From Thermococcus stetteri (GTDB taxonomy: Archaea > Methanobacteriota_B > Thermococci > Thermococcales > Thermococcaceae): a stretch of 64,000 nt of DNA. The translations under genes and the position numbers were made by a program. Location: the NCBI RefSeq assembly GCF_017873335.1, contig NZ_JAGGKB010000005.1:62001-126000 (forward strand), written 5' to 3'. The notes beneath the pieces are model-generated. The model did no database searches. It was not told the DNA's origin and saw only the letters and a list, made by a program, of their open reading frames with translations. Every line of letters starts with the position of its first letter. The stretch's first letter is position 1. This document shows, piece after piece, positions 1 to 64,000 of the stretch.

Positions 1-224
1 CCGGTTGAGGGGTTCCTGACAAGCACTTCCCCCGAGAACTCTCCCCGAATGGAGTGCGGGATTATGCCGTTGAACGTCAGAACAAGGGTTGACTTTCCGC
101 TTCCGCTTGGCCCGATTATTCCAACCATCTCCCCCTTTTTAACGGAGAGAGTTACCCCATTGAGGGCCGGCTTTTTCGAGCGCGGGTACTGGAAACGCAG
201 GTCTCTAACTTCCAGAACGTTCAC
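1..224 (-). CDS. Energy-coupling-factor type ABC transporter ATP-binding protein (N-terminal part)
   Basis: Only the first 74 codons are inside the window; the gene runs off the left edge. The translation begins VNVLEVRDLRFQYPRSKKPA and carries a Walker A motif, GPSGSGKST, at about residues 41-49. The NGIIPH segment that follows resembles the A components (CbiO/EcfA) of ECF vitamin or metal transporters. The GTG start overlaps the trkH stop by 4 nt (GTGA), so it is translated from the same message as trkH. The transported substrate cannot be told from this piece. Confidence 0.8.
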   Translation of the reverse strand, partial: MNVLEVRDLRFQYPRSKKPALNGVTLSVKKGEMVGIIGPSGSGKSTLVLTFNGIIPHSIRGEFSGEVLVRNPST

Positions 225-1699
225 CTTCTCAGCCCCCTGGGGAGCAGGAAGAACACGCTTATTATGAACACAAGCGTCGAGAATATCTCCAACCTGCCTA
301 TCCACATGAGGAGTATGTAGACGAACTTGAGATCGGGGGGCATCGCGGGGGAAGTTATGCCCACGCTGAGACCGACGTTCCCCTGAGCGGATGCCACCTC
401 AAAGAGAGCGTCCGCTAAGTTAGCGTGAACCCTTAGCATTGTGTAGAGGACCCCAGCAAGTAGAAACGCAACGTACGTTATCGTAAAGCTCATTACTTCC
501 TGGATATCCTCCTCACTGAAGACGTAGTTTCCGACCTTCCTCTTGATGACGGCACCCTTTGGGAGTATTGCGCTTTCAATTGTCCACTTAAGGCTCTCGT
601 ACATCAGGGTTATCCTTATCAGTTTTATTCCGCCGGCAGTACTTCCCGCACCACCACCTATCACCATCAGCACCGCCAGGAGAAACTTTCCAACCTCGGG
701 GTATTTAGAGAGGTCCGATATCTGGAATCCCGTACAGCTTATGGCGGAAACCGCGTGGAAGACCGCACCCTGGAGAGCGTCACCTAGAGAATCCCCAACC
801 TGAACCAGTCCATAGGCGATGAGGGAAATCGCCGGGATGAGGAAGAAGAACATGTACCTGACCTGGATGTCCGCGAAGAACGGTTTGAGGGACCTGTCCT
901 TGAAGACCCGATAGTGGACGGTGAAATTAACGGCACCCATTATCATCAGGAATATCGTTACGGCGTTTATCGCGGGACTGTGGAAGAACCCTATGCTCTC
1001 GTCGTGAGTGCTCATACCACCGGTACCGAGACCGGTCATGGAGTGCGTGAGCGCATCGAAGAGGCCCATCCCGTTGATGTAGTAGAGGTAAACACCAACA
1101 AGCGTCAGGACAAGGTATATCTCGAATATCACTTTGGCCGTGTTCACCAAGTTTGGAAGGATCCTCTCGCTCCTTGCCTCGGCCCTGTACAGCCTGGCCG
1201 CGGCAACGCCGGGTCGAATGAGGACGGTAAGGGCTACCAGTACTATACCAATCCCGCCGAGCCACTGCATCCACGCCCTCCAGAACAGCATCATCTTTGG
1301 ATAGCTCTGTAGGTTGCTCATCATCGTGAGGCCCGTGCCCGTCCACGCGCTCATGCACTCAAAATAAGAATCCAGCAGGGGCATATTGGCGATTTTCATA
1401 AAGGGGACAACACTGACGAGTGAAGCGAGGAGCCAGGTAAATGCGGCAGCCACCATCGCCTGCCTGAGGTTTACGTCCTCAATCCTGCTTGAGTGCCGGC
1501 TTAGCCAGGCTCCAAACAGGATAGAGGCCATCCCTGGCAGGGCAAAGTAGGGCACGTATTTTATCTCATCTGGATAGACCCACGCCAGCAGTGCGGGGAC
1601 GAGGTAAGCTACTCCAACACCCTCAAGTATCGATCCAGTGAGGTTTCTAACGACGAAAAAGTCATCGGAGACGTTGATGTGCTTCCTGAAGTCTAGCAT
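221..1699 (-). CDS. trkH: TrkH-family potassium uptake channel subunit
   Basis: A 492-residue integral membrane protein of the SKT (Trk/Ktr/HKT) superfamily, which conducts K+ across the cytoplasmic membrane. Four pore-loop segments with selectivity-filter glycines are visible: SAWTGTGLT (about 117-125), MTGLGTGG, SAISCTGF and ASAQGNVGLS. They are separated by hydrophobic helices, and the length matches the family. The ATG start is preceded by GGTGAGGGG. No trkA regulatory subunit lies beside it. The downstream overlapping gene is an ECF-type ATPase, an unusual partner. Confidence 0.93.
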   Translation of the reverse strand: MLDFRKHINVSDDFFVVRNLTGSILEGVGVAYLVPALLAWVYPDEIKYVPYFALPGMASILFGAWLSRHSSRIEDVNLRQAMVAAAFTWLLASLVSVVPFMKIANMPLLDSYFECMSAWTGTGLTMMSNLQSYPKMMLFWRAWMQWLGGIGIVLVALTVLIRPGVAAARLYRAEARSERILPNLVNTAKVIFEIYLVLTLVGVYLYYINGMGLFDALTHSMTGLGTGGMSTHDESIGFFHSPAINAVTIFLMIMGAVNFTVHYRVFKDRSLKPFFADIQVRYMFFFLIPAISLIAYGLVQVGDSLGDALQGAVFHAVSAISCTGFQISDLSKYPEVGKFLLAVLMVIGGGAGSTAGGIKLIRITLMYESLKWTIESAILPKGAVIKRKVGNYVFSEEDIQEVMSFTITYVAFLLAGVLYTMLRVHANLADALFEVASAQGNVGLSVGITSPAMPPDLKFVYILLMWIGRLEIFSTLVFIISVFFLLPRGLRR

Positions 1700-2678
<979 letters not shown>

Positions 2679-2821
2679 TTCGGCTTTTCTGTTTTCATTG
2701 TTATCTTCGTGCAGATCTCACGAACTAAACTAAAGAGAGCTCTGCCTTGTGAGTTTATCCACAGAGGGGTTATTGGCGAATTTGGAGATAGAAGAAAGAC
2801 CCGGAGGACCAGGCTGTTGGA

Positions 2822-2908
2822 TGGCGCCGGGGCAGGGATTTGAACCCTGGTGGGCGGACGCCCACGGGATCTCGAGTCCCGCGCCTTCCCAGGCTAGGCT
2901 ACCCCGGC
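2822..2908 (-). tRNA. tRNA-Ser (anticodon CGA), CCA encoded
   Basis: The minus strand folds as a class II tRNA. The acceptor stem is GCCGGGG/CCCCGGC with discriminator G and an encoded CCA. The anticodon stem CGGGA/TCCCG encloses the loop CTCGAGA (anticodon CGA), there is a long variable arm TGGGCGTCCGCCCA, and the T arm is CAGGG-TTCAAAT-CCCTG. The large variable arm and the anticodon together identify serine. No intron is seen. Confidence 0.95.
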
Positions 2909-2930
2909 GCGGTTGAAATTCTCTTGCTGA

Positions 2931-2945
2931 GATTTATAAAGTTTT
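2931..2945 (-). promoter_or_regulatory. TATA box of tRNA-Ser
   Basis: Read on the minus strand this is AAAACTTTATAAATC, a strong archaeal TATA element. It lies about 25-30 nt before the mature 5' end at 2908, the expected distance for a tRNA with a very short leader. Confidence 0.7.
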
Positions 2946-3064
2946 AGCTCTTCACCAAGCAAGCGAAAGATTTATTAACCTTATGTTATTTAAATTCTGC
3001 TGGAGTCTAGCAAAGGTTTTAAATCATGTGACGCCCTAATAATAACTGAATAGGAGGTGACAGC

Positions 3065-4240
3065 ATGGTCGGAATCCAGGTGCAGGAGGTAATGAGCGAC
3101 AACTTCCAGAAGATCGACATCGACGCCCCGCTTTCTGAGGCCATAGGCATCTTCGAGAAGGAAGACCCCGACCTTATTCTCGTGTTCGATGGGAACCTGT
3201 ACAAGGGCGTATTGACCCAGGACTTGATCATTCGCTCCCACCTCAAGTGGGATCCAACTAAGGCCAAGGTTAGGGACGTCTACAAGCCTGCCCCCGTTAT
3301 CAAGCCCGAGGAGGACTTAAGTAAGGCTGCCAAGCTCATGATTGAAGTTGATCTCCGCTCGCTCCCCGTTGGGGAGAACAAGGCCGAGATAATTGGTGTT
3401 GTAAACGATATGGCCGTCCTTGAGAGGGTCGCCCAAGAGAAGTTCGGCAGAGGCAAGGTGGAGGAGTACATGACGAAGGACGTCATAACCCTCAAGCCGG
3501 ACGACACCGTTGCCAAGGCCCTCGCGACAATGCGCGACCACGCGATCTCAAGGATACCTGTGGTAGACGAGGAGGGCAAGCTTGAAGGACTGGTTACTCT
3601 CCACGACCTCATAATCAGGTTCATTAAACCGCGCTTCAAGGCCCAGTATGGTGAAGTTGCCGGTGAGAAGATACCGCCCTTCAGCATGCCCCTCAGGGAC
3701 GTCATGATAAGGGGAGTCATAACGGTACTGCCCGATGCGACAGTGAGGGAGGCCGTCGCAACGATGAGGGACAACGACATCGATGGCTTAGTGGTAGTCA
3801 ACGAGGACAACAAGGTAGTTGGAATCCTCACCGTCAAGGATCTCCTCCTGCCGATATCAAAGATGACCGAGAAGGAGGCCAGGTTCTACCTCCAGCTCGG
3901 CGGCGACGCGGCAATACTCAGCGACTTCACGAGGGAGCGCATAATCCAGGACATAAGGCGCTTCGTTGACGGCTACGAGGATCTCCTTGGCCAGGAGGGT
4001 ATAATATACCTCCACGTCCGCCGCTTCCCGGAGAAGCTCAGGGGAGTCCACCTCTACCAGGCCAGGATGAGGGTCGTTACCGACAGGGGCACCTTCGTGG
4101 CAACTGGTGAGACCTGGGGAGCCATCCAGGCAGTCCACGATGCCCTCAGGGCCATAGAGAGACAGCTCCTCCAGAAGGCGGAGCTTGAAAAAGATTTGAG
4201 GTATGCAAAGCGCTTCATTGAGAAGCTAGGTCTTGCCTGA
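3065..4240 (+). CDS. Four-CBS-domain protein with a C-terminal ribosome-modulation-like domain
   Basis: A 391-residue soluble protein. Four CBS repeats follow one another: VMSDNFQKIDIDAPLSEAI; VYKPAPVIKPEEDLSKAAKL; YMTKDVITLKPDDTVAKALA; VMIRGVITVLPDATVREAVA. Such repeats pair into Bateman modules that bind adenine nucleotides or SAM. From about residue 312 the sequence (GIIYLHVRRFPEKLRG, then RMRVVTDRGTFVATGETW) looks like the fold of the HPF/sigma-54-modulation family; this is inference from pattern. AGGAGGTGA lies upstream of the ATG. Its 3' end overlaps the convergent DUF835 gene by 26 nt. The ligand and target are unknown. Confidence 0.85.
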   Translation: MVGIQVQEVMSDNFQKIDIDAPLSEAIGIFEKEDPDLILVFDGNLYKGVLTQDLIIRSHLKWDPTKAKVRDVYKPAPVIKPEEDLSKAAKLMIEVDLRSLPVGENKAEIIGVVNDMAVLERVAQEKFGRGKVEEYMTKDVITLKPDDTVAKALATMRDHAISRIPVVDEEGKLEGLVTLHDLIIRFIKPRFKAQYGEVAGEKIPPFSMPLRDVMIRGVITVLPDATVREAVATMRDNDIDGLVVVNEDNKVVGILTVKDLLLPISKMTEKEARFYLQLGGDAAILSDFTRERIIQDIRRFVDGYEDLLGQEGIIYLHVRRFPEKLRGVHLYQARMRVVTDRGTFVATGETWGAIQAVHDALRAIERQLLQKAELEKDLRYAKRFIEKLGLA

Positions 4241-5354
4241 AGGGTTCAAACTCCCTCTCTATCATTCCTTTCTGTTTTTCGTCGAGTATCTCCTCACTGA
4301 CTACCAGCACCACGAGGCCCTTTGCGTTTAGTGCCATGTCCTTAACGTTGAGAATGAACTTCATTGTCCTCTCAAAGCCGTTCTCAAGGATTAGGTACTC
4401 GAGTGCGTCAATGTAGACAGTTCTGTACCCTCTCTGAAGGGCCTTTGCCACGAGGTCCGTCAGGATGTCTATGCTGGTCGGGCTTACGGCATATATCTGG
4501 GGAGTTTCAGAGATAACGCCCTCCTTTGCCCTGGTTACCCAGAACACCAGCGATTCGGGATGGATCCTGCTCATAGCTTCCATGATGTTCTCCCTGGTAA
4601 TGAGAACGCTCCCCGGTCTCGACCAGACCTCCCCGATTGCTCGAACGACTTCATCCCTGCTGTTGAACTTAAAAGCGCCCTTGATGGGTTCGTTCACAGT
4701 AGTGTAAACCGAAACCTTCTTTACGGGATAGAAAACGTACTTAACAGCCCCGATCGCGGCGATAAACCTGAACAGTGCTCCTAGGAGGAAGCCTATTGGT
4801 GCAAACCAGTCAATAAACCTCGTCACTGGGTAGGTTAGATTGAGAGCGCCCAGAAGGATCAGACCCCAAGGAAACAACCTTTCAATGGACCTAGGCAGGG
4901 TCTCCTCCAAGAGGACGTACCCGAGGTATATAATAGACAAACCGAAGATCAGAGACGGAAGGGAGTATGCCACTGTGGGGTTCTCAAAGGGCTTAAGGTT
5001 AGAGGCCACAAGGAATATCCAGATGTATGAGACAACGCCAAAAACAGCGGCATAAAGGGCGTCCTCGAACTCGGTCTTTCCGCACTTCACGTGGCGCGCT
5101 CCCCACAGGAACATTATCGCCATGGCAAAGTTTGGGGTAACGGATGCCACGAGGTAGGCATCCTCCTTGAACTTCACACCCACTGGGGTGAGCACGTAGT
5201 TCTCTATATCCAGCGCGCCTATTAGAAAGGCAGCCGACAGCAGTACCCACCCCTTCTCCCTGGTCTTTTTGGCCTGGTAGGCAGTGGCAATAAAGAGCGT
5301 CCACCTGGAAATAAAATTGAGAACGGGAATGAGCAGGCCGTAGAGGGCGCTCAT
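4215..5354 (-). CDS. DUF835 membrane protein
   Basis: A 379-residue protein. The first 215 residues form about seven hydrophobic helices. The soluble C-terminal part (from about residue 232, GAFKFNSRDEVVRA to the end) matches the DUF835 domain common in Thermococcales, a P-loop-like fold without Walker motifs that I can see. The start overlaps the stop of the upstream nucleotidyltransferase by 4 nt (ATGA), so it is the last gene of a three-gene operon with that gene and a UppP homologue. DUF835 has no settled function; a membrane-linked signalling or lipid-carrier role is a guess from the neighbours. Confidence 0.8.
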   Translation of the reverse strand: MSALYGLLIPVLNFISRWTLFIATAYQAKKTREKGWVLLSAAFLIGALDIENYVLTPVGVKFKEDAYLVASVTPNFAMAIMFLWGARHVKCGKTEFEDALYAAVFGVVSYIWIFLVASNLKPFENPTVAYSLPSLIFGLSIIYLGYVLLEETLPRSIERLFPWGLILLGALNLTYPVTRFIDWFAPIGFLLGALFRFIAAIGAVKYVFYPVKKVSVYTTVNEPIKGAFKFNSRDEVVRAIGEVWSRPGSVLITRENIMEAMSRIHPESLVFWVTRAKEGVISETPQIYAVSPTSIDILTDLVAKALQRGYRTVYIDALEYLILENGFERTMKFILNVKDMALNAKGLVVLVVSEEILDEKQKGMIEREFEPFRQDLASQ

Positions 5355-6610
5355 AACTCTCTCACCACTTTTTCCTGCTTCACTACCACCAAGGTTCCTG
5401 GGGGAACGTTTTTGTCAACTATCACCCCGGGCCCTATAAGGGAGCCGCTTCCTATCTTCCTCCCGGGATAAATGGTAACGTTTATGCCCGTCTTAACGTT
5501 GTGCCCGATTATCGCGCCGAGCTTGTGCCTCCCGCTGTCCTCAAGCTTTCCTTTTATCTCCACCTTGATGTTGGCTCTGTCGTGCCTCAGGTTGGCGGTT
5601 ATTGTTCCCGCACCAAGGTTGCAGTTCTCCCCGATGATTGAGTCCCCTACGTAGTTCAGATGGGGCGCGTTGGAGTTGTCCATTATTATCGAGTTCTTCA
5701 CCTCTACGGCGTTGCCAATATGGCAGTTGTCTCCAATGCTCGTGTAGGGCCGTATGAAGCAGTTCGGTCCGATGCGTGAGTTCCTTCCTATCTTCACAGG
5801 TCCGATTATGTACGCACCGCTCCTGATGACGGTGCCCTCTCCAACCTCAACGGGTGGGATGAGCACTGCGCCCTCTTCAACGGTGCCCCTGACTTCATGC
5901 TTCAGCTTGGTCTTCAGGAGATACTCGTTCAGCTCAAGGAGGTTCCAAGGTCTGCCAATGTCGTTCCAATAGCCTGAATAGGTGGCGTAGGCAACCCTTT
6001 TTCCGGCGTTGATCATGAGGTTTATGGTGTCTGTAATCTCGTATTCTCCCCTCTCGCTCAAAGGCGTGCTCTTAATGAAGTCAAAAACGTCCGGCTTGAA
6101 GATATATAAGCCAAGGTTTGCATAACCGGGGACTTTTCCGGGCTTCTCAGCAACCTTCTTAACCAAGCCATCTTCAACTTCTATTTTCCCAAAATGGCTT
6201 AAATCGTCAAAATGCTTGACTAAAAGAGCGGCATCGGCCTTCTCTCTCCTGAAAACGCTCACAAGCTCCCTAACGCCTTCCTCCTCAAGGTAGATGTCCC
6301 CGTTGGCCACTATGAACTCCTCGTTGCCAACGTGTTCCTCAGCACTCTCTATCGCCTTTGCAGTCCCCTCACCAGGGAGCTGTTCGATGTACGTTATGGG
6401 CTTTCCGTTGAACTCATCGCCAAGAACTTTTATCAGCTTCTCCTTCTGATACCTGACTATCACCACGAACTCATCAACAAACGGGTCAAGATTCTGGAGC
6501 ACGTACTCTATTATCGGTCTGTTCGCAACTTTTAGAACGACCTTTGGCCTGTCATCTGTGAGCGGCCTCAATCTCTCCCCCTTACCGGCGGCGAGTATTA
6601 CACCCTTCAT
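5351..6610 (-). CDS. Bifunctional sugar-1-phosphate nucleotidylyltransferase/acetyltransferase (GlmU-like)
   Basis: A 419-residue protein. The N-terminal nucleotidyltransferase domain starts MKGVILAAGKGERLRPL, the nucleotide-binding signature. From about residue 245 a left-handed beta-helix of hexapeptide repeats (GTVIRSGAYIIGPVKIGRNS and following) gives the acetyltransferase half. Archaeal relatives make UDP-GlcNAc or dTDP-glucose; the exact sugar cannot be fixed here. I chose the ATG at 6610 because it starts exactly at the conserved N-terminus and overlaps the previous stop by 4 nt; a longer open frame upstream only shadows the UppP gene. Confidence 0.9.
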   Translation of the reverse strand: MKGVILAAGKGERLRPLTDDRPKVVLKVANRPIIEYVLQNLDPFVDEFVVIVRYQKEKLIKVLGDEFNGKPITYIEQLPGEGTAKAIESAEEHVGNEEFIVANGDIYLEEEGVRELVSVFRREKADAALLVKHFDDLSHFGKIEVEDGLVKKVAEKPGKVPGYANLGLYIFKPDVFDFIKSTPLSERGEYEITDTINLMINAGKRVAYATYSGYWNDIGRPWNLLELNEYLLKTKLKHEVRGTVEEGAVLIPPVEVGEGTVIRSGAYIIGPVKIGRNSRIGPNCFIRPYTSIGDNCHIGNAVEVKNSIIMDNSNAPHLNYVGDSIIGENCNLGAGTITANLRHDRANIKVEIKGKLEDSGRHKLGAIIGHNVKTGINVTIYPGRKIGSGSLIGPGVIVDKNVPPGTLVVVKQEKVVREL

Positions 6611-7380
6611 ATTAACACCCCCAGGTTCAGCAACAATCCGATTAGCCCGAAGAGCGTTAAAAACTTCTCTGTCCCCAGACGGTGGGCAGTTCTTACTAAA
6701 GCTTCCATGACCACAAGACTGACAAAAAATGCCGTAACCGCGCTGATAAAGCCCAAGAGGGTATTCCCGCTGTAGGCACCCAAGTAAAGCAGCCGTGTCA
6801 GGTGGTATGCGGGAGCAATCAGAAAACCCCACTCAAGCACGTTCTCCGATTTGTGCCCTGGAAGGAGGAGTGCAAGAGTTACGAGTCCCGTCCTCGAAGC
6901 CTCACCACTGCAGGAAAAACCCTGGAACAGTCCTCCAAGCACCGCGTCAAGAAAACTGGGCCGGGTGGGTATTTTACTTTCGGTCCGTCTCATTATGGCG
7001 AGTCTGGGCCAGGTTAGGCCAAAGAGCGTTATGATCACAGCCAGAATCAAATTGAAGACATCGAAGACCTCACCGTCATCATTTAACAGCCTTGCCAGAG
7101 GGAAGCCCATAAGGAGAGTCAGAAAGAATCCAAGTATAAAGTATTGAAGTTCCGATTCCTGAACTCCCCTGATGGCCATCAGAGATTCCTTGGAGAGCCT
7201 CTCTCGGTAGCGATAGAGCACGGAGAACATTATACCAGCATATGAGGGCACGAGAAAAGCCGTGTAACTAATCAGCTTATCGAGATGGGAGGCAAGAGTG
7301 CCCTCTGGAGAGGTCGGAAGCCACGATAGCAGGGCCGCCAAAATCCCCGAAAGCAATGCCTCTGCTATACCCTGAAGCAT
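6607..7380 (-). CDS. UppP/BacA-like polyprenyl-diphosphate phosphatase
   Basis: A 257-residue membrane protein with about eight helices. It carries the two re-entrant-loop motifs of the undecaprenyl-diphosphatase family in modified form: LSWLPTSPEGTL (about 18-29, compare the bacterial EFLPISSTGH) and FQGFSCSGEASRTG (about 153-166, compare the bacterial PGTSRSG). The family removes the terminal phosphate from a polyprenyl diphosphate so that the lipid carrier can be reused. In archaea this would serve dolichol-linked glycan synthesis, which fits the sugar nucleotidyltransferase it overlaps. Confidence 0.82.
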   Translation of the reverse strand: MLQGIAEALLSGILAALLSWLPTSPEGTLASHLDKLISYTAFLVPSYAGIMFSVLYRYRERLSKESLMAIRGVQESELQYFILGFFLTLLMGFPLARLLNDDGEVFDVFNLILAVIITLFGLTWPRLAIMRRTESKIPTRPSFLDAVLGGLFQGFSCSGEASRTGLVTLALLLPGHKSENVLEWGFLIAPAYHLTRLLYLGAYSGNTLLGFISAVTAFFVSLVVMEALVRTAHRLGTEKFLTLFGLIGLLLNLGVLI

Positions 7381-7520
7381 AGGTCATGCACCTGATAATG
7401 ACGTTCAAGAATATCTTAGGAGCTCTATGCCTATGAACCTTACGGTAACCTCTTTCCGATACGTTTTTATATTTCCGCACCCAAAAGGTTCAGAGAACAA
7501 CCTCATTGGGGGTGGAATCC

Positions 7521-7733
7521 ATGGGATTGGGTGCGATAGTTGACAGCCTCAACAAGTATGAAGGACTCTTCGGCAAGCTCGGTCTCCTAACTGTTGTCGT
7601 GTTCCTGCTGTTGGTGATAGCGGGCTTTACCAGCGGACTGACTGTTGGTAAGGTCATGACTCTTATACTGCTGTTCCTCGGCCTCTTGATGATATGGTTC
7701 GCCTACGAGGTCAACAAGGATCTGAGCGAGTGA
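7521..7733 (+). CDS. Small two-helix membrane protein, unknown function
   Basis: A 70-residue protein with a short N-terminal amphipathic stretch (MGLGAIVDSLNKYEGLFGKL) and two hydrophobic helices, about 22-42 and 48-64. I placed the start at the ATG at 7521 because GGGGGTGG sits 6 nt before it; an upstream TTG would overlap that site. A TATA-like ACGTTTTTATATTTCC lies about 55 nt upstream. No family recognised. It stands alone between divergent and downstream genes. Confidence 0.65.
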   Translation: MGLGAIVDSLNKYEGLFGKLGLLTVVVFLLLVIAGFTSGLTVGKVMTLILLFLGLLMIWFAYEVNKDLSE

Positions 7734-7748
7734 TCCTTCTTTTCTTCA
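7734..7748 (+). terminator. Oligo-T terminator
   Basis: A run of pyrimidines rich in T (TCCTTCTTTTCTTC) directly follows the stop codon at 7733. Archaeal RNA polymerase terminates at such T-rich tracts without a hairpin. The next gene's promoter follows immediately. Confidence 0.5.
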
Positions 7749-7807
7749 GGCACCTTTTTAAACCCCGATAAGGACTTTTCTCCCGCGAGAGCTGAGAGGT
7801 GAGAGAG

Positions 7808-8884
7808 ATGAAGAACCCATTTGAGAAAATGCCGACGGTTCTTACCGCTGATGAGCTCATCGACAAGGCCTTCAGGAGGGCCGAGAAGGCCGCTTCAGCC
7901 TTCACTCCCCAGGGAGGGAAGGTTGCCAAGGCCCGGCAGAGGGAGGAGCTTAGGGTCAGGACCGTCTCCAACGTGGTAAGGGATAACCTCAGAAAGATAC
8001 TCGACAGGACTCCCGGTGTCTCAACCCTGCCGAAGTTCTACCAAGAGCTCGTTGATACCCTCGTTGACCGCGACCAGTTCCACCGCTCGCTGGCAAGAGT
8101 CAACTGGGCGATAAAGACGATAAGAACACTCGAACAGAGGTACGTGGAGAAGATACGCTACGAGAGGGACCCAATCGAAATAGCCAGGCTCAGGAGGCAG
8201 TTCTACGGCAGGGTCGCGGACATACTCAAAGATATCGGCGACGACCTTGAGTACCTCAACAAGGCCAGGAACGTCCTAAAGGAGCTTCCGGTCGTTGACT
8301 TGGAGCTCCCGACGGTGGTCATAGCGGGTCATCCAAACGTAGGCAAGAGCACCCTTCTCAGGGCTCTCACCAACGCGAAGCCAGAGGTCGCGAGCTATCC
8401 ATTCACGACGAAGGGAATAAACGTTGGCCAGTTCGAGGAGCACTACCTCAAATACCAGGTGATAGACACGCCGGGATTACTTGACAGGCCGCTCAGCGAG
8501 AGGAACGAGGTGGAGAAGCAGGCGATCCTCGCTTTAAAGCACCTCGGGGATGTCATCGTCTACATCTTCGACCCGAGCGAGTACTGCGGCTTCCCGATAG
8601 AGGAGCAGATGCACCTGTTCGAGGAGATTTACTCAGAGTTCGGCGAGTTTCCCTTCATCGTCGTCCTCAACAAGGCCGACATAGCCGAGGAGGAGAAGAT
8701 GAAGAAGATCGAGGAGTTCGTCAAATCCAAAGGTCTCGAACCCCTCAGGATATCGGCCCTAAACGGCGACGGCCTCGACGAGCTCAAGAAGAGGGTCATC
8801 GAGATAGTGAAGCCCAAGGCAGAAGAGCTCGCCAGGAAGGTCATGGAGAGGGAGCTGAGGAAGTTCCGAGAGGAGGCGTTTTAG
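7808..8884 (+). CDS. NOG1-family GTPase
   Basis: A 358-residue GTP-binding protein. An N-terminal helical domain of about 160 residues precedes the G domain: G1 GHPNVGKST (about 172-180), G3 DTPGLLDRP (about 219-227), G4 NKAD (about 287-290) and G5 ISALNG. This layout is that of NOG1, which acts in maturation of the large ribosomal subunit. The ATG at 7808 follows GAGGTGAG by about 5 nt and starts the conserved N-terminus; a GTG 9 nt upstream lies inside that ribosome binding site. Confidence 0.9.
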   Translation: MKNPFEKMPTVLTADELIDKAFRRAEKAASAFTPQGGKVAKARQREELRVRTVSNVVRDNLRKILDRTPGVSTLPKFYQELVDTLVDRDQFHRSLARVNWAIKTIRTLEQRYVEKIRYERDPIEIARLRRQFYGRVADILKDIGDDLEYLNKARNVLKELPVVDLELPTVVIAGHPNVGKSTLLRALTNAKPEVASYPFTTKGINVGQFEEHYLKYQVIDTPGLLDRPLSERNEVEKQAILALKHLGDVIVYIFDPSEYCGFPIEEQMHLFEEIYSEFGEFPFIVVLNKADIAEEEKMKKIEEFVKSKGLEPLRISALNGDGLDELKKRVIEIVKPKAEELARKVMERELRKFREEAF

Positions 8885-9021
8885 CCTTTCACCCAGTTTC
8901 TTTAGTTTCAATCTTTTTCACGACAATAACATTACCCGAGAGAACTGATAACACAACAGCCACATCAGATGCAAACAGAAAACCTGAAAAGCCTCAGAAT
9001 ACAGAGAGAAGAGAAAAGAGT

Positions 9022-9414
9022 TCAGGCGTTCTCTTCCTTGATGAGGACGGCGTTAACGACTCCGTCCTGGCCCGGCCTGCTGGTGACGATGGCTCTACCG
9101 GCCTCGGTCTCGATTATGGCGCCCTTGGTGATTATGTTTCTCCTCGCGTACTGCCTGTTGGCCGGGTTCTCGACGACGTTGAGGATCTTGACCTTCTTGC
9201 CCTTGCCGTTCTCAAAGACGTTGGCGTAGAGGGCCTCGATGAGGCGGACCTTCCTGTTGCCGCCGTAGGTCCTGATTATCTTCCTCTTCTCCCTGTCCTC
9301 ACCGACCTTCGTGTTGGCCGGCTCCCTTCCGAGCTCCCTCTTCCTCTTCTTCCTTGCGAGGATGATCCTACCACCTGAGGGTTTCTTGAGTGATCTTCCC
9401 TGCCAGATAGCCAT
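9022..9414 (-). CDS. rps8e: 30S ribosomal protein S8e
   Basis: A 130-residue basic protein starting [17 protein letters not shown], the conserved N-terminus of archaeal/eukaryotic S8e, with a conserved core ([20 protein letters not shown]). It is a component of the small ribosomal subunit. I chose the ATG at 9414 because GAGGTGAG stands 4 nt before it. It is monocistronic, with divergent promoters shared with the next gene on the plus strand. Confidence 0.95.
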
Positions 9415-9530
9415 TACACTCACCTCAATTAGCTTATGAACCCAACGCCACTTCGGGCAGTTCGTTTATAAGCTTTTCTGGGTCTTCAAAAGGTTTTTAA
9501 GTCTTCTCTATTACTCCCATCGGTGGTGGT

Positions 9531-12872
<3,342 letters not shown>

Positions 12873-12881
<9 letters not shown>

Positions 12882-13256
12882 CTCCACACCATTTTCTTTT
12901 TCTTCATCTTCAAGCTCCCGTATCTCAAACACCTTCAGGGGCACTTTCTTTAGGGCCTTACCCACAACGGCTTTGGCGATCCTCTCTGCGTGCTCTATGC
13001 TCTGGGCGTTGTACACCTTGAGCGTCAGGTACATCCCAACGAGTCCAACGCTCCCTATAACGAAGGCGCTCTCAAAGTGCGCCCCGCAGACTGGACACTG
13101 GGAGTAGCCTATCTCCACCCTCACAAAGTCGAGCTTCTCCTTGTTGAGGGCCTTGGTGACCTTGCTCACTGCAACGTTTATAGCGTCTTCGCTCGTCTCA
13201 ACGTCCTTTACGATTATCGGCGCCTCGAGAACGACCACGTAGTCCCCCATTTCCAT
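12873..13256 (-). CDS. UPF0212 (DUF555) family protein
   Basis: A 127-residue soluble protein with the conserved segments GDYVVVLEAPIIVKDVE, SQCPVCGAHFESAF (a CxxC) and KVYNAQSIEHAERIAKAVVG of the archaeal DUF555 family. The function is unknown; the CPVC pair may bind metal or form a disulfide. The ATG overlaps the upstream DUF357 stop (TGATG), so the two are translationally coupled. A GTG 3 nt further upstream is also possible. The 3' end overlaps the convergent membrane-protein gene by 9 nt. Confidence 0.88.
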
Positions 13257-13543
13257 CACCCAAAGGCGAAAAGCCTGTCGTCTTCACCCTTAAACACTCC
13301 AAGCCTCACTCCCGCGTCAATAAAACCGTGGGCATAGTTAAGAGCGGCGAAAGCGGTCACGTAGTCGCCCTTCTCATAATAGTATCTGGCGTCCTCAAAA
13401 TAGCTCCTCGCCATGGTCAAAAAGTCGCGGGCGACGCTCATGAGAAGGCTCTTCTCGTGGACTGCTATTTCAAGCCTTTTGAGAGCCTCCTCAGTTATTT
13501 TGAAATACTTCTGGAGCTTTTCATCTGTTATCTCGCGTCCCAC
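13256..13543 (-). CDS. DUF357 family helical protein
   Basis: A 95-residue all-helical protein ([13 protein letters not shown], then a helix-turn-helix hairpin with [24 protein letters not shown]), the pattern of the archaeal DUF357 family, which resembles HEPN-like or TPR-like helical bundles. The function is unknown. It is the first gene of a two-gene operon with the DUF555 gene, a pairing that suggests a shared role. Confidence 0.85.
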
Positions 13544-13576
13544 CGGTCTCGCCTCGTCAGACCTTTCACAAGTCTC

Positions 13577-13584
13577 TTATAAAC
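13577..13584. promoter_or_regulatory. TATA element serving a divergent pair
   Basis: TTATAAAC here is nearly self-complementary. It lies about 34-40 nt before the DUF357 start on the minus strand. It also lies about 27 nt before the GC-rich stretch at 13609 on the plus strand. It could therefore direct both the operon and the candidate RNA. Confidence 0.5.
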
Positions 13585-13608
13585 CTTACTTCTGGCATAC
13601 AACACAAA

Positions 13609-13694
13609 GGGGGCCTTGAGGATGTCGCCCCCCTGGGGGTCCCGACGTCATCGCAACCCAATACTCGTCGGGCACTTGGGGTTACCGCACGACC
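13609..13694 (+). ncRNA. Candidate structured noncoding RNA
   Basis: A GC-rich island of about 86 nt lies between divergent genes, with AT-rich promoter sequence on both sides. Visible pairings are GGGGGC (13609-13614) with GCCCCC (13627-13632), and CCCGACG (13641-13647) with CGTCGGG (13666-13672). An alternative pairs AACCCAA with the later TTGGGGTT. A TATA element 25-30 nt upstream would start a plus-strand transcript at the first G run. It recalls the GC-rich hgc RNAs known in Pyrococcus, but I cannot assign it to one, and the strand is not certain. No H/ACA or C/D boxes are clear. Confidence 0.45.
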
Positions 13695-13760
13695 AAATAA
13701 AAGGCTTATCACTTCCAAACCCTTATAACCTCTTTACTCCTTTTTCAACCGGTGTGAGAT

Positions 13761-14261
13761 ATGGCTGGAACTGTGAGCAAGATAGTCCGCTTTGAGGATG
13801 AAGAGTCCTTCATAGATGATATAGACTTTGCCCTTGAGCGCTTCTCCTACCTAGCCAGTAGGTACGGCCACAACCCCATAAAAGGGGTCGTCCTGTGGGA
13901 CTACATAGCCATAGAGGACAACGAAGACGTCAAAGTCTTCCGCGTTGGCGAGTTTCCGTTCGTGGAGGGCATGCTCAAGCTAGACCTCGAAAGGATACGG
14001 ACTCTTGAAGGGTACTTCGACGAGATGGAGAGCAAGTGGGACGAGCTGACGGTTGAAGAGATAAACGCCTACGTAGAAATGATGAACGAGGCATTGGGGG
14101 AGAAGAGAGTCTTCTACGATGCGTACTCCCTCGGTCTGGACAGGAACACTGCATACATAATCATAGACGTTCACGCGCTCCACTACCTAGCTGGAATCCT
14201 TGAGGGAGAGGAAAAGGAGCTCTTAGATGAGGCTGCGGAAGTTCTGCTCAAGTACATATGA
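13761..14261 (+). CDS. Conserved-looking hypothetical protein
   Basis: A 166-residue acidic soluble protein with no membrane segment or recognised motif. It alternates helices and strands (KIVRFEDEESFIDDIDFALERF; GVVLWDYIAIEDNEDVKVFRVG; AYIIIDVHALHYLAGILEGEEK). TATA-like CCCTTATAACC is about 35 nt upstream, and the ATG follows GGTGTGAG. Codon use looks like that of its neighbours. Function unknown. Confidence 0.7.
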   Translation: MAGTVSKIVRFEDEESFIDDIDFALERFSYLASRYGHNPIKGVVLWDYIAIEDNEDVKVFRVGEFPFVEGMLKLDLERIRTLEGYFDEMESKWDELTVEEINAYVEMMNEALGEKRVFYDAYSLGLDRNTAYIIIDVHALHYLAGILEGEEKELLDEAAEVLLKYI

Positions 14262-14324
14262 TCCGTGTCTAATTATGTAATTATTTAACCGTTTAATCGA
14301 ACAATTAAAGACCCGGTGATAGCC

Positions 14325-14585
14325 ATGCTGTTCAAGAAGATGGGAGTCTTTACTGGGGAAGACGCCAAAAAAGTCGTGGAGTGGATGAGCATCCACCCGG
14401 AGGAGAGGGAGCTCATAGTAATGGCCGAAACTGTTGAAGAAGATGCCAAGCGGCGCCTCTGGGACTTTGCCAGGGCTGTTCAATTGATGGCAGATATGGC
14501 CGGTGAGGAGAGAAAAATAAGGGTTGAGATACTGGAGGGCTTTGTTAGTGAAAAGGTGAAGGGGATCAACGTCGATGAGCTGTGA
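14325..14585 (+). CDS. Small hypothetical protein upstream of queE
   Basis: An 86-residue, mostly helical acidic protein (GEDAKKVVEWMSIHPEERELI; EDAKRRLWDFARAVQLMADM). I chose the ATG at 14325, with GGTGA 5 nt upstream, over a GTG that is part of that ribosome binding site. It ends 9 nt before queE and is likely co-transcribed with it. No family recognised. Confidence 0.65.
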   Translation: MLFKKMGVFTGEDAKKVVEWMSIHPEERELIVMAETVEEDAKRRLWDFARAVQLMADMAGEERKIRVEILEGFVSEKVKGINVDEL

Positions 14586-14594
14586 GGTGTCCCG

Positions 14595-15356
14595 ATGAGA
14601 GTTATAATGGCAGAGGTCTTCAACAGCTGGCAGGGTGAAGGGGGAAGCGTCGAGGGCTCAGCCTTCGGAAGGAGGCAGATATTCGTTCGCTTCGCCGGCT
14701 GCGACCTTCACTGCGTCTGGTGCGACTCGAAAGAATACATAGACGCCTCCCGCGTTTCCCGCTGGAGGTACGAGATAGAGCCCTTCACGGGGAGGTTTGA
14801 GTATAACTCGAACCCAGCGAGCGTTGAAGAGGTCGTTGGAGCCATTTTAAGGCTCGATACCGGCGATATTCACTCCATAAGCTACACCGGCGGCGAGCCG
14901 ACACTCCAGGTGAAGCCGCTGAAGGCCCTGATGGAGAGGATGAAGGAGCTCGGCTTCGACAACTTCCTCGAGACCCACGGCGGCCTTCCGGAGCTGATTA
15001 AGGAAGTGGCGCCGCTGACGGACTACGCGAGCGTCGACATAAAGGACGAGACAGCCAGGGCAACGGAAGACTGGAGGGGGCTCGTCCTCAGGGAAGTCGA
15101 GAGCATCAGAATCCTGAAGAGGGCCGGGGCGAAGACCTATGCCAAGCTCGTCGTCACGAGCGAGACCAAGGTGGAGAACGTCCGCTGGTACGCCTCGCTC
15201 CTCAAGGGCCTCGCGCCTATGGTGATACAGCCGAGAGAACCGATGGATATCCCCCAGGCGAGGCTCATGGAGCTCTACCGCGAGGCGGCGAGGGTAATGG
15301 GGAGGAAGAACGTGGGCCTCAGCTTCCAGGTGCACAAGTACCTCAACGTGCTTTGA
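14595..15356 (+). CDS. queE: 7-carboxy-7-deazaguanine synthase
   Basis: A radical SAM enzyme that contracts 6-carboxytetrahydropterin to 7-carboxy-7-deazaguanine, the deazapurine precursor of archaeosine in tRNA. The 253 residues include the substrate/cap region FNSWQGEGGSVEGSAFGRRQ and the iron-sulfur motif Cys36-x3-Cys40-x2-Cys43 (FAGCDLHCVWCDSK). The SAM-binding segment SYTGGEPTLQ follows. GAGGTG precedes the ATG by 6-7 nt. No other queuosine/archaeosine gene is in the window. Confidence 0.93.
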   Translation: MRVIMAEVFNSWQGEGGSVEGSAFGRRQIFVRFAGCDLHCVWCDSKEYIDASRVSRWRYEIEPFTGRFEYNSNPASVEEVVGAILRLDTGDIHSISYTGGEPTLQVKPLKALMERMKELGFDNFLETHGGLPELIKEVAPLTDYASVDIKDETARATEDWRGLVLREVESIRILKRAGAKTYAKLVVTSETKVENVRWYASLLKGLAPMVIQPREPMDIPQARLMELYREAARVMGRKNVGLSFQVHKYLNVL

Positions 15357-15390
15357 GAGGATTTTTAAGTTCCCACTCCAACTTTCCCCG

Positions 15391-15446
15391 GCGATGATGA
15401 CATTGGCCTTTGGGGTCATGGATGCCCGGGATCGACGGCCTGAGCC
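15391..15446 (+). ncRNA. Candidate C/D box guide sRNA
   Basis: A C box ATGATGA (15394-15400) and a D box CTGA (15440-15443) are 39 nt apart, the usual archaeal spacing, and short flanking GGC/GCC bases can pair. A TATA-like ATTTTTAAG (15361-15369) lies about 25 nt upstream. The internal D' and C' boxes are weak (C' perhaps ATGGATG at about 15418-15424). The guide before box D would be the sequence around GGGATCGACGGC. The rRNA or tRNA target was not worked out. Confidence 0.6.
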
Positions 15447-15513
15447 TCCGTCAAATTTTTAAGCCCTCCTCTTTTAGTAACCTCCAGTATTCTAAAGAGG
15501 CGGAGGTGGGAAA

Positions 15514-16836
15514 ATGACAGTGATCGAGGAAGTTGCAACCAAGAGCTTCGAGAGGATCGGCATGCACTCCCACATAAGGGGCCTCGGCCTCGACGAGAAC
15601 GGAAGGGCGAAGTTCATGGCCGACGGAATGGTCGGACAGGTGAAGGCGAGGGAAGCGGCCGGAATAGCCGTGGAGCTCATCAAGCGCGGCAAGCTCGCGG
15701 GTAAGGGCATTCTCCTCGTCGGCCCGACCGGAAGCGGTAAGACTGCAATAGCAATGGGCATAGCAAGGGAGCTCGGTGAGGATGTTCCGTTCGTCCAGAT
15801 AGCAGGTAGCGAAATCTACTCCGCCGAAGTGAACAAGACCGAGTTCCTCAAGCAGGCTATGAGGAGGGCAATAGGCGTCAGGATAAGTGAGGAGAGGAAG
15901 GTCTACGAAGGTGAGGTAAAGTCCATCGAGGTCAGGAAGACGAGGCATCCCTTCAACCCGTACGTTGAGATTCCGGAGAGCGTCATCATAACCCTCCGCA
16001 CGAAGGACGACGAGAAAACGATAAGGGCTGGAAGGGAGATAGCATATCAGCTCATGGAGATGGGCGTCGAGGAGGGCGACGTCATTCAGATTGACGCTGA
16101 AACTGGCAGGATATCCAAGGTGGGAACCACAAAGGAGGAAGAGGGCCTCTTCTTCAAGAGGAAGGTCAACCTTCCGAGCGGGCCCGTCCTGAAGATCAAG
16201 GAGTTCACCTACACGGTTACTCTCCACGACCTCGACGTTGCAAACGCGAGGGGCAACATCTTCGGCCTGCTCTTCAGCACCGGAGCGGAGATAAGCGACG
16301 AGGTGAGGCAGAGGGTCGATGAAACCGTCAAGCAGTGGATAGAGGAGGGCAGGGCCACGCTGGTTCCTGGTGTTCTCTTCATCGACGAGGTCCACATGCT
16401 CGACATCGAGGCGTTCTCGTTCCTCGCGAGGGCAATGGAGAGCGAGCTTGCTCCAATACTCATCCTGGCCACCAACAGGGGCAGGACGAAGATAAGGGGA
16501 ACCGACATCGAGGCACCCCACGGAATCCCGATTGACATGCTCGACAGGCTTCTCATCATCAACACCGAGCCGTACAAGAAGGAGGAGATCAGGGAGATAG
16601 TCAAGATAAGGGCCAAGGAGGAGAAGATTGAGGTCAGTGAGGAAGCCATAGAGTACCTTGCGGAGCTCGGTGAGAAGACCAGCTTAAGGTATGCAGTCCA
16701 GCTCCTCGCACCGGCGAGCGTTTTAGCTAAGGGCGGTAGGGTCGAGAAGGAGCACGTCGAAAAAGCCAAGGAGTACTTCGCCGACATAAAGAGGAGTATC
16801 CAGTTCGTCGAGAAGCTCGAAGGCATGCTCCATTGA
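15514..16836 (+). CDS. TIP49/RuvB-like AAA+ ATPase (TBP-interacting protein)
   Basis: A 440-residue AAA+ ATPase homologous to eukaryotic RuvBL1/2. Walker A GPTGSGKT is at residues 70-77 and Walker B FIDEVHM at 289-295; sensor 1 (ILATNRG) and an arginine finger region (DMLDRLL) follow. The beta-rich insertion domain II lies between about 125 and 235, as in TIP49. In Thermococcales a protein of this family was described as interacting with the TATA-binding protein. The start follows GGAGGTGGG, and a TATA-like AATTTTTAAG is about 55 nt upstream. Confidence 0.93.
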   Translation: MTVIEEVATKSFERIGMHSHIRGLGLDENGRAKFMADGMVGQVKAREAAGIAVELIKRGKLAGKGILLVGPTGSGKTAIAMGIARELGEDVPFVQIAGSEIYSAEVNKTEFLKQAMRRAIGVRISEERKVYEGEVKSIEVRKTRHPFNPYVEIPESVIITLRTKDDEKTIRAGREIAYQLMEMGVEEGDVIQIDAETGRISKVGTTKEEEGLFFKRKVNLPSGPVLKIKEFTYTVTLHDLDVANARGNIFGLLFSTGAEISDEVRQRVDETVKQWIEEGRATLVPGVLFIDEVHMLDIEAFSFLARAMESELAPILILATNRGRTKIRGTDIEAPHGIPIDMLDRLLIINTEPYKKEEIREIVKIRAKEEKIEVSEEAIEYLAELGEKTSLRYAVQLLAPASVLAKGGRVEKEHVEKAKEYFADIKRSIQFVEKLEGMLH

Positions 16837-17044
16837 GCCTCTTCCTTCTTTCCACTTTCCTCGCGGATTTACAGTAGTGCAAAAGGGTTTAAAGGATTGC
16901 ATTTTATGGTGAGTTCCTGGCGCTTTTCACGTTCATACTGGAGCTAACATCGCTGAGGATCAACGTTAGGGTTCAAAAAGAAGTCAATTGAATACCAAAA
17001 ACTTTTTATGGTGTTGGTTTTTACTTCAACAAAGAGGGAGGTTA

Positions 17045-17494
17045 GTGTCAGTAAAAGGTGGGAATTTAATCGTGGCACTGGCTGTTCTAGTTGTCTTGGT
17101 GACTGCAGTAAGCTTGGTTGAAAATTCAACAAGGGAGCCCAATATTGGGAGCACACTCAACAGTTCAAACGCTACGATTGCCACCCTCCAAGACTGCTCC
17201 CTCACGGTGCTCCTTAACGGTACTTTCTCGGGACAGCTCAGCGTTCCGGCGCTAATAGCTGAGGGTGTTAAAGAGTACTTTGGGGGCATCAATGCCACTC
17301 TCTACTCCTTCGAAGTTGAGGTCATTGGAGACAGCGGCATGCCTAGGGCGGGCATTACCCTGCATCTTCTGAGGATAGTCCCGCCGTTTGAACCCGAGGA
17401 CTTTGAGGTTTTCATTAACGCCAAACAAGTTTCCGGGGAGACCTACGTGTCGGTTTACCCACATATTTCGTATCCACACAGAAGGAGATATTAA
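17045..17494 (+). pseudogene. Membrane-anchored extracytoplasmic protein, truncated at the 3' end
   Basis: About 150 codons from the GTG at 17045 (GGAGGT just upstream; TATA-like ACTTTTTATG about 40 nt before). An N-terminal anchor helix (LIVALAVLVVLVTAVSLV) is followed by an Asn/Ser/Thr-rich, probably glycosylated external domain (EVEVIGDSGMPRAG, FEVFINAKQVSGETYVSVYP). The frame ends in PHRRRY exactly where the convergent permease gene is also cut, so both seem to have lost their 3' parts in one deletion. Family unknown. Confidence 0.55.
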
Positions 17495-17905
17495 AGCTGA
17501 GCCCACCGCGCCGGTGATGGCAGCGGTGATTATTGCCGGCGTGAGGTGAACCCCATTCCCCACAGCCTTTTCGATGAACCAAAGTATGAACACGTTTAGA
17601 GAGCCGACGGTAAAAGACAGGAGGATTGAGAGGAGTGCCCTAATTCGAATTAAATCCCACGGCTCAATGGGAAGTGCAAAGAAGCGGGGTATAAGGCCAT
17701 TCTTGACGTCCCATTTGTATCTTCCCAGGCTGGATGGACCGAGAACTGCCGTCAGGAAGATTGGAATCGAAACGTCCCAGCTTTTTGTAGCGAGGCCACG
17801 AATAAAGGAAACTCCAAGGGGAATCGCCGCGAGAATATAAATTGTCCCCCATGAGAGAAAGCTGGACTTAATTCGCCCTATTTCATATCTCAAGACTGCA
17901 CCCAT
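17480..17905 (-). pseudogene. ABC-2 type permease, C-terminal half missing
   Basis: The first 138 or so residues are good membrane-protein sequence with about four helices (SFLSWGTIYILAAIPLGVSF; SIPIFLTAVLGPSSLG; ALLSILLSFTVGSLNVFILW; PAIITAAITGAVGSALISP). After that the frame runs on as antisense of the neighbouring plus-strand gene. A full permease would have about six helices. Its ATG abuts the stop of the ATPase gene, and the two formed one transporter operon. The break near 17480-17495 marks the deletion. Confidence 0.7.
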
Positions 17906-18736
17906 TAACTCTCCCTCCTAATGGCTTTTATCAGGGGCGTTACCTCTTCGACTACAATCCCTTTTTCCCTGCACCTTCTGATCAACTCGTCAACCCCCTC
18001 CGGGGATATAAGAATGACACTCCGTGGCCCTAAGGTTATTCCGCCGAGTTTTTCAACTCCATCCCCCGAGACCACATATGCCCTTGAGAACTCCTCTGGT
18101 TTAAACTGGGCCAACAATCGGCCGTCTACCATCAACATGACTCTGTCTGCCAGGTCCAGCGCAAACTCCATCTCATGAGAGACAATGAGCACGGCCGTTC
18201 CTTTGTTTTTTATACTCATAAGAACCCCCATGAGGAGCTCTTTTCCGCCACTGTCCAATCCAGAGAATGGTTCATCGAGAAGAAGGGCCTCTGGACGGTA
18301 TAAAAGTAATCTGCCGATTTCCAAGCGTTTTTTCATACCTTTAGAGTAGTTAAGCACCTTTTTCTTTCTTTCCGTAGAAAGACCAATTCTTTCCAGCACG
18401 GATGATATGACGTTTTCCTTGGGCTTTCTTCCGTTGTAGAGTTCATAGAAAAATTTAAGGTTCTCCTCTCCAGTCAGGAGCACATTCAACACTTCGGAGT
18501 CCAGAATAAAGCCAATTTTTTCCTCGTTTCCTTCGATGAGTAGGGGTCTCCTCCGCACACCCGTACCCTTCCAGAAGAGGGCTTAAGGAGGCCTAATCCC
18601 AGTTTTATGAGCGTGCTTTCCCACTCCCGTTTGGGCCGACAAGGAGAAGGCATTCCCCGGGTTCAACCTTCAGGTTAATCTCCCTAAGGACGTCCCGGCC
18701 ATTTACAGTGTATGAAACTTTACTGTACTCAATCAT
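17905..18736 (-). pseudogene. ABC transporter ATP-binding protein with two frameshifts
   Basis: From the ATG at 18736 the frame reads MIEYSKVSYTVNGRDVLREI up to the Walker A GPNGSGK. Loss of one A (forward T run 18617-18619) then shifts it. A second single-A loss (forward T run 18516-18521) shifts it again, after which the rest is intact: signature LNYSKGMKKRLEIGR, Walker B ALLLDEP and H-loop VSHEME. Restoring both bases gives a protein of about 277 residues. Partner of the truncated permease. Frameshifts in A runs could be sequencing errors, but the ruined permease suggests real decay. Confidence 0.75.
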
Positions 18737-18866
18737 CTTCGCCCACCCCCCAGCATTGCTGCACATGATGTGCATGCATACTTCAATGCACAGCTATTGC
18801 ATCTCAATTTCATATTTAGTTTCTGTTTTACTTCTTGAAGCTTTCGGCCTCTTTCAATGGCGTGTA

Positions 18867-19550
18867 AGCGTGGAAAAGAACCTTAAGTTCATAGCTGAAC
18901 TATGGGGAATTTCAAGGCAAGAAGCAGATAAAAGAATTAACTATGCCCTTAAGCTCTTGAACTTGGATGAAAAAAGGCACGAGTGGTACCAAAAGCTCTC
19001 CGCCGGAATGAGGCAGAAAGTCTACCTCGCATTGCCCTTCATCATCCAGCCTGAGGTTCTTATCCTGGATGAACCCACTGTGTATTTAGATGCCTTCACG
19101 AGAAGAGAAGTATGGAGCGCGATTCTTGAGCTTTCGAAGGATTTCAACACCACATACCCTGACAGCACACAACCTCAACGAGGCCGAAAAGCTATGCGAT
19201 AGGGTACTTCTCTTCAACAGGCGGAAAATAGCCAATGGTAAACCTCAAGAACTCGTTGAGAAAGTTCAGGTTCTAAAAGCAGAGCGCAAACTGATTGCTA
19301 AAATTAAAGGGAAGGTGGAGGTTGATGAGTTCAGCGGCATAGTTCAAAAAATTGAGGCTCAACACGATGGACGATTCACGTACCTCCGGCTTTATTTCAG
19401 AAAAAGGAACTCCAAGATACAATCCAGCTCCTGGCCAGGTACACCGTATTCGACCTTCAGAGTGCCCCAGTAACCCTTGAAGAGGTCTTCCTGCAGTTAT
19501 TCAAAGAAAATAAAGAAATCACCTCCTCGCGTACTCCACCATGCTCCTGA
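18867..19550 (+). pseudogene. Second ABC transporter ATPase, N-terminus lost and frameshifted
   Basis: Recognisable sequence begins abruptly at RVSVEKNLKFIAELWGISRQ and continues through signature KLSAGMRQK, Walker B VLILDEPTVYLD and H-loop TAHNLNEAEKLCDRV. It ends with a typical C-terminus ([20 protein letters not shown]). The Walker A half is absent. Frame changes occur near 19155 (one base extra) and at the A run about 19401-19405 (one base missing). The 3' end runs into the purQ gene on the other strand. The 130 bp before it (18737-18866) do not encode an ATPase N-terminus. Confidence 0.7.
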
Positions 19551-20190
19551 AGAGCCTCAGTCCATCCTCACTCCCCAGAAAGCGGTCGCTCGCCCTCTCC
19601 GGATGGGGCATGATTCCGAGAACGTTGCCCTTCCCGTTGCTTATTCCTGCTATGTTCAAGAGCGAACCGTTTGGGTTCGCCTCTTCTGTTACGTTGCCCT
19701 TCTCGTCGCTGTACTGGAAAACGACTCTAACCTTCGAGGGGTCTTCAACGTAGTAGTTGCCCTCCGCGTGGGCTATGGGCATTCTAATAACTTCTCCCGG
19801 TTCGTAGAGCCCTGTGAACGGTGTTTCGGTGTCGGCAACGCGAAGGTGCACCCACCTGCATATGAAGCGTGGAGTTTTGTTCGGTCTCAGAGCACCCGGT
19901 AAAAGGCCCGCCTCGGTAAGGATCTGAAAGCCGTTGCATATCCCAAGGACCGGCTTCCCATCGCGGGCGAGCTCCCTCACCTCCTCCATTATCTCCTGAC
20001 GGGCGGCTATTGCCCCCGCCCTCAGGTAGTCCGCGTAGCTGAAGCCGCCGGGAAGGACGACGCCGTCGAAGTCCTTGAGCGAGGCCTTGTACCACACCCG
20101 TTCAGCTTCCGCTCCGGCCTTCTGTATAGCCATCTCCGTCTCGAAGTCGCAGTTGGTTCCCGGAAAAACGACGACCGCAAACTTGACCAT
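19519..20190 (-). CDS. purQ: Phosphoribosylformylglycinamidine synthase, glutaminase subunit PurQ
   Basis: Class I glutamine amidotransferase that feeds ammonia to PurL in step four of purine synthesis. The 223 residues have the nucleophile Cys85 in VLGICNGFQ and the catalytic His/Glu in MPHPE (near 196). It lies directly after purS, with one base between. The large subunit purL is not in the window. Confidence 0.95.
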
Positions 20191-20191
20191 C

Positions 20192-20434
20192 TCAGCTCAC
20201 CGGTTCCACGCTGTACTCCCACTCGTGGATGAGAGGATTAGCGAGGAGCTTCCTGCACATCTCCTCGACCTCTTCCTCCGGCCTTTCGCTCTCGAGCTCG
20301 AACTCGAAGTACTTGGGAACGCGCAGGTTTTCCACGCTGAACCCGAGGTTCTTCAGGGCGTTTCCTATGACCCTTCCCTCTGGATCGTTGAGACCTTCCT
20401 TGAGCCTTACGATGACCTTGACCTTCCACTTCAT
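20192..20434 (-). CDS. purS: Phosphoribosylformylglycinamidine synthase subunit PurS
   Basis: An 80-residue protein beginning [20 protein letters not shown], the PurS signature, followed by GNALKNLGF. It bridges PurQ and PurL in the purine-synthesis complex. The ATG at 20434 has GGTGA 5 nt before it; a longer start 9 nt upstream is not supported by the family. It is first in the purS-purQ operon. A minus-strand TATA-like element lies near 20473-20487. Confidence 0.93.
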
Positions 20435-20721
20435 CGCAATCACCTTGTCAGAAAAATGTAAAAAGTTGGGTTTTTTAAGGTTTATTTTATCAAGAATTTG
20501 TTAACACTGCAAAACTGTTTTGGAGTTAGGGATCAGCATGTTCTTGCATGGGACAACTAGCGGGAGGAGAGCCAAAATTGGAACCGAAGATATTGATTTT
20601 CAAGTTGGAGTGCCACAAAATGATAAGGAACGAAAGTACAGCAAAGAGAGTCGTGGCACCAGGCTAAATTTTTAGATACGAGAGGATCAAGGGAAAATGA
20701 TTCGCCTGCAGGAAAAGAAAG
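20435..20721. other. Intergenic stretch, no gene recognised
   Basis: 287 bp. The part next to purS is AT-rich and holds its probable promoter (TTTTTTAAGGTTTATTTTAT, 20469-20488). The rest has a 46-codon plus-strand frame beginning at ATG 20536 (MFLHGTTSGRRAKIG) that matches nothing I know and lacks a clear ribosome binding site. It may be residue of a lost gene. Confidence 0.4.
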
Positions 20722-21174
20722 TTATCCAAAGGCAAACATGTCCTTAACTCCTATTATCTCCTCCCTGCTCTTTCCGACCTTTAGATTTTCAATGAGCTTC
20801 AGAACACGGCCCCTTATCTCGTCCCTCACTTCACGGTACTTCTCTATCAGCTGGCCGTAGGGGTTGTCGAGTCCCCAGTCCCAGGTCTTTTCCGGGGGAG
20901 CGTAGGGGCACTTGTCGAGACAACCTATCGTGATGACCATGTAAGCATTATCCGCCATCTCTTCCGTGTAGAGCTTCGGGTATTGGTCCTCAAGGGAGAT
21001 GCCAATCTCCTCCATGACTTTCCTCGCGAGCGGGTCTATCTCCTTCGCTGGCTCCGTCCCGGCGCTCAGGGCTTTGAACCTTGGGTCGTCGTTGAAGTGA
21101 TTGAAGAACGCTTCTGCCATCTGACTCCGGGCTGAGTTCTTCACGCGGACGAAGAGGATGAGCTTCTCATCCAT
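20722..21174 (-). CDS. Low-molecular-weight phosphatase/arsenate reductase family protein lacking the catalytic Cys
   Basis: A 150-residue protein with the LMW-PTP/ArsC fold: N-terminal P-loop VRVKNSARSQMAEAFF, then LSAGTEPAKEIDPLA, QYPKLYTEEM and VITIGCLDKCPYAPP followed by WDWGLDNP. Family members use a P-loop C-x5-R. Here the position of the nucleophile Cys is Arg10 (codon CGC, one T-to-C change from TGC), so ordinary phosphatase or arsenate reductase chemistry should be lost. Other ArsC cysteines (CLDKC, about 82-86) remain. It may be a recent mutation, an error, or a repurposed binding protein. Confidence 0.85.
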   Translation of the reverse strand: MDEKLILFVRVKNSARSQMAEAFFNHFNDDPRFKALSAGTEPAKEIDPLARKVMEEIGISLEDQYPKLYTEEMADNAYMVITIGCLDKCPYAPPEKTWDWGLDNPYGQLIEKYREVRDEIRGRVLKLIENLKVGKSREEIIGVKDMFAFG

Positions 21175-21345
21175 TTTTTCTACCCCAAGGGAGTTAGAAC
21201 GGCGTTTTAAATGCCTTTTCGCGGTAGTCTATAGAGGACAATATAGTCCACTTACCTCGCATCCAATGGTTATCAATGTAATCTAATCTTGAGCGAACCT
21301 CAACTTCTCACTATTTGCCGTTCCAAAGCGAAAAATTACAGGCGC

Positions 21346-21370
21346 ATTGTTTTTATATTGTGAAAACAAT
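21346..21370 (+). promoter_or_regulatory. Inverted repeat overlapping a TATA element
   Basis: ATTGTTTT (21346-21353) and AAAACAAT (21363-21370) are perfect inverted arms around a TATA-like TTTTTATATTG, just before the Lrp gene fragment. Lrp-type regulators commonly repress their own promoter, so this is likely the old autoregulatory operator. Confidence 0.5.
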
Positions 21371-21392
21371 TACCAGGTGAGCTGATGCTGCA

Positions 21393-21479
21393 ATGGCAAA
21401 GTTAGATGAACTCGACCTCAAGCTAATCTACCTTTTAATTGACAATGCTAGACTCAGTATTTCTGAACTTGCCGAGAGA
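21393..21479 (+). pseudogene. Lrp/AsnC-family regulator, first 29 codons only
   Basis: MAKLDELDLKLIYLLIDNAR and the following LSISELAER are the start of an Lrp/AsnC helix-turn-helix domain. The frame then becomes antisense of a CCA-adding-enzyme fragment. The whole recognition helix and ligand domain are missing. The start has GGTGAGC a short way upstream, and the promoter with its inverted repeat is still present. Confidence 0.75.
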
Positions 21480-21635
21480 GCCAACAAAGTACAGCCTGAC
21501 GTCGAGGCCGAGCCTCTCTATTGTCTCTCCCGCGATTTCCTCAAGCTCCCCCATAAGTTCCTTTACGAAGGTCCTCTTCTCCTTGGTTGGCACGATTTTT
21601 TGAAGAACCTCGTCAATGACTTCTCCCATGTCCAT
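21468..21635 (-). pseudogene. CCA-adding enzyme (tRNA nucleotidyltransferase), N-terminal fragment
   Basis: Reading leftward from ATG 21635: MGEVIDEVLQKIVPTKEKRT, then ELMGELEEIAGETIERLGLD and YFVGSLGK. This is the N-terminus of the archaeal class I CCA-adding enzyme up to the nucleotidyltransferase GS motif. It stops after about 56 codons, where the Lrp fragment begins. The full enzyme is near 450 residues and essential, so an intact copy must be elsewhere. The junction lies in about 11 bp (21468-21478) that read sensibly in both genes. Confidence 0.75.
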
Positions 21636-21712
21636 GCCCACACCTGGTTGTAGTCTGATATCAAACACAATTATTGTTACCGTGGTACCAACGATGGGGT
21701 ATGGCGGCGCTG

Positions 21713-22094
21713 ATGGCCGTCCAGAACCCGGGGTGGGTGGATCCCTTTGCTATATACGATGATGAAAGGGTAAAAGGACCTTCTCACAAACGCTCCGGGT
21801 TGAATGCTAATTTGAGCCTACCCACAAGGGTCTGATAAGGCCGAGACAGGTCGGTAAGACCACGTACATGAAGTTCTCTATAGCGAAACTTATCGAGTCA
21901 GGGGCCAGCCCGAGGGACATACTCTACTTCCTCTGTGGCCTTTTGGGAGGTTACAATGCGATAGTTTCGCTTGTCAGGCCTTTCTTGAGAATGTAGGGAG
22001 TAGGGTTTATATCCTCCTCGACCAGGCCACCTTTGTTGAAGGTTGGGAGAAGAAGGTTAAGTCCCTTCTCGATTCCCGCTTTGTTCACGCATGA
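21713..22094 (+). pseudogene. AAA_14/DUF4143-type ATPase remnant
   Basis: Three frames in succession give pieces of one archaeal ATPase. They are MAVQNPGWVDPFAIYDDERV (from ATG 21713); then LIRPRQVGKTTYMKFSIAKL with the Walker A GxxQVGKT; then YILLDQATFVEGWEKKVKSL with a degenerate Walker B. Stops and frame changes lie between the pieces, and the C-terminal DUF4143 part is absent. Such ATPases are numerous and fast-evolving in Thermococcales. Clearly non-functional. Confidence 0.7.
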
Positions 22095-22122
22095 CTCTTC
22101 GAGTCAACGTTTCTTCATGACG

Positions 22123-22431
22123 TCAAAGGATTTTTTCGATGAGAACCACCAAAGCCAGCTCTATGACGAGGCCGAGGAGCATGAAATACTCCCTCCTGAT
22201 GTTGATGATGAAGGCTAAGGCAAGCCACAGGAGCGTGAATGCCCCGATTGCTGTCAGTTTCCCCTCTGGAATGCTCCCATCGAGGTATCCCCCAAGCACG
22301 AACGTGAAAATTAGTCCACCAATTTGAACCCACATCCATTGGCGGTTGATTTGTCGTGGGAAGTCCATGAATGCCAGTGCAAAAAGGAAGAGGAAGTAAA
22401 TGAATGGAAGCACGAAAGTCCAGCGCTTCAT
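22123..22431 (-). CDS. Small four-helix membrane protein
   Basis: A 102-residue protein with about four hydrophobic segments (FVLPFIYFLFLFALAFMDF; WVQIGGLIFTFVLGGYL; LTAIGAFTLLWLALAFII; FMLLGLVIELALVVLIEKIL). I placed the start at the ATG at 22431, which follows AGGTGAAAAGC. A TATA-like CATTTTTAAGTG is about 40 nt upstream. No family recognised. Confidence 0.6.
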   Translation of the reverse strand: MKRWTFVLPFIYFLFLFALAFMDFPRQINRQWMWVQIGGLIFTFVLGGYLDGSIPEGKLTAIGAFTLLWLALAFIINIRREYFMLLGLVIELALVVLIEKIL

Positions 22432-22620
22432 GCTTTTCACCTCAAGGATTCGGTAAATGGTAGTCATTTTTAAGTGTGTAGCTGGCTATGCATTACTACT
22501 TGGATGGTTTATCCCTTATAAGCTTTTACTTTTACTAATTGTAATTATCTTTTCTTTTTTTCAAGTATGAATTTATTCTAATTTATATTATCTCTTTTAA
22601 AACCGTTCAAAAGAAGCCTA

Positions 22621-23018
<398 letters not shown>

Positions 23019-23076
23019 GGTATAATAAATGTTAGGTTTAGGGTCAGTGAATGTAGCTCAGTGTCGTCTTCAATTT

Positions 23077-24213
23077 TCAGGAGAAATAAGATCTGAAAAT
23101 TTCGATAGCAACCGTCATTGCCAATACCTCCAGATACCTGTGGTAGATTATGTACGGATAGTGTTTGAGGAATGGGTTAGTGGGGTCAGAAAGCTTCTCA
23201 AGGTTGTAATTGTCTAAGCGGTTTAGATCCAATAGAACATAGGTTGAAAGTAGCTCTGCATATGGTCCATTATTGTTTTCATGCATGATCCTGAGCGCCC
23301 TTTCGTATATCTCCTTCCTGAGACCAGTTATATTGTATGGGACATCAGCTCTTGTTTGGTATGCACCATAATATGGGTAAGGAACCTCTGCCCATTCTGT
23401 TTCCGCCAATTTTAGATGGGCGAGCGCAACTGAGTAGTACCAAAGTGATAGGGATTTTTCCCCTTTATAAAAAGCAGATTCAGAAAGATTTAACCATCCA
23501 AGTCCAAGACCGATTAAATCCCCCCTTAAATCCTTCTTTTCTCTCATGCTCTTTTCTAATTCTTTGAACTCTTCTTGTGTTCGGGTGATATTTTGTAGAT
23601 CAAAGTTTATTTTCTTGTATTTGTAATCTCTCCTGTTGACATGTCTCTGGAGGAATGGTACAAGGGCATTAAGATCAAAGGCTGCCCTGGTATTGGTGGC
23701 ATTGGTTTCATATTCTGCAAGCTCCCATTGTACATATAATTCTCCAATTGCCATCCAAGGGGATTGTCCCTTAATGTGTTCTGTCTTATTCATTTCTGCC
23801 AATAAATCTTCTAACTTAGTTCTAGCTAAGTTGATATCACCAAACTCTCTTTTACACTCGATCATGTCATAATGGAGATACGCAACAGTTGGAACGAATG
23901 TGTAGATTTTAAAAGTATAAAAGTCCTTCGAAATCTCACTCATCTCACACTTACTTTGGCTAAGGTTCAGAGCCATGGAATTTGCTTCATCTATTAGGAC
24001 ACTATCAGTAGTTAGTCCACTGAAGTTGGTTAGAGAGTAGGTCATCTTCATTTTTTTAATTTCTTCTGTTGTGTACACATAGGGTGGGACATTCTGAATC
24101 TCTGCTTTCCCTTTCGAAAGCAAAAAGTCCTTGGTAGTACCCACAACATATATTCCAAAGAGTATAAGGATTATAAAAAAAAGTGCTGTAAACTTTATGT
24201 CCAGCGAATCCAT
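23077..24213 (-). CDS. Membrane-anchored protein with a large external helical domain, unknown function
   Basis: A 378-residue protein. One N-terminal anchor helix (FTALFFIILILFGIYVVGTT, about 8-27) is followed by an extracytoplasmic domain rich in helices, Tyr and potential N-glycosylation sites (NLSQS, NKTE, NATN, NITR). Repeated patterns such as ELYVQWELAEYE, WLNLSESAFYKGEKSLSLWY and ALAHLKLAETEW suggest TPR-like helical hairpins. It is clearly more AT-rich than the core genes. It is second in a two-gene operon 10 nt after the secreted-protein gene. No family recognised; probably acquired. Confidence 0.7.
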   Translation of the reverse strand: MDSLDIKFTALFFIILILFGIYVVGTTKDFLLSKGKAEIQNVPPYVYTTEEIKKMKMTYSLTNFSGLTTDSVLIDEANSMALNLSQSKCEMSEISKDFYTFKIYTFVPTVAYLHYDMIECKREFGDINLARTKLEDLLAEMNKTEHIKGQSPWMAIGELYVQWELAEYETNATNTRAAFDLNALVPFLQRHVNRRDYKYKKINFDLQNITRTQEEFKELEKSMREKKDLRGDLIGLGLGWLNLSESAFYKGEKSLSLWYYSVALAHLKLAETEWAEVPYPYYGAYQTRADVPYNITGLRKEIYERALRIMHENNNGPYAELLSTYVLLDLNRLDNYNLEKLSDPTNPFLKHYPYIIYHRYLEVLAMTVAIEIFRSYFS

Positions 24214-24223
24214 GGCTAACCCC

Positions 24224-25072
24224 TCATCTGTTTATGACCACCTTAAGGGTATAACTGGTCCTAGTTTGAATACTCTCCTCGTAGCTGGTTATCCCTTCGA
24301 TTCTCTCTTCTCTGTCATTGTAAGTTTGGGGAAGCCTTGGTGAAGTTAACCATCCAAAATGAGTATTCGAATATATCTTCACCTTGGAAGATGCCTCTAT
24401 AATATAGTAGAAGGTGCCTCTAGGAAGCGAATTTCTGTTTAGAACCGTGACTTCAAACATTGCCCCTGCAGTAGTTGCTGGGGTTAATTGTTCTGAGATA
24501 CTGTCCATTCCAGATACTTGCGTATACAGAGTACTTGAACTTAAGTCTTTCATTAGTTGGATTGAGGACTCTACTAAGCCACCCCCAGGAATTAAGGACA
24601 ATACAACAGACTTTATAAAGCTAACAGTAGCTTCCACATACCGGTAATTTGAAGGGATGTTACTTTCCTGATTACTTAGCTTTTCTACAAGATAGAATTT
24701 AACAAATGTTTGAGCTTGTTGTGGTTTATTTGTAACTCTAAGTGTTATCCATTTATCATTAACAAAATAGCAGGTACTAAAATGACACAAAGGCTCGTTA
24801 TCAACACTAGTCACACTAGTGACTATTAACAGTTGTTCCGGATCATATCCATCTCCCTGAATAGGATACGAACCTGTAAGAAACAACGCTTCAGTGGCAT
24901 GTGAACCGGGGGAGACTGCCACCGGACCCCTCCAGAGAAAGCCACTATCTCCACCACCATAACCTGGAGTTACTGCAGAAGGGCTTACTTTTTGACTAAC
25001 TGCCAGTGCCTGCTGGGTAATTAGTGATATAATAACAAACAACACACCCATGTATTTAACTTTTCTTTTCAT
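24224..25072 (-). CDS. Secreted protein, unknown function
   Basis: A 282-residue protein with a Sec signal peptide (MKRKVKYMGVLFVIISLITQ followed by QALA, cleavage near 24-25). The mature part is beta-rich, with a glycine-rich start (PGYGGGDSGFLWRG), one probable disulfide pair (CHFSTC) and a short hydrophobic stretch (SFIKSVVLSLIPGGGLV). AAGGTGGTT lies before the ATG. It heads the AT-rich two-gene operon. Family not recognised; a surface-layer or envelope role is only inferred from export. Confidence 0.7.
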   Translation of the reverse strand: MKRKVKYMGVLFVIISLITQQALAVSQKVSPSAVTPGYGGGDSGFLWRGPVAVSPGSHATEALFLTGSYPIQGDGYDPEQLLIVTSVTSVDNEPLCHFSTCYFVNDKWITLRVTNKPQQAQTFVKFYLVEKLSNQESNIPSNYRYVEATVSFIKSVVLSLIPGGGLVESSIQLMKDLSSSTLYTQVSGMDSISEQLTPATTAGAMFEVTVLNRNSLPRGTFYYIIEASSKVKIYSNTHFGWLTSPRLPQTYNDREERIEGITSYEESIQTRTSYTLKVVINR

Positions 25073-25106
25073 ATAACCACCTTGTATTATTAAATTATAC
25101 TCAATG

Positions 25107-25121
25107 AGGCATTATAAACTT
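25107..25121 (-). promoter_or_regulatory. Promoter of the secreted-protein operon
   Basis: On the minus strand AAAAAGTTTATAATG forms a BRE-like purine run plus TATA element about 40 nt before the start codon at 25072, leaving a short leader with the ribosome binding site AAGGTGG. Confidence 0.6.
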
Positions 25122-25315
25122 TTTGGCATTGAACAGTATTGGAGCAAAATTGTGGGTGAGGTTTTTAAGTTAGAATGAGGACTGTAAATCATGCCGAGGA
25201 GGAGAAAATAGAAAATAAACTGGGCAGGTATGAACAGTTGTCCGCTTTAGGTTGCCTGCTGCAATTTTTACTGAAATTTTTAGAAAAATAATCCTGTTAA
25301 ACCTCGTTCAGGTGA

Positions 25316-25548
25316 TCAAAATTCTCTGTTTTTCACTGCGAGGAGTTTTGGCTGGTAGATTGCTTCTGCTATTTTCTGAACTGTTTCCCAGACGGTTGTG
25401 TGGCTGATTTTGAGGATTCTGGCGGTTTGTCTGTAGCTTAAGCCGTGTAGGTATAGGTTTATTGCTCTGACTTTCTTTTCTGGTGGGATTTTGTTTCGGC
25501 GAAAAGGTTTTAAGGGAATAAATGGTGAATAATGGTTTCAGCTTGCAT
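25316..25548 (-). mobile_element. IS6-family transposase remnant (N-terminal DNA-binding part)
   Basis: From ATG 25548: MQAETIIHHLF, a one-base frame slip, then PLKPFRRNKIPPEKKVRAIN and LYLHGLSYRQTARILKISHT up to TVWETVQKIAEAIYQPKLLA. This is the helix-turn-helix N-terminus of the transposases of IS6-type elements found in Pyrococcus and Thermococcus. It stops after VKNREF at 25316, so the DDE catalytic domain is gone. I could not identify the terminal inverted repeats with confidence. Confidence 0.75.
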
Positions 25549-25605
25549 ATTCCCCCTTTCTTCTTCTGTGGTAGTGTCTGGGATTTAAACCTGACGCCCC
25601 ACTGC

Positions 25606-25687
25606 TTATCCTGACAGTATCCTTTAAAGCCGCGGCAAATCCCGCCGCTCCACCTCCGATAATAACAAAATCATACTCATTCATCAT
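25606..25687 (-). pseudogene. FAD-dependent oxidoreductase (mercuric-reductase-like), N-terminal stub
   Basis: MMNEYDFVIIGGGAAGFAAA begins at ATG 25687 behind GGAGGT. The GGGAAGFAA motif is the FAD-binding Rossmann signature of the glutaredoxin/mercuric reductase class. After ALK the frame becomes unrelated and runs into the IS6 remnant. It lies downstream of the HMA and YHS genes on the same strand, which suggests a former metal-handling operon cut by the insertion. Confidence 0.6.
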
Positions 25688-25748
25688 GTTGTACCTCCAC
25701 TAACAAAAATTAGATTCTAGTGCATCAAAAGACTAAGAGAGAAAAAGA

Positions 25749-25967
25749 TCAATGACAACACCCGTGCCTTCTGTGACCATGTCCGTGTTCGTGGGAGTGC
25801 ATCCCGTGTTTGTGCTTCATTTTCTCTTCCTTAACGTACTTTTCCGGGTTCGCCTCAAACTCCGCCCTGCATCCCGGAGAGCAGAAGTAGTAGACCTTTC
25901 CCTTATATTCAACCTTAATCTCCGTATTTTCGTCCACTTCCATTCCACAGACGGGATCAACCGGCAT
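25749..25967 (-). CDS. YHS-domain protein with a His-rich tail
   Basis: A 72-residue protein. The YHS metal-binding domain is [20 protein letters not shown] and [18 protein letters not shown], with conserved Cys in CGM and CSPGC. The tail is packed with His ([20 protein letters not shown]), typical of soft-metal binding. The ATG directly follows the stop of the HMA gene, whose last codons supply the ribosome binding site GAGGTGG. Likely a copper, silver or mercury chaperone or sensor in the cytoplasm. Confidence 0.85.
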
Positions 25968-26171
25968 TCACTCCACCTCGACTTCGTAGCCGTATCTCTC
26001 TATTGCCATCACGATATCCTCAAGGCTTACTTTTTCAGGGTCGAACTCAACAACGGCAGTCTTCTTCTCAAGGCTGACCTCTCCCTTCGCCCCGACGCTC
26101 TCTATAGCTTTGTTTATCCTCATGACGCAGTGCTTGCAGCTCATATTGGGGATTTTCAAAATGGCTTTCAT
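25968..26171 (-). CDS. Heavy-metal-associated (CopZ/MerP-like) chaperone
   Basis: A 67-residue single HMA domain. The metal site is NMSCKHCVMRI (MxCxxC, Cys14 and Cys17), in the expected loop after the first strand. It binds Cu(I) or a similar soft metal and hands it to a transporter or enzyme. It is first in an operon with the YHS gene and the truncated flavoprotein gene. GGTGAT precedes the ATG. Confidence 0.88.
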   Translation of the reverse strand: MKAILKIPNMSCKHCVMRINKAIESVGAKGEVSLEKKTAVVEFDPEKVSLEDIVMAIERYGYEVEVE

Positions 26172-26266
26172 TTTGGCATCACCATATTAAGCTGGACGGG
26201 AGCCCTTATTGTCCTTATCTTTTCCAAAATGAGAAGAAATTATTAAAAAACCTTTAAAAATTGAAA

Positions 26267-26647
26267 CTAAAGAGAGTCAATAATTTTGATAACTTTCTCT
26301 TCCATGGGCCTCATTAGATCTGCCACCTTCTCCCCCGCTATCTTCCACGCCACACTGGGCAAAGTAACGCCGAGGTAGTTTCCATCCTCTCTGCGGTAGC
26401 CGAAGCCCGTGCAGGGGAGCAAAGCTCCTATGTTCGGGTCTATCTTCACAAGCTCAGCCACGAGCTCCCTGTCGCATATGAAAAGCAAATGGTAATCGGC
26501 GACTATTCCGTCCTCGCGCTCCACCATGGCAACGGGAATCCTCTCACCGATGAGGAGAAAACCCTCCTCCTCAAGCCTTTTCTTGAAGCGCTCCCAGAGG
26601 AAGTCGAGGTCTTTATCAAACTTTCTCACGTAATAGAACACTCTCAC
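26267..26647 (-). CDS. DUF302 family protein
   Basis: A 126-residue soluble protein with the DUF302 pattern: an N-terminal region (FYYVRKFDKDLDFLWERFKK), then HLLFICDRELVAELVKIDPN and the conserved LLPCTGFGYRRE followed by VTLPSVAWKIAG. The function is unknown; the Cys in LLPC is conserved in the family. The start overlaps the end of the CoA-binding gene by 4 nt (ATGA), so the two are coupled. Confidence 0.82.
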   Translation of the reverse strand: MRVFYYVRKFDKDLDFLWERFKKRLEEEGFLLIGERIPVAMVEREDGIVADYHLLFICDRELVAELVKIDPNIGALLPCTGFGYRREDGNYLGVTLPSVAWKIAGEKVADLMRPMEEKVIKIIDSL

Positions 26648-27036
26648 ACCTCCAGGAAGAGCTTCCTATCGCTCGTCTCGACCATTATGCACTTCTCAAA
26701 GCTGTATTCAACTCCGACCCTTTCAAGGAACTCCCTTATCTCCTCGCTCTCAGCCCCGGGCTGGAACCAGAGTCTCTTAAAGCCAGCCTCAACGGCTTCC
26801 TTGGCAACCTGGTGGCCCACTTTGGGGGGGAACCACAAAGACTATGACATCAACATCCCTCGGAAGCTCTTTAACGCTTTTGTAGCATTTAAGGCCCTCA
26901 ATCTCGTCGTGATTGGGGTTCACCGGGAGAACCTCGAAGCCCTTCCTGAGGAGGTCCTTAAGGATTATATTCCCATACTTTGCCGGATTTTCTCCGCTCC
27001 TACAAGGGCTATCTTCCTAAACTCCTTCGGGTTCAT
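26644..27036 (-). pseudogene. CoA-binding domain protein with two compensating frameshifts
   Basis: With two single-base corrections this is a normal protein of 130 residues. It reads MNPKEFRKIALVGA, then (one A missing in the run at 26988-26991) NPAKYGNIILKDLLRKGFEV and LPVNPNHDEIEGLKCY up to VIVFVVPP. Then (one base extra in the seven-G run 26824-26830) it ends KVGHQVAKEAVEAGFKRLWF...LFLEV. This is the Rossmann CoA_binding_2 family (YccU-like). The coordinates are an exact multiple of three, so the indels cancel; a sequencing artefact is likely. GGTGAGG lies before the ATG. Confidence 0.8.
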
Positions 27037-27104
27037 TTTCCTCACCGGGCTTGAATTTGTTTTCACCCTTTTTATACATTTCTGGACAAAAATGGATAAA
27101 AAAG

Positions 27105-27962
27105 TTACATGGCGCTTTTCAACTTGGAGTCCCCTCTGGCCAGTGAGGGCTCCTTTCCGTACGCCCTCAGGACGAGGTAGAGGGCAACCGTGGGGTAGCC
27201 GAGCTGGACCATTACCCTTCCCCACTCCATGCTTGCCGAATACCCGAAGAGCACCGCGAAGATTGAACCAATAGCTCCCTTGTGGTGCCATATACTGTCA
27301 CCCGGAATTCCAAGATCGTAGGCCTTCTCTCCTATGAATCCAAGGTGCATGCCCTCCTCTTCACCCCATTCAATGAGCTCATGGGTTCCGTAACCTGCTA
27401 ATCCAGCGGCAACAAAGACAAGTAATATCGAGCTGTAGTAAAAGAACGTCCGCAGATTTATCCTCATGCCAACGCCGTAGATGAGGTACGCCAAAACTAA
27501 AGCCCCAGCTATCCCGGCAATCAGTCCCATCACGGTTCCCCCAAGATCCTGAGTGGCGAAGGGAGTTAGGAAGAGCACCGTCTCAAGGCCTTCTCTAAAG
27601 ACCACCACGAAGGTGAAGCCTATTAAAGCTAAGGGGTTTATTGCCTCACTTACCTTGCTCTCTATTTCGGCCTTGATGTTCCTTCCTTTAGTAGCCATCC
27701 AGTAGATCATGCTCGTCAGCACTATAACGGCCAGATATGAAGCCACTCCCTCAAAGAGCTCCTTCTCTTCCAGTCCCCCGTAGAGCTCCAGTATGCCCAC
27801 TCCAAGAAGGACGCTCGCGAGGATCGAGAGGCCCGCTCCCGTCCACACGTCCTTTATCTGATTCGACCTGTTGGTTCTCCTGAGGTAGGCAACGATAATC
27901 GCGACTATTATAGCTGCTTCAAGGGCTTCCCTAAAGGTTATGAGGAAAGCTCCAGCGTTCAT
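27105..27962 (-). CDS. FTR1-family iron permease
   Basis: A 285-residue membrane protein with about seven helices. It has two REGLE-type iron-binding motifs, FREALEA (about residues 10-16) and FREGLETV (about 122-129), the hallmark of FTR1/EfeU ferric or ferrous permeases. The C-terminal part carries acidic and His residues (WGEEEGMHLG, WHHKG). It transports iron across the cytoplasmic membrane. A DtxR-type operator lies just upstream, fitting iron repression. GGAGGTG precedes the ATG. Confidence 0.92.
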   Translation of the reverse strand: MNAGAFLITFREALEAAIIVAIIVAYLRRTNRSNQIKDVWTGAGLSILASVLLGVGILELYGGLEEKELFEGVASYLAVIVLTSMIYWMATKGRNIKAEIESKVSEAINPLALIGFTFVVVFREGLETVLFLTPFATQDLGGTVMGLIAGIAGALVLAYLIYGVGMRINLRTFFYYSSILLVFVAAGLAGYGTHELIEWGEEEGMHLGFIGEKAYDLGIPGDSIWHHKGAIGSIFAVLFGYSASMEWGRVMVQLGYPTVALYLVLRAYGKEPSLARGDSKLKSAM

Positions 27963-28302
27963 GGGTTCACCTCCAAATTTGTTAGGTCAATCTAAAATAA
28001 GTTGGGGAACTTATGAATTTTACCTTTGCCAAATTGAAACTTCGAACTTGGAAGTGAAAATTTCCCCGAGCTCACCGGGTATGACAGTTGTCAAATCTCT
28101 CAGGTTCGAACCAGGAAACGTGAAGGTTGAGTATCGAAACAAACTCCCCAGTTTTGGGAAGAGGGGCCTGTAGGCCTTTCAAAGGCGCAGATAATGAGGG
28201 CATTCCGGTTTCAGAATGAATAACGAGGCGAGAGAGTAAAAGAGGCATTGGAAAATACCATCAAAAAGATGCTGAAGTGACAAAGAAATTAGAAGGGAAG
28301 CC
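27963..28302. other. Intergenic stretch upstream of the iron permease
   Basis: 340 bp. The first 45 bp hold the permease promoter and a candidate iron-repressor site. Beyond that I see no gene. A 77-codon plus-strand frame ending at 28173 has no ribosome binding site or family resemblance. T-rich termination sequence for the peroxiredoxin gene is not obvious. Confidence 0.4.
27982..27995. promoter_or_regulatory. Candidate DtxR/MDR1-type iron-repressor operator
   Basis: TTAGGTCAATCTAA is an imperfect palindrome resembling the DtxR-family consensus half-sites TTAGG/CCTAA (one mismatch). It lies next to TATA-like CTTATTTTAG of the iron permease gene, about 20-33 nt before its start, where binding would block transcription. 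In Thermococcales the iron-dependent regulator of this family is MDR1. Confidence 0.55.
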
Positions 28303-28872
28303 TCAGATCTTCCCGACCAGGTCGAGGCTGACCTTGAGGGCTTCCTTGCCCGGCTCCCAGCTGGCCGGGCAGACCATCCCCGGGTTCTCGCGCACGAACT
28401 TGGAAGCCTTAAGCCTCCTGAGGATTTCCTTAGCACTCCGTCCTATGCTGTTGTCGTGCATCTCCATGTGCACAACCCTCCCGTCCGGGTCTATGATGAA
28501 GGTAGCCCTCCATGAAACGCCCTCGTCCTCGATGTAGGTTCCAAAGAGCCTGCACACCTTCCCGGCCGGATCGGCAAGCATTGGATAGCGCACCTTTTTG
28601 ATTGCCGGTGAGCTGTCGTGCCAGGCCTTATGGACATAGGCAGTGTCAGTTGAGACGCTTATTATCTCGGCCCCCTCTTTCTTGAACTCCTCGTAATACT
28701 CAGCGAGCTCCTCAAGCTCCGTGGGGCAGACGAAGGTGAAGTCCGCTGGATAAAATGCCAGCACGACCCACTTACCCCTGTAATCAGAGAACCTAAGCTT
28801 CCCTATCTCGTCTTTCTCCGGGAAGTATGCATCCGCCTCGAATTCGGGAACGATTTCTCCAACCTTCACCAT
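28303..28872 (-). CDS. Peroxiredoxin (AhpC/Prx1 type)
   Basis: A 189-residue thiol peroxidase that reduces H2O2 and organic peroxides. The peroxidatic Cys49 is in FTFVCPTE and the resolving Cys (about 168) in MVCPASWEPG, so it is a typical 2-Cys enzyme; the catalytic Thr and Arg neighbours are present. I chose the ATG at 28872, with GAGGTG upstream. It is divergent from a flavin reductase across a palindrome-rich promoter region. Confidence 0.93.
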   Translation of the reverse strand: MVKVGEIVPEFEADAYFPEKDEIGKLRFSDYRGKWVVLAFYPADFTFVCPTELEELAEYYEEFKKEGAEIISVSTDTAYVHKAWHDSSPAIKKVRYPMLADPAGKVCRLFGTYIEDEGVSWRATFIIDPDGRVVHMEMHDNSIGRSAKEILRRLKASKFVRENPGMVCPASWEPGKEALKVSLDLVGKI

Positions 28873-28902
28873 TTTGTTCACCTCACGATCAATTAGGCAA
28901 CC

Positions 28903-29000
28903 CTGATTTAAAAAGGTTGTCATAACAAAGTGTGAAGTTTTGAACTTCGAAGCTTTTCACTTCGAAAGGATAAACTTAAAGCCCCAAAATAGAAATTTTA
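28903..29000. promoter_or_regulatory. Divergent redox promoter with a palindrome and SurR-like site
   Basis: A minus-strand TATA (CCTTTTTAAATCA, 28905-28917) serves the peroxiredoxin; ATAAACTTAAAG (about 28970-28981) serves the reductase. Between them is a perfect inverted repeat GAAGTTTTGAACTTC (28934-28948). It contains GTTTTGAAC, which matches the GTTn3AAC half of the SurR redox-regulator consensus known from Pyrococcus. TTCGAAG and TTCGAAA then repeat at 28946 and 28961. Confidence 0.5.
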
Positions 29001-29012
29001 CACGGTGATGAT

Positions 29013-29579
29013 ATGAAGCTCAAAGTTATTCTCGGAACGGCAAGGGAAGGACGGAAGAGCGAGAAGGTCGCCAGGTATCTGACAAGAAAAGCGGGCGAAC
29101 TCGGCTGGGAGGTTGAGCTTATAGATGTGAAGGACTACTTACTCTGTTATACCCACCGCTGGAAAATAACGCCCGAGATGGAGCGCTACCGCTCAAAAAT
29201 CCTTGAAGCCGATGCCCTCATCATAGTTGCCCCCGAGTACAACGGCGGCTATCCCGGCGAGCTTAAGATTCTCCTCGACACGATCTTTGACGAGTACGAG
29301 GGTTTACCTGTTGGGATAGTTACCGTATCGTCAGTTACCGGTGGGGCAAGACTCCTCCAGGAGCTGAGGCTTGCGACGGTGAACTACCGCATGCTCCCGG
29401 TTGGGCAGGTGCTCTTCTACAACGTTGACGAGCTCTTTGAGGGGGAGGAGCTTAAGGACGGGAAGTACGCGGAGAGGGTTGAACGGCTCTTCAAGATACT
29501 GGAGAAGTACGCAAAAGCCCTCAAGCCGATAAGGGACGAGGTGAGGGAAAAGCTGAAGGAGAAGGAAGAGCACCTCTGA
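29013..29579 (+). CDS. NADPH-dependent FMN reductase family protein
   Basis: A 188-residue flavodoxin-like protein. The phosphate-binding loop is GTAREGRKSEKVA (about 8-20), the flavin-ring segment is PEYNGGYPGELKILLD (about 74-89), and the second loop is SSVTGGARLLQELR. Members use NAD(P)H to reduce FMN or act as azoreductases or quinone reductases. It is transcribed divergently from a peroxiredoxin, pointing to a redox role. GGTGAT precedes the ATG. Confidence 0.88.
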   Translation: MKLKVILGTAREGRKSEKVARYLTRKAGELGWEVELIDVKDYLLCYTHRWKITPEMERYRSKILEADALIIVAPEYNGGYPGELKILLDTIFDEYEGLPVGIVTVSSVTGGARLLQELRLATVNYRMLPVGQVLFYNVDELFEGEELKDGKYAERVERLFKILEKYAKALKPIRDEVREKLKEKEEHL

Positions 29580-29580
29580 A

Positions 29581-30150
29581 TCAGTCCCCAACCACCGCGA
29601 GGTGAATCCCTAGGAGAATCAGGAAAAGAACGGCCAGGGCAATGTGGAAGAGCTTCCACCTCCTCAGCAGAACCGCGAAGCGTTTGAGCCTCTCGCTCTG
29701 CTTTTTCCTCGCGGCCATTTCAATCTTAACGTGAACGTACCGCCCGTAGAAGCCGCTTATGTTCATCAGGACCAGGACTATTGCCATTCCAAGCCCGGCC
29801 TTGCCTCCTAACGTGGAGTAGTCCGTGCAGGTGACAAAGTGAGCCAGTGCCAGTAGCGTTCCGACAACGGTGAGGCTGTGATGAATCGTCATGGGATAGA
29901 CCGGCCCGAAGACGGTGATGTACGCTCTCTCCGGCCTCATCACTATCCCAGGGCTTCCCCTTCTGTGCTCAATGATGAGCCCCCGTTTGGTGAGCGAGTA
30001 ATAGGCCACACCAACGAACACGAGACCAACTCCAAAGGCGGCCAGACCACCGAGTTCAGCCTCTCCTTCTTTTTCTCCACCGCCCTCATCGGCCGCCACC
30101 AGGCCAGTGAACAGGAGAAGGAGCATCAGACCCAACGCAAGCTTTTTCAT
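29581..30150 (-). CDS. Membrane protein with paired histidines (ferric-reductase/cytochrome b561-like)
   Basis: A 189-residue protein with a signal peptide (MKKLALGLMLLLLFTGLVAA) and about four further helices. Histidines sit at matching depths in neighbouring helices (MTIHHSLTVVGTLLALAHFV, then FHIALAVLFLILLGIHLAVV), a pattern seen in di-haem membrane cytochromes. That role is inference. The start at 30150 follows GGTGGG. Convergent with the flavin reductase (1 nt apart). Confidence 0.65.
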   Translation of the reverse strand: MKKLALGLMLLLLFTGLVAADEGGGEKEGEAELGGLAAFGVGLVFVGVAYYSLTKRGLIIEHRRGSPGIVMRPERAYITVFGPVYPMTIHHSLTVVGTLLALAHFVTCTDYSTLGGKAGLGMAIVLVLMNISGFYGRYVHVKIEMAARKKQSERLKRFAVLLRRWKLFHIALAVLFLILLGIHLAVVGD

Positions 30151-30507
30151 ACGATATCCCACCTTTTCCATTCAATAACAGCAAATTCTTGGAGTGTTGA
30201 ACCTCTCTGAGATCTTAAGAGATTTGTCAATTTCCATATAGCTGAACTTTCCAACATGAAGGGTATTGGGATCTCTGGTCCCAATGCTATCTCGTGGTAG
30301 CAGGTTTTTACTGTGATTCCTGCTGTTTCGAGATAATTCCGAAAGTAAGAAGGTCAAAAACCAATAACTTAATCCTCAACCTTTCATATATGCATTCTTA
30401 TGGGGACATCTGGCTCCGAACCATATTCGTTGATTGACGATTATTAATACAACATTAATCGAAAAACTTTTAAACGAGATTGGGGTCTATGGAGAATGGT
30501 GATTTAC
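30151..30507. other. Intergenic stretch, promoter only
   Basis: 357 bp, AT-rich. A plus-strand TATA element AACTTTTAAACG (about 30466-30477) fits the following DsrE-like gene. I see no coding sequence or RNA signature in the rest. Confidence 0.4.
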
Positions 30508-30779
30508 ATGAAGGCACTGGTCATAATCTCTGGAGCGGACGACAGGGCCCTGGTGGGCCTCATGTCGGCCCTGTGGAGGAGGCTATAGCGAATGGGGACA
30601 AGAGGTTCGTCCGGTGGATAGAAAGGCTCACGGAGTTGGGGAAGTCCCCAATAGCATGCAAGAGGTTGGCTGAGATCGGGGGATTCGAGGTAGCACTGAG
30701 AAAACACACCCGTCTGGAGTACGTGGGGAAGATAATAGCAGAGCACATTGAGAGGGGATACGTGCCAATGACGTTTTAA
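30508..30779 (+). pseudogene. DsrE-like protein, internally deleted and frameshifted
   Basis: From ATG 30508 (GGTGAT upstream) the frame reads MKALVIISGADDRALVGLMS followed by ALW, then hits a stop. In another frame VEEAIANGDKRF and then LTELGKSPIACKRLAEIGGF to GYVPMTF continue the same kind of protein. The spacing is shorter than a normal DsrE domain of about 115 residues, so an internal deletion accompanies the frame change. The segment KSPIACKR contains the family-type cysteine. Confidence 0.65.
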
Positions 30780-30822
30780 TTTTATGCCCCTTCTCTTCGA
30801 TTTTGATGGTCTATCAGTGGAT

Positions 30823-30868
30823 AGCCTAACCTGGCCAAGAGTTTAAATACTCTAACCTGTTCTAACCT
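30823..30868 (+). promoter_or_regulatory. Promoter and candidate operator of the aro operon
   Basis: AGCCTAACCTGGCC (30823-30836) lies directly upstream of the TATA element GTTTAAATAC (30841-30850). Two further copies of its core, TCTAACCT, follow at 30851-30858 and 30861-30868, in the region of the transcription start. An almost identical element (AGCCTGACCTGGCT) lies before the trp operon at 47389. Confidence 0.6.
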
Positions 30869-30911
30869 TTCGGTGATCGTCAGTGTCTCAACTTGAGGAA
30901 GTCTCAACCCT

Positions 30912-30964
30912 GGTGATGCCCCGCCAATGGGTGATGCCCCGCCAATGGGTGATGCCCCGCCAAT
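30912..30964 (+). repeat. Three tandem copies of an 18-bp unit at a gene start
   Basis: The unit GGTGATGCCCCGCCAATG is repeated three times without change (the last copy ends in AATA). Each copy contains a Shine-Dalgarno-like GGTGAT and, 8-9 nt later, an ATG, so each is a complete potential translation start. A related GGTGATGTCCCACCAATATT lies at 39271-39290 in the chorismate mutase gene of the same operon. Confidence 0.85.
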
Positions 30965-31259
30965 ATTAGTAACCCCCGGCGGGGAAGAGGTAATCAGGAA
31001 GCTCGTTCTGAGGGCTTTGAATGAAAACCAGAGATTGATACTGAGGAGCATAAACGGTAGACACCGCTCCCTGAATTCTCTACTTGAGGAGCTCAGCAGG
31101 AAGAAAAGAAAAGCCCTCTCGACGCTGAAGCTGAATGCCAGGATTCTCAAAGACCTTGGACTCATAGACTACGGCACCAAGGAAAACCCCAGACCCGTCA
31201 GGCTTACGGAGCACGGGCGGATGGTTCTAAGCCTTCTGGGGGTGGAGGGTCATGAGTGA
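30927..31259 (+). CDS. Winged-helix protein, candidate regulator of the aro operon
   Basis: A protein of about 110 residues whose core, from VIRKLVLRALNENQRLILRS to YGTKENPRPVRLTEHGRMVL, is a winged helix-turn-helix. The start is unclear. ATG 30927 lies inside the 18-bp repeats. A better-placed GTG at 30884 (after GGTGATC) starts VSQLEEVSTLV but is in another frame, which is broken by the 56 bp holding the repeats (30913-30968); without them STL would read on to VTPGGEEVI. It is the first gene of the aro operon and overlaps the transketolase gene by 8 nt. Regulation of the operon is inferred from position. Confidence 0.65.
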   Translation: MGDAPPMGDAPPILVTPGGEEVIRKLVLRALNENQRLILRSINGRHRSLNSLLEELSRKKRKALSTLKLNARILKDLGLIDYGTKENPRPVRLTEHGRMVLSLLGVEGHE

Positions 31260-31911
31260 GGTTCTCGAACCCAAAACAAAGCTCCAGAGCATGCTCCGGC
31301 CGGTCAACAACTTCCATCTTGAGTCTTCCGAGACCTGCCTTGAAATTCTCTCAGCAATTCTCGAAGAGAAGAGAGAGGACGACGTTGTGATACTCAGCAA
31401 AGGCCACTCAGCCCCAGCGTTCTACGTGATACTCCACGGGATGGGTCTTCTCAGCGACGAGGAGCTCTACAGCTTCGCGGACATAGACGGCCTCCCGAGC
31501 CACGTCATCAGGGGGCTGCCCTTCATAGAGGTTTCGAGCGGCTCCCTCGGCCAGGGCCTCTCCGTGGGCAACGGAATAGCGATGGCCAAACGCATTGACG
31601 GGGAAAAGGGCTACGTATACGTTATACTCGGCGATGGCGAGCTGGACGAGGGTCAGGTCTGGGAAGCTGCTATGACTGCATCGCACCACGGGCTCGATAG
31701 AGTGATTGCCATAGTCGACAGAAACTACTTCCAGCTAACTGGTGGCACTGAAGAAATACTTAGCAAGGAACCACTGGCCGACAAGTGGAGGGCCTTCGGC
31801 TGGGAGGTCATAGAGGTCCCGAACAGGAGGGAGGAGCTGAGGAAGGCACTCGAAACGGCTAGGGGAATCCGGGGACGGCCAAAGGTCATCATAGCGAGGT
31901 GGGAAGTGTGA
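31252..31911 (+). CDS. tktA: Transketolase, N-terminal (TPP-binding) subunit
   Basis: A 219-residue half-transketolase. It has LSKGHSAPAFYVIL, GSLGQGLSVGNG and the thiamine-diphosphate/Mg motif GDGELDEGQVWEAA...DRNYFQLTG. Together with the next gene it forms the split transketolase common in archaea. In Thermococcales it supplies erythrose 4-phosphate for the aromatic pathway, which explains its place at the head of the aro genes. ATG 31252 lies inside the end of the regulator gene. Confidence 0.92.
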   Translation: MSEVLEPKTKLQSMLRPVNNFHLESSETCLEILSAILEEKREDDVVILSKGHSAPAFYVILHGMGLLSDEELYSFADIDGLPSHVIRGLPFIEVSSGSLGQGLSVGNGIAMAKRIDGEKGYVYVILGDGELDEGQVWEAAMTASHHGLDRVIAIVDRNYFQLTGGTEEILSKEPLADKWRAFGWEVIEVPNRREELRKALETARGIRGRPKVIIARWEV

Positions 31912-32828
31912 TCGAGAGCTTTAGAGAGGCCTTCGGGAGGGCTTTAGTTGAACTGGGAAAAGAGAACCCAAACATAGTAGTCCTCGACGCCGACGTCAAG
32001 AGCTCGACGAAAACGGCCTACTTCGAGAGGGCCTTTCCCGAGAGGTTCATCCAGGTAGGCATAAGCGAGCAGGACATAGTCTCAACGGCGGCTGGTCTTG
32101 CCGTAGCCGGCAAGATCCCGGTCGTTTCAGCATTCGCCGCCTTCCTGATGCGGGCCTGGGAGCAGATAAGGAACACAATAGCCAGGGACAACCTCAACGT
32201 CAAGCTTGTCCCCACCCACTCGGGCTTTTCAGACCACATGGATGGTTCCTCCCATCAGTGCCTCGAGGACATAGCCCTCATGCGGGTTTTGCCCAACATG
32301 ACGGTCGTGGTTCCGGCTGATGCCCCCTCGGTGCCCGTTCTCCTTCGGCAAGTCATCGAGCTTGAAGGGCCGGTTTACATGCGCCTCGGCAGGGATCACG
32401 CTCCGAGGGTCTACGAAAGGCCAGGGCTTGAACTGGGGAAGGCCAGCGTTCTAAGGAAGGGAAGTGACGTTCTCCTTGTGGCTACAGGAGTTATGGTGTC
32501 GGTTGCCCTCGAAGCGGCGAGAAAGCTGGAGGAGAGGGGAATAAGCGCTGGAGTCATTGACATGCACACGATAAAGCCCCTCGACGAGGAAACCCTGCTG
32601 AGGCTCGCATCCAGGGTAGAGCTCGTAATCACGCTTGAGGAGCACAGCATCTACGGCGGCCTCGGGGGAGCGGTGGCGGAGGTTCTCTCGGAGAAGATGC
32701 CGAAGAGGCTCATCAGGATCGGAACTACCAAGTTCGGCAGGTCGAGCAGGGACTACTTCGCGCTCCTTGAGAGGTACGGGTTGACTGCTGAAAACGTAGT
32801 TAGGAGGATTGGGGAGGTGTTGGTATGA
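31908..32828 (+). CDS. tktB: Transketolase, C-terminal (pyrimidine-binding) subunit
   Basis: A 306-residue partner of the previous gene. Recognisable segments are VVLDADVKSSTKTAYF, the catalytic-Glu region GISEQDIVSTAAGLA, PTHSGFSDHMDGSSHQ and the C-terminal ITLEEHSIYGGLG. I chose GTG 31908, which overlaps the upstream stop (GTGTGA) and has GAGGTGGG before it; GTG 31899 would be inside that site. It makes erythrose 4-phosphate with TktA. Confidence 0.92.
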   Translation: MIESFREAFGRALVELGKENPNIVVLDADVKSSTKTAYFERAFPERFIQVGISEQDIVSTAAGLAVAGKIPVVSAFAAFLMRAWEQIRNTIARDNLNVKLVPTHSGFSDHMDGSSHQCLEDIALMRVLPNMTVVVPADAPSVPVLLRQVIELEGPVYMRLGRDHAPRVYERPGLELGKASVLRKGSDVLLVATGVMVSVALEAARKLEERGISAGVIDMHTIKPLDEETLLRLASRVELVITLEEHSIYGGLGGAVAEVLSEKMPKRLIRIGTTKFGRSSRDYFALLERYGLTAENVVRRIGEVLV

Positions 32829-33739
32829 GCTTTAAGTTCAGCAGGGAGGGGAAGTCTAAGACGGTCGTTAGGGTTGATGGCGTCAAGATAGGCGATGGGT
32901 TCACTCTGATAGCCGGTCCCTGCGCCATAGAGAGTGAGGAGCAGATAATGAAAGTTGCCGAGTTCCTGGCAGAGAAGGGAGTCAAGGTGCTCAGGGGAGG
33001 GGCCTTCAAGCCGAGAACTAGCCCCTACTCCTTCCAGGGGCACGGTGAGAAGGCTTTGAGGTGGATGAGAAAAGCCGCGGATGAGTACGGCCTCATAACG
33101 GTCACCGAAGTCATGGACGTTTCACAGGTTGAGCTCGTCTCAAAGTACTCGGACATGCTCCAGATAGGGGCCAGAAACGCCCAGAACTTCGAGCTCCTCA
33201 AGGCCGTTGGAAAGGTAGACAACCCCGTGGTTTTGAAGAGAGGTATGGCAAACACCGTCCAGGAGCTCCTTTACTCAGCCGAATACATCCTCAGCGAGGG
33301 CAACGAGAACGTTATCCTCTGCGAGAGGGGTATAAGAACCTTCGAGACCTCCACGAGGTTCACGCTGGACATCTCCGCCGTTCCAGTAGTCAAAGAGCTC
33401 TCGCACCTGCCGATAATAGTCGATCCATCGCACCCAGCTGGGAGAAGAGAGTTTGTGATACCCCTTGCAAAGGCTGCCTACGCCGTCGGAGCCGACGGGA
33501 TAATGGTTGAGGTTCACCCCGAGCCGGACAAGGCCCTCTCAGACCCGGCCCAGCAGCTGACCTTCGGGGACTTCGAGAGGCTTTTGAGGGAGCTTGAAGG
33601 GCTCGGATGGAAGGTAGAGACTTCCAGAGAGGCCGCAGAGGGCGTTTCGAGGTACGTGCTCTCAGAGAGGGTCGAGGAGACCGACTGGTACACAGAGGTC
33701 TTCCTCATGGAGCTGGGGGGGCTCGGATGGAGGGCCTGA
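32825..33739 (+). CDS. aroF: 3-deoxy-7-phosphoheptulonate (DAHP) synthase, type I-beta, with a C-terminal extension
   Basis: Condenses phosphoenolpyruvate and erythrose 4-phosphate, the first committed step. Motifs are present: IAGPCAIES (about 31-39), KPRTSPYSFQG, VLKRGM, the DPSHPAGRR metal region and MVEVHPEPDKALSD. Such archaeal enzymes are about 260-270 residues and end near RELEGLGWK. Here the frame continues another 40 residues (VETSREAAEGVSRYVL to [10 protein letters not shown]). The end overlaps aroB by 13 nt. The start overlaps tktB by 4 nt. Confidence 0.92.
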   Translation: MSFKFSREGKSKTVVRVDGVKIGDGFTLIAGPCAIESEEQIMKVAEFLAEKGVKVLRGGAFKPRTSPYSFQGHGEKALRWMRKAADEYGLITVTEVMDVSQVELVSKYSDMLQIGARNAQNFELLKAVGKVDNPVVLKRGMANTVQELLYSAEYILSEGNENVILCERGIRTFETSTRFTLDISAVPVVKELSHLPIIVDPSHPAGRREFVIPLAKAAYAVGADGIMVEVHPEPDKALSDPAQQLTFGDFERLLRELEGLGWKVETSREAAEGVSRYVLSERVEETDWYTEVFLMELGGLGWRA

Positions 33740-34731
33740 CTTTCGGCCCCCTCTCCACCCTTTCCTCCCTCGTGGAGGAGCTGAACCCCTACAGGGTTGC
33801 ATTTCTCACAAACACGACGGTGGAGAGGCTCTGGCTTGAAAAAGCCTCCAACTGGATAGAGGATCCGATAAAGATAGTCATCCCAGACGGCGAGGAGTAC
33901 AAGAATGTCGAGACCGTCATGGCAATCTGGAGGAGGCTCCAGGATGAGGGCTTCACGAGAAAGTCCCTGCTGATAGGTCTCGGCGGGGGAGTCTTGACTG
34001 ATATAGCGGGCTTCGTAGCCTCGACCTACATGAGGGGGACCCTCCTAGGCCTCGTTCCAACGACGCTTTTAGCTCAGGTGGACGCTGCCATAGGGGGCAA
34101 GACCGGGGTGAACTTCAACGGGAAGAACATGGTCGGAACTTTTTACCTCCCCAACTTTGTTCTAATAGCCCATGAGACACTCTCAACGCTTCCAGAGGAG
34201 GAAGTTAGGAACGGCCTCGGCGAGGTCGCCAAGTACGCCATCCTCGATAGGAAAATCTACGCCCTCACGAAAGACTTCGAGGGAATAAGCGAGACCCTCA
34301 TCAGGGAGTGCGCCCTCTTCAAGGCAGAGGTAGTTGAGAAAGACCCGGAGGAGAAGGGGATGAGGAGGATCCTCAACCTCGGGCACACTGCCGGACACGC
34401 CATCGAGAAGCTGTCGAGCTACGGGATAAAGCACGGGTTGGCCGTTGCCATGGGGCTTGCGGTGGCTTCGAAGATCGGGGAAGAGCTGTACGGCTTCGAC
34501 TCCGGAAAGGTCGAGGAGCTTCTCCAAGGAATGGGACTGCCAACGAGACACCCCTTTGGGGCCGGGGACATAATAAGGGAGATGAGGCTCGACAAGAAGG
34601 CCTGGTACGGGAGGATAGTCTTCGTTGTTCCGGTTGAGATAGGGGAAGTCGTCGTTGAGGAAGTGGATGAAGGCGTGATAAGAAGGGCCCTGGAGGCCAC
34701 TGAAGATGATAGCTGGAGTGGTGGTGGCTAA
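33727..34731 (+). CDS. aroB: 3-dehydroquinate synthase
   Basis: A 334-residue NAD-dependent enzyme converting DAHP to 3-dehydroquinate. The NAD-binding segment [20 protein letters not shown] and the metal ligands (Glu in [12 protein letters not shown], His in [11 protein letters not shown] and in the later [11 protein letters not shown]) are present. I chose ATG 33727, where the conserved protein begins; the longer open frame upstream is out-of-frame DAHP synthase sequence. The end overlaps aroD by 26 nt. Confidence 0.95.
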
Positions 34732-35347
34732 AAACCCGGGGGAGGCCCTTGAGAAGATCAGGGGCTCAGATTTTCCCCTCTACGAGGTCAGGCTGGACTC
34801 CTTCGAGGACTTTGAGGGCCTTGAGGTACTGGCCGAGTACTCGAAAATGCTCATCTTCACGCCTAGGAGACGGGAGGAGGGTGGTCTCAGGGAGATGGGA
34901 GAGGTAGAGAGGCTTGAGCTGTACAAGAGAGCCATTGAGCTGAGGCCGGCCTACGTGGATGTTGAGCTCAACTCGGAGATTGTCGGGGAGGTTGTGGGGC
35001 TCGCGAGGGAAAAGGGCGTGAGCGTTATCCTCTCGTACCACGACTTCGAAGGGACACCAAACTTCGGGGAGCTCCTCTCAATCCTGGGGGAAATGGAGAA
35101 GCTTGAGCCCGATGTTATGAAGGTCGTCACCACCGCGAACTCGGTCCTCGACAACCTGAGGGTTTTGAGGCTCTACGGGAGGGCCGAGAACCTCATCGCC
35201 TTCTGCATGGGGCCCCTTGGAAGGGTCTCCAGGGTCTTCTCGGCTCAACTCGCGCCCTTCACTTACGCGCCCCTGGATGAGACTGTAGCTCCGGGACAGC
35301 TCCTAGCGGAAGAGCTGGAGAGGCTGAGGGTGATGCTCTTTGGCTGA
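34706..35347 (+). CDS. aroD: 3-dehydroquinate dehydratase, type I
   Basis: A 213-residue Schiff-base class enzyme that dehydrates 3-dehydroquinate. The substrate-binding Glu/Arg in YEVRLDSF (about 27-34), the catalytic His in [11 protein letters not shown] (about 113) and the Schiff-base Lys in VMKVVTTAN (about 138) are visible, with the C-terminal [12 protein letters not shown]. The start lies within the end of aroB, so the two are translationally coupled. Confidence 0.94.
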
Positions 35348-36158
35348 CGCGAAAACGGGACTCTACGGCCTCATAGGATTTCCGGCAAGGCACTCGCTCA
35401 GTCCAGCTATGCACAACGCGGCTTTCAAAGCCCTTGGCATCAACGCGGTTTATCTTGCCTTCGAGGTCCACCCTGATAAGCTTGGAGAGGCGATAGGGGG
35501 CGTTAGAGCCCTCGGCATCTCTGGTCTCAATGTAACGATGCCCTACAAGGAGGCGGTAGTTCGTTTCCTCAACTCCCTATCGGGTGATTCTGAGGAAATT
35601 GGAAGCGTCAACACGGTCGTTAACCGAAACGGAAGGCTGGAAGGCCACACCACGGATGGCATCGGTGCTAGGAGGGCCCTTGAGAGGGCTGTTGAGCTCG
35701 GCGATAGGAGGATCCTAATCCTCGGCGCTGGAGGCGCTGGAAAGGCCATAGCCCATGAACTTGCCAAGGACAACGAGGTAGTAGTTCTGAACAGGACTCC
35801 GGAGAAGGCGAGGGCCCTCGAGAGGTTCGGCGTTACCGGCGATTCCCTCAACAGGGCGAACCTGGTGAAGTACATCGAATGGGCCGAGATCCTGATAAAC
35901 GCGACCTCAGTTGGGATGAACTCCTGGGAGACGCCGGTTTCGGGGGAGATGCTGAATGAAAAACTCGTTGTCATGGATATAATCTACAAGCCCCTGAAAA
36001 CGCGCCTCTTGAGCGAGGCCGAGCTGAGGGGCTGTAGAACTGTTGACGGCCTCTGGATGCTCGTCTACCAGGGGATCGAGAGCTTCAGGCTTTGGACTGG
36101 ATTGGAACCGGACGAAAACCTGATGAGGGGGGCTGTGCTTGAGGGCCTCGGCCAGTAG
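35340..36158 (+). CDS. aroE: Shikimate dehydrogenase
   Basis: A 272-residue NADPH enzyme reducing 3-dehydroshikimate. Shikimate-site residues are in [12 protein letters not shown] and the catalytic Lys in [10 protein letters not shown]; the dinucleotide loop is [11 protein letters not shown] and the NADP-selecting segment VLNRTPEKA. The start is TTG 35340, which overlaps the aroD stop by 8 nt; the protein's conserved start GLYGLIGFP follows directly. Confidence 0.94.
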
Positions 36159-36954
36159 CGCCGTCACAGTTGTGAACGCCTTCGCAACGGGGATCGGCTC
36201 GGCAATTGGGATAGACCTCTGGACGAGGGCGAAGGTTAAGCTGGCCGGAGAAGGGATCGAGGGTGAAATCAGGGTTAGGGGGGAGCGGGTTGATGATTTC
36301 AGGCTTATTAAAGTGGTCGTTGATGTTTTCAGGGAAAAAGCCGGTGAGGACTTCGGGGTCAGGTTCAAGATAGAGTCGGAGATACCCATCGGGATGGGCC
36401 TTAAGAGCAGTTCCGCGGTAGCTAACGCCCTCTCAAAGGCCCTGACGGACGCCTTAGGGCTCGATATGGAGGATTTGGATGTGATAAAAGCCGGGGTTGA
36501 GGGGGCGAAGAGGGCCGGCGTTACAATCACAGGGGCCTTTGACGATGCCTGCGCCTCCTACTTTGGTTCGCTCTGGGTCACCGACAACCGCTCGATGAAA
36601 GTTCTCCTCCGTTCCGAGGTCGAACCGGTTCCCGTGGTGGTCCTCCTCCCCGGAGAAACCCTCCTAACGGAGAGCCTAAGCGGAAAGGACTTCTCATCGA
36701 TCAAACCTTACGTTGAAGAGGCCGTGAGACTGGTTCTCGGAGGGGAGTGGAGGAAAGCGGCCCTCATAAACGGACTCCTCTATTCTACCTACTTGGGACA
36801 TTCCATAGAACCCTTCAGGATCGCCTTGGAGAGGAAGGCCGTGGTTGGTTTGAGTGGTAAGGGACCGGCAATGTTCGCTGTAACGGAGGAGCCCGAGGAG
36901 CTTGCCGAGGAATGGAGGCGTTTCGGAGAGGTAATAACGACCGAGCTGAGGTGA
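36139..36954 (+). CDS. aroK: Archaeal shikimate kinase (GHMP family)
   Basis: A 271-residue kinase of the GHMP family that replaces the bacterial-type AroK in archaea. The ATP loop is [16 protein letters not shown] (about 89-104), the N-terminal [11 protein letters not shown] motif is present, and [12 protein letters not shown] near the C-terminus is the third family motif. The start is TTG 36139, inside the last 20 nt of aroE. Confidence 0.94.
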
Positions 36955-36959
36955 TCGCG

Positions 36960-38159
36960 TTGATAATCAGACCCGTTGATGAAGTCAGGGGGGAGCTCGA
37001 TGCACCTCCCTCGAAGAGCTACACCCACAGGGCCTACTTCCTAGCTTTACTGGCCGAGGAGGATAGCGTGATCGAAAACCCCCTGACCTGCGACGATACC
37101 CTCGCTACTGTGGGAGCTATAAGGGCTTTCGGGGCAAAGGTTGATGGGGGAAACGTTAAACCGCCGGAGGAGCCCTCGGCAGGCTTCGTATATGCCAGAG
37201 AATCCGGGACGACGGCGAGGTTCTCTGTGGCCATCGCCGGGGGAATCAACGGCGGAACCATCGTGGACGGGGCTGGAAGGCTGAGGGCGAGACCGATGGG
37301 CGGGCTCGTTAGGGCGTTGAAGGATCTGGGGGCCGAGGTTAAAGGCTCTCATCTCCCACTGACTGTGAGGGGTCCTGTAAAGCCCGGAAGGGTCAGGGTG
37401 GATGCGTCCAAGTCCTCCCAGTTCGTCAGCGGGCTTCTCCTCCTAGCTTCAAAGGTCGGGCTGAAGGTTGAGGTTGAGGACCCAGTCTCAAGGCCCTACG
37501 TAGAGATGACCCTCAGAACGATGGAGGCCTTTGGGGTGGAGTTCGAGAGGGACGGTTTCTCCTTCGAGGTTCATCCCGGTGTTAGGGGGGCCAAGTACAG
37601 GGTTCCGGGCGACTACTCGACAGCCTCCTTTTTCCTCGCCGCTGGGGCCCTGTACGGTAAAGTTAGGGTGGGGAACCTCCTGAGGGATGACGTTCAGGCT
37701 GATATGGCCTTCCTCGATGCCCTGGAGGAGTTCGGCGCGAGGGTGAGGAGGGGGAAAGACTACGTCGAAGTGGAGAGGGATGGGCTTAAAGCGGTCACGC
37801 TCGACTGCTCCGATTTTCCCGACTCTTTCCCCATACTTGCGGTTGTTGCGGCTTACGCCGATGGAAAGAGCGTCATAAAGGCGAGACAGCTCAGGTTCAA
37901 GGAGAGCGACAGGGTGAGGGCCATGGCGGCCAACCTGGCGAGGATGGGGGTCAAGGTTAAGGAACTCGAGGACGGGCTTGAGATAGAGGGCGGAAGGCCG
38001 AAGGGCGCTGAGATAGAGACCTTCAACGACCACAGAATAGCGATGGCTATGACCGTAGCGGCCCTCGGCGCTGAAGGCCCCTCGATCATTGATAACCCCC
38101 GGAGCGTCTCCAAATCCCATCCCGGGTTTTTTGACGACCTGAGGAGGCTTCTGGAATGA
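36960..38159 (+). CDS. aroA: 5-enolpyruvylshikimate-3-phosphate synthase
   Basis: A 399-residue enzyme. Conserved features are LDAPPSKSYTHRAYFLALLA (substrate Lys/Arg), ARESGTTARF, RARPMGGLVRAL and RFKESDRVRAMA near the C-terminus. I chose TTG 36960 because GAGGTGA stands 5 nt before it and the conserved start follows at once; the frame is open further upstream only as a shadow of aroK. The end overlaps aroC (ATGA). Confidence 0.95.
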   Translation: MIIRPVDEVRGELDAPPSKSYTHRAYFLALLAEEDSVIENPLTCDDTLATVGAIRAFGAKVDGGNVKPPEEPSAGFVYARESGTTARFSVAIAGGINGGTIVDGAGRLRARPMGGLVRALKDLGAEVKGSHLPLTVRGPVKPGRVRVDASKSSQFVSGLLLLASKVGLKVEVEDPVSRPYVEMTLRTMEAFGVEFERDGFSFEVHPGVRGAKYRVPGDYSTASFFLAAGALYGKVRVGNLLRDDVQADMAFLDALEEFGARVRRGKDYVEVERDGLKAVTLDCSDFPDSFPILAVVAAYADGKSVIKARQLRFKESDRVRAMAANLARMGVKVKELEDGLEIEGGRPKGAEIETFNDHRIAMAMTVAALGAEGPSIIDNPRSVSKSHPGFFDDLRRLLE

Positions 38160-39223
38160 GGGGGAAACTGCTGAGCTTTTCCCTGTTTGGCGAGAGCCAT
38201 GGAAAGGCTGTGGGAGTTCTGATAGAGGGGTTGCCTCCGGGGATAGAGGTCAGCGTTGAGGAACTCAGGAAGGAGCTGGAGAGGAGGAAGGGCATAGAGC
38301 GGTTTGCAACCAAGAGGCGAGAGAGCGACGAGCCCCTAATCCTCTCGGGGGTATTCAGGGGGAAAACAACGGGCGCGCCCGTTGCGGTGATCGTTGAAAA
38401 CCGGGACGTGGATTCCTCCTACTACGAGGAGATAAGGAACACGCCGAGGCCGGGACACGCCGATTACCCAGCGAGGATAAAGTACTTCGGCCACAACGAC
38501 TACAGAGGGGGAGGTCACTTCTCGGGCAGGCTGACGGTTGGGATGGTCATTGTCGGCTACTTCGCCAAGAGGCTCCTTGAGGGGGAAGGAATAGAGGTGA
38601 GGGCCTATTTGAAGAGGATAGGGCGAGTGGAGGCGCGGGTTTCCCCCGAGGAGGTCTTGAACTCAACAAATCCCTACTGCCCGGATGAGGAAGCCTTCCG
38701 GGCGATGGTTGAGGAAATGGAAGAGGCGAGAAAGTCTGGAGACAGCGTCGGTGGCGTTGTGGAGGTCGTGGCCTTCAACGTGCCCCCCGGTTTGGGCGGC
38801 CCCTGGGAGGAGGACATAGAGGCGGATATAGCTTCGGCCCTATTCAGGATTCCAGCGGTTAAGGGCGTTGAGTTCGGGCTGGGCTTTAAATTCGCTGAGC
38901 TCAGGGGGAGTGAAGCGAACGACCCCTTCATTCTGAGGAACGGAAAGGTTCTCACGGAGACCAACAACCACGGGGGCGTTCTTGGGGGGATAACCACGGG
39001 AATGCCCATAGTGGCAAGGGTGGCCTTCAAGCCCACTCCCTCCATCTACCTTCCCCAGAGGACCGTTGACCTGGAGAGGATGGAGGAGGTAACGCTCAGG
39101 CTGAGGGGGCGCTTCGATTCCTGCATAGTTCCCAAGGCCCTCCCCGTTGTTGAGGGAGCAGTTGCATTCATCATAGCGGATCACCTGCTGAGGAGGAAGG
39201 CGTGGGAGGGGGTGGTCAGGTGA
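38156..39223 (+). CDS. aroC: Chorismate synthase
   Basis: A 355-residue FMN enzyme producing chorismate, the branch point of the pathway. Signatures are SLFGESHGKAVGVLIEGLPP (start), RPGHADYPARIKY, DYRGGGHFSGR and FDSCIVPKALPVVEG near the end. The ATG overlaps the aroA stop by 4 nt. Confidence 0.96.
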   Translation: MRGKLLSFSLFGESHGKAVGVLIEGLPPGIEVSVEELRKELERRKGIERFATKRRESDEPLILSGVFRGKTTGAPVAVIVENRDVDSSYYEEIRNTPRPGHADYPARIKYFGHNDYRGGGHFSGRLTVGMVIVGYFAKRLLEGEGIEVRAYLKRIGRVEARVSPEEVLNSTNPYCPDEEAFRAMVEEMEEARKSGDSVGGVVEVVAFNVPPGLGGPWEEDIEADIASALFRIPAVKGVEFGLGFKFAELRGSEANDPFILRNGKVLTETNNHGGVLGGITTGMPIVARVAFKPTPSIYLPQRTVDLERMEEVTLRLRGRFDSCIVPKALPVVEGAVAFIIADHLLRRKAWEGVVR

Positions 39224-39564
39224 ACGTGTCCAAAAGCTTAAGTGCTGGAAGGGGAGAAATTGGCGGTGATGGTGATGTCCCACCAATATTGGATCCAGTA
39301 AATGAGGAACTCGCTCTTCTCAGAAGGCGGATAGATGAAATCGACGAGGAGATCATAAGCCTCCTCTATGAAAGGCTTGAGATCGCCAGGAAGATCGAGG
39401 AGGTTAAGCTCAAGTCCGGACTCCCGATATATGATCCTGAGAGGGAAGAAGAGGTTCTCCGCTGGACAGGGCAGTTTAGGGAAGTTTTTGAGGCTATACT
39501 GGAGGTGAGCAGGGATGTTCAACGCCTACGAGTTCTTCAACAGGATAAACGGAGTGAACCCTGA
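39220..39564 (+). CDS. aroQ: Chorismate mutase (AroQ class)
   Basis: The catalytic part LLRRRIDEIDEEIISLLYER and LEIARKIEEVKLKSGLPIYD is an AroQ helical chorismate mutase of about 90 residues, making prephenate. Two starts are possible. GTG 39220 overlaps the aroC stop by 4 nt but adds 23 non-conserved residues; TTG 39289 follows GGTGATGTCCC and starts right at the domain (MDPVNEELALL). The sequence between carries the repeat-like element also found at 30912-30964. The end overlaps the aminotransferase by 50 nt. Confidence 0.88.
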   Translation: MNVSKSLSAGRGEIGGDGDVPPILDPVNEELALLRRRIDEIDEEIISLLYERLEIARKIEEVKLKSGLPIYDPEREEEVLRWTGQFREVFEAILEVSRDVQRLRVLQQDKRSEP

Positions 39565-40609
39565 AGCAAGACTTGATGCAGGCCAGCCCGATATCCCTGT
39601 GAGGGAAGATATCATCGAAGAGACCATAGAATCGCTCAGAAGGGGAGAAACCGGCTACACGAGCACTGAGGGCATGGCCGAGCTCAGGGAGAGGATAGCC
39701 GAGATTGAGGGCGTTTCGGCGGATGAGGTCATAGTTGGCCCCGGCGCTAAGATACTCATAGCAGCGGAGATAGCAGCTGCAAAAAGAGTCGCAGTGATAT
39801 CTCCCCACTGGAATGCATATTCTCTCATCTCCAGACAGTTCGGGAAGGAGGTGAATGTGATAAAAACGAGCCTCGAGGATGGCTGGACTCCAAGGGTGGA
39901 GGAGATTGACGCCGAGCTTCTCATACTCAACTACCCAAACAACCCGACTGGGAGGGTCCTGGCTGAGAGTGAGCTCAGAAGCATCCTAGAGGCCGCTGAG
40001 GAGAGAGGCATTAAGGTTCTCTCTGATGAGGTCTACGCTGAACTTAGCTTTAAGCAATTTACTCCAGCAAGGGAGCTCTACGATAACGTTGTTACCGTGA
40101 AGAGCTTTTCAAAGCTCTACTCTATGACAGGCTTCAGGCTCGGCTATGCCATATCAGAAAGAGACGAGATAAGGAGAATCCAGAGGTTCATAGAGAGTAC
40201 CGTGACCTGCGTTCCTCCATTCATCCAGAGGGCTGGGTTGAAGGCCCTTGAACTCAGGGAGGAGCTCTCCAAGGAAGTTAGAGAGGTCTATCGTAGGAGG
40301 GTCAGAATGGCATTGAAAATACTTCGCGGACTCGACTTCCTCGAGCCGGAGGGGGGTTTCTACATATTCCTCAGGGTTCCAATGGATAGTGTGATCTTCG
40401 CCGAGAGATTGCTCTCCAGGGGTGTGGCGGTTTTTCCCGGGGTGGCCTTTGGCGATTATCCCAACTTCATAAGAATATCCCTCTCGGGCAGGGGACTTGA
40501 GAGGGGTTTAAGAGTCATCAGGGAGGAGTTGGAATGCGCCTTGGAATCGCGGGCTACGGAAGGATGGGAAGGCTCTTCAAGAGGTGTCTCGGCCGAAGGT
40601 TTGAGGTGA
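39515..40609 (+). CDS. Class I/II aminotransferase of the aromatic operon
   Basis: A 364-residue PLP enzyme. It has NYPNNPTGRVL, the aspartate in LSDEVYAELSF and the Schiff-base Lys in VKSFSKLYSMTGFRLGYA; FPGVAFGDYPNFIRISLS holds the carboxylate-binding Arg. From its place between chorismate mutase and tyrA it probably transaminates phenylpyruvate/4-hydroxyphenylpyruvate or prephenate. The C-terminal about 25 residues (from ECALESRATEGW) overlap tyrA by 76 nt and look like read-through of a lost stop. Confidence 0.9.
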   Translation: MFNAYEFFNRINGVNPEARLDAGQPDIPVREDIIEETIESLRRGETGYTSTEGMAELRERIAEIEGVSADEVIVGPGAKILIAAEIAAAKRVAVISPHWNAYSLISRQFGKEVNVIKTSLEDGWTPRVEEIDAELLILNYPNNPTGRVLAESELRSILEAAEERGIKVLSDEVYAELSFKQFTPARELYDNVVTVKSFSKLYSMTGFRLGYAISERDEIRRIQRFIESTVTCVPPFIQRAGLKALELREELSKEVREVYRRRVRMALKILRGLDFLEPEGGFYIFLRVPMDSVIFAERLLSRGVAVFPGVAFGDYPNFIRISLSGRGLERGLRVIREELECALESRATEGWEGSSRGVSAEGLR

Positions 40610-41304
40610 TCTCCTACTCCGAGCACGGGCGGAGCGATGTTGAATCGCTGGAGGAGCTCTACCTGAAGTCCGACGTGGTAATGGTAGCTTCTTCCCTTAA
40701 CTTTACTCCGGAAAGGCTGAGAAAGCTCGCGGAGATCTCGAGGAAGCACTGCGAGAAAAAGATGGTCTTCGACATAGCCACTTTCAAGTCCCGCGTTATC
40801 AAGGCCTACGCCGGCTTCAGCGAAGATGTGAGAGTTGCGAGCGTTCATCCCATGTTCGGCCCAGGGGCAAAGACCCTCAAGGGGAAGAGGTTCATAGTAG
40901 TTCCAGTCCCTGGGCGAGAGGGTGATGCCAATAGTATAGCGGGGTTCATACGCTCCATTGGAGGTGAGGTGACTTTCAGCGACTGGAAGACCCACGACAG
41001 GATTATGGGCTTCGTCATAGGCGTCCCGTACTTTGTCGGACTTGGGTACCTGGCACTCTCTAAGGAGCTCGGCCTCGGGGATTTCGGGGGCACTTCCTGG
41101 GCATATCTGGAGACCTACGGAAAAGCGGTTCTCAACGATTCTCCAGACTTTATAAGGGAGGTCCTCAGCCTGTCCAGGGAGCAGATAGGAGCGTTCCTCG
41201 ACTTCCTCAGAGAGAATCCCCCGGATCCAGAGGTTCTCAGGAAAGAATTAAGACGGGAAGAAATAGAAGAAGCCTACAAAAGGTTCTACAGGGCATTGGA
41301 GTAG
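40534..41304 (+). CDS. tyrA: Prephenate dehydrogenase
   Basis: A 256-residue NAD(P) enzyme converting prephenate to 4-hydroxyphenylpyruvate for tyrosine. The Rossmann loop is MRLGIAGYGRMGRLF; the conserved DIATFKS, SVHPMFGPGAKTLKGK and THDRIMGFVIGVPYFVGL follow. There is no ACT domain, so feedback control must come from elsewhere. ATG 40534 lies 76 nt inside the aminotransferase gene. The last plus-strand gene of the operon, it overlaps trpA tail to tail by 19 nt. Confidence 0.92.
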   Translation: MRLGIAGYGRMGRLFKRCLGRRFEVISYSEHGRSDVESLEELYLKSDVVMVASSLNFTPERLRKLAEISRKHCEKKMVFDIATFKSRVIKAYAGFSEDVRVASVHPMFGPGAKTLKGKRFIVVPVPGREGDANSIAGFIRSIGGEVTFSDWKTHDRIMGFVIGVPYFVGLGYLALSKELGLGDFGGTSWAYLETYGKAVLNDSPDFIREVLSLSREQIGAFLDFLRENPPDPEVLRKELRREEIEEAYKRFYRALE

Positions 41305-42041
41305 CCCGAGAGCTCCGCCACCTTCTTCTTCAATTCTTCAACCGGGTTCTCGCTCAGGGAGATGGCCTTTATCAGCGCGCTTCCAACGACGACACCGTCC
41401 GCTCCGGCATTGAACAGGGCCTCAACGTGCTCCCTCTTTGAAACTCCAAAGCCCACCGCCAGCTTATTTCTGCATACTCTCCTGGCGCGCCTTATGAAGT
41501 CGAAGGCAGTATCGGGGAGGCTGTCGCGAGCTCCAGTGGTTCCGTAGAGGGATATAAGGTACATGAAGCCGGTAGATGCCCTGTCTATCTCCTTAAGCCT
41601 CTCATCCGGGGTGTTCGGGGCGGCCAGAAAGACGGTCTTTACACCCTCCTCCTTAGCGATGTCGAGGAAATCTCCTGCGTGGCTCACCGGAAGGTCAACC
41701 ACGAGTATCCCGTCGGCACCGCTCGCCTTAGCTTCGCCAAGGAACTCCCTCACCCCGGTCCTGAAAACCGGGTTGTAGTAGGTCATGACCACGAGCGGAA
41801 CCGAGGAGTGCCTCCTGAACTCCCGGATGAGGCGGAAGAGGTCGTCCAGTTTAAAGCCGTTCCTAAGGGCGCGGTAGTGGGACTCCTGGATCGTCTTTCC
41901 ATCCGCCATCGGGTCGCTGAAGGGGAGGCCGAGCTCTATCAATCCGGAAAACTCCTCGATGGCCAGTAGAAATTCGAGGGTCTTCTCGACGCTCGGATCC
42001 CCAGCGGTGAGGTAGGGTATGAGGGAGCCGCTCTCAAACAT
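41286..42041 (-). CDS. trpA: Tryptophan synthase alpha chain
   Basis: A 251-residue TIM-barrel lyase splitting indole-3-glycerol phosphate. The catalytic Glu is in [15 protein letters not shown] and Asp in [12 protein letters not shown], with the phosphate loop [10 protein letters not shown] and [10 protein letters not shown]. It is the last gene of the trp operon, overlapping trpB by 8 nt and the convergent tyrA by 19 nt. Confidence 0.96.
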
Positions 42042-43203
42042 CCCCGACCCTCCTGACTATGTCGAGGTCCTTGTCCCCCCTCCCAGAGAGGTTCACGATT
42101 ATTACTTCGTCCCTCCCCATTTCCGGGGCTATCTTCATGGCGTAGGCCACGGCGTGGGCAGATTCGAGAGCGGGCAGTATTCCTTCGGTCCTTGAGAGCT
42201 CGTGAAATGCTCTCAGGGCTTCCTCGTCCGTTACGGTGACGTACTCGGCCCTTCCGCTCTCCTTGAGGTAGGCATGCTCCGGGCCCACACCGGGGTAATC
42301 CAGTCCAGCTGAAACGCTGTGGGTCGGCGTTATCTGACCCTCTTCATTCTGGAGGAAATAGCTTAGCATGCCGTGGAAGACTCCGAGCTCACCCGCGTTG
42401 AGCGAGGCCGCGTGGAGGCCCGTTTCAAGGCCCTTTCCCCCAGCTTCAACGCCTATGAGCCTGGTCTTATCGTTCACGAAGGGGTAGAAGATCCCCATCG
42501 CGTTGCTCCCCCCTCCGACGCACGCCACGATGGCATCTGGTAGCGTTCCCTCCGCCTCGAGTATCTGCTCCCTGGCTTCCCTCCCTATCACCGACTGGAA
42601 GTCCCTCACGATGACTGGGTAGGGATAAGGGCCTACCACCGAGCCTATGAGGTAGTGGGAGCGCTCAAAGCTCGAAACCCAGTCGCGGAGGGCCTCGTTT
42701 ATGGCATCCTTGAGGGTTTTTGAGCCGCTCTCAACCGGAATCACTCTCGCGCCGAGGAGTTGCATGCGGAAGACGTTCATCCTCTGCCTCTCAACATCCT
42801 CTGCCCCCATGTAGACGTCAACCCCCATGCCCAGCAATGCCCCGGCCATCGCGGTAGCAACGCCGTGCTGTCCGGCCCCGGTTTCAGCTATTAGCCTTTC
42901 CTTGCCCATGAACTTGGCGAGGAGGGCCTGGCCTATGGCGTTGTTCGTCTTGTGGGCCCCTCCGTGGAGGAGGTCCTCCCTCTTGAGGTATATCTTCGCC
43001 CCCCCGAGCTTCCTGCTCAGCCTCTCGGCGTAGTAGAGGGGGGTTGGCCTTCCGGCCCAGTTCCTGAGGTAGTAATCGAGAGTTCTCCTGAACTCCGGGT
43101 CGTCTTTGAGCTTTTTATACGCTCTTTCAAGCTCCCTCAGGGGTTCTATAAGCGTCTCGGGGACGAACTGGCCCCCAAACCTTCCAAAGAAGATCTCATC
43201 CAT
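42034..43203 (-). CDS. trpB: Tryptophan synthase beta chain
   Basis: A 389-residue PLP enzyme joining indole and serine. The PLP Lys is in [18 protein letters not shown] (TrpB1 class), with [12 protein letters not shown] and the phosphate-binding [12 protein letters not shown]. It works in complex with TrpA, whose gene it overlaps. The start overlaps trpF by 8 nt. Confidence 0.97.
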
Positions 43204-43822
43204 TCCTCACCACCGCCATGAACGCTTCTATCAAAACCCTATCCTTGACTCCGTTCCTCTCAACACCGCTCGAAACGTCAACTCCAGCCGGTTTAACCCA
43301 CTTTATCGCCTCTCCAACGTTCTCCGGGGTTAAGCCACCGGCTAAGACTATTGGGTATTTTTTCGCTATTATCGCGCTCACCCTGTAGTCGTGCCTCCTC
43401 CCGCTCCCTGTCCCGGTGTCAAGGAGTATTCTGTCAACCTCGTACTGTTCTATGAGCTCGAGGAGTCTCTCGGCATCTTCCGCCGGGTCCTCGCTCTCCC
43501 TGGGGACGATGAAGGCCTTCATGACGCTCACACCGTACTCCTCCTTCAGTCTGTTGACGGCCTTTGGGTGCATCTCCGAGTGCACCTGGATGTACTCGGC
43601 CCCGGTCTTCTCTATCGCGTTGGCCCACTCGGGGAAGGTCTCCATCGTCGAGACGAGGTAGATGGGGATCTCGGCCATCTCTATCAGCTCAGCGGCAGTC
43701 CTCAGAGGCACCTTTCTCCTCGACTTTGAGTTCACGACGACTCCCGTTGCATCTGCGTACCTCTCGACGAGCCTTAGCTCATCCACTGTTTTTACCCCGC
43801 ATATCTTAACGAACTCCACCAT
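43196..43822 (-). CDS. trpF: Phosphoribosylanthranilate isomerase
   Basis: A 208-residue barrel enzyme. The general base Cys is in [15 protein letters not shown] (Cys8), the acid Asp in [16 protein letters not shown], and the phosphate sites in [14 protein letters not shown] and [15 protein letters not shown]. It overlaps trpG by 17 nt and trpB by 8 nt. Confidence 0.96.
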
Positions 43823-44393
43823 CTTTGGCCATCTCCACGAAGTTTTTGATTATCTTAACCCCTTCCTTCCTCTCCCACTCGGTCAGAACGCTCTCCGGAT
43901 GGAACTGGAGGCCCTCTATAGGGAGCTTCCTGTGCCTTATCCCCATGATCACGTTGTCGTCGAGAGAAACCGCGCTCACCTCGAACTCCTTTGGAACCTC
44001 CAGAACGGCCAGTGAATGGTACCTGCCAGCGATCAGGGGGTTCTTGATGCCCCTCAGGACGCCTTTCCCGTCGTGCCTAACGGGACTGGCCTTCCCGTGC
44101 CTCGGCCTTACCCTTCCGACCTTACCACCAAAGGCCGTCGCTATTATCTGGTGACCGAGGCAGACTCCGAGGACAGGCACTTCCGCTTCAAGGACTATCT
44201 CCGGCGAGTTTCCCACTTCCCTCCTCTCAAGCGGATGCCCCGGCCCGGGGGAGATTATCACTCCATCAGGATCGAGCCTTCTGAGCTCTCCCAGCGTTAT
44301 CGTGTTCGGAACGACCTTCACCCTGTCGAAGAGGGAAGCATACTCGGCTAAATTCCAGACGAAGGAGTCCCTGTTGTTTACGAGGACTATCAC
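43806..44393 (-). CDS. trpG: Anthranilate synthase component II (glutamine amidotransferase)
   Basis: A 195-residue class I amidotransferase. The nucleophile Cys78 is in VLGVCLGHQIIA, the oxyanion segment is SPGPGHP, and the His/Glu pair is in LQFHPESVLTEWE. It passes ammonia from glutamine to TrpE. It is transcribed between trpE (4-nt overlap) and trpF. Confidence 0.96.
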   Translation of the reverse strand: MIVLVNNRDSFVWNLAEYASLFDRVKVVPNTITLGELRRLDPDGVIISPGPGHPLERREVGNSPEIVLEAEVPVLGVCLGHQIIATAFGGKVGRVRPRHGKASPVRHDGKGVLRGIKNPLIAGRYHSLAVLEVPKEFEVSAVSLDDNVIMGIRHRKLPIEGLQFHPESVLTEWERKEGVKIIKNFVEMAKDGGVR

Positions 44394-45691
44394 CCTTCCA
44401 CCCCCAGCGCCTTCAGAACGGCCCTCATCTTGTTCTCGGTCTCGAAGAACTCCTTCTCCGGAACCGAATCCGCAACTATACCTGCCCCGGCCCTAACGCT
44501 CGCTTTCCTGCCCTCGATCTCGGCCATCCTTATCGCTATCGCCATGTCAGCGTCCCCTGTGAGGGAGAAGTAGCCAACGGCCCCTCCGTAGACCCTTCTC
44601 CTGCTCCTCTCCAGCTCGTCTATGATCTCCATCGCCCTTATCTTCGGTGCCCCAGTGAGCGTTCCGGCCGGGAAAGCCGCCTCCATGGCGTCGAACGCGT
44701 CCTTTTCTTCATCGAGCTCGCCGATAACCTCGCTCTCTATGTGCTGGACGTGGCTGTATTTCAGGACGTCGAAGAAGCGTACTAGTTTAACGCTTCCGGA
44801 CTTTGATACCCTTCTAACGTCGTTTCTTGCGAGGTCAACGAGCATGATGTGCTCGGCCCTCTCCTTCTCGTCGGAGAGGAGGGCTTTCTCCAGCTCCCTG
44901 TCCTCCTCCTCGCTACTTCCCCTCGGCGCTGTCCCTGCTATGGGGTTTATCCTGAAGATTCTCCCCTCGACTGAACCCATGGTTTCCGGCGAGGCCCCGA
45001 CGACGGTCTTTTTGAACTCGAGGATGAAGGAGTAGGGGGAGGGGTTGAGCTCCACGAGCCTCCTGTAGACCTCTAAGGGGTCCAGCTCCGTCCTGACCGT
45101 GTACTCCCGCGATAGAACCACCTGAAAGACATCTCCCGAGCGGATGTACTCCTTACCTGTCTCTACCATCTCCCTGAACTCCTCCTCACTGGCGTCGGTG
45201 GAGATTACCTCTGAGCCGCTGTCTTCCGGCGGGAGCTCCTCCCTTCTGGCCCTGTCAACCATGAGCTCTGGCTCGAAGGGCGGTTCTCTAACGTAGAAAA
45301 ACGACAGCTTACCATTCGAGTGGTCGTAGACGAAGGTCCAGGGGTAGTAGCCGAAGACGGAAGGCTCCCCGATATTCCCCCCTATGAGCGAGTGGACCGA
45401 GTCGTAGGCGATGTATCCGACGAAGCCGCCCATAAAGCCTCTGCCTTCGATTTTCTCTTTCATGAGCCCCTTTAGGGCCATGAAAGGGTTTCTCTCTCCC
45501 GAGATTCGCTCCCCATCAACCCTCGTTCCCTCCCCAACTTCAACGACAAACTCTGGCTCGGCAGATAGGTAGGTGAACCTCGCCTTCCTGCTGTCCTTTT
45601 CAGCTGAGCGGAGCATGAAGGGTATCTCCTGCTCCCTGAGGACGCTGTAGAGCCTAAGGGGATCAACGGGCTTTAGCTCTTTGATAGGCAT
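44390..45691 (-). CDS. trpE: Anthranilate synthase component I
   Basis: A 433-residue chorismate-using enzyme. The core motifs are NPIAGTAPRGSSEEEDRELE, VDLARNDVRRVSK, AAFPAGTLTGAPKIRAMEII and VRAGAGIVADSVPEKEF. The N-terminal feedback site is shortened compared with bacterial TrpE (LRSAEKDSRKARFTYLSAEP in place of LLES-type motifs), so tryptophan control cannot be predicted. It overlaps trpD by 19 nt and trpG by 4 nt. Confidence 0.96.
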   Translation of the reverse strand: MPIKELKPVDPLRLYSVLREQEIPFMLRSAEKDSRKARFTYLSAEPEFVVEVGEGTRVDGERISGERNPFMALKGLMKEKIEGRGFMGGFVGYIAYDSVHSLIGGNIGEPSVFGYYPWTFVYDHSNGKLSFFYVREPPFEPELMVDRARREELPPEDSGSEVISTDASEEEFREMVETGKEYIRSGDVFQVVLSREYTVRTELDPLEVYRRLVELNPSPYSFILEFKKTVVGASPETMGSVEGRIFRINPIAGTAPRGSSEEEDRELEKALLSDEKERAEHIMLVDLARNDVRRVSKSGSVKLVRFFDVLKYSHVQHIESEVIGELDEEKDAFDAMEAAFPAGTLTGAPKIRAMEIIDELERSRRRVYGGAVGYFSLTGDADMAIAIRMAEIEGRKASVRAGAGIVADSVPEKEFFETENKMRAVLKALGVEG

Positions 45692-46650
45692 GCTATCTCC
45701 TCCAGTTTTCTGAGCATGCCCTCTCCTAATGCGTCCCTCGCCATTTCAAAGCCCTCTTTGAAGTCTCCGGCTATCCTGGAGGCGTATAGTGCAACTGAAG
45801 CGTTCACGAGGATGAAGTCCCTGTCCTCCCTCCTTCCTAATCCTTCGAGAACGGCCCTTATCCTCGCGGCGCTATCCTCTGGGGAAGAGCAGGGTAGGGG
45901 CTTTACGGGCTCGATCCCGAAGTCCTCTGGATGAAGGGTGTAGCGCTCGATCCCGCGGTTCACCTCGATCACGCTCGTCTTCCCTGCCGGGTTCACCTCG
46001 TCCATCCCGGAGCCGTGGACAACCAGTGCCCTCCTGACCCCAAGGAAGCTCAGGGCCTCGGCAACCGGCTCCAGAAGTTCGAGAGAGTTGACTCCAACGA
46101 CTTGGTAGGCTGGATCGGCCGGGTTTGCCAGCGGCCCGAGGACGTTGAAGACCGTCTTTATGCCGAGGGCCTTTCTTACGGGCATTATTGGCTTGAGTGC
46201 CGGATGGTACGCTGGGGCGAAGATGAAGGTGAAGTTCGTCTTTTTTATCATCTCTCTGGCCTTCTCGGGCGGGATTCTAATGTTAACCCCAAGCACCTCA
46301 AGGACGTTGGCGGAACCGCTCTTCGAGGTTATTGAGACGTTGCCGTGTTTAGCGACCCTCGTGAAGGCCGAGAGGATCAAAGCCGAGGCCGTGCTCACGT
46401 TTATGGTCAAGCTACCGTCCCCACCGGTTCCAGCGGTGTCAACCACCTCTCCAAGGTCTAGCTTGACTGCGCTATCCCTCATGGCCCTCGCCAGGCCGGC
46501 TATTTCCTCCCCGGTGTAGCCCTTGGTCTGGAGTGCGGCGAGGTAAGCACCTACGAGTGCATCATCGCTTTTCTTCAGCTCCATGAAGAGCCCGTATGCC
46601 TCCTCGAAGCTCAGGTTCTTCCCTTCGACTATCTTCGCCAGAAGGCTCAT
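45673..46650 (-). CDS. trpD: Anthranilate phosphoribosyltransferase
   Basis: A 325-residue enzyme adding phosphoribose to anthranilate. The PRPP loop DTAGTGGDGSLTINVSTASA (about 66-85), KHGNVSITSKSGSANVLEVL and the anthranilate region FIFAPAYHPALKPIMPVRKA are present. It overlaps trpC by 4 nt and trpE by 19 nt. Confidence 0.96.
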   Translation of the reverse strand: MSLLAKIVEGKNLSFEEAYGLFMELKKSDDALVGAYLAALQTKGYTGEEIAGLARAMRDSAVKLDLGEVVDTAGTGGDGSLTINVSTASALILSAFTRVAKHGNVSITSKSGSANVLEVLGVNIRIPPEKAREMIKKTNFTFIFAPAYHPALKPIMPVRKALGIKTVFNVLGPLANPADPAYQVVGVNSLELLEPVAEALSFLGVRRALVVHGSGMDEVNPAGKTSVIEVNRGIERYTLHPEDFGIEPVKPLPCSSPEDSAARIRAVLEGLGRREDRDFILVNASVALYASRIAGDFKEGFEMARDALGEGMLRKLEEIACLSKS

Positions 46651-47330
46651 ACCTCCACCTCCACGAGCTCCTTCAGAAACTCCTCCGGATCGGGAGCTTT
46701 CATGAGCGCCGTACCTATGAGAGCAGCATCCGTGTGCCTCAATGCCCTCCTCAGGTCTTCCGTGCTCGCTATGCCGCTCTCGCTGACCTTCACGTATTTG
46801 CCGGGTATGAGCGGTGCGAGCCTCTCCGTTAAGCTCACGTTACCGTCGTCGAGCTCGAGCTTCTCTATGTCGCGGTTGTTTATCCCTATCATCGTCGAGT
46901 CCGTCTTGAGTGCTATCTTCAGCTCATTCTCGTTGTGGACCTCGACGAGGGTGTCCAAGCCGTGTTCCTTGGCGAAGTCAACGAACTCTGGCAGTTGCTC
47001 CCTAAGAAGGCGCGTTATCAGGAGAAGGGCGGAAGCGCCAGCCTCTGCAGTCCTCTCGATCTCTTCCTTCGTTGTTATGAAGTCCTTCCGCAGAACCGGA
47101 AGCTCCGTCTCCCTGCAGAGCCTTTTTAGGAACTCGAAGCTCCCCCTGAAGTATTTGCCGTCGGTTATGTAGGAGATCCCAATGGCCCCGGCCCTTTCGT
47201 AGGCCCTCAGAATGTCAAAGGGGTCCCTGTTCCCGAGAAGGTCCCCGTACTTTGGAGAATAGACCTTCAGCTCGGCTATGATGGCGTTCTTCTTTGCTTT
47301 TCTAATCGTCCTGCTCAATCCAAAAACCAT
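46647..47330 (-). CDS. trpC: Indole-3-glycerol phosphate synthase
   Basis: A 227-residue barrel enzyme. The catalytic Lys and Glu are in AIIAELKVYSPKYGDLL and VLRKDFITTKEEIERT, with GINNRDIEKLELD and VKVSESGIAS. It is the first gene of the trp operon. I chose ATG 47330; AGGTG directly before it is unusually close, and GGTG 5 nt further up may be the working site. A GTG immediately upstream is the alternative. Confidence 0.95.
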   Translation of the reverse strand: MVFGLSRTIRKAKKNAIIAELKVYSPKYGDLLGNRDPFDILRAYERAGAIGISYITDGKYFRGSFEFLKRLCRETELPVLRKDFITTKEEIERTAEAGASALLLITRLLREQLPEFVDFAKEHGLDTLVEVHNENELKIALKTDSTMIGINNRDIEKLELDDGNVSLTERLAPLIPGKYVKVSESGIASTEDLRRALRHTDAALIGTALMKAPDPEEFLKELVEVEV

Positions 47331-47388
47331 CACCTGACACCGGGATCACCGGCTCTTCTTTGACCGCAGGAAATTTAAATTATTGGAC

Positions 47389-47402
47389 AGCCTGACCTGG
47401 CT
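47389..47402. promoter_or_regulatory. Candidate operator of the trp operon
   Basis: AGCCTGACCTGGCT has inverted AGCC/GGCT ends and differs from the element before the aro operon (30823) at two positions. On the minus strand it lies just upstream of the TATA-like TAATTTAAATTT (47371-47382) of trpC, about 60 nt before the start codon. Confidence 0.6.
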
Positions 47403-47431
47403 AGATCAATTATTATGATAAAAGAGCTCCG

Positions 47432-47983
47432 TTAAAGGCTGTTTTTAAAGTAAACCGTCGCCGGACATCCCCTGCACTTCTTTCCATAGAGGTAGCACTC
47501 CGTGCAGACCTTTCCGCAGGGAGCGACTTTCCTAACTGGGTCGAGCTTGAAGTCCACGAACTCCGGATAGGCCGGGGAAGAGCCGAGGGAAACGTCCATC
47601 TCCCTGACCTGTTCCAGAGGCCTGATGGTGTTCTCTATGGTGGCCTCAAGGGCAGAGTAGTTCTCCGCTATCAGGACAATGTTCAGGTTGTACTTTCCTG
47701 TGGTGGTGGCCACGAAGACGGTCCTCGGGCATCTCGCAAACACATCCGCCAGCCTCTCCGCCTCATCCATGCTTTTCACGCGGAGGTTGACCACGGCCGA
47801 GACGAAGTTTCTCTTCCTTATGTTGAGGAGCGCCTGAACCTTAAGGTCGCCCTTCCTTTCAAGTCTTTCGAGCCTCTCCCTGGCGGAGGGGTGGCTTATC
47901 CCGAGCTCCCGGGCTATAAAGGAGAGCTTTGCCCTTCCGTTCTCCCGAAGAATTCGGTATATTCTCACGTCCCGTTCGTCCAT
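47432..47983 (-). CDS. Lrp/AsnC-family regulator with a Cys-rich C-terminus
   Basis: A 183-residue protein. The N-terminal helix-turn-helix (DVRIYRILRENGRAKLSFIA; GISHPSARERLERL) and central ligand-type domain (VVNLRVKSMDEAERLADVFA; FVATTTGKYNLNIVLIAENY) are Lrp-like. The last 30 residues carry CGKVCTECYLYGKKCRGCP, a probable metal or cluster site. The start at 47983 follows AAGGTGGTG. It lies upstream of and co-directional with trpC, 100 nt before it, yet the trp promoter lies between them. A metal- or redox-responsive regulator is an inference. Confidence 0.85.
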   Translation of the reverse strand: MDERDVRIYRILRENGRAKLSFIARELGISHPSARERLERLERKGDLKVQALLNIRKRNFVSAVVNLRVKSMDEAERLADVFARCPRTVFVATTTGKYNLNIVLIAENYSALEATIENTIRPLEQVREMDVSLGSSPAYPEFVDFKLDPVRKVAPCGKVCTECYLYGKKCRGCPATVYFKNSL

Positions 47984-48074
47984 AACACCACCTTCATTTT
48001 GAAGGCTCTTTCTTAAAATTTCCTGGGAAATGAATATAAGTCTTTTGAGTTTATGGAAAAATCGAGGTGGTCCC

Positions 48075-48272
48075 ATGGAGAGGAACGAGGGAAAAACCGA
48101 CAGGCTCTTGAGGGTTGTGGTAGGCCTGGTCCTAATAGGGCTCTGGGCGCTGAAGGACTTCCGCTACGAGCTCCTTGCACTCCTGATAGGCCTGGTACTG
48201 CTGATAACTGGAATAACAGGCTTCTGCGGAATCTACAGGCTCCTCGGAATAAGCACGTGCAGGGAGTGCTGA
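48075..48272 (+). CDS. DUF2892-like small membrane protein
   Basis: A 65-residue protein: MERNEGKTDRLLRVVVGLVL, then LLALLIGLVLLITGITGFCG and IYRLLGISTCREC. Two helices around the conserved pattern, with GFCGIYRLLGIST at the end, are typical of the YgaP-type DUF2892 membrane domain. GAGGTGG precedes the ATG. It is followed 9 nt later by the cytochrome-b5-domain gene and may share its transcript. Confidence 0.8.
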   Translation: MERNEGKTDRLLRVVVGLVLIGLWALKDFRYELLALLIGLVLLITGITGFCGIYRLLGISTCREC

Positions 48273-48281
48273 GGTGGAAGC

Positions 48282-48916
48282 GTGAGGCGTGAGCTCAAGG
48301 CGCTCGTGATCTCAGGGGAGCTTCTCATAATAGTAAGCTTAGCGTTAGTGATCAGCGGGCTGGCAATGAACGGCCTCTCCTCAAGCCTGGGGGAGCTTTC
48401 TCACCTACTCAACAGCCAAGAAAATCCACACGCTGAGCGCCTACGTTTTCATCCCCCTCCTCTACGTTCACGCGACTTCGGGCCTTGCGGTAGCCCTCGG
48501 GAGAATCACAAAAAGTGAAGGGGTTCAAAAGGCCCTCATCGCCCTCTGGACGACAGCGGTAGCGGTGATACTCCTCCTTGCCTTTCTGCCAGGAGGCACT
48601 TCGGAATCTTCGGCTTTGCTCCCGGTTTCCAACGCCACCACTCAGGGGGCTAACCCTTGATGAAGTGGCGAAGCACGGAACGGAGAACGACTGCTGGATC
48701 GTCATAGGAAACAACGTCTATAACGTTACCCCACTGATAGACACCCACAGCGGCGGAAGGGAGGCCATAATACGCTACTGCGGAACCAACGCCACCGAGG
48801 TCTTCTTCTCCAAACATGACCGGGGAGCCTACGAGATTCTTCAGGATTACTACCTGGGCACCATAGGAAACGAAACCACTCACCGTGCGGGTTATAACAA
48901 GCGAGAAGACGACTGA
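48282..48916 (+). pseudogene. Membrane protein with a C-terminal cytochrome b5 domain, two frameshifts
   Basis: Three frames join into one protein of about 210 residues. The helix region is ELKALVISGELLIIVSLALV; an extra G in 48389-48393 leads to TAKKIHTLSAYVFIPLLYVH and two more helices. An extra G in 48645-48649 then leads to LTLDEVAKHGTENDCWIVIG and the haem segment. That segment has DTHSGGREAI (first haem His) and FFSKHDRGAYEILQ (second His). Both shifts are one base too many in a G run. The product would be a membrane-bound b-type cytochrome, perhaps an electron carrier. GTG 48282 follows GAGGTGG. Confidence 0.75.
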
Positions 48917-48950
48917 ATTCTCCAAAAAAACCCAAAAAAGAGGAGGCCCA

Positions 48951-50731
48951 TCACGGGCCGTAAATCTTCTCAACGTCGCTCTCGCTGGGAGCGGCAAAGA
49001 TCGAAAAGTCCAGATTCGGGTTCTCCATTATCGCGGTGTGCCTCACGTCGAGGTATCCGTTGACGTTCAGGAGCTTGAAGGCGAGCACCTTTATCTCCTT
49101 GCCCGTCTGTGGATTCCTTCCGGTGTAGACCTCAAGGAAGATCCTGTCGAGGTAGTTAACCGCCATCCTGTTGGTGTTGGGCCTTTCCATCCCATCTGCT
49201 CCGGGATCGCCTATCGCTATCTCGGTGTTCCCCTTCTGGTCGGTTATCGCGTAGACCGTGACTATGGTGCTCCCGTTTCCAAGGCTGTCCCACCGAAGCG
49301 GAACTATTGGAATGAAGGGCCCCGTTCCGAAGTCGGTTATGTTGATCATCCTCGCGTTGGGGAGTTCGCCAAAAGGCCATCCTCCGAGCTCTCCGTCGAA
49401 GATTCCCATGAGCAAGGGGCTTGTCGGCGGGAAGGTTCCAATATCTGTCCACTCCTCCGTTTCTATATCCGCTCTCTAGGCGTTTTCAAAGGCTCCCTTG
49501 AGGAGGTCGCTCACCTTCGTTGGTGTTTTGGCCGATACCCTTGCACTGTCCCCCTTGACCGTTAGACTAACGAGCTGTTCCGCCAGCTGCTTTAGGTCGG
49601 CCTTCATTTCAAGCCCCGTTATCGTGTATTCTCCGGGTCTCAGGTAGGATTCCTCAAAGGACGCCACCTCAATGGTGCTCTCGTTCGAAGGCTGGAGTAT
49701 AATGGGCATCATCGTGCTCGATTGGCCGCAGTCCATGGTGAACCCGATTTCTTGCACCGGCATGAGCTGGAGCGGAGGGTTTGTAAAACCGCTACCTGTT
49801 AGAGGCCTGTAGCAGAATCCACCTGAAGGAGGATCGGTCTCGGCAACTACCTCTCCAATTCCACCTATGGGCGGGATGAGGTAGGTTCCGTTCTCATCGG
49901 GGTGGATTACGGCTATCTCCTTTCCCGTCTTTGGGTCTATCAGGACGAGCGATATCTCCTTGGTTCCACCGATGAGGGTAAGCTCTGTCCCGTTCTCGGG
50001 AACGCCGATCTTAACTGCCCCGATTTTGCCGGCTCCGACCGTTCTTCCGCCCTCGCGGATGCTCCTTAAGACGCTTCCTGTTCCAAGGTGGTATATCTCG
50101 AGGTTTTTCGCTTCGTAGCCTTTAACGGCCCCCATTACCTCAACCATAGCATCGCGGTTGAGCTTCTTAATCCCCCCATCCGTGGAGTAAAAGAAGGAAC
50201 CGTCCCTGCGGTAGAAGGCACTGATCGGCTCGCCTGTGCTCGCGTTTTCCCAGTAGGAGCTCTCGACGGCGCCGATACCGACGAGCGATCTGAGGTTGAG
50301 AACCTCGTAGTATTTGAGCTGCGCAACATCCTGGAGAATGAATACCCTCGTTTTGAGGTCACCCTCGCCATTGGCTTTCTCCTCAAGCGTCGATGCCAGC
50401 TTTTCCCATGTTTCCATCTCAGGGCTCTCCAGCTGGAAGTTGAGCCTGGCGAGCTTTTCTTTGTTATCCATTATCTCCTTGTCGTAAACCTCGATGAGGC
50501 CCCTGAGCTTCGCCTCGTCCTTTCCCCAGTCGTGCTGGGGGGAGGTCTCGGTTGGAGTCGTTGTGGTCGTGGTGCTCGTTGGGGTGGTCTTTGTGGTCGT
50601 GGGGTTTGTTGTTTCCCTTGAAGTTGTGCCGGTGTTGGTGATGTTACCCTGGTCAATACAGCCAGATATAAACGCACAAGCATTACCACACTCAAAAGCA
50701 GGGCAAAGCCTGCAAGTTTTTTCGTTTTCAT
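48951..50731 (-). pseudogene. Lipoprotein of about 590 residues, broken by a frameshift and an amber stop
   Basis: From ATG 50731: MKTKKLAGFALLLSVVMLV, a one-base loss near 50675-50680, then SGCIDQGNITNTGTTSRETT (lipobox Cys) and a Thr/Pro-rich linker. Next comes a domain like DUF2092/LolA-type lipoproteins (KTRVFILQDVAQLKYYEVLN; YRRDGSFFYSTDGGIKKLN). At 49476-49478 an in-frame TAG follows FENA; the same frame continues RADIETEEWTDIGTFPPTSP to KIYGP. Exported and lipid-anchored if intact. The domain comparison is tentative; the function is unknown. Confidence 0.65.
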
Positions 50732-50873
50732 TTTTTCAAACCTTCTTTGGTCACGAAACGATAAAAACCAAAAAGAGCAAATTCCCTTAAGTGACTTATG
50801 GTTATGGTTAGTTGTTGGGGTATATAACAGTTGTGCTTTACAAGAGAGAAAAAAGTAAATACAAAAATTGTAC

Positions 50874-51983
50874 TTACAGAAGTCTTTCAACAAGAGCCAT
50901 TATGTTGCTCCTCGCTTTTGCCTTCAATCTCTGCAAGTGATCGCTCAATGCTTCGCCTATGCCGTGCACAAAAAGGCTCAAAGCCTCTTCCCTGCTCAAT
51001 CCGCGGGAGCGAAGGTAGAAGAGGGCATCCTCGTCGAACTGGGAAACGCTTGAAGAATGAGATGCTGCCTCTATCTCCCCGGTATCAACTTCAAGCATGG
51101 GCACGCTGACCCCAAGTGATCCCTCATCCATGATGACCACGTGAGAGCTGACTTCACTCGAAGAGTTCTTGGCCTTTTCAAAAACTTTTGCTACACCTCT
51201 GTGCACTACCCATCCATTCCTGTAGGAATAGCCGTTTACCCTTGTTTCACTTTTACTTTTCTCTCCATATTGAAGAACATTGGTTAGGTAATCAACGGCT
51301 GAACTTATCCCCATGGGAATTCCCCTTAAGATGAGTTCGCTTCCAACTCCTTCGAGGGAGTAGTCCTCTCTGTGGTGGCTCATCCTTCCTCCCTTGACTA
51401 TAGTGAACGCTCTAACCTTGGATCCCTCGCCAAGCGTAGCTCTGAGAAGGTAGTGGGACAAAGCGTTGTGATTCCCAACGGTCAAAATCTCAGCTTCAGC
51501 ATTTTTAAGCCCAAGCTCAACCACAAGGGATTTTGTTCCTTTTTCAGAGAGGTCGTAGATTATCATCGGCACATTGGCGTTTTCCACTTCAATACTTAGG
51601 TGATGGCTTATGAAAGCATTTTCCGAGAGGTGGGAGACTATCACGAGTGGTTCCGTGAGATCCTCCGTTATTTTAAGCCGGTAAGCTTTCTTAAGGGCAT
51701 AAAAGTGGAAGCCCAGAATTCTTGACTCCTCTGGCTGAGAGAGGCCGAGTGTCCCCTCTGTGAGCTCAACTCCACCGGGCAGGTTGAAACTCGCCTCGCT
51801 TCCCGAAAAGGTAACGTGTCCCTTAACCGGAACCTCGCCCGCTTTCGCTTCCGTCGGGAGCTTTAGGGGAGAGTTTTCTTCAAAGAGCTTCCACTTCGTG
51901 TAGCTCCTTATCGTAGGACTATCCTTGTACTTTTGATAGGTGAGCTTTTCAAGCGCTTCTGCAGTTATTGTAAGTGACATCAT
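50874..51983 (-). CDS. sufD: SufD-like Fe-S cluster scaffold subunit
   Basis: A 369-residue beta-helix protein of the SufB/SufD family (NGYSYRNGWVVHRGVAKVFE; DEGSLGVSVPMLEVDTGEIE; ASHSSSVSQFDEDALFYLRS; SREEALSLFVHGIGEALSD). With SufB and SufC it assembles iron-sulfur clusters. The ATG overlaps the sufB stop (ATGATG), and it is the last gene of sufC-sufB-sufD. Confidence 0.92.
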   Translation of the reverse strand: MMSLTITAEALEKLTYQKYKDSPTIRSYTKWKLFEENSPLKLPTEAKAGEVPVKGHVTFSGSEASFNLPGGVELTEGTLGLSQPEESRILGFHFYALKKAYRLKITEDLTEPLVIVSHLSENAFISHHLSIEVENANVPMIIYDLSEKGTKSLVVELGLKNAEAEILTVGNHNALSHYLLRATLGEGSKVRAFTIVKGGRMSHHREDYSLEGVGSELILRGIPMGISSAVDYLTNVLQYGEKSKSETRVNGYSYRNGWVVHRGVAKVFEKAKNSSSEVSSHVVIMDEGSLGVSVPMLEVDTGEIEAASHSSSVSQFDEDALFYLRSRGLSREEALSLFVHGIGEALSDHLQRLKAKARSNIMALVERLL

Positions 51984-53407
51984 CCAACACCCCCAACCTC
52001 GCTGAATTCAAGCTCTATAACCTTCTTTAGCACCTCAACGTACTCAAAAGGAAGCCCTTCAAGAACCTCGCTGATGAAGCCCAGAACGATGAGGCTTTTA
52101 GCCTCTTCCTCCTTTATGCCCCTTGCGTTAAGGTAGAAGAGCTTATCCTCGCTGAGCTTTCCGGTAGTAGCTTCGTGGATTATGCTCGCTGATGGCTCAT
52201 CGTTCTGGTTGTGTGGGTAGGTGTAGGCCTTGCTCTCCTCGTCGAGGATGAGGGAGTCACAGGAGACCGTTGCGGTCGAGTTCTTTGCCCCTTTCATTAT
52301 CCTGACGAGGCCGCGGTAGATGTTTATGCCGCCGTTGGAGCTTATGCTCTTGGAGACTATCTTGGAGCTCGTGTTTGGAGCGAGATGCCAAGCCTTGGCG
52401 CCGGTGTCCTTGAGGTAGGGCCCGTTGCTGAGCGAGACGACGTATTGAGCCGTCCTCGCCCCTTCTCCCTTCAGGACGCTCGATGGGTAGGTATAGGTTA
52501 TGTGGCTCCCTATGCTGCCCTCTATCCACTCGACGTAGGCGTTCTCCTCGAGTATGGCCCTCTTGTTGTTGAAGTTGATGACGTTCCTGCTCCAGTTCTG
52601 TATGGTCGTGAACTTGACGGTCGCTCCCTTGTGGGCATAAATCTCGACCATGCCGTCGTGGAAGGAGAAGCCCTTGTACATGGGCGCGCTACAGCCCTCG
52701 ATGAAGTGAACGTAGCTCCCCTCGTCCGCTATCAGCAGGGTATGCTCGAACTGGCCCTCAAGGGCCGAACCGATGACGAAGAATGCCTCAATCGGGAAGG
52801 GAACCCTCACCCCTTTCGGGATGTAGACGAAGGCCCCTCCGCTCCAGAGGGCGTGGTGCAGAGCTGAAAACTTGTGCTCTCCTGGCGGGAAGACCCTTCC
52901 GAAGTACTTCTTGACCAGATCCGGATACTTCTGGACGGCCTCCTCCATGGGCACCATGATGATGCCCTTCTTCTCGAACTCCTCCTTGAGCTGGGAGTAG
53001 ACGCTCTCGCTGTCGAAAACAGCCGTTAAGCCGGAGAGGAACTTCTTCTCTATCTCCGGGATGTTGAGTCTCTCGAACACCTTCCGTATGTTCTCAGGCA
53101 GGTCATCCCAGTCCTTTACCTCCTTCTCAAGCTCCGGCTTGGAGTAGAGGGAGAAGCTCTCAAGGTCGAGCTCTTCAACTCCAACCACCCACCTCGGCAG
53201 GGGAAGCTTCTCAAAGAGCTCAAGGGCCTTAAGCCTGTGCCTGAGCATCCACTCTGGTTCGTTCTTTATCCTCGAAAGCTCTTCCACTGTTTCCCTGCTT
53301 ATCCTGCCCTTCAGCTCGATCTCCTTTGGATACGGAACCGCAGTACCGAGGATTTCTTCGAGGGAGCCCGCCTCCAGAATCTCCTCAAGCTTTGAGTGCT
53401 CGCTCAT
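51980..53407 (-). CDS. sufB: SufB Fe-S cluster scaffold subunit
   Basis: A 475-residue protein with the SufB core: HHALWSGGAFVYIPKGVRVP, YVHFIEGCSAPMYKGFSFHD (conserved Cys), NWSRNVINFNNKRAI, SCDSLILDEESKAYTYPHNQ and ASIIHEATTGKLSEDKLFYL. It forms the scaffold on which clusters are built, with SufC as ATPase. It overlaps sufC by 4 nt and sufD by 4 nt. Confidence 0.95.
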   Translation of the reverse strand: MSEHSKLEEILEAGSLEEILGTAVPYPKEIELKGRISRETVEELSRIKNEPEWMLRHRLKALELFEKLPLPRWVVGVEELDLESFSLYSKPELEKEVKDWDDLPENIRKVFERLNIPEIEKKFLSGLTAVFDSESVYSQLKEEFEKKGIIMVPMEEAVQKYPDLVKKYFGRVFPPGEHKFSALHHALWSGGAFVYIPKGVRVPFPIEAFFVIGSALEGQFEHTLLIADEGSYVHFIEGCSAPMYKGFSFHDGMVEIYAHKGATVKFTTIQNWSRNVINFNNKRAILEENAYVEWIEGSIGSHITYTYPSSVLKGEGARTAQYVVSLSNGPYLKDTGAKAWHLAPNTSSKIVSKSISSNGGINIYRGLVRIMKGAKNSTATVSCDSLILDEESKAYTYPHNQNDEPSASIIHEATTGKLSEDKLFYLNARGIKEEEAKSLIVLGFISEVLEGLPFEYVEVLKKVIELEFSEVGGVG

Positions 53408-54130
53408 ACTGCCTCCACCGCCGCAAAGCCCTTTTCCTCTATAACCCTGACCAGCTCGACCCCATCGGAGGCCACTATCTTCCCATCCTTGATGACGTGA
53501 ACCCTGTTCGGCTTGAGGTACTCCAAAATGCGGCCGTAGTGGGTTATGAGCAGAATCGAAGTCCCTTCCTCGTGGAGTCTGTTTATGACGCCCGCTATCA
53601 CCTTGAGAGAGTCAACGTCAACTCCGCTGTCCGGCTCGTCGAGGATGAGGAGCTCCGGCCTCACGAGATACGCCTGCAGCATCTCAAGCTTCTTCCTCTC
53701 TCCACCAGAGAAGCCGACGTTCAGGAACCTCGTGAGGATCAACTCATCAAGACCGAGCTCCTGAACCGCGTTGAATATCAGATCGTAGGCTTCCACCTCG
53801 TCTATCCCCTTGAGGTTCTTCAGGACCCTCTGGAGGAACTGGATTACCTTAATCCCCTCGACTTCCACCGGATGCTGGAAGCTCAGGAAGATGCCCCTCT
53901 TGACTCTCTCCTCGGGTGGAAGGTCAGTTATCTCCTCTCCCTCGAAGAGGATTCTGCCCTCCACAACCTCGTACTTCGGATGTCCGGCTATCGTTAGGGC
54001 GAGGGTGGACTTCCCGCTTCCGTTGGGCCCCCATGACGACGTGAAGCTCCCCCCGATTGACGGTTAAGGAGATTCCCTTCAATATCTCTTTGTTCTCGAC
54101 TTTTACCCTTAATTTCTCAACTTCCAACAT
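53404..54130 (-). pseudogene. sufC: SufC ATPase, intact apart from one extra base
   Basis: From ATG 54130: MLEVEKLRVKVENKEILKGI to LHVVMG, then one surplus G in a five-base run (54028-54032) shifts the frame just before the Walker A PNGSGKST. The remainder is normal: ILFEGEEITDLPPEERVKRG, signature NVGFSGGERKKLEML, Walker B LLILDEPDSGVD and H-loop LITHYGR. The length is 3x242+1, and removing one base gives a standard 241-residue SufC. As the ATPase of the only suf operon seen here it should be essential, so a sequencing error is the likely cause. Confidence 0.85.
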
Positions 54131-54160
54131 GACCATCACCGTTCTCTATAGGTACAATTT

Positions 54161-54196
54161 TGTGTGGAAAAGATCTTTTTAAAAGTTTTCTACACA
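54161..54196. promoter_or_regulatory. Inverted repeat surrounding the suf TATA box
   Basis: TGTGTGGAAAA (54161-54171) and TTTTCTACACA (54186-54196) are inverted arms with one mismatch. Between them lies the minus-strand TATA element ACTTTTAAAAAG of sufC. A dimeric repressor bound here would cover the TATA box, as expected for control by iron or cluster status. Confidence 0.6.
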
Positions 54197-54242
54197 GAAA
54201 TGGGTAACAAAAGGAGGGTTAAACCCACACCTCCTGCCAAAC

Positions 54243-54935
54243 TTAGTATTCCGGTCTCTGATAGATGGAACGGAGCATGAGCTCTTCAACCCTGACATCA
54301 GGAGGGAGCTTCAGGAGACAGCGGAGGGCCTCCGCAACATCCTCCGGCTTGAGGAAGCCATGCTCCTTAGGTTTTCCCGGCCCGCTCCCCGCGAAGTAAG
54401 TGTCCACGGCCCCAGGCCTCAGCTCAAGGAAGCGAACCTCGGGGTTCTCCATCTGGAAAGTCCGGACTAAAGCTCTCGCCGCCCACTTTGTGGCTACATA
54501 GGCTCCTCCGCCCGGGAAGACCCTTGCTGAAACGTCCGAAGTTACTGCCACAACAGCCCCCCTTCTCTCTCTTAGGCTCGGAAGGAACGCCTTAACCGTC
54601 CTCCAGAGGCCGAGAGTGTTCACCTGGAGCATTCTCTCAAAGTCCTCGTCCCTTATCTCTTCAAGCCTGCCGAAGTAGCCAACTCCTGCGTTTGCGACGA
54701 CCAGGTCAACCCCACCGAAACGCCAGAGAACCCTACTGGCAAAATCATCAACACTCTCCGGCCTTGAGACGTCGAGGTAATGGTAGAATACTTCTGTCTC
54801 CAGGCCCTCAGTAAGCTTCTCCAGCTCCTCTACATTTCTAGCACCCAGGGCGAGTGAGTAACCTTCCTCAGCAAGCATCTCCGCTATTGTCCTGCCTATT
54901 CCCCGCGAAGCGCCGGTAACAACGGCAACCTTCAT
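54243..54935 (-). CDS. Short-chain dehydrogenase/reductase
   Basis: A 230-residue classical SDR. The cofactor loop is VVTGASRGIGRTIAE (TGxxxGIG), the structural motif NAG is in VVANAGVGYFG, the catalytic Ser is in VAVTSDVSARV, and the Tyr/Lys pair is in AYVATKWAARALV (YxxxK). The substrate is unknown. I chose ATG 54935, with GGGTGG upstream. It is a single gene between the suf and ior operons. Confidence 0.9.
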   Translation of the reverse strand: MKVAVVTGASRGIGRTIAEMLAEEGYSLALGARNVEELEKLTEGLETEVFYHYLDVSRPESVDDFASRVLWRFGGVDLVVANAGVGYFGRLEEIRDEDFERMLQVNTLGLWRTVKAFLPSLRERRGAVVAVTSDVSARVFPGGGAYVATKWAARALVRTFQMENPEVRFLELRPGAVDTYFAGSGPGKPKEHGFLKPEDVAEALRCLLKLPPDVRVEELMLRSIYQRPEY

Positions 54936-54988
54936 AAAACCACCCATCCTGTTTCTCAGCAGAGTTTAAAAGAACATTAAAAGAAAAC

Positions 54989-55591
54989 TCAGAGGAGCTT
55001 CCTAATCGCCTCATAGCCTAGCTCAAAGGCCCTTATGTTGGCATCAATCGTCTTCTGGGGAACGCTCGCCTTCACCGCTTCGAGCATCGTCTCCTTGTCT
55101 ATTGGAAAGTCCGGAAGGGCCGTTAGAGCACCAACAAGAACAACGTTCTGAGCCAGGGAAGTTCCAGCTTCTTCAGCAAGTTTGAGCGCATCTATCTCGT
55201 AGAGCTTCGCACTGGATTTTCTGATGTTTTCCACTATCTCTCCATAAGTCACGTACCTGTCTATCTTGCCCTTGACAAAGCTTTCCGTCTCGTAGGGGTG
55301 GTGGATTAGGCGCGTGTTGGTTATCACAACCCCTCCGGGCTTGAGGAAGTAGATGTAGCGGAGCGCTTCCATCGGCTCGAGGGCTAAAATCACGTCAGCC
55401 TCACCGTAGGGGATGAGGGGCGAGAGGCCTTCGCCTATGCGCTGGTGGACTATAACGGAACCGCTCCTCTGGGAGAGACCATGGAGCTCCCCGCTCACCA
55501 CGTGGATTCCCTTTCTGGCGCAGGCTTCCCCAACTATGTTGGACATGAGCACTATGCCCTGTCCTCCAACTCCGCAGTAGATGACGTTCAT
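54989..55591 (-). CDS. iorB: Indolepyruvate:ferredoxin oxidoreductase, beta subunit
   Basis: A 200-residue gamma-type domain (MNVIYCGVGGQGIVLMSNIV; VVSGELHGLSQRSGSVIVHQ; ADVILALEPMEALRYIYFLK). With IorA it oxidatively decarboxylates indolepyruvate and other aryl pyruvates to aryl-CoA, reducing ferredoxin, during aromatic amino acid breakdown. The start overlaps the iorA stop by 4 nt. Confidence 0.94.
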   Translation of the reverse strand: MNVIYCGVGGQGIVLMSNIVGEACARKGIHVVSGELHGLSQRSGSVIVHQRIGEGLSPLIPYGEADVILALEPMEALRYIYFLKPGGVVITNTRLIHHPYETESFVKGKIDRYVTYGEIVENIRKSSAKLYEIDALKLAEEAGTSLAQNVVLVGALTALPDFPIDKETMLEAVKASVPQKTIDANIRAFELGYEAIRKLL

Positions 55592-57591
55592 GGCTTCTCC
55601 CTCCTGAGCATTATCTGCTCCAGTTCGCGGTAATCTTCTATCGTCACGTAGGGCTTGTCCTCTCCCCCATAGAGGATGGCCGTCGAGTGGATTGCATTAT
55701 GCGGACACAGCTGGGCGCAGACGCCACAGCCGACGCAGATCTCTGGCAAGATCTTCGCCTTTTTGTCCTCCTCGTCTATGACTATCGCCGGACAGCCGAA
55801 GTCCCTTATGCAGTTGTAGGCCCTCTCACAGGCCTCCTTGTCCACGAAGTAGGGGACTATCTTTCCTCCGGCCCTTCTGTATTCGCGGAAGTGGTAGAGG
55901 GCACAGTCCCCTCTCGATATGACGACTGAGAGTCCGTCGTACTTTAAAGCCTCCCTCAGCTTGCCTATGTTCTTCCTCGCCTGGAAGGAGTCTATGACGA
56001 CTATCTTCTCCACTCCCAGGCCCCTCAAAACGCTCTCTATGTCTATGCGCTTTTCGTAGGGGTTCACCTTCTTCGGACTGCCGGGATGGGCCTGCTGGCC
56101 GGTCATGGCAGTAACGGCGTTGTCAAGGATTATAAGCGTCATCTTGGAATTGTTCCTGATGGCGTTCACTATTCCGGGCAAAGCAGCGTGGAAGAAGGTC
56201 GAATCGCCTACAAGCGCCACCACCCTCTCTTCAGCTGAGTGCTGCACCCCGTGGGCTATTCCAAGGGAAGCGCCCATCGCTAAGAGAGAGTCAGTCCAGC
56301 CGATGTGCTCGAGGGCAAGCATAGAGTAGCAGCCGATGTCGTTGGAGAGATAGTAGTTTTCGATGTTCCCCATGGCCCTCCTGAGCGCCCAGAAAGTCGC
56401 TCTATGCGGACAGCCGGCGCAGAAGGTGGGCATCCTCGGGGGAGCGAGCTTTGCGAGCTCCCACATTCTCTTGAAGTGCCCCTCGTAGTCAAAGGGGAGC
56501 TCCCTTCCGAGAACCTCGGCGAGAACCTTGATGACTATGGGCACGTTGTACTCCAGCATCTCAAGGAAGTGGCCGCTCTTCTTGCCGACTATCTCCAGCT
56601 TTGGGTTCCTCTCCTTGGCAATCTGCCTCACGAAGCCCTCTATGTAGGGGAAAAGCTCTTCAACCACCACAACCTTTTCAAGCCCCTCTATGAAGTCTCC
56701 AATGAGCTTCTCCGGGATCGGATTGAGGACGCCGAGCTTGAGGACGTACGCTTTTCCTCCGAGCTTCTGAAGGCTCTCGAGCACATAGGAATATGCCACG
56801 CCCGATGTTATTATGCCGATTCCCCTCGCTTCCCCTGGCTTTACAGCTTTCACTTCCTCCCCATCGAAGTATTCCACGCGGTTGAACTCCAAAAACTCAG
56901 GGTCATCCCTCATCTCCGCTATCTTCTCCAGAAGCTCGGCCTTGAACTTCCTCGCGAGGGAGCCAACGGTCGCGTAGCTTTTCCGGTTTTCTTTCCATAA
57001 GAGCTTATTGAAGGGCGTCCTCTCAAGCTTCCCAACCCTCACTATTCCGCTCTGGTGGTTTACCCTCGTCGTTGTCCTCACCAGAACGACGCTACTGTAT
57101 TTCTCGCTCAGCTTGAAGGCCTTCTTTACCATCTCGTAGGCTTCCTGCGGGCTGGATGGTTCGAGCATTGGAAGGTAAGCCGTGTAGCCGAACCACCTTC
57201 CGTCCTGCTCCGACTGGGAGGAGTGGGCGTAGGGATCATCGGCTATAACCACAACGAGCCCGCCCTTGACGCCGGTGTAGGCAAGTGAATAGAGCGTGTC
57301 CGATGCCACGTTTCCGCCAACGCTCTTCATTGATGTGAACCCTCTAAGACCGACGAAAGCGGCTCCTGCCGCTGTCTCAAGGGCAACCTTCTCGTTGGCC
57401 GCTATTTCCACAACGATGTCATCCCTGTAGCGGGAGACCATGTCGAAGGTGTCTAAGATTTCCGTCTGCGGAGAACCGGGGTAAAAGGCCGCAACCTTCA
57501 CGTCCGCCTCGAGGGCGGCTCTGACTATGGCCTCATTAGTTAGCATATAGCCCGCGTGGGGCTCCTCTTTCAGAACCTCTTTCAGGGACAT
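55588..57591 (-). CDS. iorA: Indolepyruvate:ferredoxin oxidoreductase, alpha subunit
   Basis: A 667-residue oxygen-sensitive enzyme. The N-terminal pyrimidine-binding domain contains AAFYPGSPQTEILDTF and MKSVGGNVASDTLY. The thiamine-diphosphate domain has FCAGCPHRATFWALRRAM, ALVGDSTFFHAALPGIVNAI and TAMTGQQAHPGS. The C-terminal ferredoxin-like domain has CERAYNCIRDFGCP and CVGCGVCAQLCP. It works with IorB, degrading the products whose synthesis is encoded earlier in the window. ATG 57591 starts the conserved sequence. Confidence 0.96.
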   Translation of the reverse strand: MSLKEVLKEEPHAGYMLTNEAIVRAALEADVKVAAFYPGSPQTEILDTFDMVSRYRDDIVVEIAANEKVALETAAGAAFVGLRGFTSMKSVGGNVASDTLYSLAYTGVKGGLVVVIADDPYAHSSQSEQDGRWFGYTAYLPMLEPSSPQEAYEMVKKAFKLSEKYSSVVLVRTTTRVNHQSGIVRVGKLERTPFNKLLWKENRKSYATVGSLARKFKAELLEKIAEMRDDPEFLEFNRVEYFDGEEVKAVKPGEARGIGIITSGVAYSYVLESLQKLGGKAYVLKLGVLNPIPEKLIGDFIEGLEKVVVVEELFPYIEGFVRQIAKERNPKLEIVGKKSGHFLEMLEYNVPIVIKVLAEVLGRELPFDYEGHFKRMWELAKLAPPRMPTFCAGCPHRATFWALRRAMGNIENYYLSNDIGCYSMLALEHIGWTDSLLAMGASLGIAHGVQHSAEERVVALVGDSTFFHAALPGIVNAIRNNSKMTLIILDNAVTAMTGQQAHPGSPKKVNPYEKRIDIESVLRGLGVEKIVVIDSFQARKNIGKLREALKYDGLSVVISRGDCALYHFREYRRAGGKIVPYFVDKEACERAYNCIRDFGCPAIVIDEEDKKAKILPEICVGCGVCAQLCPHNAIHSTAILYGGEDKPYVTIEDYRELEQIMLRREKP

Positions 57592-57672
57592 AGGAACACC
57601 GAAATAATTTAGACTTCAAACTATAAAGGTCTTTCTCAGAACAGAAATGGGTAAAAAGGTGCAGAAATGAAA

Positions 57673-58194
57673 TCACTCACCCTGCATTAAAAGGGATGGA
57701 AGCTTCGGAGCCCTTGCGGCTAATTCCCTGTCGAGCATGAACACAATCTGTGGGGCGTCCTTGGCGAATTTTAGCTTGTCCAGTATTTTCTTTACGCTCG
57801 CCTCTTCCTCAACCTGCTCGTTGATGAACCACTCAAGAAAAGCCCTCGTTGGATAATCCCTCTCCTCCTCTGCCAGAGCTGCTAACTGATGGATGGACTT
57901 GCTTATGAACTGCTCGTGTTCATAAGCTGCCTCAAACGCCTCTATAGGGCCCCCCATTCCCTTGGCGGCTTTGGAATCTCAGCAAGCTCAACTCTCCCGT
58001 TTCTGTCGTAAATGTAGTTGTAAAACCTCAGCACGTGGCCGAGCTCCTCTTCAGCCTGAGATTTCATCCAGCTGGCAAAGCCCTCAAGGTTCAAATCGTC
58101 AAAATACGCTGCCATGGCAAAGTACAGATAGGCAGAATAAAGCCTCTCTGTTTAGCTGCTCGTTCAGAGCCTTAAGCATTTTTTCACTCAACAT
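57673..58194 (-). pseudogene. Ferritin with two compensating frameshifts
   Basis: From ATG 58194: [18 protein letters not shown], one extra base (58139-58141), then [20 protein letters not shown] and [20 protein letters not shown] to the EW before one missing base (C run 57950-57955). It continues [20 protein letters not shown] and ends PSLLMQGE. Ferroxidase Glu/His residues ([15 protein letters not shown]) are all present. The length is exactly 174 codons, so the indels cancel and the corrected 173-residue protein is a normal archaeal ferritin. GGTGATGG precedes the ATG. Confidence 0.85.
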
Positions 58195-58221
58195 GGCCAT
58201 CACCACTATTTTTTGGACTTT

Positions 58222-58246
58222 AAGATATTTTAAGATATTGGTTCGA
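58222..58246 (-). promoter_or_regulatory. Direct repeat in the ferritin promoter
   Basis: TTAAGATATTTTAAGATAT (plus-strand reading, about 58221-58239) is a tandem repeat of TTAAGATAT, about 30-45 nt upstream of the ferritin start. It includes the only TATA-like sequence there. Confidence 0.4.
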
Positions 58247-58266
58247 ATTCATTCTTCCCCTGTCCA

Positions 58267-60708
58267 CTACCCCCTATTCCCCAGACACTTGACGAATGCA
58301 TCCCACACCTTGAAAGGCCCGGTAACGCAGGTCATATAACAGTTGCAGTCAAACTTGACATCTGCGCATTCGAGCATGGTGCATACATTGGCCGGATCTT
58401 TGGGATCCATACCATCAAGGGGAGCCAAACACGGGTGCAAATCACCCCATCCCGGCCGGGGGAGACTATTCCGGATGTCGCTCGCATAAGAGTTTATTGA
58501 AGCTCCAGTTACAACGGCATTGGTCTCGGGCATTGGAGGCCATGGGACGATGCATTGATACCTTTCTATGGCATCCCATATCAGATGGAAGTAGTAAGCA
58601 AAAACCACAGCAGGTCCAAAGTTTTTACTTTCAAGGCAGCACAACCTGCAGGTTTCACCCTCCACAACGCCAACCATAGCGGCTTTAAGTTTGCACAGCT
58701 CACACTCCTCCGAGGTAGTGTAGGTATTCAGGCTCATGGGTCCCGAAGGGTAAGTGTTTGCGTGCATTGTGCCAAGCGTTGTCTCGCCAAAACTTGCAGA
58801 AAAGCCGTTGTAACCGGGCCCATTTTTAAGGACGGCGTTAATTCCCGGGAAGAAGGGGACTGTTAAGTTCCTGTCCTCTGCTGTTGCAACCGTAAGGGAC
58901 GTCGTTGAATTGCCTGATTTGAGGAGAACCAATCAAGCGGGATATCAAGTCTTCCTTTCCCATCGGTCCTTCCGACTTCTTCGCCATCTACCAAAACGGT
59001 GATGTTGGCGCCATAAAAGCCCGGAGGGATAACCACAACGATTGAAAGGGTTAAGGGTTTTTCTTCTAAGACGGCTTCTCTTGGTTTTGGTACCGCAAAG
59101 TGCCCCGCTATTAAGATGAGTCCTATGAGTAACAAAACCAGCCCTCGCTTATCTTTCTTCATGTAGAAGGCAATCCCTACGGCTCCAGTTGTAACACCAA
59201 GAACCACGAGAAGAACAGCCCAGTCAAAAGTACTCGGTTTGGGTTCCGGGGTTTCAGTTGGGGAGTGGCTCCTGTTCTCCACCAAGAAGGAAAAGTAGCC
59301 ATCCGAATCTGCCCAGACGGTTCTTCCTGAGATGTTCGCAGGTGCTCCGGGCACGTTTATTTTTCCATAAATAATCGTTCCATTTTCTACCCTAAGGGTC
59401 TTTTTCCAGACGAGTTTTGGCTTTAAATCACTTATGATCACTGTTTGATTCATGTAAACGTCCTCGCCATCAAAGTATACCGCCGTGATGTTGTATTCCC
59501 CGGCCAGAAAAGTCGCGTTCCATTCTATCTCTTCACCCCACCTGGCGAGCTTTTCGTTTATGTAGAGAAAGACCGGTCCCTGGAAGTACTCCCTTGGCGT
59601 CACCCATGCCCTTAGGGTTCCGTTCTCATAGACAAGGTGAACTTCTGGCCTCAGCTCTTCGAGGAGCACTAGCTTTCCGCCCGAGCCAACATATCCCCCG
59701 CCGAAGTCGTGCGTGAAGGCAACGCCTGGAAAGGTCGTGTAACCCTCAGGATAAGTCCTTTTCTCCACCCTCTCAAGTGTGGGCTTTATATCCATCTCAC
59801 CGCGCTTAACTTTCAATGTTTTGGTAGGCCCCCCAAGGAGGATAACCTCCGCTCTCCCGGTTTCTTTTTTGAGAGCAGCCTCTCCAGTCCAAGTGACGTT
59901 CCCCGGGTTGAAGAGAACCAGATCCCAGTCCGAGTTCATCAGGAGAACGTAGTCTCCAAAGAGCTTAACGTGGAGGGGCCGGCCTATAATCTGGAGGAAG
60001 TGAAAAGTAGCGTTGTGAGGCTCGAACATCGCAACGCCCGTCATCTTACCCTCCATTATTGCCGTATAGATGGTGAGATTCTCATCAACGGTTATTCCAT
60101 CTGGAACGAGAGTCGAATAGTTCCCGGGAAAGCGCCACAGGTAGAATGTCCCGTTATCTGGAAAGAGCAACCCTACGCCACCCTTGGGCTCATCTTTAAA
60201 CTCAACGGTGAAGTATACTCTATCAAGGACTGGAAAGACGTCGTAGGCTTTGAAGGTCTCATTGGAAAGACGATAAAAGGTCATGGTGCCGTTTTTAAGT
60301 ATTCCAACTCCGCCGGTTCTGTTGAGCATACCGGCAAAGTACGCGGTACCTCTTTTGGCATAGACGTGGATGAACTGCAAGCCCGGGTATTCCCAAGCGT
60401 AGAGCGTGTCGTTGGCCGGATTTAAGGCCAGGGCAGGCCCCCAATCGGCCGCCATGTAAACTTTATCTCCAACCGAAAGGCCGTTGAGAAGGTAGGGCTG
60501 TTCCCAGTAGATGAAGTGGGTCTCATTGGTCTTGAGCCACACCCTCTCACCGTAGGTGCTGAAGTAAAGCCCATCGGGGGAGAGCCTGGGATGGAGTATT
60601 ATCCCCCCCAACGTCCCATAAAAATATTTTTCCGGAGGTTGCAAATGGGAGCGTTAACAAAAAGAGGAGCAAAGCACACAAGGATTTTTTAGGGCCAGAG
60701 AACTTCAT
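58267..60708 (-). pseudogene. Large exported protein with a central membrane segment and Cys-rich tail, two compensating frameshifts
   Basis: The coordinates give exactly 814 codons. A signal peptide (MKFSGPKKSLCALLLFLLTL) and FLWDVGG precede a surplus base in the seven-C run 60603-60609. Then comes a long beta-rich domain with many N-glycosylation sites (YFSTYGERVWLKTNETHFIY; repeated strand-turn units suggest a beta-propeller). Two helices follow (WAVLLVVLGVTTGAVGIAFY; GLVLLLIGLILIAGHFAV). A base is missing near 58926, after which the tail contains ECELC, ETCRLCCLE, CTMLEC and DCNCYMTC. Function unknown. Confidence 0.7.
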
Positions 60709-60797
60709 TAACTGGGGCAAAGAAAGGTTCCCTACACCCGTCCACAATTCCCCCTTTTGAAGTTTGGCTAAATATCTATACGACCTGAAACAATATA

Positions 60798-60838
60798 AAG
60801 TTTGCTTTTCCAAAAAGGATGTTTTGGAAAGCAAACTT
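60798..60838. repeat. Long near-perfect inverted repeat (hairpin)
   Basis: AAGTTTGCTTTTCCAAAA (60798-60815) and TTTTGGAAAGCAAACTT (60822-60838) pair along their whole length with a single bulged base and a 6-nt loop. It lies 40 bp after the thiI stop and about 90 bp before the next minus-strand gene. It may end the thiI transcript, stabilise its 3' end or bind a regulator. Confidence 0.75.
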
Positions 60839-60877
60839 CTATCATAAACCAAGGGATACTACACCTTTATAAACTTC

Positions 60878-61969
60878 TCAGATCACACCCTCTTTTTTCA
60901 GCTCTGCCCTTATTTTCTCGAACTCCTCAAGCTTCCCCTGTGTTACAACCCGCTCTGGCCTGAAGGGGCAGTCACAGTAAGGATACTCCAAAAAGGCATC
61001 ATATGTTTTTATTTTTCGGGCTATGGAAACTATCTCCTCTTTGTCGAATCCTAAAAGGGGCCTATGAACTGGAAAGTCCACACTCATGGTCTCAAAGTAG
61101 AGATTAGTCAGGGTCTGCGATGCAACCTGGCCGAGGCTGTCACCGGTGACTATCCCAAGGGCGCCGTTCTCTTTTGCTATCTCAGCCGCTCTTCTCAGCA
61201 TGGCCACCTTGCATACCACACAGGTCCATTCTCTTCTGTTAAGCTTATTTAATGCTATCACGTAAGGCTTGAGGATCTCGAAATGATTCTCTACGATCAG
61301 CTCTATGGGTTCCGGGGAATAATCGTTGAGAATCTCCACGACCTTCTCAACGACTTTTCTCGCATTCTTTCCTTGGTCAAAGTGAACCGCTATCACCTCA
61401 GCACCTCTCTTCAGCATTAGGAAAGCCGCCACTGGAGAATCTATCCCTCCACTCAAGAGAACTACAACTTTTCCCTGCGTTCCCACCGGTAGTCCTCCCA
61501 CACCCCTAATCTTCTCAAAGAACACGTAAGCTTTTCCGTTTATTATCTCTATTCCAATTGTAAGTTCTGGATTCTCAAGATCCACCTTCCATCCAAATTC
61601 CTTAACAACAAACGCTCCTATTTCCTTATTAACTTCCACGGAGGTCTTCAAGAACGTTTTGTCAAGCCTCTGGGTTTCAACTTTAAAGCTCCTTGGAGTG
61701 AGGCCTTTAAGGGCCTCTTTAAGATACTTGGGAACTTCCTCATAGGGCATGACCTTCGCCGGGGAGACTGAAACAACTCCCGGAACCTTGGCTATTATTT
61801 CGGAGGCATTATCCGGGGCATCAACGAGAATCCTGCCCTTTATTACCTCCGCTCTTCCCTCGATTCCCCTTCTTTTTAGGGCTTTCTCAATATTCCCGGC
61901 CAATTTTCTCTCAAATTCCCTTCTTTTTCCGCCTTTTACCGCTATCTCTCCGTATCTTACTATTATCAC
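60878..61969 (-). CDS. thiI: tRNA 4-thiouridine synthase ThiI
   Basis: A 363-residue protein with an N-terminal ferredoxin-like/THUMP domain (VRYGEIAVKGGKRREFERKL) and a PP-loop ATPase domain (VVLLSGGIDSPVAAFLMLKR). It adenylates U8 of tRNA for thiolation and in some organisms also serves thiamine thiazole synthesis. Cysteines in WTCVVCKVAM and YPYCDCPF may carry sulfur or a cluster; there is no rhodanese domain. GTG 61969 follows GGTGG by 5 nt, 1 nt after the stop of the ThiF-like gene, so they form an operon. Confidence 0.92.
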   Translation of the reverse strand: MIIVRYGEIAVKGGKRREFERKLAGNIEKALKRRGIEGRAEVIKGRILVDAPDNASEIIAKVPGVVSVSPAKVMPYEEVPKYLKEALKGLTPRSFKVETQRLDKTFLKTSVEVNKEIGAFVVKEFGWKVDLENPELTIGIEIINGKAYVFFEKIRGVGGLPVGTQGKVVVLLSGGIDSPVAAFLMLKRGAEVIAVHFDQGKNARKVVEKVVEILNDYSPEPIELIVENHFEILKPYVIALNKLNRREWTCVVCKVAMLRRAAEIAKENGALGIVTGDSLGQVASQTLTNLYFETMSVDFPVHRPLLGFDKEEIVSIARKIKTYDAFLEYPYCDCPFRPERVVTQGKLEEFEKIRAELKKEGVI

Positions 61970-61970
61970 A

Positions 61971-62828
61971 TCAACCACCCAGATATCTTGCAAAGAGGTT
62001 CTTCGCTTCTCTCTCCTCTTCAGCCCCCCTAATAACCATTCTTCCGCTTTTGAAGATCAGTATTTCATAATCCTCATCTTCAAATTGAATGAACTGCGAG
62101 GTTTTTAGATATTCAAGGCCGAGGTTTTCGAGCTGTTTTCCAAGCTCTTCAAGGTTAACATCCATTTTCTCCGGGGGCGTTACCTGGATTGAACCATCAC
62201 ATAGCCTCTCTATCTTTATACGCTTTTCTAAAAAGGTGAACTCTCCCCCTACACATGCCGGACAGTCCTCCCTTCTTGGCACCTCAACTTTTTCAAAGTC
62301 AAGCGTCTTTGTGTCGAAGAAGATGAGCTCGCTTTTGACATCTTCCCCTAACAAAATCTTTGCCGCAAGAGCAACGGCTATTGAAGCTGCCAGCGGGGGA
62401 ACATAGCTCATAATCCCAGCCATCGCACAGGTGGGCATAGGTCTTGAAGGCAACTTGGGCATAAAACATCTGAAGCACGCTGTTTTACCAGGAATTATCG
62501 GCATTATGTTTCCATAGGTGGATAAAACCCCCACATATATCCAAGGCTTGCCGTTTTTTACTGCGTAATCGTTTATAACCTGCCTTGTGTAGATGTTGTC
62601 GGTTCCATCTATTATCAGGTCAGCTTCGTTAAGAAGAGCAACTGTTGAGGGGTTCAAATCCTCAAAGTAACCTTTAACTCCAAACTTCTCCTTTAGCACA
62701 TCCACCTTCGGCTTTCCTATGACCTCCCAGCTTCCCAAAGCACCAGCTCCAACGACCGCCACCTTGCTCTCGCCCAACTTTCTCTGTCCCTCAATGCCTA
62801 TAATGGGGAAGTGTCTCGAAAAGTCCAT
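61971..62828 (-). CDS. ThiF/MoeB/HesA-type adenylyltransferase with an internal deletion
   Basis: An E1-like enzyme that would adenylate the C-terminus of a ThiS/MoaD-type sulfur carrier. The start (FSRHFPIIGIEGQRKLGESK; VAVVGAGALGSWEV) is followed at once by IGKPKVDVLKEKFGVKGYFE. The 35-40 residues that normally lie between, with the acidic loop binding the ATP ribose (DRDxV type) and the Arg finger, are absent, yet the frame stays open. The later substrate region (DGTDNIYTRQVINDYAVKNG), zinc cysteines (CFRC, CPAC) and a C-terminal extension remain. 285 residues. Probably inactive as an adenylyltransferase. Confidence 0.82.
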   Translation of the reverse strand: MDFSRHFPIIGIEGQRKLGESKVAVVGAGALGSWEVIGKPKVDVLKEKFGVKGYFEDLNPSTVALLNEADLIIDGTDNIYTRQVINDYAVKNGKPWIYVGVLSTYGNIMPIIPGKTACFRCFMPKLPSRPMPTCAMAGIMSYVPPLAASIAVALAAKILLGEDVKSELIFFDTKTLDFEKVEVPRREDCPACVGGEFTFLEKRIKIERLCDGSIQVTPPEKMDVNLEELGKQLENLGLEYLKTSQFIQFEDEDYEILIFKSGRMVIRGAEEEREAKNLFARYLGG

Positions 62829-62892
62829 GCTACCTCACCGAAAAAAAGTATGAAATATGAAAGATGCTTTATGAATTTAATCCTTTTCAAAA

Positions 62893-63729
62893 TTAAAGCT
62901 CCCGGAGGAGTTTGTAAACCACCGAAAAGTCAAGCTCCTCCATGCCCCTTTCAAAGGCAAGCCTGTAGAGCTCCCTCACGGTAGCGTTGAGCGGGACTGC
63001 TTTCCTCGATGCCAGGGCCAGGTCGTAAGCGTAGGAGAGATCCTTAACGAGGTTCTTCACGGAGAAGTGAGTCGAGTAATCTTCACTGAGGAGCTTTGCC
63101 TTCTTCGCCTTCAGCACCACCGAGTTGCCGGCGCCGTTCTCAAGCACCTCTATAAGCTCCTCCTTCGGGATTCCGGCTTTTTCACCCAAAGCTACTGCCT
63201 CACCAAGGGCAGCCATGAAGGCTCCGAGCACAAAGTTGTTTATCAGTTTGAGCTTCGTGGCCTTCCCGGGCTCCTCAACGTGGAATACCTTCTTCCCGAG
63301 CTTCTCAAGATAGGGACGGACTTTCTCAAAGGCTTCCCTCTCGCCGCTCACGAGGATCGTCAGCTGGCCGTTTCTCGCCGGAATGACGCTCCCGATGACG
63401 GGGCTTTCGAGGTAAAAGGCTCCCGCGTTTCTGTACATCTCGTGGAACTCTAAGACCTTCTCGTGGTGGTTCGTGGTGGTGTCCACTACTATCTTCCCGC
63501 TGAGATCTGCCTTTAAAAGCCTCTCCAAAACCTGCCTCACCGCTTCGCTGTCGTAGAGCGAGAGGAAGATCACGTCGCATTTCTCGGCAACTTCCTCCGG
63601 AGTTCTTGCGACTTTCTTGAAACCTTTGGCCTTCTCTATCGTCCTGTTCCAGACGAGGAGCTCGTAATCCTCTGATAACCTCTCCGCCATGGCTCGACCT
63701 ATATGACCCAGGCCAATCCATCCTATCAT
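62893..63729 (-). CDS. Beta-hydroxyacid dehydrogenase family (3-hydroxyisobutyrate dehydrogenase-like)
   Basis: A 278-residue NAD(P) enzyme. The Rossmann loop MIGWIGLGHIGRAMAERL is at the start, VDTTTNHHEKVLEFHEM is in the substrate region, ESPVIGSVIPARNGQLTILV follows, and the catalytic Lys is in GKATKLKLINNFVLGAFMAA. Family members oxidise short beta-hydroxyacids or reduce glyoxylate/succinic semialdehyde. The substrate is not predictable. I chose ATG 63729; upstream codons in the frame are not conserved. Confidence 0.88.
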   Translation of the reverse strand: MIGWIGLGHIGRAMAERLSEDYELLVWNRTIEKAKGFKKVARTPEEVAEKCDVIFLSLYDSEAVRQVLERLLKADLSGKIVVDTTTNHHEKVLEFHEMYRNAGAFYLESPVIGSVIPARNGQLTILVSGEREAFEKVRPYLEKLGKKVFHVEEPGKATKLKLINNFVLGAFMAALGEAVALGEKAGIPKEELIEVLENGAGNSVVLKAKKAKLLSEDYSTHFSVKNLVKDLSYAYDLALASRKAVPLNATVRELYRLAFERGMEELDFSVVYKLLREL

Positions 63730-63801
63730 AGGCAATCGCCTAAAGGGGTTATTTTTCAAAATTCTTATAACCGTTACGTCAAAAATCTCAACGGTGGTAA
63801 C

Positions 63802-64000
63802 ATGGAGTTCTTTGAAGTCCTGAAAAGGAGGAGGAGCATAAGGCGTTTTCAGGACAAGCCCGTGCCGAGAGAGGTGATAGAAAAGCTCCTTGAAGCGGCA
63901 TTCCTCTCGCCGAGCTCCTACAACAAGAGGCCGTGGCACTTCATCGTTGTTGATGATAAAGAGAAGCTTGAGGCCCTCTCAAGGGCAAAGCTCGGTGCCT
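63802..64000 (+). CDS. Nitroreductase-family protein (N-terminal part)
   Basis: The first 66 codons of a gene cut by the window edge: MEFFEVLKRRRSIRRFQDKP, then EVIEKLLEAAFLSPSSYNKR and PWHFIVVDD. The RRRSIRRF and SPSSYNKRPWHF segments are the FMN-binding signature of the nitroreductase fold. GGTGG is upstream of the ATG, and the promoter is shared with the divergent dehydrogenase gene. Confidence 0.88.
   Translation, partial: MEFFEVLKRRRSIRRFQDKPVPREVIEKLLEAAFLSPSSYNKRPWHFIVVDDKEKLEALSRAKLGA

What the first reader, a model, noticed from the sequence alone, without database searches (positions are those of the whole stretch)
23077..25121. AT-rich two-gene cassette for a secreted and a membrane-anchored protein
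A signal-peptide protein and an anchored TPR-like external protein form an operon with its own strong promoter. Base composition is clearly lower in G+C than the core genes, and gene relics lie on both sides with an IS stub to the right. I recognise neither family. Intact frames among so much debris suggest recent arrival and current use, perhaps a surface complex.
Basis: partly seen in the sequence, partly recalled or inferred. Interest (0 to 1): 0.52.

Follow-up and report, generated by a model that had tools for sequence, protein, structure and literature searches.

The report
Secreted protein with membrane-bound partner
Two adjacent genes in a heat-loving archaeon make a secreted protein and a membrane-anchored partner, and they belong to an apparently unnamed set of swappable gene cassettes that look like weapon-and-immunity pairs.

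Summary
Two intact low-G+C genes on the minus strand, A (24224-25072, signal peptide) and B (23077-24213, N-terminal anchor), form an operon with its own TATA-type promoter, set in debris. No curated family matches either. The pair is real: in 115 genomes, every genome with a substantial A (6 of 6) has B next to it, but 7 of 12 B loci lack an intact A. The cassette is 94% identical to that of a relative whose core DNA is only 80-84% identical, so it moved recently.

A's homologues elsewhere start with a shared signal peptide and lie behind a shared ~150-bp regulatory region. That region precedes at least 18 mutually unrelated secreted families across Thermococcaceae, usually followed by a family-specific membrane gene. 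In three sites it precedes a short Cys-containing peptide, a radical SAM enzyme and an ABC transporter. Secreted genes are often deleted while promoter and membrane gene stay; the window holds such a remnant beside A/B.

Best reading: secreted antagonist (archaeocin-like) plus anchored immunity protein. Killing is untested. A neutral surface complex is not excluded. The window's own A lacks the shared promoter and leader.

The parts
24224..25072 (-). gene A: 282-aa secreted protein (signal peptide ending ALA, two conserved Cys 96/101, a hydrophobic stretch near 148-168)
   Evidence: homologues
23077..24213 (-). gene B: 378-aa protein with N-terminal membrane anchor and mostly helical predicted ectodomain, seven N-glycosylation sequons
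   Evidence: low-confidence model
25073..25126 (-). promoter of A/B: TATA-type box 25124-25111, Shine-Dalgarno-like AAGGTGGT; included in the transferred segment
23016..25126 (-). whole A/B cassette shared with G023 at 93.6% DNA identity, flanks unrelated
22489..22679 (-). shared 5' regulatory region of another cassette (family 1), with degenerate element TACAACTCTTTTACATAGGCTTCTTTT at 22635-22609 and TATA CTTATAAG near 22521; 95.8% identical to G079
22123..22467 (-). orphan membrane partner gene of family 1 (114 aa as called; more likely start at 22431, 102 aa); its ~860-bp secreted gene is deleted at 22489
21473..21643 (-). fragment of a tRNA nucleotidyltransferase-like (cca) gene, the gene that borders the family-1 slot in other genomes
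25319..25537 (-). transposase-like helix-turn-helix stub to the right of the cassette

Best explanation
A and B are one member of a Thermococcaceae-wide set of mobile cassettes. In each, a first gene encodes a Sec-secreted protein and, in most, a following gene encodes a specific membrane protein. A is most likely a secreted antagonist of related cells (an archaeocin-like protein effector). B, anchored in the membrane with its ectodomain outside, most likely binds or blocks A and protects the producer. Shown here: intact co-directional genes; co-occurrence; transfer; homologues of A with the shared leader, most of them with the shared 5' region too; loss of the secreted gene with retention of promoter plus partner. 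Inferred: secretion and anchoring, from sequence; that A harms cells; that B confers immunity; that A and B bind.
For: (1) Pairing: 6 of 6 genomes with a substantial A have B directly downstream; 0 A without B; 7 of 12 B loci have A absent (5), reduced to a C-terminal relic (G112) or internally deleted (G094). In G027, G112 and G023-C30 the promoter, and in G023-C30 a leader-like remnant by eye, is kept in front of B. (2) A homologues in G012, G010 and G082 share the leader and 5' region with unrelated secreted genes; in G094 the leader is seen but the contig begins too close to show the promoter. (3) The 27-bp element (<=3 mismatches) occurs 103 times in 49 of 115 genomes, reversed control 0. 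Of 83 testable sites (85 of the 103 examined), 69 have the leader 119-135 nt downstream. (4) The mature parts form 18 families, unrelated by profile comparison apart from one possible pair. 40 of 58 intact secreted genes are directly followed by a membrane-protein gene (one search gives 39; L056 corrected). (5) Family 1: of 17 partner loci, both open in 6; secreted gene broken or absent with partner open in 9; reverse 1; contig edge 1. The window is one of the 9: a clean ~860-bp deletion. (6) Of 14 sites without leader gene, 8 carry the promoter region (degenerate in some) then membrane-protein gene(s), and 3 carry a 34-36-aa Cys-containing peptide, a radical SAM protein (PF04055) and ABC transporter genes, which resembles a modified-peptide antimicrobial cluster.
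Against: No known toxin domain in A or in any of the 18 families; no activity data. The window's own A lacks the shared element and leader. 18 of 58 intact secreted genes lack an adjacent membrane partner, mostly families 2 and 0. Secreted-only sites also occur in families that have partners elsewhere (L191, L124, L189; partner with a stop in G008). The loss counts are not corrected for phylogeny (G064, G066 and G068 are probably one event). Orphan B kept in three genomes of another genus might have a job of its own. Structure models are too poor to judge fold or interaction.
Confidence: 0.52

Rival explanations
1. A and B form a surface complex with a housekeeping or ecological role (ligand capture, adhesion, S-layer accessory): A is a secreted or loosely held subunit and B its membrane anchor.
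For: A has a signal peptide and B an anchor with a sequon-rich ectodomain. Adjacent, co-transferred, under constraint. B is maintained alone in three genomes of another genus.
Against: Very patchy distribution (A in 6, B in 11 of 115 genomes); shared leader and promoter with unrelated secreted families exchanged in the same chromosomal slots; repeated loss of the secreted subunit with its promoter left driving the anchor gene.
Confidence: 0.25
2. Self/non-self recognition or surface diversification, as one of the three hypotheses offered for VARTIG modules: variable secreted proteins and their receptors mark kin.
For: Modular, hypervariable, Thermococcales-restricted, membrane-associated, as VARTIG is (PMC8416519, sections read).
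Against: No Ig domain, much smaller proteins, single pairs rather than islands; the secreted gene is the one lost, which a mark/receptor pair does not predict.
Confidence: 0.13
3. Secreted signal and its membrane receptor (communication), the shared 5' region being the signalling regulon.
For: One shared 5' region with two dyad-symmetric sites suggests a common regulator.
Against: A is a protein of about 260 residues after its signal peptide; many unrelated mature families would each need a receptor; no signal-transduction domain in B.
Confidence: 0.07

Closest known systems
Bacteriocin-immunity regions such as the pneumococcal blp locus (BIR)
   Same: Variable secreted product plus paired immunity gene, variable repertoire between strains, common control (BIR variability and pairing from the abstract of PMC6422914; the shared leader and promoter of blp are recalled, not looked up).
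   Different: Here the leader is a Sec-type signal peptide, the products are ~150-490-aa proteins, the cassettes are dispersed over several chromosomal slots, and the organisms are archaea. No activity is known.
VARTIG modules of Thermococcales (Makarova et al. 2021, PMC8416519)
   Same: Thermococcales only, hypervariable, secreted first gene followed by specific membrane proteins, patchy, recently acquired.
   Different: VARTIG centres on a >500-aa Ig-domain protein in islands of up to 25 genes with a C-terminal DNNxxxGG motif. A and B have no Ig match, no such motif and form a two-gene cassette. A common promoter and leader is not mentioned in the parts I read ('promoter' occurs 0 times).
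Polymorphic toxin systems
   Same: Constant N-terminal part and variable remainder, adjacent immunity-like gene, orphan immunity genes (features of the class recalled).
   Different: Only the signal peptide is constant; no trafficking domain and no recognised toxin domain.
Anchored extracellular immunity proteins such as NisI/SpaI (recalled, no call)
   Same: Works-like analogy for B: membrane-anchored ectodomain that would intercept a secreted antimicrobial.
   Different: No sequence relation was tested or claimed; B is anchored by an N-terminal helix, not as a bacterial lipoprotein.

Membership tests
VARTIG module | large (>500 aa) arCOG07710 protein with Ig/CARDB domains as first gene | tested here: not met
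   A is 282 aa without any Pfam match above cut-off; 0 of 18 tested representatives of the element-linked clusters has one (one of these, L160, proved to have no leader; the A family was tested)
VARTIG module | C-terminal DNNxxxGG motif | tested here: not met
   A ends ...YTLKVVINR
bacteriocin-immunity type cassette (blp-like logic) | shared promoter and leader in front of different secreted products | tested here: met
   69 of 83 testable sites have the leader 119-135 nt after the element; 18 unrelated families. Met for A's homologues, not for the window copy itself
bacteriocin-immunity type cassette (blp-like logic) | cognate immunity gene beside the effector, often kept as orphan | tested here: met
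   arrangement and asymmetry only: A/B 7 partner-only or damaged-A loci vs 0 A-only; family 1, 9 vs 1
bacteriocin-immunity type cassette (blp-like logic) | effector inhibits sensitive cells and partner protects | not testable with these tools
   needs an inhibition assay
class II bacteriocin proper | double-glycine leader and dedicated peptide exporter, short peptide | tested here: not met
   Sec-type signal peptide, ~260-aa mature protein, no exporter in the operon
TPR protein (B) | TPR repeats | tested here: inconclusive
   no Pfam TPR match; model helical but pLDDT 41
virus or plasmid gene | homologues in viral or plasmid collections | tested here: not met
   0 relatives of A or B in viral contigs; A not in plasmids, B not in phages; A in phages and B in plasmids not searched

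The most novel reading that the evidence does not exclude
Thermococcaceae run one shared-promoter, shared-leader regulon of exchangeable antagonism cassettes: at least 18 unrelated secreted proteins plus modified-peptide (radical SAM) clusters, most with their own membrane immunity gene, swapped in fixed chromosomal slots, with widespread immune non-producers. A/B is one cassette that has left the shared promoter, and the window's orphan membrane gene is the immunity remnant of another.
Probability: 0.45. Interest if true: 0.85.

Novelty: new variant of a known kind. Interest (0 to 1): 0.68.

Why it matters
Antagonism among hyperthermophilic archaea is almost undescribed. A single conserved regulatory element plus leader would be a search handle for a whole arsenal of unknown proteins, directly testable in genetically tractable Thermococcus laboratory strains. 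It would also be a clear archaeal parallel to bacterial bacteriocin-immunity polymorphism, including cells that keep the shield and drop the weapon.

Tried and rejected
Structure route: AlphaFold2 on A and B with two-sequence alignments (window plus L117) gave pLDDT 35 and 41; no fold search was made on such models. PDB profile searches gave only weak chance-like hits: B profile to helical haemagglutinin segments, E 0.03; A profile E 0.15. Sub-threshold Pfam hits (DUF6661, CHU_C) were rejected.

Viral or plasmid origin: rejected for lack of hits in the searches made.

VARTIG membership: considered and rejected (see membership test).

Considered and dropped: that the 27-bp element is a mobile-element end. 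It sits at a fixed distance and orientation in front of a TATA box and leader. Also dropped: that the 22123-22467 ORF is debris.

Literature. Nine searches showed no description of the shared leader or element; the library lacks most subscription papers, and the 2019 archaeal toxin survey was not held. Seen: PMC8416519 abstract, sections 10, 11 and 15 and passages; PMC12713403, PMC9425974 and PMC8939145 passages or term counts; PMC6422914 abstract; the rest as search listings.

Full report
1. Observation. On the minus strand lie two intact genes 10 nt apart: A, 24224-25072 (282 aa), and B, 23077-24213 (378 aa). G+C is 0.40 and 0.39 against 0.52 for the window. A TATA-type box lies at 25124-25111 (read). 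A has a signal peptide, two conserved cysteines and no N-glycosylation sequon. B has one strongly hydrophobic N-terminal segment and seven sequons. Neither matches Pfam, NCBIfam or PHROGs above cut-off. Around them are a ribonucleotide reductase fragment, a fragment of the gene I read as cca and a transposase-like HTH stub.

2. Origin. The window lies in a Thermococcaceae-like genome: relatives fall in one family, and the one named close record is a Thermococcaceae MAG. The segment 23016-25126 is 93.6% identical to G023 with unrelated flanks, while three stretches of core DNA (4.7-kb query) are 80-84% identical. This indicates recent transfer. dN/dS is 0.36 for A (0.26 for the mature part) and 0.49 for B, so both are under constraint.

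3. The pair elsewhere. Profiles against 115 genomes of the class found B in 11 genomes (12 loci) and substantial A in 6; further weak A-profile hits match mostly the signal peptide region. B is next to A in all six. Of the 12 B loci, A is intact in 5 (G000, G023-C49, G012, G010, G082), internally deleted in G094, a C-terminal relic in G112, and absent in G027, G023-C30, G064, G066 and G068. In G027, G112 and G023-C30 A's promoter region stands in front of B (the leader remnant in G023-C30 is my reading of the printed sequence). No locus has A without B.

4. The wider set. A homologues in G012, G010, G082 and G094 begin with a leader (MEVNHVKWKPLLAVLLGLL-like) shared with unrelated secreted genes. 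In the first three, where the contig reaches far enough, a conserved ~150-bp region lies upstream. A 27-bp pattern from that region (<=3 mismatches) has 103 matches in 49 of 115 genomes, all in the window's family, and none with the reversed pattern. I examined 85 of the 103 sites (80 fetched already held). Two are cut by contig ends; of the other 83, 69 have the leader on the same strand 119-135 nt downstream. The consensus holds a dyad TTGCATn4ATGCAA (<=1 mismatch in 72 of 85; its left half was not in the search pattern and has <=1 mismatch in 80 of 85), a second dyad TTTACTn3AGTAAA (<=1 mismatch in 49 of 84 sites against 6 of 1700 shuffles) and a TATA box CTTATAAG. The window's A and its G023 twin lack this region.

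5. What the region drives. The mature parts fall into 18 families (19 clusters, minus L160, which has no leader). Profile comparison finds no relation between families except one possible pair, and links cluster 12 to A. Pfam gives 0 matches above cut-off for 18 representatives (L160 among them) and NCBIfam 0 for 10. Of 58 intact secreted genes (>=150 aa), 40 are followed within 150 nt by a gene with a membrane segment (39, plus L056, where the script chose an antisense ORF; partner shown). Many families have their own partner types. A small control in the same loci gave 4 of 16. The 18 exceptions are mostly families 2 and 0.

6. Slots. Different families occupy the same chromosomal positions: upstream of the genes I read as thpR-cca (17 loci, 6 families), beside leuS (10 loci, 7 families), beside an aldehyde-ferredoxin-oxidoreductase-like gene (11 loci, 4 families), and upstream of DNA polymerase B (8 loci, 5 families including A's). 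These gene names are my reading of the sequences. The window's own genome carries two shared-leader cassettes in its leuS slot.

7. Loss of the secreted gene. Of 14 non-edge sites without a leader gene, 8 have the promoter region (degenerate in some, L160 most) then membrane-protein gene(s) (six homologous to partners beside secreted genes elsewhere; L137 beside a secreted relic; L145 resembling L137's by eye), 3 have a 34-36-aa Cys-containing peptide, radical SAM protein and ABC transporter genes, 1 has ABC genes only, and 2 are relics. For family 1, partners at >=50% identity occur in 17 genomes: both genes open in 6; secreted gene broken or reduced in 5 (G000, G025, G072, G112, G068) and not found within about 1.5 kb in 4 (G029, G007, G020, G034), partner open in all nine; secreted open with a stop in the partner in 1 (G008); contig edge in 1 (G016). 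A reciprocal search with the secreted protein found no genome with it but without the partner.

8. The window's second cassette. Window 22098-22489 is 98.2% and 22489-22679 is 95.8% identical to two parts of a G079 cassette that there flank ~860 bp carrying a 297-aa secreted gene. In the window this gene is removed, including its start codon, and the promoter stands directly before the intact partner gene (22123-22431, or 22467 as called). So A/B lies beside a cassette that has kept only its partner.

9. Mechanism. Shown: modular secreted/membrane pairs, shared control and leader, transfer, asymmetric loss. Inferred: A leaves the cell and acts on related cells; B outside the membrane neutralises it. 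A partner worth keeping without its secreted mate is what immunity predicts; a structural complex does not predict it well. Against: no toxin domain, exceptions without partner, no phylogenetic correction, the window copy outside the shared promoter, no structures, no assay.

10. Comparison. It is not VARTIG (no Ig protein, no DNNxxxGG; PMC8416519) and not a class II bacteriocin (Sec leader, large protein). It works most like a bacteriocin-immunity region. Nine literature searches found no description of the shared leader or element, within the limits of that library.

Noticed in passing
L128:267-371, L134 ~269-373, L163 ~270-380 (then the next genes downstream): Three sites where the shared element precedes a 34-36-aa Cys-containing peptide (MEELIVLE...), a radical SAM protein, an ABC ATPase and, in L128, a permease (in L134 and L163 the sequence examined ends before it): a modified-peptide-like cluster; radical SAM domains in all three and the L134 ABC ATPase confirmed by Pfam.
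   Followed up: partly
L009:12213-13295 (-) and 11387-12178 (-): Upstream of A/B in G023: a signal-peptide protein with a weak C-terminal restriction-endonuclease-like match (UPF0102 E 1e-4, Mrr_cat E 0.0015, both below cut-off) next to an unknown 263-aa protein; possibly another secreted effector/immunity pair.
   Followed up: no
L244:2967-7013: The window's own genome has two further shared-leader cassettes in tandem in the leuS slot: a 394-aa secreted protein with a 129-aa membrane protein, and a 421-aa one with a 189-aa anchored partner.
   Followed up: partly
L053:4047-7067: Beside the orphan B of G068: a 483-aa protein that reads like a radical SAM peptide maturase and an MFS-type transporter (by eye, no Pfam run).
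   Followed up: no
window 17252-19202: ABC transporter gene pieces (ATPase fragments and a permease-like ORF) related to ABC genes found in some cassettes (30-36% identity); probably ordinary.
   Followed up: no
window 25538-25687: Truncated FAD/NAD reductase start (MMNEYDFVIIGGGAAGFAAALK...) right of the transposase stub, a gene relic (read by eye).
   Followed up: no
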